A DNA stretch of 31,833 bases from a virus: IMG/VR virus record IMGVR_UViG_3300027763_000020, positions 1 through 31,833 of that record; one strand, written 5' to 3'. The position numbers and the translations under genes are program-made. The stretch's first letter is position 1. Every line of letters begins with the position of its first letter. A model generated the notes under the pieces. That model saw only the letters and a program-made list of their open reading frames with translations. It searched no databases and was not told the DNA's origin. Positions 1 to 31,833 of this stretch are shown here, one piece after another.

Positions 1-127
1 ACCAACACCACTTTGGATTGCCAACGAAACGCGGTGGTGCGGGCCAAGGCCTCTTTTAAGCTTCCCGGTTTCCATTGCCATACTTCATCACCCAACAAAT
101 AACGGATGGATCGGCGTTGCAAATTCC
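1..127. repeat. Terminal direct repeat, left copy (circular contig overlap)
   Basis: These 127 bases are identical to positions 31707-31833. The reading frame of the large terminase continues without a break through the junction, so the repeat is best read as the overlap left by assembling a circular or circularly permuted genome. A length of 127 is a common assembler k-mer size, which favours an assembly artefact over true phage terminal repeats. The unit genome is then 31,706 bp. Confidence 0.95.
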
Positions 128-599
128 TTTCATTGTTTGCACCCAACACCCAACATGTGTTTCCCAAAAAATGTATGGCACCGGATTTTGGGATTCCTTC
201 CGGTCCAAGCTTTGCCATTACGGCCGGTATCGATTTCCATAATGGGGCCAATCGCGTTGCCAAATGGTCATCCGCGTTGCGGTCAATATCATTTAAAATT
301 AATGTCGGGCCGGGTGCTAATATTGGAATGATGCATGATGCCGCTTCAATTTCCCATGATTTACCCGATTGCACATTTCCCAATATTCCAATTTCTTGAA
401 TTTCGGGATCAACCAAGGCCCGCAATGGTTCCGCCAACCATGGTGAATTGGTAATTCGGAATGGACCGGATTGCGGGGAATATGGAATGGATTTCACATT
501 GTGTTCCAAAAAATCCACCGGGTCCCGGTGCGGGTCCGGGGCCAACATGTCGCGTAATGTTTTTTCAAATTGTTCAATCATTGGATGCACCCATTTCAT
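1..599 (-). CDS. terL: Terminase large subunit, N-terminal part (GpA family), continues at 31706
   Basis: This is the 5' part of the large terminase, the ATPase-nuclease that drives genome packaging into proheads. I translated it by hand; the frame joins that of the 30449-31833 part through the 127-bp terminal repeat, giving about 618 residues, usual for lambda GpA-type terminases. A Walker A-like motif GNVQSGKS lies at residues 74-81 and a Walker B-like stretch LLGDE at 168-172. The start is ATG at 599, overlapping the end of terS by 26 bp. Another in-frame ATG at 614 directly follows a stop codon and would add five residues. The N-terminus is rich in Pro and Gly (residues 21-29). Family assignment is firm; the exact start is not. 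Confidence 0.9.
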   Translation of the reverse strand, partial: MKWVHPMIEQFEKTLRDMLAPDPHRDPVDFLEHNVKSIPYSPQSGPFRITNSPWLAEPLRALVDPEIQEIGILGNVQSGKSWEIEAASCIIPILAPGPTLILNDIDRNADDHLATRLAPLWKSIPAVMAKLGPEGIPKSGAIHFLGNTCWVLGANNERNLQRRSIRYLLGDEVWQWKPGSLKEALARTTAFRWQSKVVL

Positions 600-1242
600 C
601 CGAATCAAAATCATTTAAATTATCCGCCGGTGCCGATGTCGCAATTTGTTCCGTTATTGCATCAATGACATCATTTGCCGCTTGCGACCATTTGGCCAAT
701 AGCTTGTTAACTTTGTCATCAATTACCTTTAACGCGGTACCCGGCGAATCGGGATTTGCAAGGGGTGCCAATTCCATTCCCATAACCAATAAATCGGATT
801 TAATTTCCATTAATATTTTTCCAAATCTTTCCAACGCATGGATTGTTTTAATTAATTCCCTTGAATCCAATTTGCGGGCCAAGGCCTCGCGTTCAACCAC
901 CACCAATGTTTTCAAAATATGTTGGTATGTTTGGTAAAGCTTGGATTCCTCCGGCAAACCGGTATCGCGGGCCACAATGTACCGTTGTCGGGCGGCCTCT
1001 TTTAATTCGCGGTGCCGTTCAACCGTTTGTTCAAAATCATTATCCGCGGTGATCGCACCGGGCGGTAATACAATGTTTGACGGTTCAACCCGGCGGCCTT
1101 GCCTTCCCCTCAATATCCGGGCATCCCGCCATGCGGTGGCATCCTCAATGGATGTTAATGGCATGCCTTCCCGGATTAACGCCGATGCCCGCGATGGGGT
1201 GAACCCAAAATGGTCCGCAATCTGTTTGGTGGTAATTGGCAT
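574..1242 (-). CDS. terS: Terminase small subunit (Nu1-like DNA recognition protein)
   Basis: The 222-residue protein opens with a helix-turn-helix pattern (TTKQIADHFGFTPSRASALI, residues 4-23) followed by REGMP and a short wing, the layout of the lambda Nu1 DNA-binding domain, which recognises the cos region and recruits the large subunit. The middle is helical and charged (residues 70-160), as expected for oligomerisation, and the C-terminus is acidic and overlaps the start of terL, where small subunits usually contact the large one. It is the first gene of the late block, preceded by 258 bp without genes that could hold the packaging site. ATG at 1242 has no Shine-Dalgarno; the leader is A-rich (CGACAAAAAC). 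Confidence 0.8.
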   Translation of the reverse strand: MPITTKQIADHFGFTPSRASALIREGMPLTSIEDATAWRDARILRGRQGRRVEPSNIVLPPGAITADNDFEQTVERHRELKEAARQRYIVARDTGLPEESKLYQTYQHILKTLVVVEREALARKLDSRELIKTIHALERFGKILMEIKSDLLVMGMELAPLANPDSPGTALKVIDDKVNKLLAKWSQAANDVIDAITEQIATSAPADNLNDFDSDEMGASND

Positions 1243-1360
1243 GTTTTTGTCGTTTTTTGTATTTTGGCGGTTAACGGTTTTTACGGTTTTGAATTTTGTT
1301 AAAACCCGGTTATTTGGCCTTTATTTTTAGGGGTGTTGATATTTATACACAAAATGTGGC

Positions 1361-1390
1361 ATTATACCCCTTAAATCGTTTCCGTTTATT
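1361..1390 (-). promoter_or_regulatory. Candidate late promoter upstream of terS
   Basis: On the minus strand a perfect TATAAT (plus-strand 1361-1366) lies in the 258-bp gap before terS, giving a leader of about 110 nt. At the 17-bp spacing the -35 region is only ATAAAC-like, so it matches poorly. A second weaker TATAAA occurs a little downstream near 1341-1346. A good -10 with a poor -35 would suit a promoter that needs an activator, and the gene just upstream encodes an HTH protein. Without transcription data this is inference. The rest of the gap (1243-1500) has no ORF I can support and may contain the cos/packaging site. Confidence 0.4.
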
Positions 1391-1456
1391 GATAGGATTT
1401 TAACGAATGTCGCACCACATGGAAAATTAAGGCCCTTTTTCAATAGATTTCTTACC

Positions 1457-1474
1457 GGGGGTGGGGTGGGTGGG
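1457..1474 (+). other. G-quadruplex-type G-run on template strand
   Basis: Four G-runs of 5, 4, 3 and 3 separated by single T bases lie on the plus strand, 27 bp downstream of the stop of the HTH gene. Single-base loops make this one of the most stable quadruplex patterns. The plus strand is the template for all genes here, so it could stall RNA polymerase or the replication fork. Confidence 0.55.
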
Positions 1475-1500
1475 TTTAAGGCCCAAAAACATCGAATTTC

Positions 1501-2130
1501 TCATTTGCGGGTGGATTTTTTGCCGGCCGGTGGGCGTTCGGCCTTGTTAATGTTAACTAACAATTGTCTTACGCGATATATGTTAACGGTCCTTTCCGTT
1601 TCCATAAATTTGGATGGTTCCAATCCCAACCGGCGTAACAATGTCCGGCACCGGTGAGAGATCGCGGCCCGCGACAACCCATATTGTTTTCCTAATTGTG
1701 TCATGTTGGGTGGGTCCCCTTCCCCCATAACTAATCGGATTATATCACCGCGTAACCGGGCGTTGACATCCGTTGAATTGTCCAACCCTTCCAAAAGGAA
1801 ATGTATGGTGGCCCGCCATCGCACCGCAATCAATTGCATGTGCATGTCGTTGGCGTTTGGTGGTGGTGTGTCCATGTTTGCAACCACATCATTTGTAACC
1901 ACATCCTTATCCGTTTTTAATATCCGTTGCAACCATTGTGGACCGGCACCGTTTTCACCATGTGTGTGCATGTTGATTGGTGTATCATCCATAACACCGC
2001 GGGCCAACGCGGAATCGGAATCACTAATGTTTGATGGGTTGAATGCACCGGATGCAATAAGCTTACGGCGTTCATCATCCGTTAAATTTTTCCACCATCG
2101 GCGGTATTCAATGTTTAATTTGTTGGCCAC
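1501..2130 (-). CDS. HTH protein, sigma-region-4-like; candidate late-gene regulator
   Basis: The 209-residue protein has a clear HTH near residues 140-170 (motif LGKQYGLSRAAISHRCRTLL) of the sigma-70 region-4/LuxR style, followed by a basic C-terminal tail (PPAGKKSTRK). The N-terminal half contains a charged stretch (WKNLTDDERRKL) and a low-complexity linker rich in Asp, Asn and Met. Translation starts at GTG (2130), overlapping the upstream gene by 16 bp. Its place as the last gene before the late promoter region and terS is where late-transcription regulators sit in many phages, so I infer a role in switching on the late block. It is not a complete sigma factor: I see no region 2. It could alternatively be a packaging or replication accessory protein. 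Confidence 0.6.
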   Translation of the reverse strand: MANKLNIEYRRWWKNLTDDERRKLIASGAFNPSNISDSDSALARGVMDDTPINMHTHGENGAGPQWLQRILKTDKDVVTNDVVANMDTPPPNANDMHMQLIAVRWRATIHFLLEGLDNSTDVNARLRGDIIRLVMGEGDPPNMTQLGKQYGLSRAAISHRCRTLLRRLGLEPSKFMETERTVNIYRVRQLLVNINKAERPPAGKKSTRK

Positions 2131-2519
2131 TCATTCGCATCATTAACATTTTTATTCACATTGCAACGCATCGATGTATTTGGGTTACAATGGTTTGTCC
2201 AACAACCGGTTTCATCATCATATTTTAACAACCCATGTTTAATTAATTTGGCAATGAATGAATCGGGTTTACGGTGATCATGTGGTGAAAGGAAACCCAA
2301 TATGCGTTCCCGCATTTCAGCTTTGGACATTTGGACCGGGAATGATTTGAATTGGTTAATCAATTTTTCCCGGCGATCCATTGCGGACCGTACGGATTGT
2401 TTGTTTCCGGATTGGGACCGTTTCAACATGTAATCCCGGTTTGATTCCCATTTTTCCTTTAACTTCAATTTTTGTTTAATCGATTTTAACGGCCCTAATT
2501 TTTTATATTTACGCGGCAT
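2115..2519 (-). CDS. Small basic protein, possibly DNA-binding, unknown
   Basis: This 134-residue protein was not recognised. The N-terminus is strongly basic (MPRKYKKLGPLKSIKQKLKL), which suggests nucleic-acid binding. A segment at about 65-98 (KAEMRERILGFL to IAKLIKHGLLKYD) reads like a winged-helix half, with helices and a possible wing ending in CWTNHC. The C-terminus is rich in Asn and overlaps the start of the HTH protein gene by 16 bp, so the two are probably translated together. The start is ATG at 2519, with leader AAACAAACCA and no Shine-Dalgarno. The 231-bp region in front holds palindromes and a G-run, so this gene probably begins a new transcript or follows a regulated pause site. 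Confidence 0.6.
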   Translation of the reverse strand: MPRKYKKLGPLKSIKQKLKLKEKWESNRDYMLKRSQSGNKQSVRSAMDRREKLINQFKSFPVQMSKAEMRERILGFLSPHDHRKPDSFIAKLIKHGLLKYDDETGCWTNHCNPNTSMRCNVNKNVNDANEWPTN

Positions 2520-2578
2520 TGGTTTGTTTTTTCGTTGTGGTTAAATTGCGGGTGTATTTTGAAACACAATCATTACGG

Positions 2579-2597
2579 CCCAACCGTTAGGGTTGGG
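2579..2597. repeat. Small inverted repeat (7-bp stem)
   Basis: CCCAACC and GGTTGGG flank a five-base GTTAG loop in the non-coding gap 2520-2750. Neither strand shows a following T-run, so it does not look like an intrinsic terminator. It lies about 20 bp from the larger palindrome and may be part of the same regulatory or origin region. Confidence 0.55.
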
Positions 2598-2617
2598 TGT
2601 AGTAATGTATTGTGTGT

Positions 2618-2652
2618 GTTGTATTTCCATGTCTAAAAGACATGGATACAAC
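2618..2652. repeat. Long inverted repeat in non-coding gap
   Basis: The arms GTTGTAT-TT-CCATGTCT and AGACATGG-ATACAAC pair over 15 bp with a single two-base bulge and a three-base AAA loop. It lies in the 231-bp gap between the replicative ATPase gene and the 2115-2519 gene. There is no U-run on either side. It may be an operator for a dimeric regulator, an RNase III-type processing site in the transcript, or part of a replication origin. Confidence 0.7.
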
Positions 2653-2661
2653 ACTATGTAC

Positions 2662-2682
2662 CGTCATAAGCATCGTCATAAG
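2662..2682. repeat. Tandem 9-mer repeat (two copies, 12-bp period)
   Basis: CGTCATAAG occurs at 2662-2670 and again at 2674-2682, separated by CAT. Two copies about one helical turn apart next to a palindrome resemble iterons or a protein-binding pair. Only two copies are present, so an origin role is speculative. Confidence 0.5.
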
Positions 2683-2720
2683 TAGAATCATCGAAACGGC
2701 CATTTTTTCGTTTTTGCGGT

Positions 2721-2742
2721 GGGGGTGGGGTGGGGATTGGGG
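2721..2742 (+). other. G-quadruplex-type G-run on template strand
   Basis: Four runs of at least four G (5, 4, 4, 4) with loops T, T and ATT lie on the plus strand nine bases beyond the stop codon of the replicative ATPase gene. It resembles the run at 1457-1474 in position and strand. Confidence 0.55.
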
Positions 2743-2750
2743 TGGTTGTA

Positions 2751-4085
2751 TCAACCGTACGCCAAACCCCCATTGCCGGGCTTGCGGGACCCCTTTACGG
2801 TGGCATTGGCATTATCGGATGCCGATTCCATTTCCGGGCGTTGGCATTGTTCCCATTTGATAACCCCGCGTATTGGGGAATGCCGAATGTATATTTCCCC
2901 GGATGGGGTGCCATATTCATTTAACATACCGGCCCGGTTACGGCGTTTGGTTAACCCAAATTTGAATACCGGGGCATCGCCGGGGCATCGCACCAAATAG
3001 GATGATTCGCGGAAAAAATTAGCAAGCTCACTTGAACCAATATATTGATATGCCGCATCCTGTACGGTTTGGCCATCCTTGTCCGCTTTGGATTTTGGTT
3101 TGCCGGTGTGGTGTACGCATATCAACACAACGCCGGTTTCGTTTAATATGGGTTGGATTATACCGCGTAGGAAATGGGATGTTTCTTGTTGGTCGGATAT
3201 ATCGATTCCCGCAAATGCCAACAATGGATCGATGTAAACGATTGCCGGTTTGTGTTGGGCGATTAATTGTTTCAGTAGCCGGCCAAATATTTCCCCGGTG
3301 GCCACCGCTTCCCGGTATATCACCATGTTGTTTTTCAAATCATCCTTTTCAAATTCGGACAGATTTAAACCCGCACAACAATCTTGATAGGATTCGCTAC
3401 AATCACCCCGGTCGTTTTCCGCTTGTATCATCAATGTCTTTAATGGGCGGATTGGCTTGATGCCAAAAAAATTACGGCCAAGGCACCATGTGATGGCGGC
3501 CATCATGGCCAAAGCTGATTTACCGGAACCCGCTTGCCCACTAAATAACATTGAACCGCCGCGGCATAACCAACGGTTTCCCAATATGTTGTCGGGATCG
3601 TTGTTCCGGTCGAATGACATTAAATCTTCTAACGGCATCAATTGTGGTCCGGTGGATTTGCGGTCATTGTGGATTGTCTCAATGGCCATCAACCCCATGG
3701 CCGCAACCGAATCGGGATGGGCCGATGGGTCCGATGCGATGGATTCCATTTGTTTGGCCACCGCGGATATCCGGCGTAACTTGGATGTGCGTTTGATTGA
3801 TTCCGCCCAATGTGGATTCAACATGGTGAACCCGGTGCCGGAAACAATTTCATTTACATAATACAATTCAACGGCGGAACCATTGGATTTCAATTGTTGG
3901 CCAACGGTGATTTCATCCGGTACCACCCCGCTGGTGGTTAACGCGTAAATGGCCCCGGCAATGTCTTGATGTTTTGGTTCATAGAAATCGGACGGCAACA
4001 ATGGATCGGGTAACCCGCCGCCATCGCGGATGATTGTACCCAATAGGAATCTTTCCGCGTCCAATGCGGATGGTAATTCGGACAT
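2751..4085 (-). CDS. Replicative ATPase: DnaB-N-like domain plus RecA/RepA-type helicase core
   Basis: The 444-residue protein is likely the phage replication ATPase. Residues 1-110 follow the pattern of the DnaB N-terminal helical domain (SALDAERFLLGTIIRD, then DFYEPKHQDIAGAIYAL). A RecA-like core of the AAA_25/RepA type follows: Walker A GQAGSGKS at 183-190, Walker B IVYIDPLLAF with Asp286, and VHHTGKPK near 330 matching the sensor motif of hexameric helicases. The C-terminus is Gly- and Asn-rich. It lies in the middle of the early block with dNMP kinase, SSB-like protein and recombinases. I see no separate primase or polymerase, so host enzymes are probably recruited. ATG at 4085. Confidence 0.85.
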   Translation of the reverse strand: MSELPSALDAERFLLGTIIRDGGGLPDPLLPSDFYEPKHQDIAGAIYALTTSGVVPDEITVGQQLKSNGSAVELYYVNEIVSGTGFTMLNPHWAESIKRTSKLRRISAVAKQMESIASDPSAHPDSVAAMGLMAIETIHNDRKSTGPQLMPLEDLMSFDRNNDPDNILGNRWLCRGGSMLFSGQAGSGKSALAMMAAITWCLGRNFFGIKPIRPLKTLMIQAENDRGDCSESYQDCCAGLNLSEFEKDDLKNNMVIYREAVATGEIFGRLLKQLIAQHKPAIVYIDPLLAFAGIDISDQQETSHFLRGIIQPILNETGVVLICVHHTGKPKSKADKDGQTVQDAAYQYIGSSELANFFRESSYLVRCPGDAPVFKFGLTKRRNRAGMLNEYGTPSGEIYIRHSPIRGVIKWEQCQRPEMESASDNANATVKGSRKPGNGGLAYG

Positions 4086-4093
4086 GGCTGATA

Positions 4094-4198
4094 TTAGTTA
4101 TTGAGGAAACGGTAAATCGCCGGGCCAAAGCTGGACAAGGCAATGTTATATCCGATGGCCAAGGCCAATATGATGATAATGTGTGTTATGGTTTTCAT
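4094..4198 (-). CDS. 34-aa membrane peptide
   Basis: A short reading frame begins MKTITHIIIILALAIGYNIA and ends YRFLNN. It has a hydrophobic stretch of about 17 residues that could be a membrane helix or a signal sequence. It fills the gap between its neighbours tightly (stop nine bases before the replicase ATG), and its start context AAAAACC-ATG is the same as that of real genes nearby. Function unknown. Confidence 0.5.
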   Translation of the reverse strand: MKTITHIIIILALAIGYNIALSSFGPAIYRFLNN

Positions 4199-4207
4199 GG
4201 TTTTTGA

Positions 4208-4468
4208 TTAGGAAATTTTTAAAGCTTTAAATATGATCGCATGGTGGGCATCGGACATCCCATCCAATTCCAACCCGGCCTTGATGAACATGTGATGTAC
4301 CCGGCGGCGTTGGACAAACGATGCATCGCGTAAATAATGTTTATATTCAAGATTCCAATAAAATGCCACGCCCATGTAATCCGGGGTGCCAATAAAATTG
4401 TAATCGGTGGCAACGATGGCATCAAATGCCGGGTGGGTGTAAATGTTAATTGATATTATTTTTCGCAT
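4208..4468 (-). CDS. Hypothetical protein, 86 aa
   Basis: Not recognised. The sequence mixes a beta-like first half (IISINIYTHPAFDAIVATDY) with a helical, charged second half rich in His and Arg (QRRRVHHMF, DAHHAIIFKALK). Six or so His residues are notable but form no motif I know. It sits in a run of small early genes, ATG at 4468 with leader ATTAATCACC, five bases after the upstream stop. Possibly a small host-takeover protein, but that is guesswork from position. Confidence 0.5.
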   Translation of the reverse strand: MRKIISINIYTHPAFDAIVATDYNFIGTPDYMGVAFYWNLEYKHYLRDASFVQRRRVHHMFIKAGLELDGMSDAHHAIIFKALKIS

Positions 4469-4473
4469 GGTGA

Positions 4474-4806
4474 TTAATTATTTTGGTTAACGACATCCAA
4501 GGCCCGGTCGATTAAAAATGTTTCATCGGCATTTTTTTGATTCCAAATATAGTAAACGCGGTTTTTCCAATCCGTTTTACATTCAACAAAATTCCGTAAC
4601 GCATCAACGCATTCGGCAATCGCACGATCGCGGGCGTTGTCATATTCGGACCATATTTTAGATTCATATAATTCATCCGCTAAATCGCGAATGTTTTTAT
4701 CGGCGGCGGCCATTGCCGTTTCGGATTTGTAAACGCGTTTGTACGCGTCCAAAAACGATTGGGCGGATTTGATTACTTCCGGTTGGGTATGTGATGGTGT
4801 ATGCAT
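4474..4806 (-). CDS. Hypothetical helical protein, 110 aa
   Basis: Not recognised. It is almost wholly alpha-helical and charged (SAQSFLDAYKRVYKSET, then NIRDLADELYESKIWSEYDNARDRAIAEC), ending in VVNQNN. I chose ATG at 4806 rather than ATG at 4836, because a TTGACA-N18-TATGGT promoter lies at 4825-4854 and its start point near 4818 would fall after the upstream ATG. The result is a very short leader of about 12 nt ending AAAAAACC-ATG. It is the first gene of the transcript that runs to the replicase. Confidence 0.55.
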   Translation of the reverse strand: MHTPSHTQPEVIKSAQSFLDAYKRVYKSETAMAAADKNIRDLADELYESKIWSEYDNARDRAIAECVDALRNFVECKTDWKNRVYYIWNQKNADETFLIDRALDVVNQNN

Positions 4807-4824
4807 GGTTTTTTGATTTCCCCA

Positions 4825-4854
4825 ACCATAGGACATGGGTGCCTAATCTGTCAA
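4825..4854 (-). promoter_or_regulatory. Promoter for the replicase-proximal genes
   Basis: On the minus strand, a perfect -35 TTGACA (plus 4849-4854) is followed after 18 bp by TATGGT (plus 4825-4830). Predicted transcription starts about 12 nt before ATG 4806. The inverted repeat at 4854-4868 touches the -35, suggesting regulation. Confidence 0.5.
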
Positions 4855-4868
4855 TCAATATAATTGAT
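4854..4868. promoter_or_regulatory. Operator-like inverted repeat
   Basis: ATCAAT-ATA-ATTGAT is a perfect 6-3-6 palindrome abutting the -35 box of the 4825-4854 promoter. The gene immediately upstream (4895-5158) encodes a small winged-helix-like protein that could bind here. Binding is inferred from position and symmetry only. Confidence 0.4.
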
Positions 4869-4894
4869 AAGCCCCAACCCCTATTAAATGTGGG

Positions 4895-5158
4895 TTACTT
4901 GCCTTTACCAACCGGGCCAAAATGGATCATGGATGTTGGGAACCCATTAACCGGGACGCGATAACGCCGGGTTTCAAATATACCCCCATCAATCATTTTT
5001 TGCAAAACACGCCGGCAATACCGTTCATCATAATTCCATTTTTTTGCCCATAGCTTGGCCGGCATAAAATCCTTGGGTGGTTGTTCCGCCATGTTGTGTA
5101 ACGAAACAATAAATTTCCGTAAATGCGGACATGTAATTTTTTGTTTCCGGTTTCTCAT
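4895..5158 (-). CDS. Small winged-helix-like protein, candidate early regulator
   Basis: The 87-residue protein is basic at its start (MRNRKQKITCPHLRKFI) and contains a pattern AKLWAKKWNYDERYCRRVLQKM, then GIFETRRYRV, that fits a winged helix: a recognition helix followed by a two-strand wing. It is flanked by two operator-like inverted repeats, one at 5182-5205 before it and one at 4854-4868 after it, both overlapping promoter-like elements. I infer a regulator controlling its own transcript and the next one. It could instead be a replication-initiation accessory protein. ATG at 5158 lies about 10 nt from the predicted start of transcription. Confidence 0.5.
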   Translation of the reverse strand: MRNRKQKITCPHLRKFIVSLHNMAEQPPKDFMPAKLWAKKWNYDERYCRRVLQKMIDGGIFETRRYRVPVNGFPTSMIHFGPVGKGK

Positions 5159-5174
5159 TTGTTAATTTTTTGGC

Positions 5175-5205
5175 ATATTAATTTACAAACCAAAAGTTAT
5201 GTAAA
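5175..5205 (-). promoter_or_regulatory. Promoter with overlapping inverted repeat
   Basis: TTTACA and TGTAAA form an inverted repeat with a 12-bp centre (5182-5187 and 5200-5205). The 5200-5205 arm also serves as a -35-like TTTACA for a TAATAT -10 (plus 5175-5180) at a rather long 19-bp spacing. The symmetric site covers the spacer, as in autoregulated phage promoters. Confidence 0.4.
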
Positions 5206-5216
5206 CTAATTTTAAA

Positions 5217-5990
5217 TCATTTAGGATTCCAAACCTTCAATTCCGTTTGCCAAACCCATTTGTTGGATTTGCCCACCTTGTGAATCAACCAACATTTCCA
5301 ATCATCCCCATCCACCCATCCGGCCGCCCATCCCGATCCCCACCGCGATGTGGCCAATCGATGTGATGCATATGACATGGCATCCTTTACACAAAGACAT
5401 CCCGCGGAATACGCGGCACCGCCACCATGTTTTTGTAAATTAACTTGTTCCAACCGGTGAATGTGTCCCATCACAACACCACCACCGTTGGATGCGTAAT
5501 GGCTTCCTTGTTGCATCACCGCGTTTGAACCATGGGCATAACCATGTATGAAGGCCATTGGCCCCAACCGGTACACCCCATGTTCCGCATGGTACGGTAA
5601 AATTGTTTTACAACCGGCCTTCCGGGCAACGCCTATAATTTTTGCCTTAATAGCTTCCGCACCAACGCGGTCCGTTTCCTTGGATGCCATTGAAATTGTA
5701 TTGTCCAAACGGTGTTCATGGTTTCCCCATAACCACACATCGGGTTTATAACGGGTTAAAAATTGGCATCCGGAATCGATATCGGCCTGTAATGATTCCG
5801 CTTGTTCCGATTGTCCGGCCCCCATCCGTAAGCTTCTAAAATCAAAATTATCGCCCAAGCTAATACGCACATGTGGTTTAAAATCCTTAATGTATTCAAA
5901 CAATGCATCCACCGCACCATTGCCATTACCCCAATCGGCAAGATCACCATGCGAATCCCCGGCCGCAATCCATTTAATTGGTTTTCCCAT
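5217..5990 (-). CDS. Calcineurin-like metallophosphoesterase
   Basis: The 257-residue protein carries the ordered metal-binding motifs of the calcineurin-like phosphoesterase superfamily: GDSHGD at 11-16, GDNFD at 46-50, GNHEHR at 89-94, a late His in FIHGYAHG near 149, and GHIHRL at 175-180. Such enzymes hydrolyse phosphomono- or phosphodiesters with two metal ions. Phage members include nucleases, phosphatases and cyclic nucleotide or RNA-end enzymes; the substrate cannot be told from the sequence. It is three bases downstream of the 5993-6310 gene and close to the dNMP kinase, so a nucleotide or nucleic-acid substrate is plausible. The C-terminus is Trp-rich (WKCWLIHKVGKSNKWVWQ). Confidence 0.85.
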   Translation of the reverse strand: MGKPIKWIAAGDSHGDLADWGNGNGAVDALFEYIKDFKPHVRISLGDNFDFRSLRMGAGQSEQAESLQADIDSGCQFLTRYKPDVWLWGNHEHRLDNTISMASKETDRVGAEAIKAKIIGVARKAGCKTILPYHAEHGVYRLGPMAFIHGYAHGSNAVMQQGSHYASNGGGVVMGHIHRLEQVNLQKHGGGAAYSAGCLCVKDAMSYASHRLATSRWGSGWAAGWVDGDDWKCWLIHKVGKSNKWVWQTELKVWNPK

Positions 5991-5992
5991 GG

Positions 5993-6310
5993 TTAATCAA
6001 TAAATAGGGAATGCGTAAAATGCCCCTTGGGTAATTTGTGGCCGGATTTTTTTTGAAATTTAATTCCTAACCGGTTGGAATAATTACCCAAATCATCCTC
6101 TAACATCCGCATCATTTTTGCGGTGTTTCGGAATGTCATGCCAAGGCGGGCCGCTTCCCGGATTTGTGCAAACGCGGTTTGTTCCGATGATCCATGGCCA
6201 CCGCCTTCACATTGCAATAAAAACACCGCCCGGTACGGATTGATTTTTAACATTTGAATGTTCCGTTCAATGTCGGCATATGGCAATTTTTTAATCAAAT
6301 GACAAACCAT
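5993..6310 (-). CDS. Hypothetical protein, 105 aa
   Basis: Not recognised. The N-terminal half is helical (DIERNIQMLKINPYRAVFLLQ), followed by a Gly/His/Ser turn (CEGGGHGSSEQTAF), a helical segment with HTH-like spacing (AQIREAARLGMTFRNTAKMM) and a basic C-terminus with HKLPKGHFTHS. The helical segment might bind DNA, but the fit to a known HTH is weak. It lies between the dNMP kinase and the phosphoesterase with gaps of five and two bases, so it is part of the same transcript. ATG at 6310. Confidence 0.55.
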   Translation of the reverse strand: MVCHLIKKLPYADIERNIQMLKINPYRAVFLLQCEGGGHGSSEQTAFAQIREAARLGMTFRNTAKMMRMLEDDLGNYSNRLGIKFQKKSGHKLPKGHFTHSLFID

Positions 6311-6315
6311 GATGG

Positions 6316-6909
6316 TTAAGACATTAAAACATTTTTAACAAAATCGGTACCCATGTCGCGTACGGAATCGGCATCGTTTTGTTTAAAATAAAATTCATAA
6401 TCGCATGCCATTTGCCGGCGGATTTCCGCGATGGATAAAGCTTCCTCCTCATTGGCCGCGAATATGCCGATGGTTTCAATCCAAACGGTTACCACATTGT
6501 ATTGCGGTAAATCGGCCTTAATGCATTGATATTCGTTTAAATACCGCCAATCGGTAATCACAATATGTTTTCCGCTGGTTGATATCGAAATTAATTGGTC
6601 AATCAATCGGTTGGCAAACACATCGGCATCCATGGATCGGGCAAATTTACCAATCGCAACCAATACATTGCGGTGTTTGTTTTTAAATTTTTCATCCCAA
6701 AACCCAACCCCGGAATGTTCATTATGGTTTTGGTAATTCCACAAATCCAATTTTTGGATGATGGTGTTGGCAACGGTTTTGATGGGGGCCGCCAATGAAT
6801 GTGTTAAGTAATCGCGGTTACCATATTGCATCCCATTGGCAAATGTGTCTTTGCCGGCCCGCGAATACCCGCACAACAATACCAAATTCGGTTTTTTATT
6901 TTGTTCCAT
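6316..6909 (-). CDS. Deoxynucleoside monophosphate kinase-like P-loop protein
   Basis: The 197-residue protein starts with a P-loop LLCGYSRAGKDTFA (residues 11-24); the GKDT variant with Asp after Lys is typical of phage dNMP kinases such as T4 gp1 and related enzymes. LAAPIKTVAN (about 38-47) and GKFARSMDADVFANRL (about 87-102) match the lid and substrate regions of this family, and VITDWRYLNEY (about 116-126) fits its D-x-R motif. It would phosphorylate dNMPs, including modified ones, to supply dNTPs for replication. It lies just downstream of the SSB-like gene. The family call is good; substrate specificity is unknown. Confidence 0.75.
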   Translation of the reverse strand: MEQNKKPNLVLLCGYSRAGKDTFANGMQYGNRDYLTHSLAAPIKTVANTIIQKLDLWNYQNHNEHSGVGFWDEKFKNKHRNVLVAIGKFARSMDADVFANRLIDQLISISTSGKHIVITDWRYLNEYQCIKADLPQYNVVTVWIETIGIFAANEEEALSIAEIRRQMACDYEFYFKQNDADSVRDMGTDFVKNVLMS

Positions 6910-6920
6910 TGGGGTGGTAA

Positions 6921-7382
6921 TTAAAACGGCAATGGTTCATTTGATGCCGGTGCGGCCGGTGCATCATCATCCGGGGATTGTCCACCGGTACCCGCGTTTC
7001 CATTACCAATGATTGGGGTAATGGATTTAAATTTGAATGATGGGTACGCCGATCCAGCTTTGGGCGGGATATATTCCACATCAATTTCCGCAATGCACAT
7101 ATTGCCTTGTTCAATGTAGGCCAACAATTGTTCCGCGGTCGCGGTTTCCTTAATGGCCGGCATGAATTTACCGGTGAATTTACCAATCAATGTTCCTAAT
7201 GATGCCGGGTATTTTGTACCGTACCATCGGGTTAAGTTATTGCCTTCCGCATCAACAAACCAAATGGGTGCGGAAACGGAATCCGGGTATTTTTTTATTT
7301 TTTCAAGCTTGGGGGCAATAAGCTTTAATTGATATTTACCGGATTGGGTAATTTTAATGAGGGGTTTTTTTGGTTGGTTCAT
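6921..7382 (-). CDS. SSB-like single-stranded DNA-binding protein
   Basis: The 153-residue protein has a beta-rich N-terminal region (LIKITQSGKYQLKLIAPKLEK, then IWFVDAEGNNLTRWYGTKYP) compatible with an OB fold. A disordered C-terminal region rich in Gly, Asp, Ala and Pro follows, ending SNEPLPF. Acidic residues (DDDA) and a hydrophobic Pro-Phe end are the signature of SSB tails, which recruit partner proteins. It lies between the exonuclease and the dNMP kinase in the recombination/replication block, which supports the call. The OB fold itself is judged from pattern only. Confidence 0.65.
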   Translation of the reverse strand: MNQPKKPLIKITQSGKYQLKLIAPKLEKIKKYPDSVSAPIWFVDAEGNNLTRWYGTKYPASLGTLIGKFTGKFMPAIKETATAEQLLAYIEQGNMCIAEIDVEYIPPKAGSAYPSFKFKSITPIIGNGNAGTGGQSPDDDAPAAPASNEPLPF

Positions 7383-7386
7383 GGTG

Positions 7387-7506
7387 TTATGATTTCAAAT
7401 ATTTCAATGCGGCCAAAACAACAATAACGCGGAATGCTAATTTGAATGTGGCAACAATTAATGCAAAAATGATGGTTGCGGTTTGTTTGATTGTATCGTC
7501 TTCCAT
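7387..7506 (-). CDS. 39-aa membrane peptide
   Basis: The frame begins MEDDTIKQTATIIFALIVATF and continues to AALKYLKS. It has an acidic start, one hydrophobic helix of about 25 residues broken by Lys and Arg, and a basic end, fitting a small inner-membrane protein with the N-terminus outside or an amphipathic helix. Its ATG overlaps the exonuclease stop as TAATG, and its stop is four bases from the SSB-like start, so it is clearly a real gene fitted between its neighbours. Function unknown; small membrane peptides in early blocks often act in host takeover or exclusion. Confidence 0.6.
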   Translation of the reverse strand: MEDDTIKQTATIIFALIVATFKLAFRVIVVLAALKYLKS

Positions 7507-8330
7507 TAAGCAAAATTGATTTGGGTTGATGCGGTGGCCTTCGGGGCAATGTCCAATGTTTTGATTTCCGTACTATATGCCGGCCATTCATTTAACGCGG
7601 TACATGTTTTGAATAATGTAATCGCCGCTTCAAAATCGAATGCGGCCCGCGTTTGCAATTCGGGTCCGATTTCATAACAGGCCCCGGCAAATGGTGATTC
7701 CTTTTCCACCGCGATCAGCCGGAAACCCTTTGGGCGAATGCCGGTGGCCGCTTCAAAAATGGTGCGGTACATGTGTGCCTGTAATGCGTATTTGAATGTA
7801 ATTATGTTACGCAAGAACCCGCCCGGCGATGGGGACGCGTCCTCGCAACTTTTGAGATCGTACAAATACCCATCATCACCAATTGCATCAATGGAACAAC
7901 GCACCGGCACACCGCAATATTCCGCGGTTAACATTAATTCGGTATGCGTAAATTTAACCCCGATGCGTTCAATAATAACATTCATGGCATCGGCCACATT
8001 GATTGCCAATTCACATTCATCATGGTCAATTGCATATTGGCCGGGTTGTAAGCTTCCTTGGAAGGCGGAAAATAATTCTTTTCCCTCTTTGGTCCTTCTA
8101 TCACAAACCGGCGTTTGTTTGTAATTTTGCCATACATCGGGTTGGAGTACCGCCAAATGTGTGTATGTTCCAACGCGTAAGGCCTTGGATTCCGTTTGTG
8201 GTGCATTTAACGCGGCCTTGTAATGGGCCGGTGATCGCAACAATTCCTTGGCCAATGAGTAATTTAAATGTGTATGTTTCAACGCATCATATTGTTCGCG
8301 GGTGGTAATGGTGGTGGTTATTTTTTTCAT
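7506..8330 (-). CDS. PD-(D/E)XK exonuclease (RecE/DUF3799-like)
   Basis: The 274-residue protein matches the phage recombination exonuclease fold: GTYTHLAVL with His59 in the N-terminal helix pattern, Glu131 (HTELMLT), SIDAI with Asp148, DLKS with Asp158 and Lys160 forming the D-x-K catalytic core, and the QxxxY motif LQAHMY (184-188). Such enzymes resect 5' ends of duplex DNA so that an annealing protein can pair the resulting 3' tails; the ERF gene at 10008-10607 is the partner. I chose ATG at 8330, because the longer in-frame extension to 8432 is TTG-started and runs through a non-coding, structured leader. The gene overlaps the next small gene as TAATG. Confidence 0.8.
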   Translation of the reverse strand: MKKITTTITTREQYDALKHTHLNYSLAKELLRSPAHYKAALNAPQTESKALRVGTYTHLAVLQPDVWQNYKQTPVCDRRTKEGKELFSAFQGSLQPGQYAIDHDECELAINVADAMNVIIERIGVKFTHTELMLTAEYCGVPVRCSIDAIGDDGYLYDLKSCEDASPSPGGFLRNIITFKYALQAHMYRTIFEAATGIRPKGFRLIAVEKESPFAGACYEIGPELQTRAAFDFEAAITLFKTCTALNEWPAYSTEIKTLDIAPKATASTQINFA

Positions 8331-8441
8331 AAGGAAATGGATGTTGTCACTTGGAATCAAAAAGGTAAAACCACCAACGACAGCGGGAAACCTTGGCGGC
8401 CTTTCGGTACCGCATCTATCCGTTGACAACAAAATTTATTT
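8331..8441 (-). promoter_or_regulatory. 111-bp structured leader before the exonuclease
   Basis: This gap lacks the codon pattern of its neighbours. In the transcript, CCGCCAA can pair with UUGGUGG (seven pairs, one G-U) around a 15-nt loop. A GAAA tetraloop hairpin CCGAAAGG lies directly before it, and GGUA/UACC can close both, giving a three-way-junction shape. A partial copy of the late intergenic motif (TGACAACATC) lies about 10 nt before the ATG. It may be a regulatory leader. No known riboswitch consensus was recognised. Confidence 0.35.
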
Positions 8442-8786
8442 TTACAATTCATCGTCCGCTTGTAATGGGGGTTCAATGGCCCTTTGTATTTCCCGGCATT
8501 TGATTAACGCGGCGGTTGCCAATTCATCAGCTCTTTCAATGTTGTTCCGTTTAATTTGAATCGAAACGGTTAATGCCTTTAAACGATCATGCAAATGTTG
8601 CACATCCATCGATTGTTCCAACAATTCTGGATGCACCCGGTGAACTTCTAACAATGCGTTTTCAATTTGTGAATTAAACATTTTAACATCCCCGGTGGCA
8701 ATTTCCGCATCACAATATAAATCCAACAATTTTAAATTTTCCGTTATATCGTGAACCAATCGGCGAATGTTTGAAATGTTGTTCAT
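8442..8786 (-). CDS. Hypothetical helical protein, 114 aa
   Basis: Not recognised. The protein is predicted to be nearly all helical, with heptad-like spacing of Leu and Ile (NIRRLVHDITENLKLLDLY, then LHDRLKALTVSIQI) and an acidic end (LQADDEL), so a small coiled-coil bundle is likely. ATG at 8786 follows the upstream stop directly (TAAATG), so translation is coupled. It is the last gene of the small-gene string before the structured leader of the exonuclease. Confidence 0.55.
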   Translation of the reverse strand: MNNISNIRRLVHDITENLKLLDLYCDAEIATGDVKMFNSQIENALLEVHRVHPELLEQSMDVQHLHDRLKALTVSIQIKRNNIERADELATAALIKCREIQRAIEPPLQADDEL

Positions 8787-9017
8787 TTAATTTTCGGTAA
8801 TTGTATCGTTGTTAACGACATACAATTTATAAATTGATTTCCGTAATGATGGCAATTCAATCTTTTTCCAATCAATGTAATTGATGTTAAATTGTTTGTC
8901 CGACCGGCAATCAATTTCAATGGATGCATCCTTGTGATCCAACAACAAAATCAAACCCAACCGGCCTTTCATTTCCTTCCGTTTTTCCAATACGCATTTG
9001 GGGATTTTTTCTTTCAT
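8787..9017 (-). CDS. Hypothetical protein, 76 aa
   Basis: Not recognised. I chose ATG at 9017, which overlaps the upstream stop as ATGA, rather than the longer TTG/ATG extension to 9149, whose extra 44 residues are Pro/Asn-rich and out of keeping with a coding segment. The protein has a basic start (MKEKIPKCVLEKRKEMKGR) and then alternating beta strands (LGLILLLDHKDASIEIDC, then INYIDWKKIELP), perhaps a small barrel. Confidence 0.5.
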   Translation of the reverse strand: MKEKIPKCVLEKRKEMKGRLGLILLLDHKDASIEIDCRSDKQFNINYIDWKKIELPSLRKSIYKLYVVNNDTITEN

Positions 9018-9286
9018 TGGCCGGGGATTCGGGTTGGGGTTGGGGCCGTTAAATTGATGCGGTAAATGTCCGTTTGTTCCTTTACCCAATATTGGCATTG
9101 GCCATCGCGGTGATCGGCGGAATCCAATATTCGTTTCCGGGCCTTCCATAATTCTTCATAATGCCCATCGCGGTCCCAAACACAATATTCGGCGTTTTCA
9201 GCTAAACCCTTTACCATCACAATCATGGCATATGATTTTTTTGGCATCCGGTTAAATTGAACCATGACGGCATCGGGTGGTTTCAT
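9014..9286 (-). CDS. Hypothetical protein, 90 aa
   Basis: Not recognised. The body resembles a compact alpha/beta domain (KSYAMIVMVKGLAENAEYCVWDR, then a helix EELWKARKRILDSA), with a Pro/Thr-rich tail (TAPTPTRIPGQ). The tail is encoded by the complement of a G-rich run on the plus strand (9023-9045), so its composition may be dictated by that run. Start ATG 9286 follows the upstream stop as TAAATG; the stop overlaps the next ATG as ATGA. Confidence 0.5.
   Translation of the reverse strand: MKPPDAVMVQFNRMPKKSYAMIVMVKGLAENAEYCVWDRDGHYEELWKARKRILDSADHRDGQCQYWVKEQTDIYRINLTAPTPTRIPGQ
9023..9045 (+). other. G-quadruplex-type G-run on template strand
   Basis: G-runs of 4, 3, 4 and 4 with loops ATTC, TT and TT lie on the plus strand inside the last codons of the 9014-9286 gene. 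It is the only one of the four such runs that is inside coding sequence, and like the others it sits at a gene end. Confidence 0.45.
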
Positions 9287-9589
9287 TTAATCTTTCAATT
9301 TAGGCAATTGGTGATTGATAGCATATTGCGACAAATTCCGTTCATATGTATTAAATTTTTTTGCCGTTTCGGATTTTGTTTTATTGTTTTTAATACCCCA
9401 ATCATAGGCCTCCTTAATCATTGTTTTATATTTATCATAACCACCATCCCATTTAAAATACCCATAATCAACGCGGACAAATTTGGGGGCCGGTGCCGGT
9501 TTAATTTCCGGGGCCGGAATGTTGGCCCGGCGTTCCTTGGCGGTGCGTAACGCCCATTGATATGTGGTTTCATTCCTTAACTTTAACAT
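9287..9589 (-). CDS. Hypothetical protein with HTH-like C-terminus, 100 aa
   Basis: I chose ATG at 9589 over a TTG at 9604. The middle is Pro/Ala-rich (PAPEIKPAPAPKF), a likely flexible linker. The C-terminal 45 residues look like an HTH: KTKSETAKKFNTYERNLSQY then AINHQLPKL, as in homeodomain-like or resolvase-type domains where a turn precedes a recognition helix. It overlaps the upstream gene by 20 bp. A DNA-binding role is plausible but the match is only by pattern. Confidence 0.5.
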   Translation of the reverse strand: MLKLRNETTYQWALRTAKERRANIPAPEIKPAPAPKFVRVDYGYFKWDGGYDKYKTMIKEAYDWGIKNNKTKSETAKKFNTYERNLSQYAINHQLPKLKD

Positions 9590-9800
9590 CGTTTGGTTCC
9601 TCAATTTTTAATTCTACCAAAACCCTCCAATAAAGGTACGATTCACGCATTTCCTTGGTTGTGCCATTTAACATAAGGAATGCCAATTTGTTGCCCGCTT
9701 CCTCTAATTGTTTAATGCGGATTTCGGCGGCAACAAGCTTGTTATGCGTTTGGATGTTATTAACTAAATCATCCAATGAGATTTCATTTATTGGTTTCAT
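9570..9800 (-). CDS. Hypothetical helical protein, 76 aa
   Basis: Not recognised. ATG at 9800 begins MKPINEISLDDLVNNIQTHN, which looks like a natural protein start; the longer extension to 9905 overlaps the DUF551-like gene in a different frame and is rejected. The sequence is helical with a likely coiled coil (VAAEIRIKQLEEAGNKLAFL) and a charged end (NDVKVKE). It overlaps both neighbours by about 17-20 bp, so translation is coupled. Confidence 0.5.
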   Translation of the reverse strand: MKPINEISLDDLVNNIQTHNKLVAAEIRIKQLEEAGNKLAFLMLNGTTKEMRESYLYWRVLVELKIEEPNDVKVKE

Positions 9801-10011
9801 TTTTTGGTAGGGTTGGAATTGGTAACCAATGGGTGATGGTTTTGGGTTTATAATATCCGCTATCCAACACAATGGTGCCAATTTGCCCGCGTTGATATAA
9901 AACAAATATCATTGTGTCGTACGGTGCGGTGTCGATGGATTGCCATTGATATTTTTTCTCTACGGCATCAACGGCCATGTTTGCAATTTCGGCGGGAACC
10001 CAATGTTTCAT
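9784..10011 (-). CDS. DUF551-like small protein
   Basis: The 75-residue protein has the DUF551 pattern: WQSIDTAPYDTMIFVLYQ near the middle and HWLPIPTLP near the end, where the Trp-x-Pro-x-Pro end is the family's hallmark. DUF551 proteins are common in phage early regions, often next to recombination genes, and have no settled function. Here it directly follows the ERF gene, whose stop overlaps this start (ATG 10011, ERF stop 10008). Confidence 0.65.
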   Translation of the reverse strand: MKHWVPAEIANMAVDAVEKKYQWQSIDTAPYDTMIFVLYQRGQIGTIVLDSGYYKPKTITHWLPIPTLPKNETNK

Positions 10012-10607
10012 TGTTTGTGGTTCCGTACCGCGGAAAGGAATGTTTGCGGGTTTTGAACAATGGCATTTACAATGTTGGCCGGCACATGTTCCAACGACTG
10101 ATCGGTGGCCAAATCAATCCATCCTTTAAACGCACAATATGCGATGGCCTTTTTCACATCATCACTTGGAATGATGGTGTACCATGGTTGGGTTTTACCG
10201 GCCGGTGCCGGTTTACTGATTGAATGCCCATCGTCATCCATGTCCACCGAAACGCCCGCCGCGGTGGTTAAAGTAATCCGCCTTAAATAAGTTACGGCCG
10301 CGGCAATATTTTGCGGTGTCATGCCTTCCGCTTTAATCATCAATTTGCCAAAATCAAATGATTGCCCGGATGTATGAACAAACGATGTGGCCACACCAAT
10401 TTTACCATCATCCGCAATTAATATTTGAACCAATGCCAAATTGTTTTTGTGCAATATTGGTTTGATGGAATCCAATAAATTATCCAAGGAAACATATTTG
10501 GCCTTGAAATGACTATTGGTTTTATTGGCGGCAACATTTTGCATTTGGGCCAATGCGTTGATTAAATCAGCTTGTGCCGATTGGGTGGTTGTTTCTTTGG
10601 GTGGCAT
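10008..10607 (-). CDS. ERF-family single-strand annealing protein
   Basis: The 199-residue protein matches the ERF superfamily of phage recombinases: KYVSLDNLLDSIKPILHKNNLAL near the start and the hallmark region NIAAAVTYLRRITLTTAAG followed by DMDDDGH (about 100-128). ERF proteins bind and anneal ssDNA for homologous recombination and genome circularisation. The tail after about 135 has the helix-hairpin patterns (IAYCAFKGWID, VPANIVNAI) seen in ERF C-termini that bind DNA. Its natural partners here are the exonuclease (7506-8330), the SSB-like protein and the RuvC-like resolvase. ATG at 10607, leader A/T-rich without Shine-Dalgarno. Confidence 0.85.
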   Translation of the reverse strand: MPPKETTTQSAQADLINALAQMQNVAANKTNSHFKAKYVSLDNLLDSIKPILHKNNLALVQILIADDGKIGVATSFVHTSGQSFDFGKLMIKAEGMTPQNIAAAVTYLRRITLTTAAGVSVDMDDDGHSISKPAPAGKTQPWYTIIPSDDVKKAIAYCAFKGWIDLATDQSLEHVPANIVNAIVQNPQTFLSAVRNHKQ

Positions 10608-10624
10608 AATTTTGGTTGGTTAAA

Positions 10625-10876
10625 TTATTTTTTGTTTTTGGGTTTAGCCCAATCACATTCCGAATAATGTTTGTTTGTCATTTCAATTAATTTTTCCGGA
10701 TTGGCCCGGATGTAATCGGGGTTACCATCAACAATTAAATTGTAATGGATCACATTGTTAATCGACATGGGTTTTAATAAACCGGCAACGCGTCCATCGG
10801 GCAACAAAACATAACGCGTACCAATAATTGTTTTAATTTCCCGCGATTCGGGAATATTTGGAATCTGTTTTTTCAT
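10625..10876 (-). CDS. Hypothetical protein, 83 aa
   Basis: Family not named with confidence. The pattern YVLLPDGRVAGLLKP, then HYNLIVDGNPDYIRANPEKL resembles the small beta domain found beside HNH or AP2-type DNA-binding proteins of phages, which read a sequence with strands and loops; no nuclease motif follows. The end is basic (CDWAKPKNKK). It lies between the RuvC-like and ERF genes, so a nucleic-acid role fits. Confidence 0.5.
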   Translation of the reverse strand: MKKQIPNIPESREIKTIIGTRYVLLPDGRVAGLLKPMSINNVIHYNLIVDGNPDYIRANPEKLIEMTNKHYSECDWAKPKNKK

Positions 10877-10897
10877 AATAAGTAAATTGACAAGGCG

Positions 10898-11377
10898 TTA
10901 ATTAATAGCACCGCGGCGGCCGGCATCAAGAATTAAAATGGCATCGGCGTTCCATAATGTAACTTTTAAATCCGGGTTCAATTCGGCGGCCCGCGATTTT
11001 AATTTATTTTTCCATGCGGTTCCGGAAAGGCCGGTTGATTTTTTGGTTCCGACCGGGTGGGCCTTCATCCATATGGCCGGGCGGACGCGGTGGATTTCCC
11101 AACCCAAGGCAACGGCGGCACCATAACATATGCCGGCATTCCACATTAATTTGCCAATCGCTGAACCGGGGATGTTTCGGCCGGCAAACAATGGGGGTTC
11201 CTCTAAATAAAGCTTACATTGGCCATTGGCGGCCTTGGAAATATCAACCAAGGCCATGACAACACCCCAATCGGTATCGGGCATTTTGGCGGTGTTTACG
11301 CCACCGGCCGGTGCCATCCATGCAATGCCCCCATTAACGCCGGGATCAATGGCCAACAATGTTTTCGTTGTGGTCAT
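10898..11377 (-). CDS. RuvC-like Holliday junction resolvase
   Basis: The 159-residue protein has the RNase H-fold layout of RuvC: LLAIDPGVNGGIAW with catalytic Asp11, LYLEEPP with Glu59/Glu60, and a C-terminal WNADAILILDAGRR with Asp145 and Asp151. RuvC enzymes cut four-way junctions symmetrically; in phages they resolve recombination or replication branches before packaging. The His often found in place of the third carboxylate in some families is not evident here. Its ATG overlaps the stop of the upstream lysozyme-like gene (ATGA), and it is followed by the 83-aa and ERF genes. Confidence 0.8.
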   Translation of the reverse strand: MTTTKTLLAIDPGVNGGIAWMAPAGGVNTAKMPDTDWGVVMALVDISKAANGQCKLYLEEPPLFAGRNIPGSAIGKLMWNAGICYGAAVALGWEIHRVRPAIWMKAHPVGTKKSTGLSGTAWKNKLKSRAAELNPDLKVTLWNADAILILDAGRRGAIN

Positions 11378-11847
11378 ATGTTTTTGGTTACCCGGACAAT
11401 GTTACCAACGCGGGTGGCATAATCGCGGGGTGCGGCCGGGGCCTTTGTTATATTAAATTTAATAGCTTTGGATTTACCGAATCCATAATTCCAACACAAC
11501 GCAATTTGTTCCGGGGTGGGGTTGGGTACACCCGCGGATTTCATGCGATCGCGAATCCAACGGATGTATGCCAAGGCCACTTCATCCTGTACCACCGGTG
11601 ATTTCCATTGGTCATATGAATATGCCGGTTTGCCTTCCCTCATTAATTGGGTGCAACCATCGATAAAGCTTCCGCGATGTTGTTGGTACCGGCCGCGGGC
11701 AAGGCCGCAATCCCCAACCGCCAAACGCGGGTTTTTTTGGGTACCGGTTTCGACATCGCCGATGGCATCCAATATAGTGGCATCATCCACCGCATATGCG
11801 TACCCGGCTAATAACACCGCCGCGGTGATTAAAGTAAAATTACGCAT
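11374..11847 (-). CDS. Secreted lysozyme/SLT-like muramidase, probable endolysin
   Basis: I start at ATG 11847, giving 157 residues with a clean signal peptide (MRNFTLITAAVLLAGYAYA, residues 1-19). The rest follows the lysozyme-like transglycosylase pattern: catalytic Glu33 in AIGDVETGT, GRYQQ at 52-56 (the G-x-x-Q element), WNYG at 119-122, and YATRVGNIV near the end. Such enzymes cut the glycan chain of peptidoglycan. With Sec export it could work without a holin pore, or act as a SAR-type enzyme since the hydrophobic helix contains Gly and Ala. It is unusual in lying in the early block, far from the holin-like gene at 14410-14793. It overlaps both neighbours. Confidence 0.7.
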   Translation of the reverse strand: MRNFTLITAAVLLAGYAYAVDDATILDAIGDVETGTQKNPRLAVGDCGLARGRYQQHRGSFIDGCTQLMREGKPAYSYDQWKSPVVQDEVALAYIRWIRDRMKSAGVPNPTPEQIALCWNYGFGKSKAIKFNITKAPAAPRDYATRVGNIVRVTKNI

Positions 11848-12130
11848 AACCAATACGGCGGGGTGTAATTGAATATTCCAATTTTTCACCATTGATGGTG
11901 TATGAAACAATTATTCCAACCCATCCGCCCCCGGCCACAAATGGGGATAACCACAAATCGGTTGCCCCTTCATCCTTGGCGGTCGCGGACATTTTGTGAA
12001 CCATTTTTAAAACAATCGGTACCGCATGTTTTGCGGATACAATATCCCCTTGTTCGATGCGATCATTGATGAACCGGATGGACCACAACAGATTTTCAAC
12101 GGATGGGATATTTTTGTGATGATATTTCAT
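11840..12130 (-). CDS. Hypothetical protein, 96 aa
   Basis: Not recognised. The first half is helical (SVENLLWSIRFINDRIEQGD, then AVPIVLKMVHKM) and the second forms strands (LWLSPFVAGGGWVGIIVSYTI, then LEYSITPRRIGYA). GGGWVG could be a tight turn. Its stop overlaps the lysozyme-like start by 8 bp, so the two may be coupled. ATG at 12130 has the common ATAACC-ATG context. Confidence 0.5.
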   Translation of the reverse strand: MKYHHKNIPSVENLLWSIRFINDRIEQGDIVSAKHAVPIVLKMVHKMSATAKDEGATDLWLSPFVAGGGWVGIIVSYTINGEKLEYSITPRRIGYA

Positions 12131-12161
12131 GGTTATTTGATTTAAATTAAATTACACATAA

Positions 12162-13490
12162 TCAAATTTCACCATTAATATGTTTTTGGATTTGTTCACC
12201 AATCCACCGGACAACAGGCACCGCAAATGAATTGCCACATGCTTTGTATCGCGGACCATCCGGGCATTGTTCAGCTGGTTTTCCTTTCCAAGAAATTTGA
12301 GAATAGTTATCGGGAAACCCTTGCAATCTTTCGGTTTCGATTGGTGTTAATCGTCTAACAATTGAATCCATTTTGATAAAATTCGTTTGGTTCATTCCTG
12401 ATGTTGAATTAATTGTTGAAACGGTATTTTCATTACAATAAATTTCATTATTTTGTCTTTGTATAAATGAAAAGGGTTTTTCTTGAATGTACGGAACATT
12501 TCCGCCGCCGGTGCCATATCGCGATGTAACTGTTGGTGCAACATTCAATGGTCCGGTAATTCTTGAATCGCTTGGGTGGTTTTCATACATAACCGCATGC
12601 ACATCGGTTTTGGTTAATGTATACATTGGTGTACCGGGTTGCGATGCACCGGGACCCATCGGACCGGCGTTTTCCGATCTGCCAATTATGGTGCCTTGGA
12701 TTGGAATAACAACCGCATGGGTTTTGCGGGTATCACCCACATCAAAATTATTCAATGTGTTTGAAACATCCGCTGGTACCCATGTTTCATCATCATTTAC
12801 GGATGATGCTCGTTTTGATTTTCTAAATGGGAATTGGCAATTTTGATTAATGCCGTTTCCAACATTGGCGGTAATGGTTTCCCGCGTTTTTTTGATCTGT
12901 GTAGAATACCCCGACAAGCTTTCGGGGATAGATAATATCTTTGCGGAATGTTCCCAATCTGTAAGACATGCAACAACAAAGATTCTTCGGCGGCGTTGTG
13001 GCACTCCAAACCATTGTGAGTTAAGCACCCGATAGGCGATATGATACCCATGTTGTGCCAACCCTTGAAGGAATGTTGCAAAATCAATTCCTTTGGGTTC
13101 CCCGCTGGACAATACACCGGGGACATTTTCCCAAATAATAAATTTGGGTTTAAATTTTTCAGCGATTCCAATAAAGGAATGCATGATTTGTCCGCGGGGA
13201 TCGTTGAGGCCTCCCCTTTTTCCTGCAACGGAAAAGGATTGGCATGGTGTTCCGCCGATAAGAATGTCAACTGAACCGGGTTCGATTGGCCATTCGTTGT
13301 ATTTTGTGATGTTTCCATAATTTGGTGTTGTTGGGTAATGATGTTTCAAAATTGCGGATGTGAATGGGTCAATTTCGGAAAACCCAATTGGTTCCCATCC
13401 TAAATGTTTCCATGCGACCGATGCCGCTTCCATTCCTGAACAAACAGAAAGATATTTTAATGGTGTGGTTGGTTTTATTGTTTTAGGCAT
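12162..13490 (-). CDS. C5 DNA cytosine methyltransferase (Dcm-like)
   Basis: The 442-residue protein methylates cytosine at C5. It has the ordered motifs: I SVCSGMEAAS (15-24, S-adenosylmethionine site), IV GGTPCQSFS with catalytic Cys83, VI ENVPG (121-125), VIII QRRRR (165-169), IX RRLTPIETERLQGFP (379-393) and X ACGNSFAVPVVRWI (417-430). The target-recognition region lies between VIII and IX. Start ATG 13490 is preferred, because the in-frame extension to 13571 overlaps the upstream small gene. Base composition is mosaic: AG pairs on the plus strand are absent in 12541-12780 but frequent in 12901-13020, so the ends look acquired and the middle native. It may protect against host restriction; the target is unknown. 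Confidence 0.9.
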   Translation of the reverse strand: MPKTIKPTTPLKYLSVCSGMEAASVAWKHLGWEPIGFSEIDPFTSAILKHHYPTTPNYGNITKYNEWPIEPGSVDILIGGTPCQSFSVAGKRGGLNDPRGQIMHSFIGIAEKFKPKFIIWENVPGVLSSGEPKGIDFATFLQGLAQHGYHIAYRVLNSQWFGVPQRRRRIFVVACLTDWEHSAKILSIPESLSGYSTQIKKTRETITANVGNGINQNCQFPFRKSKRASSVNDDETWVPADVSNTLNNFDVGDTRKTHAVVIPIQGTIIGRSENAGPMGPGASQPGTPMYTLTKTDVHAVMYENHPSDSRITGPLNVAPTVTSRYGTGGGNVPYIQEKPFSFIQRQNNEIYCNENTVSTINSTSGMNQTNFIKMDSIVRRLTPIETERLQGFPDNYSQISWKGKPAEQCPDGPRYKACGNSFAVPVVRWIGEQIQKHINGEI

Positions 13491-13503
13491 ATAATGTTTA
13501 TGT

Positions 13504-13707
13504 TTAATTGAATAATACTTTGTTAGCAAATGTAACAAATTTTGCCATTTCCGGGCCATAAGAAATTCCATAATCGGATCCCGCTTGTTTTAATGCGGAT
13601 GTGGGTTCACAACCACCATCCATATACAACAACGCATCGTTGATGGCATTTTGGTACATATTTAATTCTTCTTTGGTTATATTAATTGGTGATTTGGTTT
13701 TTTTCAT
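13504..13707 (-). CDS. Hypothetical protein, 67 aa
   Basis: Not recognised. A helical protein with a basic start (MKKTKSPINITKEELNMYQN) and one Gly/Cys turn (YMDGGCEPTSALKQAG). SALKQAGSDYGISYG may be half an HTH, but it is weak. It lies between the 66-aa first gene of the early transcript and the methyltransferase, 13 bp before the latter. Confidence 0.5.
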   Translation of the reverse strand: MKKTKSPINITKEELNMYQNAINDALLYMDGGCEPTSALKQAGSDYGISYGPEMAKFVTFANKVLFN

Positions 13708-13746
13708 ATATTTGTTGGGTGCTTGGTTATGTAATTTTTAATTTGG

Positions 13747-13947
13747 TTAAATGGCATATGTGTTGTTGTAATGATTGATGCAATCCATGAAACCGTAGGC
13801 GGTTGATAAATTGTGTTCAAATTTATATTCGGCCACCGCGGTGTCCAAGTTATCGTTGCATGTTTTTTTATTCGCATCATAATATTTCAAATCATTGATT
13901 GCTTCAATGGCTTTAAGTAATTTTTTGACTGATGGTTTTTGTTTCAT
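13747..13947 (-). CDS. Hypothetical protein, 66 aa; first gene after the early promoter
   Basis: Not recognised. Start ATG 13947 lies about 27 nt after the predicted start site of the strong 13981-14010 promoter, so it is among the earliest products. The N-terminus is basic and helical (MKQKPSVKKLLKAIEAINDL), with later polar and aromatic residues (MDCINHYNNTYAI). Proteins made first after infection are often takeover or anti-defence factors, which is position-based inference only. Confidence 0.5.
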   Translation of the reverse strand: MKQKPSVKKLLKAIEAINDLKYYDANKKTCNDNLDTAVAEYKFEHNLSTAYGFMDCINHYNNTYAI

Positions 13948-13980
13948 ATGTTTTTGGGTGATTGGTTATTTGATATTTAA

Positions 13981-14010
13981 TTTATACAATACCCATATCA
14001 ATGATGTCAA
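13981..14010 (-). promoter_or_regulatory. Strong early promoter
   Basis: On the minus strand a perfect -35 TTGACA (plus 14005-14010) is followed after 18 bp by TATAAA (plus 13981-13986). It lies in the 173-bp gap between the end of the late block and the first gene of the early block, about 34 bp before ATG 13947. It is the best sigma-70-type promoter I found and its position marks the boundary of the two transcription blocks. Confidence 0.65.
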
Positions 14011-14077
14011 CCATCAATATCAACAATCTTTATTTATATTGTTTATACACCCAAATTGGGGGTATTTTGTACCAATA

Positions 14078-14097
14078 GGGGTTCACCCCGGAACCCC
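14078..14097. terminator. Hairpin at end of late block
   Basis: GGGGTTC and GAACCCC form a perfect seven-base-pair stem with a six-base loop, 24 bp downstream of the last late gene (stop 14121). No T-run follows on the minus strand, so it is not a classic intrinsic terminator. It may act with Rho or protect the 3' end of the late mRNA. Confidence 0.45.
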
Positions 14098-14120
14098 GCG
14101 TTAAAACCCCTTCCCTTGCC

Positions 14121-14453
14121 TTACAAGGCGGGTTTTCGGTAAATACGGACCAACACCGCCACCCCCACCCCAATGCACCCAATTCCCAAGGCCAACCCCA
14201 ACCGGGCCAATTCAATTAACCCTTGGGTGGCCGCCGTCAAATTGCCTTCCAATTGGGCATCATCACTTTTAATGCCGGCATCGGTAATCAATAGGGCCAT
14301 ACAATTGGAATCGGCAAAGCTATTAATTACATATGTGCAAATGCCATATGTTGCAAACGCGGTGATCGCGGAACAAATTAACAACCCCACCACCGCCCAA
14401 ATCAAATTATTATCCGCGGACGGATTTGCGAGCTTTGGTTTTTCTTTTCGCAT
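14121..14453 (-). CDS. Membrane protein with two TM helices, lysis region
   Basis: The 110-residue protein has a basic start (MRKEKPKLANPS), two hydrophobic helices at about 17-42 (LIWAVVGLLICSAITAFATYGI) and 85-103 (GLALGIGCIGVGVAVLVRI), and a basic end. The loop between them is acidic and presumably periplasmic. It overlaps the holin-like gene by 44 bp. A second membrane protein beside a holin may be an antiholin or a spanin-like partner, but neither is shown by motif. Confidence 0.55.
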   Translation of the reverse strand: MRKEKPKLANPSADNNLIWAVVGLLICSAITAFATYGICTYVINSFADSNCMALLITDAGIKSDDAQLEGNLTAATQGLIELARLGLALGIGCIGVGVAVLVRIYRKPAL

Positions 14454-14793
14454 TGGGGTTTAACTTGGTGGCCGATGCAATTTCCTTTTCACCGCGGGCC
14501 TTTACATATCTTAACAAAAAATCAAAACATTCCGGGGAACAATACGCCACCGCACCAATTGTAAAATACCGTAATGAATCGGATGATATTTGGTCCTTAA
14601 CGGCAAGGCCACAAAGGATTGCGGCCATCGATGCGGCCAATACCCGGCGGACAATCCATGCAAATGAAATGGGTTCATGGCTTAACAATATCCGGGCCGT
14701 CATGGCCATCCCGCCCAAAATGGATGCCAACAACGAATCGTTTAACAATCCATTAACATTGTTGCCGGCGGATGGATCGGGCGGGGTTGCCAT
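14410..14793 (-). CDS. Holin-like membrane protein (LydA-type)
   Basis: The 127-residue protein has the pattern of the LydA-type holin family: ILGGMAMTARILLS near the start, then ISFAWIVRRVLAASMAAILCGL, a short polar turn with DQISSDS, and the second hydrophobic helix YFTIGAVAYCSPECFDFLL, ending in a basic tail (KRKTKARKSVRG). Holins open the inner membrane at the lysis time. It starts as TAATG with the upstream HEXXH gene, and its tail overlaps the two-TM gene. Lysis genes cluster here after the fibre, as usual. Confidence 0.6.
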   Translation of the reverse strand: MATPPDPSAGNNVNGLLNDSLLASILGGMAMTARILLSHEPISFAWIVRRVLAASMAAILCGLAVKDQISSDSLRYFTIGAVAYCSPECFDFLLRYVKARGEKEIASATKLNPNAKRKTKARKSVRG

Positions 14794-15092
14794 TATTTTG
14801 AAATACGCGTTGGGGTGGAATGTGGTTCAGCTAACACCCGGCGGAATCCCAACCGCCACAATGTTTCGCAAATGTCTTTACCCAACCGGTCAATTTGGCG
14901 TTCCGAAAAATCCGGCAAGGAAATATGGGCCTGTTCATGTACGGCCGTTTCCAAAAATCGTTTGGCACCCAATCGCGGGTCCAATTCAATATATGAATAT
15001 CGGCCCTCCCGCCATGCGGTACCCCATGCTTTTTGATTTCCCAATTTCCTTATTTTAATAATCGGGCCTTTAAATTTTTTCTTTTTCGGCAT
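14793..15092 (-). CDS. HEXXH mini-metalloprotein, unknown role
   Basis: The 99-residue protein has a zincin-type motif VHEQAH after LETA, in the pattern YIELDPRLGAKRFLE-TAVHEQAH, then DFSERQIDRLGKDICETLW where Glu or Asp would be the third ligand. Phage genomes often carry such tiny HEXXH proteins without a known substrate; SprT- or ImmA-like peptidases are distant parallels. The basic start (MPKKKKFKG) may bind nucleic acid or be disordered. ATG at 15092 is preferred over a TTG nine bases upstream. It overlaps the upstream membrane protein by 23 bp and the holin-like start as TAATG. Confidence 0.55.
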   Translation of the reverse strand: MPKKKKFKGPIIKIRKLGNQKAWGTAWREGRYSYIELDPRLGAKRFLETAVHEQAHISLPDFSERQIDRLGKDICETLWRLGFRRVLAEPHSTPTRISK

Positions 15093-15486
15093 CGGTTTCA
15101 ATCTCTCTAATTTTAAACCACAAATGCCAAATTAACATCCCGGCGGCAATGGCACCGGCGATGGCCAATATGTAATAAAAATATGTGAATTGGATAACAT
15201 AGGGGATGGCACCGGCCACCGCACCGCATCCAATTAATTTTAATCCCGCACCGCGGGCAATGCCGATGGCAAACAATACCGATCCAACCACAAACAAACC
15301 AATCCCGGTGTATGTGTAGAGCTTGGTGTCGTTTTGTTGGCCAATAGATTCCACCACCCCGGCCACATCATCATCATACCAATATTCATCCGCAGCATCG
15401 GTTACCCGGTCGGCAATCGTTTTATCAAACGACATGCACCCCGCGAACAACAATGCACCAAGGAATATAATGATGCCAAAACGCAT
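15070..15486 (-). CDS. Predicted lipoprotein with three TM helices
   Basis: The 138-residue protein begins with a signal and lipobox (MRFGIIIFLGALLFAGC, Cys17 after L-F-A-G), then an acidic segment (AADEYWYDDDVAGVVES), and three hydrophobic helices at about 62-80, 82-100 and 103-122, ending in a charged tail (KIREIETDAEKEKI). A lipoprotein also containing membrane helices is unlike an ordinary o-spanin, so the lipobox may be coincidental or the protein may bridge both membranes. Lies in the lysis cassette, coupled as TAATG to the 46-aa gene before it. Confidence 0.55.
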   Translation of the reverse strand: MRFGIIIFLGALLFAGCMSFDKTIADRVTDAADEYWYDDDVAGVVESIGQQNDTKLYTYTGIGLFVVGSVLFAIGIARGAGLKLIGCGAVAGAIPYVIQFTYFYYILAIAGAIAAGMLIWHLWFKIREIETDAEKEKI

Positions 15487-15626
15487 TAGCGGCCTTTCAA
15501 CGCGTCCAACAATCGTTTGCCTTCCATTTCCCTATCGGTCAGCTTGCGGGCATTGTTACGCCATGCCAAGGCCCCACCAATAAATCCGGTTAATAGGCCA
15601 ACGGCGAATGTGATGATGTATGACAT
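15486..15626 (-). CDS. 46-aa single-TM peptide
   Basis: The frame reads MSYIITFAVGLLTGFIGGALAW, then NNARKLTDREMEGKRLLDALKGR: one membrane helix with Gly pairs followed by a charged cytoplasmic or periplasmic helix. It fits exactly between its neighbours (five bases from the upstream gene's stop to its ATG; overlaps the downstream ATG as TAATG), so I regard it as a real gene. The layout, one N-terminal helix and a charged tail, would also fit an i-spanin-like peptide, though it is short for one. Confidence 0.6.
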   Translation of the reverse strand: MSYIITFAVGLLTGFIGGALAWRNNARKLTDREMEGKRLLDALKGR

Positions 15627-15628
15627 AA

Positions 15629-15841
15629 TTAGTTATTTTGTAAAAGCTGAACGCGAACCAATGGCCCTAAATCCACCGGGGTTTGTTCCGTTGGAAATGT
15701 AATGATGCATTCCGATTCGGACAATTCCACCGGTTCACCATTAAATGATGGGAATAAAACCGCAACAATCGCGGGTGGGCATATTGATGTATCCAATTTC
15801 CCGGCTAAATATGTAATTCGGTATTTAAACATGTTAGACAT
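15629..15841 (-). CDS. Hypothetical protein after the tail fibre, 70 aa
   Basis: Not recognised. The sequence is rich in strands (FKYRITYLAG, ICPPAIVAVLFPSF, ECIITFPTE) and may fold as a small beta domain, perhaps a fibre chaperone or an attached fibre tip, given its place directly after the fibre gene. ATG at 15841 overlaps the fibre stop by eight bases; a second ATG at 15832 is equally good. Confidence 0.5.
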   Translation of the reverse strand: MSNMFKYRITYLAGKLDTSICPPAIVAVLFPSFNGEPVELSESECIITFPTEQTPVDLGPLVRVQLLQNN

Positions 15842-18302
15842 TTACTTGGACAAATGTATTTGAAATACAAATGTTTTGTGGTGATGCGGAAATGATGGCA
15901 ATATTTTCACATTCAAAATGTAATCCGTTTAGAGACCCGCCGCCGGATGTCGTTGGGCCGCCTGTTGATGTGGCAACGGATGAACCATTAACATACAATG
16001 TTACATTTCCAGCACCATCGGAAACAATATTTACATCATATGCCGATGCGTTTGATGGTGTAAATGATGATGTGGTTGTGGTTAATGCGGTGCCATTATG
16101 AACCAACAATTGTAATGCACCGGACCCGGCCACTTTAATCATTAATCCCCGTCCTGTTAAATCACCAATGGTGGCGGTTACTTGTGATTTTCCAATTGAT
16201 AATCGCCAAACGGAATTTGCATCGGGTGATGCAACATTTCGGGCAATTCTTGCACCAAATATAATTCGTTTTGAAAAATCATATCCCCCGGTGTACCCAA
16301 GGCCCCGCGATGGGGAAACAATCGGTGCGGTGGCAACCGAATAACCTGTGGTAATTGTTGGTGCGGTATTTAAACGGCCGTTACCGTTTTGTTGTCCAGC
16401 GAATGCACCTGTTCCACTTGTTGCCGTTGACCATAATATGGTGTTCATAACAACACCCCCTTGGAAATATTTTGAATCCAACAATGTTGATGGATTAATT
16501 ACCGTTGTTGTTGATGTACCAGCTTGGGCCTGTGCGGTGGTGGCATATGCGTCCGTTGCAACGGCACCCAATCCTAAATTGGATCGCGATGTGGCGGTGG
16601 ATGCCAATCCGGAAAGATTACCAGCTTTGGCCAAATAATCCGTTGCGGTCGCGGTGGCCATTGTACCCAACCCCAAATTAGTGCGGGCCGTTGATGCGGT
16701 GTCCGTTAATTCGGAAAGATTATTGGCAATTGCCAAATATGAACCACCCGCGGCACCACTTAAATTTACTGACCACAATGCATATGTTCCGCTTCCGGTT
16801 TTTTGGTGAACATTGGCAACCATAACACCGGTGGTGGGGTTGTATGATGTAACCGTTGCATGCATATGATGGGATGCATCATATGCAATATTGATTTCCT
16901 GTTGCGATGTGTAACTTAACCCTGTGCCAATCGTTAATGTTTTTGTTCCATTTGAAATGGTTAACGATGTTGTGGATGTGGTTGTATAACGATCCCCCAC
17001 CGGCGGAAAAACTATATTTTGGCCGGTACCGTCAATGTAATCCGATGTGGTGCCGGTGTATCCGGGGAATGCGGTGGTTTGTAAACTATTGTCCGGGAAG
17101 GAAATTGAATTTTCGGAAATATAAACGCGGATTGTTTCATCGGAATTATAAACGCCCAATCCATTTCCTGCTTCTAAAACAATTTTAATTTCATCGGGAT
17201 TTGTCCCAATTGTTACTATACCGCTAACATTTCCGCCTGTAAGCGGCAACGCGGCCGTTCCTTGGGTGCTTCCGTCACCAAAAGTAATTCCACCTTGTCC
17301 ATAACTTGCAAAGGTTGTGTTTCCAATCGCTTCCTTAAATGTTAAACTGTTTTGAGTTAGAATTGCTTGGTTTTCGTAATTCTCACCATCGTTTCCAAAG
17401 TTTATTACTAGGTTTGCACCAGAGCCAACACTCCCAGAGTTCAAAGTAAATCCAGAGTGAGATTCATCCGTTCTTTCACCGCCAGAAATAGTTTTCCAAC
17501 CAGCTGCACCAAACTCACCTTCCGACAATGCAATACTGCTGTCGAAATTAACAGGCACATTGAACCCACCGCTATTGACCGCCTTTAAAAATCCGGCTTG
17601 CCAATTCAATTCAACACCAACCGCACAATTCAATGAAATTCCATTGTAACCCCCGCGGCCGGAATCAAATGTTCCGCGATTAATATTTTGGCCACCAATT
17701 GGATCAAATACAATGGCCCCGGACATGATGCCACCCGATAAGCTTAATTTATCAACCAACGCATCATTCAAATCGGTTTGAGATGCAATGCCACCGGTTA
17801 TATTTCCCCATGCAACGGATTGATTAACCCATTGGGTGGAATAATTACTTGAATCAACCTTGGCCAATACTTGGCCGACCGTACCGCCGGTGGCCACCCC
17901 TTGGCCCGGCAATCCAGCTTGGCCGGTGTCACCGCGGGGAATAGTAAAATTGAACACCGCCGCGGATGTGGAACCCGAATTGGTTACGGACGCGGATGAA
18001 CCCGCGGAACCGGTGGTGGTAGTGCCAACATTGATTGTGGCCGCCGCACCCGGTGATCCCGGCGTACCGGCGTTGCCTTGTTCACCTTTGTCACCGCGGG
18101 GAATTGTGAAATTAAATATGGCCGCCGATTCGGTACCACTATTGGTTACCGCGGCATTGGTGCCGGGATTGCCGGTGGTGGTGGTGCCTACATTGACGGT
18201 CGCGGATGCACCGGGAACACCCATTTCCACATTGATGGATGCCGGTATGCCGGTGGTTACCCCTAAATTAGCTTGGCCTTCAATAATGATATTTAATGCC
18301 AT
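15834..18302 (-). CDS. Tail fibre with collagen-like repeats and C-terminal lectin-like domain
   Basis: The 822-residue protein is likely the host-binding fibre. Two 46-residue copies at 31-76 and 85-130 alternate a TTTTG-rich segment, NFTIPRGD and Gly-x-y runs (GDKGEQGNAG, GDTGQAGLPG), as in phage collagen-like stalks. A long beta-rich shaft follows, with a QAQAGT/TVINPSTL segment near 590. The last ~200 residues resemble a concanavalin/LamG-type domain (VNIVSDGAGNVTLYVNGSS). Residues about 237-379 (17165-17590) use TCT, ACT and CTA codons that the rest of the genome avoids, so this part looks recently exchanged. The genome has no separate chaperone; the 70-aa gene after it is a candidate. 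Confidence 0.85.
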   Translation of the reverse strand: MALNIIIEGQANLGVTTGIPASINVEMGVPGASATVNVGTTTTGNPGTNAAVTNSGTESAAIFNFTIPRGDKGEQGNAGTPGSPGAAATINVGTTTTGSAGSSASVTNSGSTSAAVFNFTIPRGDTGQAGLPGQGVATGGTVGQVLAKVDSSNYSTQWVNQSVAWGNITGGIASQTDLNDALVDKLSLSGGIMSGAIVFDPIGGQNINRGTFDSGRGGYNGISLNCAVGVELNWQAGFLKAVNSGGFNVPVNFDSSIALSEGEFGAAGWKTISGGERTDESHSGFTLNSGSVGSGANLVINFGNDGENYENQAILTQNSLTFKEAIGNTTFASYGQGGITFGDGSTQGTAALPLTGGNVSGIVTIGTNPDEIKIVLEAGNGLGVYNSDETIRVYISENSISFPDNSLQTTAFPGYTGTTSDYIDGTGQNIVFPPVGDRYTTTSTTSLTISNGTKTLTIGTGLSYTSQQEINIAYDASHHMHATVTSYNPTTGVMVANVHQKTGSGTYALWSVNLSGAAGGSYLAIANNLSELTDTASTARTNLGLGTMATATATDYLAKAGNLSGLASTATSRSNLGLGAVATDAYATTAQAQAGTSTTTVINPSTLLDSKYFQGGVVMNTILWSTATSGTGAFAGQQNGNGRLNTAPTITTGYSVATAPIVSPSRGLGYTGGYDFSKRIIFGARIARNVASPDANSVWRLSIGKSQVTATIGDLTGRGLMIKVAGSGALQLLVHNGTALTTTTSSFTPSNASAYDVNIVSDGAGNVTLYVNGSSVATSTGGPTTSGGGSLNGLHFECENIAIISASPQNICISNTFVQVNV

Positions 18303-18307
18303 GTTAA

Positions 18308-18619
18308 TTATTCAACGGTTACATTATTAATAACATTCAATATTACGGTATCGCTGAAAAATATGATGCCGTTGTTTGTAAAACGAATATCCCAATACGC
18401 CGATCCCAAGGCCCATCCGGCGGTGTCACCGTAAAATACCGTAAATGTGGTTGGTGATGTTACCGTTACGGTGCATGAGTAAATGCGGCCGTTGGCATCG
18501 CGGATATCCGATGTAATGGTTAATCCGTTTAAATTAGGCGGCCCACCCGCTTCCGGTGTGTATGTGCATGTGGCACCGAATGTGGATGCCCTTTTATATG
18601 TGATTACTTGTGATGCCAT
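18308..18619 (-). CDS. Small tail/baseplate-associated protein, 103 aa
   Basis: Not recognised. The protein is strand-rich (TFGATCTYTPEAGG, SCTVTVTSPTTFTVFYGD, YWDIRFTNNGIIFF), like the small Ig-like or baseplate-upper proteins often found before fibre genes. ATG at 18619 is preferred over a GTG at 18661, because the GTG would place the conserved 17-nt motif inside the coding region. It lies 45 bp after the preceding gene and directly before the fibre. Confidence 0.55.
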   Translation of the reverse strand: MASQVITYKRASTFGATCTYTPEAGGPPNLNGLTITSDIRDANGRIYSCTVTVTSPTTFTVFYGDTAGWALGSAYWDIRFTNNGIIFFSDTVILNVINNVTVE

Positions 18620-18640
18620 GTATGCGGGTTGGGGCCTTAC

Positions 18641-18657
18641 ATAATGCGATGTTGTCA
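18641..18657 (-). promoter_or_regulatory. Intergenic 17-nt motif, copy 5
   Basis: TGACAACATCGCATWAT, minus strand. Here it sits 21 nt before ATG 18619, in the 45-bp gap after the 18665-19705 gene. It is the only copy with more than three bases between motif and ATG. Confidence 0.6.
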
Positions 18658-18664
18658 ACACCCC

Positions 18665-19705
18665 TTACATTCCGGGCGGTGTAAAGAAACCGGCGGGGGA
18701 AAGATTGGTTAGTTTGGAATCTTCCATGTCTTTTAATACCGTTGTTGCATTTATTGGGTACCATGCATTTGGATCAATCGCCGGATATATAACGGCATAA
18801 TTTGTTAAATATGTGGTGGTGTATTCACCCAATTGTTCCGCGGTGTAATTTTCGCACCGCGATGGTCCATGATAACCGGAATCAGCTGGTTGCCAACCGG
18901 GGGAATCCGGTGAAAAATCGGCATCCGTAAATGTATGTGTATGTGAAACATTTTCCGATTCCCTTGTTATTGTTTCGGTCCGGGTTGGTGGATATTCCGG
19001 GTTTTCGGGATATGTCCATGTTTGAACAATCGTTGTTGTATTTAAAACCGCGGTTGCGGTTACCGATGTGTTTAACCATGGTTTGTGTAAATCACTCATG
19101 TCCTCAACAACGGTAATTCTTCCTTTGTATTTTGTTTTAATCAAAAAAGATTTTTGTGCATTGGTATCAACTAAAATTATTGTTTCGTTTTGGTTGTCAC
19201 GCGGAAAACCAAATTCAGCATTTCCTCCGTTTCCAATTTGGTAATCCCAAACCGATAATTTTGCCAAATATGGGTTGCCCGGTGTTTGAACAACATTCAT
19301 TCCACCGTACAATTGTTGGCGGATTTCCCATTGGGTTGAAACCCCTTCACCGGCAAATTGGTAAACATCAACCGATATGGTTGAAATGTGTGATTCGGGT
19401 GCATATGAATATGATGTTACAACACCCAACATGTATCCTTTAACAATACCCGAATATGAATCAATGCGGATGGCATCCCCAACTTCCATTGTTGGTTGTT
19501 GATTGTAATAACTAAATTGTTTTAAACCTAAACCCAATGAATTTTGATTGTACGATGCGACAACAAATATATCGGCACCATATGATTCAATGCCCGGCCA
19601 TGATGGATTTCCACCGTTTTGCAATGAACCAAATTGAAAAAATGGCATCCCATCGGGTATGCCTGACATTATTTTTCGCGGTGATCGCGGGGAAACAAAA
19701 TCCAT
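18665..19705 (-). CDS. Virion/tail tip protein, 346 aa
   Basis: Not recognised at family level. The protein is rich in strands, Tyr, Asn and Thr, with Pro/Gly turns throughout (FGSLQNGGNPSWPGIESYGAD near the start, TRTETITRES-type repeats near 245). No membrane or catalytic motif is visible. In the tail block between the tape measure and the fibre it is likely a tail-tip or baseplate component. It starts three bases after the previous stop (TAACCAATGG). Confidence 0.6.
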   Translation of the reverse strand: MDFVSPRSPRKIMSGIPDGMPFFQFGSLQNGGNPSWPGIESYGADIFVVASYNQNSLGLGLKQFSYYNQQPTMEVGDAIRIDSYSGIVKGYMLGVVTSYSYAPESHISTISVDVYQFAGEGVSTQWEIRQQLYGGMNVVQTPGNPYLAKLSVWDYQIGNGGNAEFGFPRDNQNETIILVDTNAQKSFLIKTKYKGRITVVEDMSDLHKPWLNTSVTATAVLNTTTIVQTWTYPENPEYPPTRTETITRESENVSHTHTFTDADFSPDSPGWQPADSGYHGPSRCENYTAEQLGEYTTTYLTNYAVIYPAIDPNAWYPINATTVLKDMEDSKLTNLSPAGFFTPPGM

Positions 19706-19708
19706 TGG

Positions 19709-20359
19709 TTACATTGGCCAATAAAAATACGCGGCCGAATCGGGTAATGTATATTTGTTTCGTTGTGACCAAACAGAATTGTATAACAATTGGCTTACGG
19801 TGATGGTTTCCGTACCGGGTGTTTTGGTTACCATGCCTAACAAAATATGTCCAAAATTATCCGAATCGGTTAATATTGCATTGGAGGCAATTATTTGTGG
19901 ATATGATGAATCGGTGATGTTGTTATTAGGCCAATATTTTGTGGAACCGCCTTTGGGGCCGGCCCGCAAATAAATCCAACAATTTCCATCACCATTAAAT
20001 GTGCAAACACCATATGGTGTTGGTAAAGCTGTTAATAAATTTGATGGACCGGTGCCGGAAATCGTTGGAATTAAACCATTCATTGTACCGGCCCGGCATG
20101 TAAATCTGTATTCACTTCCAACCTTGTTTACCGATATTGTCCATGGGTATAATATTGTTTGTTGGGTTGTTTGGTTTGTTGTGATCGTTGTACCACCACC
20201 GCCATATGATATCACCGGGCCATCACCCAAATACGGCATGGTTAATGTCGTTTGCACCGCGTTAACCAATTTGTTTAATTGATTGGCGGAAATATCTTCA
20301 CCGGTTTTAAATCGGGTTACAAATTGTGAACCCATCCCGCTAAATCCTAAATCTTCCAT
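19709..20359 (-). CDS. Virion/tail tip protein, 216 aa
   Basis: Not recognised. The start (FVTRFKTGEDISANQLNKLVNAV) has a helix after 'ISANQLN', a pattern seen in small tail-tip or connector proteins. A Gly/Thr-rich linker (GGGGTTITTNQTTQQT) and a strand-rich remainder follow, with YFYWPM at the end. It lies between a 283-aa tail protein and the 346-aa protein, each with gaps of two or three bases, so they probably form a tail-tip complex made in fixed ratio. Confidence 0.6.
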   Translation of the reverse strand: MEDLGFSGMGSQFVTRFKTGEDISANQLNKLVNAVQTTLTMPYLGDGPVISYGGGGTTITTNQTTQQTILYPWTISVNKVGSEYRFTCRAGTMNGLIPTISGTGPSNLLTALPTPYGVCTFNGDGNCWIYLRAGPKGGSTKYWPNNNITDSSYPQIIASNAILTDSDNFGHILLGMVTKTPGTETITVSQLLYNSVWSQRNKYTLPDSAAYFYWPM

Positions 20360-20361
20360 TG

Positions 20362-21213
20362 TTAGAATATTGATGATTGGCCTTTACCGTAAATATCCGA
20401 ATCCCAAACATATGGTGAAAACATAACATCATATGTTACTTTAAATGCGGCCACATTGGATGGTTTGCCAATCACTTCAACATTCGCGGCGGTGATTAAT
20501 CCAAGGCCCGGATTGGTAACATTTAATGGTTGGCATAATATGTTTGCATCGCCGGATGAATTGAATGTTCGGCCAACATTATTTTTCAATGCGTTAACAC
20601 TTGAAATTTTTGATAAATCAAAAAACATTTGTCCGCGAATGGTAAACATCGGCCTTAAAAATTGTCTAATACCGGCCTTTTTGTTTGGATCTAATGTTGC
20701 ATTGGTTTGAACACCAAAACCACCAAATGTAAATTGTGCCGGGGATGAATTGGCCACTTCATTAAATATAGCTTCATTATAGGCAATGCCACCAGCTTTG
20801 GGTGGGGTACCGGCTAATGGGGTTGATGTATCACCAATTGTTGAATCCGTTTTTTTTGTAAAATTTGGGTGCGTTTCAATGGGTTGTGCCGCGGTGGTTG
20901 AAACACCGGAAATTTGAGCATCGGTATAACCACCCGATCGGGCAATGCCCATGAAATCAACCGTCAACATTGTAACATTGGCCTTGGCCGATGAAAACGC
21001 ATATTTGTATGATTTCATAACAACACCAACATCCGATGGATAAGCTAACCCCGCATTACATTGGGCAATTACCGCGGACATGTTTGCGGTATCAAACGCA
21101 TATGTTACTTGGGCTTGTGTTAAACCATAGGCATCCAAATGAATATTACCGGATGGTTGTTTAACAACGGTCATCAAATCGTTGCCATATTTAATTGATG
21201 TATTGGTTGCCAT
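20362..21213 (-). CDS. Tail protein downstream of tape measure, 283 aa
   Basis: Not recognised. Mixed alpha/beta with Ala-rich segments (YAFDTANMSAVIAQCNAGLA) and a long polar loop rich in Thr and Pro (TTAAQPIETHPNFTKKTDST). By position, directly after the tape measure, it could be the distal tail protein or a first tail-tip component. A phage-typical distal-tail fold cannot be shown from sequence. Confidence 0.55.
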   Translation of the reverse strand: MATNTSIKYGNDLMTVVKQPSGNIHLDAYGLTQAQVTYAFDTANMSAVIAQCNAGLAYPSDVGVVMKSYKYAFSSAKANVTMLTVDFMGIARSGGYTDAQISGVSTTAAQPIETHPNFTKKTDSTIGDTSTPLAGTPPKAGGIAYNEAIFNEVANSSPAQFTFGGFGVQTNATLDPNKKAGIRQFLRPMFTIRGQMFFDLSKISSVNALKNNVGRTFNSSGDANILCQPLNVTNPGLGLITAANVEVIGKPSNVAAFKVTYDVMFSPYVWDSDIYGKGQSSIF

Positions 21214-21216
21214 AAA

Positions 21217-22431
21217 TTATCGCAATGTTGCGGGTTTTGTTTGTGCGGGGCCTTGTGCCGCGATTTGTTCCGTTGCCACCGCGGTGCGTAATGTGTTTTC
21301 GGCAATGGCATTTGGACCAAGGCCGGCCATTACCGATCCAATATCACCACCGCCAATTTCTTGCAATGATGATGCAACCAATGCCTTGGCACCGGGTAAT
21401 TTTTCATTTTCACCGGGTACGGTTTTCTTAATTCCTTTTTCAATTTCATCGGCTAATATTTTGTTAAAACCCCTATCGGCATACATTTTTGATGCTCGTA
21501 ACATATCGGCTAAATCACTTTCATTGATGCCTTTTTCTTTTGCAATTTCCTTCATATTTTTTGCAATTTCTTGCATTAACTTTGGATTTTCTTTGATAAT
21601 TTTTTCTTTGTTTATTTGATTCTCTAATGTATATTCCCATCCGGCTTTTTGCATGGCTTTGTTTTGAATTTTTCCCATTTCCAATTCCTCTAAATTACCA
21701 CCAAAAAAACCAACCGCTTTGCCGTAAATCTTTTTAACAGCACCTTCGGCCTTTTCCTTTTGTCGGGCCAACCTTGCACCGCCGCGTACTTCCGATTCCG
21801 AATATACATCCATTAATTTAATACGATCGCGGATGGCCGCGTTGCCTTCCTTTAATATTGTAACAAGATCATCACTTCCTTTTCCAAACATATTGGTTGT
21901 GTTATTGGCCAATATATTTGAGGCCGCCGCGGTGCCAATTCGTTTAGCATTAACTTCATATTGTTCGGCCAATTTATATAATACATCCGTTGCCTTAATG
22001 TTTCCGGATGTTATTTCCTTTTGTGTAAATCCAAGCTTTGCCAAATTTTCTTGGGCGGTTTTACTTCCGTTGGCGGATGCACCCAATGTCCGGTTGGCAT
22101 ATGCAATATTCCGGCCCATAGCTTCAATGCCAATATTAAATTCTTTTCCAATTTTTTCAAATTGTTGTAATTCAACGCGGGACACATTCAGTTTGCGGGA
22201 CAATGTATCAATTTCCTTAAATTTTTCCATTCTTTCACTCATTCCATCCATAATATTTGAAACAATGGAATCCAAAGAAAAGGCCTTTGCCAATTTGTCT
22301 TTTAATCCTTTGGCATAATCACTAAAATATTTACTTAATGCACTTCCGGATGATTTAACCGCGGTTTCGGCACCTTCATTTATTTCACTAAAATCGGCAC
22401 CAAATTTAACTTTTACATCAACATCGGACAT
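21217..22431 (-). CDS. Short tape measure protein
   Basis: The 404-residue protein is almost all helical and charged with Ala, Lys and Glu (MSDVDVKVKFGADFSEINEG, GKEFNIGIEAMGRNIAYANRT, EKLPGAKALVASSLQEIGGG), without Cys. It follows the chaperone-like gene and precedes the tail-tip genes, the usual place of tape measure proteins. At about 0.15 nm per residue, it predicts a tail near 60 nm, short for a siphovirus (lambda has about 853 residues and 135 nm). A region of strong amphipathic helix (about 100-260) shows no clear membrane segment. Confidence 0.65.
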   Translation of the reverse strand: MSDVDVKVKFGADFSEINEGAETAVKSSGSALSKYFSDYAKGLKDKLAKAFSLDSIVSNIMDGMSERMEKFKEIDTLSRKLNVSRVELQQFEKIGKEFNIGIEAMGRNIAYANRTLGASANGSKTAQENLAKLGFTQKEITSGNIKATDVLYKLAEQYEVNAKRIGTAAASNILANNTTNMFGKGSDDLVTILKEGNAAIRDRIKLMDVYSESEVRGGARLARQKEKAEGAVKKIYGKAVGFFGGNLEELEMGKIQNKAMQKAGWEYTLENQINKEKIIKENPKLMQEIAKNMKEIAKEKGINESDLADMLRASKMYADRGFNKILADEIEKGIKKTVPGENEKLPGAKALVASSLQEIGGGDIGSVMAGLGPNAIAENTLRTAVATEQIAAQGPAQTKPATLR

Positions 22432-22434
22432 GTG

Positions 22435-23037
22435 TTAATTGGATTTGGTTTGTTGATTTTGTTGGTTTTGTTTTCTTTCGGCGGCCGCGATCTCATTTAA
22501 TTCCCTTTGCATTGCATCCCATTCTGTTTCGGAAACAACACTAATGTTTGCACCGTCCGCTTGCATGTGGGCAATGTGCATCCAAATAGCTTCCGATTCC
22601 GGCATGGTCCATGCCTGTTCATATGTGCATCCGTTACGCATTAACGATGCAACCACCAATAAAACCCAATCAATACCGGTATCATTAATTGCCGATTGTT
22701 TGGCCCAAAACCGAGGCCACAATGATTGGTCATTAAAATAAATTAATAAATTTTTGGCCTCTTTTTTTAACGCGTTACGGTCAATTTGCATTCGTTTGTA
22801 ACGCACCAATTCAATAAAGCTTAATGGGTTTTTGGCATCCTCTAAATTGTGTGTGGATAGAATTTTTACCGCGTTCATTATATCGGTTGCCCCAACATCC
22901 CGATCGGTTGACAACACCGGGGAATCAATCGATTCCAATGCCAACCGGTGGCGTAAACAAAATGGCAATAACTTACGGCCCGCCACTTTAATGGTTGGCC
23001 GTAGAATTGTTGCCGCTTGTGTCCACCTGTTTGCCAT
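22435..23037 (-). CDS. Tail assembly chaperone-like protein
   Basis: The 200-residue protein carries a short helix-rich body (FIELVRYKRMQIDRNALKKEAK) and a region SLMRNGCTYEQAWTMPESEAIWMHIAH typical of the gpG-like tail assembly chaperones that precede the tape measure. The end is rich in Gln and Asn (RKQNQQNQQTKSN). No frameshifted extension is evident, since the tape measure starts within three bases of its stop. ATG at 23037 is better than the TTG at 23067, which overlaps the previous gene. Confidence 0.55.
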   Translation of the reverse strand: MANRWTQAATILRPTIKVAGRKLLPFCLRHRLALESIDSPVLSTDRDVGATDIMNAVKILSTHNLEDAKNPLSFIELVRYKRMQIDRNALKKEAKNLLIYFNDQSLWPRFWAKQSAINDTGIDWVLLVVASLMRNGCTYEQAWTMPESEAIWMHIAHMQADGANISVVSETEWDAMQRELNEIAAAERKQNQQNQQTKSN

Positions 23038-23059
23038 GGTGGTAAATACCCCGGTGGGG

Positions 23060-23401
23060 TTAGGCAATCTCTTGATATTTAACCAGCTTCAAACCAACTT
23101 TACGAAAACCATTATTGGTACCATTAATTGTAACTTCCTTAATGATATAATTAATGGATGCATATGTGAATCTTTCGCCAATAACAGGCAATTCGGCACC
23201 GGTTTTTAAAATTCCTGAAATCGATGCATCGGTTCGTTTGTCATCCAAACGATTGGTAATTACTTTGCCAAATTCATCGGTAACTTCTACATCCAATGCA
23301 AGCTTTTGGCTTAAATCATCCGATTGTAATGTTAAAAATGCGGCGGTTCCGGTTAAACCAAAGGCATGGGAAATTCCGTATGTTGTTGCGGTGTCGGACA
23401 T
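23060..23401 (-). CDS. Small tail protein, 113 aa
   Basis: Not recognised. The protein is strand-rich (GLTGTAAFLTLQSDD, DVEVTDEFGKVITNRLDD, GFRKVGLKLVKYQEIA) and begins MSDTATTYG. In the tail block between the tail completion protein and the chaperone-like gene it may be the major tail tube subunit or a tail-tube accessory. ATG at 23401 is preceded, two bases away, by the conserved 17-nt motif, one of the five copies. Confidence 0.55.
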   Translation of the reverse strand: MSDTATTYGISHAFGLTGTAAFLTLQSDDLSQKLALDVEVTDEFGKVITNRLDDKRTDASISGILKTGAELPVIGERFTYASINYIIKEVTINGTNNGFRKVGLKLVKYQEIA

Positions 23402-23403
23402 AT

Positions 23404-23420
23404 ATTATGCGATGTTGTCA
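23404..23420 (-). promoter_or_regulatory. Intergenic 17-nt motif, copy 4
   Basis: TGACAACATCGCATAAT on the minus strand ends two bases before ATG 23401 and contains the TGA stop of the upstream gene at 23418-23420. Confidence 0.65.
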
Positions 23421-23861
23421 AACGGCCGGTGGGTACACCGCAATTAATGTGTAATTTAACACATTGCCATAACGCCGGTCCGCAATGCCTTCATCATCCG
23501 TATTGATCCATCCCGCGTACAATTCCCCTTGGGTCCATGCCGATTGTAACCCGGTGAAATTTTGCATAAGGCCTTGGACCGTTTCAACCCTTGCCCGGTG
23601 TTGTTCCAATGTTGAATCATCCGCGGATGAATACACATATATTTTAATTGATAATTCAAAATTGCCCAATGGTTTGGCCCCAAAATCCCGGTGGGCCGCC
23701 GCCGATTCACAATATAATATAATGATTGGCAACGATCGGATTTCATCCGTTTGGCCGGCATGGATGGCAACACCCGGCAATTGGTCCGCGTTGGCGGTAA
23801 ACCAAGCTAACAATGATTGTTCCGTTATGGTACGGATTCCATATTTGGTTGTGGTGGGCAT
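23418..23861 (-). CDS. Tail completion/terminator protein (gpU-like)
   Basis: The 147-residue protein matches tail terminator proteins in layout: N-terminal helix ITEQSLLAWFTANADQLP, strands (AIHAGQTDEIRSLPIIILYCES), then a long helix (LEQHRARVETVQGLMQNF) and terminal strands (ILNYTLIAVYPP). These close the tail tube at the head end. Position between the minor tail protein and the 113-aa tail protein agrees. The family call is by layout and context, not by a diagnostic motif. Confidence 0.6.
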   Translation of the reverse strand: MPTTTKYGIRTITEQSLLAWFTANADQLPGVAIHAGQTDEIRSLPIIILYCESAAAHRDFGAKPLGNFELSIKIYVYSSADDSTLEQHRARVETVQGLMQNFTGLQSAWTQGELYAGWINTDDEGIADRRYGNVLNYTLIAVYPPAV

Positions 23862-23866
23862 TTTAA

Positions 23867-24772
23867 TTAATCGGAAAATAGGGGTGCGGTGCCGTAAATT
23901 TTACCGGTGCGGATTGCATCGGCCAATGTAATTTTTCGGCTATTCATAAATGATTTCATTTGTTTACGCATCGCGGCCGCCCGGCGTTGCAATACAAATT
24001 GTAATCGGGCATCAACCACTTTACCAATTTTGTTTCCAACGGTTACGGATGAAAACACATCGGAATCCGCAAATTCGGATATTTCATTTAATTGGCCTTC
24101 AACATGTTGGCACCATGTCGGGAATGAAACCTTTGTATTTCCAATGTTTTTGGCCGAAAAATACCAAGCTGATTTTTGAATGCCGATGTTTTTAACTTTC
24201 TTTGCAATGTAACTTTTAATCAGTCCTTTGCCTTTAACAATAAATTGCATTCCATGTTTCTTAACACTTTTCTTTATTGGTCCAAATCTTTTGTACCGGA
24301 TAGCTTCATGCGTTTTTGCTAAATCATCCATTGATTCAATAATGCGGTGGCCGGTAGCGGATGATGCAAATTTATTTCCAAATATTTGCCATTTAAAATG
24401 CCGGCGGTTGTTCAACAAATACGGATTGTCTTTTTCGTTTTTGAAAAATGTTATCCATTGGGCAAATACATATGGTGATCCCAATGATGCCACTTGGGTT
24501 GGGTTAGCTCTTTCCAATGGTTTGAATACGGAATTAATATCCGATTTAATATGGTCCTTGGCCTTTTCGCGGGCGGCGGTTTTGTCACCATCACCGGGGG
24601 ATTGGGATGAAAACGGCGGTGAATATTTAACCATGTCTTTACAAAATAATGCCGCTTGGTTTTTCAACACTTGTTGCATTTCCAAATTCATAATGCGGGA
24701 ATAATCCAACAAATGTTTTCCCAACATCGATTGGTCAATGGTTACATTTTCATATGTGGTTTTTACACCCAT
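23867..24772 (-). CDS. Minor tail/head-tail joining protein (gpZ/HK97 gp10-like)
   Basis: The 301-residue protein starts at ATG 24772, overlapping the previous stop as TAATG; the longer form to 24814 is TTG-type and less likely. The first half has helices LLDYSRIMNLEMQQVLKN and AALFCKDMVKYSPPF, as in minor tail Z or HK97 gp10-type proteins, which bridge head completion and tail. The rest is basic, with many Lys and Arg (RYKRFGPIKKSVKKH, ARLQFVLQRRAAAMRKQMK). Likely a tail completion protein. Confidence 0.55.
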   Translation of the reverse strand: MGVKTTYENVTIDQSMLGKHLLDYSRIMNLEMQQVLKNQAALFCKDMVKYSPPFSSQSPGDGDKTAAREKAKDHIKSDINSVFKPLERANPTQVASLGSPYVFAQWITFFKNEKDNPYLLNNRRHFKWQIFGNKFASSATGHRIIESMDDLAKTHEAIRYKRFGPIKKSVKKHGMQFIVKGKGLIKSYIAKKVKNIGIQKSAWYFSAKNIGNTKVSFPTWCQHVEGQLNEISEFADSDVFSSVTVGNKIGKVVDARLQFVLQRRAAAMRKQMKSFMNSRKITLADAIRTGKIYGTAPLFSD

Positions 24773-25113
24773 TACGCGGGACCGGATTTGGTTTGTACCC
24801 GGCACATGATCCATGCCGATGGGGGCCGGTCATTGATTGCCACAATGCGGTAATCCCCGCCATTGTAATTAACGATGTTACCAAATATCACAACACCCGG
24901 ATGGGCCGCGGTGTCCGACCGTAAAAATTTAATATCATATTGGGTGGATGGTAGGAACCCACCGGTTTCCAAATCCTGTTGGATCATGGGCGGGGACATC
25001 AATATGTTAAAGGCCACCGCGGTGCCGGTTCCCCGGCGTACGGTTACGGCCTTGGGAATCTCATTTAAGATTTCGGCGGCATCCGATGCCCAATCCTCTT
25101 GTATGGTTCCCAT
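24772..25113 (-). CDS. Head-tail connector protein (gpFII-like)
   Basis: The 113-residue protein starts at ATG 25113, directly after the conserved motif, and begins MGTIQEDWASDAAEILNEIP. The rest is strand-rich (VVIFGNIVNYNGGDYRIVAIN, AWIMCRVQTKSGP), the size and beta-barrel-like character of gpFII/gp15-type head-tail connectors. The upstream in-frame codons to 25152 come from the motif and terminator and are excluded. Confidence 0.5.
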   Translation of the reverse strand: MGTIQEDWASDAAEILNEIPKAVTVRRGTGTAVAFNILMSPPMIQQDLETGGFLPSTQYDIKFLRSDTAAHPGVVIFGNIVNYNGGDYRIVAINDRPPSAWIMCRVQTKSGPA

Positions 25114-25115
25114 AC

Positions 25116-25132
25116 ATAATGCGATGTTGTCA
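25116..25132 (-). promoter_or_regulatory. Intergenic 17-nt motif, copy 3
   Basis: TGACAACATCGCATTAT on the minus strand ends two bases before ATG 25113, following the terminator of the 87-aa gene. Confidence 0.65.
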
Positions 25133-25140
25133 CAATAAAC

Positions 25141-25161
25141 AAAAAACCCCACCGGGTGGGG
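25141..25161 (-). terminator. Terminator after the 87-aa gene
   Basis: On the minus strand CCCCAC-CCG-GTGGGG forms a six-base-pair stem followed by TTTTTT, the form of an intrinsic terminator, 32 bp after the stop at 25193. The loop is only three bases. The G-rich arm is part of the G-run at 25154-25172. Confidence 0.65.
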
Positions 25162-25172
25162 TGGGGTTGGGG
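25154..25172 (+). other. G-quadruplex-type G-run overlapping a terminator
   Basis: G-runs of 3, 4, 4 and 4 with loops T, T and TT lie on the plus (template) strand 21 bp beyond the 87-aa gene. It overlaps the terminator stem. Confidence 0.5.
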
Positions 25173-25192
25173 CCGGCCATGATCGCCGGTGG

Positions 25193-25456
25193 TTAACTAA
25201 TCAATTTAAGTAATTTATTGATATCCGATTTCAATGATGGGTTGGCAAAATACATGCCATCCTTCACAGCACATCGTAAGCTACATGTGGCCATTTCTAA
25301 TGCATCATCATCAACCGCCATGGCGATTTCATTTAATGCCATGGTGATTGATACAGACATGCCGGTATCATGGATTCGGGTTTCAATATCTTTAAATGAT
25401 TCCGCGTTAGCGGTTAACCATTCTTTAATATTGGTGATCGTTAGTTTTGTTTTCAT
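25193..25456 (-). CDS. Hypothetical protein, 87 aa; moron-like gene
   Basis: Not recognised. The protein is helical (IKEWLTANAESFKDI, then ALNEIAMAVDDDALEMATC, SLKSDINKLLKLIS) with an acidic middle, and lacks signal or membrane segments. It lies between the capsid and the connector gene with its own perfect TTGACA promoter in front (25494-25523), the capsid terminator upstream (25529-25556) and its own terminator downstream (25141-25161). This independent unit in the middle of the late genes is the pattern of a moron, a gene expressed outside the late program, often for exclusion or anti-defence. The role is unknown. Confidence 0.55.
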   Translation of the reverse strand: MKTKLTITNIKEWLTANAESFKDIETRIHDTGMSVSITMALNEIAMAVDDDALEMATCSLRCAVKDGMYFANPSLKSDINKLLKLIS

Positions 25457-25493
25457 CGTTTTTTATTTTGGTTATTCCTTGATTGGAATAATT

Positions 25494-25523
25494 ATATTAT
25501 GCACATCGCCGGTCCGTTGTCAA
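25494..25523 (-). promoter_or_regulatory. Promoter of the 87-aa gene
   Basis: TTGACA (plus 25518-25523), an 18-bp spacer and TAATAT (plus 25494-25499) lie between the capsid terminator and ATG 25456, giving a leader of about 30 nt. The spacer ends GCATAATAT and starts with AC, so the outer parts equal those of the 17-nt motif, which has ten fewer spacer bases. Confidence 0.6.
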
Positions 25524-25528
25524 CCACC

Positions 25529-25556
25529 AAAAAAAAACCCCACCGCAATGGTGGGG
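25529..25556 (-). terminator. Intrinsic terminator after the major capsid gene
   Basis: CCCCACC and GGTGGGG form a perfect seven-base-pair stem around a five-base loop, followed on the minus strand by nine T's. It lies 30 bp after the capsid stop (25586), the clearest terminator in the genome. Confidence 0.85.
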
Positions 25557-25585
25557 CCTTTTCATCCTTATTTATTGAATCCGGA

Positions 25586-26503
25586 TTAGGATGTGAATGC
25601 AATGCGTTGTAACGCATCGGGATTACCAACGGAATGTCCGGTGATCCATGTTGCCGAAATGTTAGTACGGCCGCGGGTCCAATCATACCATTGACGCATT
25701 TGGAAAGCAAATTTGCTATCGGGGTCCTCAACGGTTAAAGCTTCACCACCACCGGTGGTTGGTGCAACCGGGGTACGCGTTACAATAACTACGCCTTGGC
25801 CCGATGTTGCAATGCCTTGTAATTTTTCGGTGTATGCATCACCCGATGTTGGGAAACCGTTGTATTCGTAAATGTCAATGCCATGTAAACGGCCAACTTT
25901 ACCATCGCGGATAACTGATGTATCGCCGATAGAAAGATATTGAGCAACGGACGCATCTTGAAGTAATTGGCCAAATGCATCGGGCGAAAGTAACGCGGCA
26001 CGACCATCGAAAGGAAGATTTGCCTTGGTTAAGCTTGTCGCAACATTTGCAACGGCAACACGATTGAATGATGCCTTGGCACCGGAATAAGCGGCGGTTG
26101 CATAATTTGCGGTGGTTACACCGGCAAGCACATCATCGTAAATGGATTTAACAACGGCATTTGAAACCGGTGCAATGAAAACGCGGCGTAACATTTCAAC
26201 GGAAATGGTGGCGGCTTCTAAATCGGTAAATGATTTCATTACATAACGGTGATCCGCGAGGGTTACCGCAACGGTGTTTGAAACGGCATCCTCGGCAACG
26301 AAACCGTTGGCGGGGTCAAATGTGGACGCGGTGGATTTACCGGCAAAACGCGTATTAACGGTTTGGCCTTTTTCAGCTACATAAGCGGAAAAATCCGTTA
26401 CGGCGAACGACTTAATGGGCGATAAAACCGGTACAAGAGTACGGAGGGTTTCGGCCGCAACGAATTGGGGTGCCAATCCGGGATTGATGATATTTTGTGA
26501 CAT
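25586..26503 (-). CDS. Major capsid protein, HK97 fold
   Basis: The 305-residue protein has the feature order of HK97-fold capsids: short N-arm, an E-loop-like segment (YVAEKGQTVNTRFAGKS), a P-domain with ADHRYVMKSFTDLEAATISVE, a long spine helix (MLRRVFIAPVSNAVVKSIYDD), and A-domain GRAALLSPDAFGQLL. It follows the scaffold-like gene, is followed by the strongest terminator, and no other gene near is large enough. The start is ATG 26503, leader ACATAAC-ATG. The genome-wide lack of CT is somewhat relaxed here (AAGCTT, CTT codons), as in highly expressed genes. I see no covalent cross-link residue pattern to prove HK97-type chain-mail. Confidence 0.85.
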   Translation of the reverse strand: MSQNIINPGLAPQFVAAETLRTLVPVLSPIKSFAVTDFSAYVAEKGQTVNTRFAGKSTASTFDPANGFVAEDAVSNTVAVTLADHRYVMKSFTDLEAATISVEMLRRVFIAPVSNAVVKSIYDDVLAGVTTANYATAAYSGAKASFNRVAVANVATSLTKANLPFDGRAALLSPDAFGQLLQDASVAQYLSIGDTSVIRDGKVGRLHGIDIYEYNGFPTSGDAYTEKLQGIATSGQGVVIVTRTPVAPTTGGGEALTVEDPDSKFAFQMRQWYDWTRGRTNISATWITGHSVGNPDALQRIAFTS

Positions 26504-26537
26504 GTTATGTTGTTATTAGATTATTAGTTTTGTAAAA

Positions 26538-26981
26538 TTATTTGATTCCTAAATGTGCCATGATCGCGGTGCGATTTGCATTATAGAAAGACAATTTTTT
26601 AACCGCATCCTTTTCGGAAATGTATGTTTCCCAAATTTCCGCATTGGATTTTGGTGCGGCGGTTTCGCCGGCCGGGCTGATTTCAACCGCCGGTACACCA
26701 ACCGATGCGGCGATGGCGGCGGATTTTTTGCCAACCGATTCAATTTGTTTAACGGCCGATTCCTTTAACTTTTCGGATTCGTTAAGCTTGGCGGTCAATT
26801 CCTCAATTTGTTTGGACATTGCATCCGCTTTGGCCGCTTCAATTTCAAGCGATGAAATTTTGTTGGTTAATTCGGCATTGATTGAAACAACCGATGCATG
26901 TTCCGCGGCCAATTTTTCCGCTTCCGCGGATTTACCGGTGAATGCGGCTTTCAATGCATTTAAGCTTTGTTCCAATGTCAT
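26538..26981 (-). CDS. Scaffold-like coiled-coil protein
   Basis: ATG at 26981 gives 147 residues, starting MTLEQSLNALKAAFTGKSAEAEK; the TTG 21 bases upstream lies in the conserved motif. The central part is a long coiled coil (NAELTNKISSLEIEAAKADAM, then KQIEELTAKLNESEKLKE) and the C-terminus has an Ala/Pro linker and a compact helix (NAEIWETYISEKDAVKKL). Position, between protease and capsid, and coiled-coil nature fit a scaffold or capsid assembly protein. If so, the protease has no need to supply the scaffold in its own C-terminus, as lambda does with Nu3. Confidence 0.6.
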   Translation of the reverse strand: MTLEQSLNALKAAFTGKSAEAEKLAAEHASVVSINAELTNKISSLEIEAAKADAMSKQIEELTAKLNESEKLKESAVKQIESVGKKSAAIAASVGVPAVEISPAGETAAPKSNAEIWETYISEKDAVKKLSFYNANRTAIMAHLGIK

Positions 26982-26984
26982 ATT

Positions 26985-27001
26985 ATTATGCGATGTTGTC
27001 A
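26985..27001 (-). promoter_or_regulatory. Intergenic 17-nt motif, copy 2
   Basis: TGACAACATCGCATAAT on the minus strand, three bases before ATG 26981 and three bases after the protease stop codon (27005-27007). Confidence 0.65.
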
Positions 27002-27004
27002 AAA

Positions 27005-28591
27005 TTAACTATGTTTTTTGATGTCACCAAGTACGGCCTTTTCATCCGTTTCAATTGGTTTCTTTCCGGTGTCCGCTTCCGCGGTGGCATCAGCTTTGGA
27101 TTCATAACCATCACATTCCGGGTCCTCCGGGTCATAATCGGGGTTTTCGGGATCACATTTATCACCATTTAATGAATCGGGGTGATAACATTTATATCCG
27201 GCATCCGCGTAAACTTTGGAACATGTTTCGTCTTTTTCCAATATGTGTTTTACCGATGCACCGGCATCCGCTTCCATTTTCTTTACGGTATCCAATTTGT
27301 ATTTTGCGGTGTCCTCTAAATCATCCTTTTTCATGTGTACCATTTTGTAAGGAATGGAATTATCGTTTAAATATTTTTCGGTTTCACCGCGTTTGGATTC
27401 ATGGCGGGATGTAACAATGTAAACATGTTTACCGGCATCGCCCATGCGTTTTAAATGTTTTGAAACATTTTCATTTAATGAATCATCATCATTTTTAATG
27501 GTGCCATCAAAATTGGAAACCACCAATTCGGTTTTTGCATCCACATCATTTTCCCCAACCGCTTCCTCTAACTTGGGTTCAACATGGCGATCGGCGGGTT
27601 GGGCCGGGAAACCATCGGTTGTAAGATTAACACCCAATAATGCCTTTTCCGATGCGGACATTTTTTTGGTCATGTATTTGGATTTGGAATCATCATTTTC
27701 CGTTTCACCAATTTCGGATTCCTCTTTTTCGGATTCCTCATTTTCTTCCGCCGCTTCCATTTGTTGGTGTACGGCCGGGGCAATGGTTTCCATTAATTCA
27801 TCAAACCCATTAATTAATCCGGTTACCAAACCAGCTTCCGCACCGCGTTTACCGGAAAAGCATTGGCCTTCCATGGATGCATCATCCACAAATTCGCGGA
27901 CCGATTTAACGGCGGTTTTAAAATCACCCCAAATATCCATTACTTCATCAAATAACATTTTTCTTTGGCCTTCATCCAACGCGGTACCCGGCACACCGGC
28001 CGCCTTAAATTTACCGGCCTTGATAACATCAACTTTAATGCCTTCATTCGCGTACAATCCGGACAAATCATCATATGCTATATATACCCCTATTGAACCC
28101 ACCGTTGCCGATCCTGTGGCAAAAAATTCGGTTGCCTGTGATCCAATCCAATACGCGGCCGAACAAGCTTCATTACTTGTAAATGAAATTGTTTTTTTGG
28201 AACAATTTTTAACGCGGTTTGCCAATTCGGGAACACCAACGGAAACACCGCCCGGTGAATCAATATCAAAAATAATGCATTTAATATTTTCATCGCGTTC
28301 CGCATCCTCTAACATTTCTTCAACATCATCAATGTCGCAACAACCACACATTTTTTCATAATCACTCAAATTGCGACCAATGACCCCTTTAATTGGGATG
28401 ATGGCAAATGGCGGAAATTTTTGGATGGTTTCGGGTTGACCAAACATTGCGGCCAATATTTCGGACATGTCCGACATTTTTGCACCCATTGGGATTTCAA
28501 CATTGGCAACGCGGTTTAAATATTCCGCGGCCTGTGCCGGTTGAATTAAAATTGGGCGGTTGGCCTTGAAATCTTTTGTTAAATTACGCAT
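27005..28591 (-). CDS. S49 prohead protease fused to a HAD-like pseudophosphatase domain
   Basis: The 528-residue protein has an SppA/lambda C-type S49 protease in residues 60-270: FDIDSPGGVSVG (108-119) forming the oxyanion part, the nucleophile Ser144 in EACSAAYWIGSQA, the Lys of GKFKAAG (194 or 196) and a final EAGLVTGL. It likely matures the capsid. An acidic linker (280-303, mostly Glu) follows. Residues about 353-475 resemble the phosphatase domain of polynucleotide kinase/HAD proteins: motif I SNFDGT (359-364) where Asn360 stands in place of the nucleophile Asp, motif II YIVTSR (391-396), a lysine region YKMVHMKKDD and a motif IV EKDET (452-456). The tail has DPEDP-type repeats. The fusion is unusual; the Asn suggests no phosphatase activity. 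Confidence 0.85.
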   Translation of the reverse strand: MRNLTKDFKANRPILIQPAQAAEYLNRVANVEIPMGAKMSDMSEILAAMFGQPETIQKFPPFAIIPIKGVIGRNLSDYEKMCGCCDIDDVEEMLEDAERDENIKCIIFDIDSPGGVSVGVPELANRVKNCSKKTISFTSNEACSAAYWIGSQATEFFATGSATVGSIGVYIAYDDLSGLYANEGIKVDVIKAGKFKAAGVPGTALDEGQRKMLFDEVMDIWGDFKTAVKSVREFVDDASMEGQCFSGKRGAEAGLVTGLINGFDELMETIAPAVHQQMEAAEENEESEKEESEIGETENDDSKSKYMTKKMSASEKALLGVNLTTDGFPAQPADRHVEPKLEEAVGENDVDAKTELVVSNFDGTIKNDDDSLNENVSKHLKRMGDAGKHVYIVTSRHESKRGETEKYLNDNSIPYKMVHMKKDDLEDTAKYKLDTVKKMEADAGASVKHILEKDETCSKVYADAGYKCYHPDSLNGDKCDPENPDYDPEDPECDGYESKADATAEADTGKKPIETDEKAVLGDIKKHS

Positions 28592-28614
28592 TTGTGTTAT
28601 GTTATGTTATATTT

Positions 28615-30159
28615 TTAAAGGGGTTCATTACCGTCATTTAATGGAACATCGGCATCGGAAACCGGGGTATCATCATCCGGTGTTCCAACAATTTCACCGG
28701 TTGGTGTATTGGTTGGTTTATACATGGTCCAAAACGGAATGTTTTGTTCCGCGGCCATATCCATTTGATGGCGGATATCGGCGGCCCGGCGGGCGTTGTG
28801 ATCGCGGGCATCGTTTCCGTTTTCGGAATGATATTCGCTGAAAGATTTAAGGCCTAATTCAATAGCTTTAAATGTGGCCGCTTCCTCTTTACCGGCATCC
28901 ACCGTAACGCGTTTTGGTGTAACCCATGTTACCCGCGTCCAATTGTCATTGGGTGGCAAATCACCGTTGGCAACGGCCTGTGCAATTATGTAACCCCATG
29001 TGGGTTGTAATAATCTATTTTTTAGAATTTCCTGCCGATTTGCGAACATTCTACCAGCTTTGGCCACAACCAATCGCATTGCGGCACCGGCTTTATTTGG
29101 TTCAACAACAAATTCATATGGCAATGTTCCAAGGCATGAATCGCGGTTTAAATATTCCAACGCGGCCACCGTATTTGGTCCGGGGCGGGTTGATTCAACC
29201 ATTTTTAAATCCTCGCCGGGTGCCAAGGCCAATGTTTTACCACCAACAAATGTTCCAACTTGTTCGGGATTATCGTAAACTTGATTTGGGTAATCTTGTG
29301 GTCGCATTCCGAAAGCTTCAAAATCGGATTGTGAACCATCAAATTGAGGGTTTTCGCGGGTGATAGTACGCACAATGTCGGCCTGTACTTTCAATGCCTG
29401 TTTTTCCAAGCTGATCACCTCTAACGCATCAATACAATTCAAAATCGAATGTTGCAAAGGGGAATAGGCCCTTGCACCGGAAACTTGTTCCGGGTGGTAA
29501 ATATGCAACATGGATGCGGCCGGTACCATGCGGGTGGTTCCATCGGACCGAATTACATTATACCCAATTACCGCACCAAATTTATCAAAACAAACGCCGT
29601 CAAATAAACCGGTGCCATCCTGCACAACATCAACCGATGCACCAACGCGGTGCGATTCAATAACTTGCAACAATGCGGATTTATCTTTTCCAAATGTTTT
29701 TAAAACAAATATTTCACCATCGCGATCAATTAATTTTGATGCCATGAATTGCACTTCCCAAAAATTATACCGGCCGGTTATTTCACATGGTTTACTTGCC
29801 CAATCATTAAAATATTTTTCGGCCGCAATATCCCATGCCGCGTTGCCGGATGCCGCTTGTGGTTTGATTCCCGATCCAACGCTATACAAAGCCATGTCCG
29901 ATATGATTTGGCGGATAAGGCCCGCGTTGACATACAACCAACGCATTTTACGCGTAAGCTCTTGACGGTCAAAACCGGTCATGGTCCGCTTAAAATCGGC
30001 GGGCCAAGGGGTTTGAATCCAACTTCTCTTGTTGGAATATTTGGCCCCTTCAAATTGTGAGAAGATACCCGAACCACCACCGGCAAATGATTTTGCCTTC
30101 AAATCGGATTTACCGGATTTGGATTTTAAATTTGGTTTTGATGGTTTTTTTGGGGCCAT
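28615..30159 (-). CDS. Portal protein (lambda gpB-type)
   Basis: The 514-residue protein matches the lambda-type portal family in length and layout: a basic N-terminus (MAPKKPSKPNLKSKS), WPADFKRTMTGFDRQELTRKMRWL near 55-78, then YNFWEVQFMASKLIDRDGEIFV near 130-150, ISLEKQALKVQADIVRT near 245-265 and a C-terminal tail. The dodecameric portal sits at one capsid vertex, passes DNA and binds terminase. It lies six bases downstream of the gpW-like gene and is followed by the protease after a short gap, the usual lambdoid order. The C-terminal 40 residues are acidic and Pro-rich. Confidence 0.85.
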   Translation of the reverse strand: MAPKKPSKPNLKSKSGKSDLKAKSFAGGGSGIFSQFEGAKYSNKRSWIQTPWPADFKRTMTGFDRQELTRKMRWLYVNAGLIRQIISDMALYSVGSGIKPQAASGNAAWDIAAEKYFNDWASKPCEITGRYNFWEVQFMASKLIDRDGEIFVLKTFGKDKSALLQVIESHRVGASVDVVQDGTGLFDGVCFDKFGAVIGYNVIRSDGTTRMVPAASMLHIYHPEQVSGARAYSPLQHSILNCIDALEVISLEKQALKVQADIVRTITRENPQFDGSQSDFEAFGMRPQDYPNQVYDNPEQVGTFVGGKTLALAPGEDLKMVESTRPGPNTVAALEYLNRDSCLGTLPYEFVVEPNKAGAAMRLVVAKAGRMFANRQEILKNRLLQPTWGYIIAQAVANGDLPPNDNWTRVTWVTPKRVTVDAGKEEAATFKAIELGLKSFSEYHSENGNDARDHNARRAADIRHQMDMAAEQNIPFWTMYKPTNTPTGEIVGTPDDDTPVSDADVPLNDGNEPL

Positions 30160-30165
30160 AATAAA

Positions 30166-30432
30166 TTACAATCCGCGGAAATTCCACAATCCATTGTAAA
30201 CGCGGACGCGATCAATGTGACCATATGTATTCGGGTCCTTGATTTGCAACGCATAACGGCATTCCATTAATACCGTTTGAACATCCATCGGAAATTGTTT
30301 TGTAACCGATGTGCCGGAATCGGTGTATGACATCATTGTTTTACCATCCATCAACAATGCGGCGGCCTTGTCGGCGATGGCCTCAATGCGTTGTTGGGAT
30401 AAAATAAGAAAACAACCGGTTGTTCGGGCCAT
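30166..30432 (-). CDS. gpW-like head-tail joining protein
   Basis: ATG at 30432 gives 88 residues. The start MARTTGCFLILSQQRIEAIAD is followed by AALLMDGKTMMSYTDSGTSVTKQFPMDV, the size and order of lambda gpW: helix, hairpin loop with polar residues, helix (QTVLMECRYALQI). Position, between terL and the portal, is that of gpW in lambda. Longer starts (to 30492) would cover the conserved motif and 44 bp of terL, so I prefer 30432, which lies two bases after the motif. Confidence 0.6.
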   Translation of the reverse strand: MARTTGCFLILSQQRIEAIADKAAALLMDGKTMMSYTDSGTSVTKQFPMDVQTVLMECRYALQIKDPNTYGHIDRVRVYNGLWNFRGL

Positions 30433-30434
30433 AT

Positions 30435-30451
30435 ATAATGCGATGTTGTCA
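30435..30451 (-). promoter_or_regulatory. Intergenic 17-nt motif, copy 1
   Basis: TGACAACATCGCATTAT on the minus strand, two bases before ATG 30432; its first three bases are the TGA stop codon of terL. Confidence 0.65.
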
Positions 30452-31833
30452 ACCATTTGCATTGGATTCATTGGTTTCACCGGATTGGTCATCCGCCGGT
30501 GCCTTAATCTTTAATTGTGATATTAAACGCCACCCCAAGGCCGGTAACATTTGCATAACTTCACAATCCCAAAAATGGTTATCCCGCGATGCGATTTGTT
30601 CCCATATCGGTTTTCCATTACTTGTAATGGTCCGCTTTTCCGATTGCATTTGTTGAATGTAAGCTTCCGGAACATCCGCCGCCATTGTGTGTTTTCCTTG
30701 GCGGATTAATAAGCTCAATGTGTCTTTAAATCTTAAATTGGAAAAATATGTTCGTTTGGTCCGCTTGGTTCCAATGTTTTCAACCACCGGCGGGGAATAA
30801 GGCCGATATTCCGATTTGGTCCCCATGGGCGTTCGCACCTTCCATGTAAATTCGTTTCGTTGGTCACCGCGGGTGGCATGCCATCCATTATTTGCACAGG
30901 CCGTTAACACTTCATCCTGTTGATCGCCGGAATCAATAAATGTATTATGCGGATTAACTAAATATTTTTTTTGCACATCAATCAATTCACCCCATGCAAA
31001 ACAATATCCGCATTGAATTAATCGAGATTCGCCGGCACCGTTCCATGATCGCACAATCCAATAAAAACCCCGGCGTTGCACATCGATTGTTAAAAATCTC
31101 ATGCGTACAAAATCCGGTGCATTACGCATTTCCGGTGTAATCATTGAACCCGGTGTTGGTTTGCCATTAATAAATCCGCCTTCCTGTTCCCAATCTTCCC
31201 CAAGCTTGTAAACCCCGGCGGTGGATGTAATGTTAATTTCGTCCGCTTCCTCTTTAAATGTTCGGGCCAACCGTTTCATTAAAAATTCCCGGCGGGATGT
31301 GTTGTCCGCCCGGTCCATAACGGCCTGTTTACTTTCGATGCATTCCACCGCAAGATCACCCCAAGTTAATCCCCATTGCATGGCCAACGCGTTGTACGCG
31401 TAACCCCGGCGGCCGGCCGGGGCATTTGGATTACCACAAACATATTCACCGGTTTTATTTAATTCGGTACGCGTTTTGTTGGAATCTTCAAATTGATGTT
31501 TGCAACCGGCACATTCATATTTTGTTCCCTTACGCACCATATCCAAATTCCATCCGGATGCGGTTTTGGCATCGGCCGGGAATTTAATTTGTTCCCATAC
31601 ATAGGGTTGCCGGTGGCCACAATGCGGACATGCAAATGTCCATTGGTGTTGTGATGTTGATGCAAACCATGTGGACCAATCATCCCCTTCAACACCGGCT
31701 TGTGAAACCAACACCACTTTGGATTGCCAACGAAACGCGGTGGTGCGGGCCAAGGCCTCTTTTAAGCTTCCCGGTTTCCATTGCCATACTTCATCACCCA
31801 ACAAATAACGGATGGATCGGCGTTGCAAATTCC
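30449..31833 (-). CDS. terL: Terminase large subunit, C-terminal part (GpA family)
   Basis: This is the continuation of the gene begun at 599, coding for about 420 residues after the junction (31706); 31707-31833 duplicates the start of the window. It has a zinc-ribbon-like CPHCGHRQ and CAGCKHQF, near residues 226-229 and 266-269 of the joined protein, and nuclease acidic residues in LTIDVQRRG and FIDSGDQQDEV, matching GpA-type terminases. The TGA stop is part of the 17-nt motif. The end is acidic and low-complexity (DDQSGETNESNANG). Packaging probably uses cos sites as for other GpA members. Confidence 0.9.
   Translation of the reverse strand, partial: NLQRRSIRYLLGDEVWQWKPGSLKEALARTTAFRWQSKVVLVSQAGVEGDDWSTWFASTSQHQWTFACPHCGHRQPYVWEQIKFPADAKTASGWNLDMVRKGTKYECAGCKHQFEDSNKTRTELNKTGEYVCGNPNAPAGRRGYAYNALAMQWGLTWGDLAVECIESKQAVMDRADNTSRREFLMKRLARTFKEEADEINITSTAGVYKLGEDWEQEGGFINGKPTPGSMITPEMRNAPDFVRMRFLTIDVQRRGFYWIVRSWNGAGESRLIQCGYCFAWGELIDVQKKYLVNPHNTFIDSGDQQDEVLTACANNGWHATRGDQRNEFTWKVRTPMGTKSEYRPYSPPVVENIGTKRTKRTYFSNLRFKDTLSLLIRQGKHTMAADVPEAYIQQMQSEKRTITSNGKPIWEQIASRDNHFWDCEVMQMLPALGWRLISQLKIKAPADDQSGETNESNANG
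31707..31833. repeat. Terminal direct repeat, right copy
   Basis: Exact copy of positions 1-127, inside the large terminase gene. Do not count it twice. Confidence 0.95.

Follow-up and report, generated by a model that had tools for sequence, protein, structure and literature searches.

The window, by which we mean the whole 31,833-nucleotide stretch of viral DNA analyzed here, carries a head gene region in which an S49 head maturation protease is fused to a HAD-like domain. The features of this region, with L-numbers denoting related contigs and (-) the strand, are listed below.

28615-30159 (-): portal protein (Phage_portal_2, 6.5e-39)
27005-28591 (-): S49 head maturation protease-HAD fusion, 528 aa, with the same architecture in L001 and L017
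27752-28591 (-): S49 protease domain, residues 1-280 (Pfam, PHROGs and alignment)
27545-27751 (-): acidic linker, residues 281-349 (net charge -12 over residues 281-350, and alignment)
27167-27544 (-): HAD domain (C0, PNKP/LNS2-like), residues 350-475 (PHROGs, fold and Foldseek)
27512-27514 (-): Asn360 at the HAD nucleophile position (AAT; GAT in L001 and L017)
27410-27412 (-): Thr394 of HAD motif II (TSR), conserved (T/S in 65/65)
27296-27298 (-): Lys432 of HAD motif III, conserved (Lys in 65/65)
27233-27235 (-): Lys453 of HAD motif IV, Asn in 64/65 aligned HADs (alignment and codons)
27008-27166 (-): acidic C-terminal tail with a DPENPDYDPEDP segment and the conserved end motif IETDEK (alignment and charge)
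26538-26981 (-): coiled-coil scaffold, homologous to the C-terminal part of HAD-scaffold fusions
25586-26503 (-): major head protein (phrog_283, 1.4e-28)

The reading frame of the 528-residue protein is open and intact. Its first 280 residues form a head maturation protease of the Peptidase_S49 family (Pfam 7.7e-20; phrog_53 4.1e-50) encoded, as expected for this family, between the portal and major capsid protein genes. The alignment shows Ser144 (28160-28162) and Lys196 (28004-28006) to be invariant among relatives, and by analogy with the S49/SppA peptidases these two residues are taken to be the catalytic pair. A host-cell origin of the fusion is ruled out, as the window is a virus record. 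The acidic segment DPxDPDYDPxxDP lies 3' of the HAD domain in the window and in L017, but precedes it in L018 and L019.

As in lambda gpC/Nu3, the S49 protease lies between the portal and major capsid proteins with the scaffold encoded just after it. The original prediction of a separate coiled-coil scaffold was correct: in contrast to lambda C/Nu3, the window scaffold is not nested in-frame but is its own ORF, in another frame and after the protease stop, and its likely start is ATG 26981 (MTLEQSL..., homologous to L017, L018 and L002) rather than TTG 27002. A -1 frameshift joining protease and scaffold at AAAAAAC near the protease end was considered and rejected, since a TAG at 27011-27009 closes the scaffold frame ahead of its start codon. 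The window protease also differs from lambda gpC in that its tail is acidic and carries the HAD domain. The suggestion that this domain sits at the position of the lambdoid scaffold is upheld in part: in most sister proteases this region is simply an acidic tail, and the HAD is an insert in that tail.

Residues 350-475 match phage polynucleotide kinase (PNK) phosphatases (phrog_415 1.9e-11; phrog_505 7e-8) and fall below the Pfam gathering cut-offs for HAD families, with 17.6-21.0 bits against HAD_PNKP (gathering 27.6), for which the true PNKP of L278 scores 159. The homologous HAD of L100 lies above gathering for both Hydrolase_6 (34.8 vs 27) and Acid_phosphat_B (32.4 vs 27). Because the window matches were below cut-off, the fold was checked by structure prediction. 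An AlphaFold2 model built from an alignment of 13 relatives (pLDDT 92.2, pTM 0.85) has the alternating strands and helices of a HAD alpha/beta core, and its best Foldseek match in the PDB is the T4 Pnkp 3'-phosphatase (5uj0, E 1.2e-6), followed by Pnkp1, Nir2/LNS2, MDP-1 and lipin. The fusion and the placement of its HAD part at 27167-27544, both proposed from the nucleotide sequence, are thus confirmed by Pfam and PHROGs domains and by the predicted fold. Capless HADs tend toward macromolecular substrates. In the HAD tree, the HADs of head proteins do not group with PNKP but form one clade split from it (support 100/100), and every head HAD tested has a negative net charge (-3 to -18).

Motif I of the window HAD reads SNFDGT, while L001 and L017 have DFDGT, so the predicted replacement of the nucleophile Asp by Asn holds at the codon level. 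The nucleophile is Asp in 64 of 65 unique aligned HADs, the window being the sole exception. The second Asp of motif I is kept in 63 of the 65; L006 and L034 retain the first Asp and have Met for the second. A second departure in the window, absent from the original prediction, lies in motif IV, where Glu452 is followed by Lys453 (E-K) and relatives have [DE]-N. All of the catalytic residues are present in 62 of the 65 unique HADs aligned, with departures only in the window, L006 and L034; DIDGT is also present in the S78-borne HADs that we inspected. Because of this conservation, the family is predicted to be a phosphatase, and the window copy a degenerate representative of it. As motif IV in the form [DE]N is unusual, activity of the relatives is only predicted. 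The window copy itself should be unable to form a phospho-aspartate or transfer a phosphoryl group, since its nucleophile for the phosphoryl-enzyme is lost to Asn360 and a residue of motif IV to Lys453. The original reading of the domain as binding rather than catalytic may therefore suit the window copy but not the family, whose job it would be misleading to deduce from the window's Asn.

The original prediction, made without searching, knew of no such fusion. A search of viral contigs shows that it is not unique to this phage: the S49-HAD architecture occurs in about 20, and 12 distinct HADs of this type, including the window's, were placed in the tree. The closest relatives of the window protein are those of L001 and L017 (76-78% over the matched part). 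In annotated phage genomes, S49 matches were present but none covered 80% of the query, and the HAD matches were PNKs of actinophages. In a tree of 119 S49 domains, the proteases with a HAD fall into five groups interspersed among sisters that carry no more than the acidic tail, and 57 of the 119 proteases lack a HAD. The acidic tail of these HAD-less sisters is about 164 residues long with a net charge of about -38, and the end motif [VIL]xTD is found in the 52 HAD-less tails examined. About 10 of the 52 carry another accessory, a CPxCGxPH zinc-knuckle-like element (tails of this type: L053, L055-L058, L062, L063, L065-L067 and L077). Since so many sister proteases lack it, this accessory of the acidic protease tail is dispensable in general. 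The tail-A HADs of protease tails form one clade (100/99, HAD tree), so that one ancient gain followed by many losses and transfer between lineages are both possible.

The protease tail of L100 carries a different HAD, and L103 and L104 have none. Over the 5.4 kb upstream, L100 and L103 share about 95% of their DNA sequence, and downstream 93-94%; between these flanks, 347 bp of HAD in L100 stand in place of 86 bp of the tail in L103, a clean cassette swap. The L100 HAD is nested among scaffold-borne HADs (93/83, HAD tree), which makes transfer from a scaffold gene into the protease tail the most likely origin of this module.

HAD-only queries returned about 133 distinct viral contigs, a hand count of contigs and not of loci. 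Four of these encode true PNKs (L278, L298-L300) and four are ended by the contig edge (L020, L273, L291, L292); in all the rest, the HAD is on or beside a head-maturation protein, in one of three settings: the S49 tail, the N-terminus of a coiled-coil scaffold, and the N-terminus of, or the gene next to, an S78 protease. The L100-type HAD query alone gave 80 contigs which, with the exception of L100, show portal, S49 protease, HAD plus scaffold, and major capsid protein within contig reach. Among the scaffold-type contigs, the upstream part is missing from L156, the HAD and scaffold of L142 lie in two adjacent ORFs, and several terminate inside the HAD-scaffold fusion. The same gene order (portal, S49, HAD/scaffold, major capsid protein) is found in L039, a prophage in an Opitutae MAG, whose HAD-scaffold protein is modeled as a HAD (residues 1-112) joined by a disordered linker to a helix of 93 residues. 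The scaffold part of these fusions begins at an invariant Met (MT[IL]EEQL), the start used by free scaffolds; it is in-frame at residue 141 of L039 (ORF 4451-5305) and at the same site in A6 members. Long and short products might both be made from such genes. It should be noted that a clear Shine-Dalgarno sequence is absent even at the HAD gene starts, which makes a Shine-Dalgarno test of the internal Met uninformative.

The third setting emerged with wider HAD profiles, which place the HAD N-terminal to an S78 prohead protease or in the gene right after it. The S78 parts of the fusions match Pfam S78 at about 1e-46 to 1e-41, and the HAD is above gathering in L281 and L285. In L271, L273, L279, L280 and L282, a small protein consists of an N-terminal CxGxAVV...GCH segment followed by the HAD, and its gene lies directly downstream of the S78 protease gene wherever the contig shows it. 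A phrog_2859-like domain of unassigned function is found N-terminal to some HAD-scaffold proteins and also inside S78 prohead proteases (L117, L118, L127, L148, L283, L287-L289 and MG835450.1); the last of these (L197) is Pontimonas phage phiPsal1, whose S78 prohead protease holds this domain. In structure searches of BFVD, the best matches independently include 'prohead protease' and XkdF entries from uncultured phages. Such BFVD/UniProt entries named 'prohead protease' from uncultured Caudovirales phages (A0A6J5R419, A0A6J5NAI8, A0A6J5MQJ8, A0A6J5S5M9 and A0A6J7WPK9) have a domain matching both head HAD models and, judged from the IMG/VR S78 relatives, may be S78-HAD rather than S49-HAD proteins. 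Proteins of this kind are thus already deposited under automatic names. The association of HADs with head proteins is undescribed in the open-access literature that we searched.

The ratio omega for the window HAD is 0.21 against L017 and 0.31 against L001, compared with 0.17 for the L001-L017 pair and 0.11-0.14 for the window S49 domain. Three-way amino-acid distances to L001 and L017, calculated by hand, give a window branch of ~0.21 in the HAD vs ~0.08 in the S49 domain, and 26% of HAD residues differ between the window and L001. These omega values, together with the longer HAD branch, indicate that the window HAD is still under purifying selection, although this appears somewhat relaxed.

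We propose that small capless HAD phosphatases of the C0 type form a lineage tied to phage head maturation, in which flexible acidic segments would tether the HAD to an S49 protease tail, a scaffold N-terminus or an S78 protease N-terminus. Because it is tethered to proteins that work inside the prohead, the HAD would be co-assembled into the prohead via its partner, similarly to engineered cargo on the P22 scaffold N-terminus; from the fusion partners, we infer a location in the prohead interior. Cargo fused to the N-terminus of the P22 scaffold enters the procapsid (PMC9962691). Like the HAD-scaffold fusions, these constructs have a foreign domain at the scaffold N-terminus (PMC9962691), but they are engineered, whereas the HAD fusions are natural and occur on proteases too. 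Head proteases and scaffolds come together within the prohead; in lambda, B, the C protease and the Nu3 scaffold form the initiator complex (PMC3224144). Inside the prohead, the HAD may act on a phosphorylated substrate, which could be a protein of the head or scaffold or else a small molecule, and it might be freed by maturation cleavage. The window copy would carry out no phosphoryl transfer; purifying selection, somewhat relaxed, may retain it for a binding or structural role. Taken as a whole, this account of a prohead-tethered phosphatase lineage, with a window copy that lost catalysis and was kept, has in our estimation an even chance of being right. The many HAD-less sister proteases and the unusual motif IV of the relatives count against it. 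We hold more tentatively, at somewhat short of even, that one HAD clade has repeatedly been attached to whichever protein enters the prohead, as an accessory assembly phosphatase or as genome-delivered cargo, and that the window copy is a pseudophosphatase.

The HAD might instead be a structural spacer, filling space as a folded unit in the protease tail or scaffold or mediating interactions there, with catalysis irrelevant. In keeping with this, the window copy (Asn and Lys) and those of L006 and L034 (Met for the second Asp) have lost catalytic residues yet retain the domain, the fusion partners differ in orientation, and the acidic tail alone suffices in sister phages. We nevertheless consider such a role unlikely, as the near-invariance of both motif I Asp residues and the presence of motifs II and III in all 65 of these diverged HADs are hard to explain without catalysis. 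It is likewise improbable that the window HAD is a vestige in decay whose task ended with the catalytic mutations; an omega of 0.21-0.31, an open frame and a fold predicted with high confidence speak against decay, despite the two altered catalytic positions, a window branch that is longer in the HAD than in the S49 domain, and the frequent gain and loss of HADs in the clade.

The original prediction also envisaged binding of nucleic-acid ends, and a PNKP-like 3'-phosphatase could act on such ends during packaging or after ejection. The T4 Pnkp phosphatase is indeed the closest solved fold and phage polynucleotide kinases (HAD_PNKP, phrog_415/505) are the closest named families, sharing the C0 HAD fold and, in the relatives of the window, the DxDGT, Thr and Lys residues. 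The head HADs differ in being fused to head proteins without a kinase partner and in a motif IV of [DE]N rather than DD, and the window copy is without the nucleophile. No kinase or RNA ligase was recognized among the scanned subset of window ORFs. As the domain is acidic in all members tested and its clade stands apart from the PNKP phosphatases, end binding is disfavored and the enzymatic version of this role is decidedly doubtful. That Asn and Lys arose from faulty sequencing or assembly of what is really an active phosphatase is very improbable indeed, since two independent sites are involved and the 26% residue difference to L001 indicates that these are not isolated changes; it is nonetheless true that both codons are one base from those of the relatives, and a degenerate motif search found no further VVSNFDGT-type (Asn) motif in viral contigs.

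We favor a prohead-tethered phosphatase lineage. The occurrence of one enzyme clade on three unrelated head-morphogenesis proteins, together with a natural swap, points to a phosphatase function in assembly or as cargo. As far as our knowledge and the searched literature go, a phosphatase role in capsid assembly or as virion cargo is undescribed, and our data suggest an unrecognized role of this kind in phage heads, lost by the window copy. Paired phages with and without the module, the intact L017 and L039, and the natural catalytic losses (window, L006 and L034) provide a test system. Elsewhere in the window lie genes for a C5 cytosine methyltransferase (12162-13571), an ERF annealing protein (10008-10607) and a DUF3799/exonuclease VIII-like protein (7506-8432), and the phage has a further phosphatase-like gene, for a metallophosphoesterase (phrog_221, 5217-5990).
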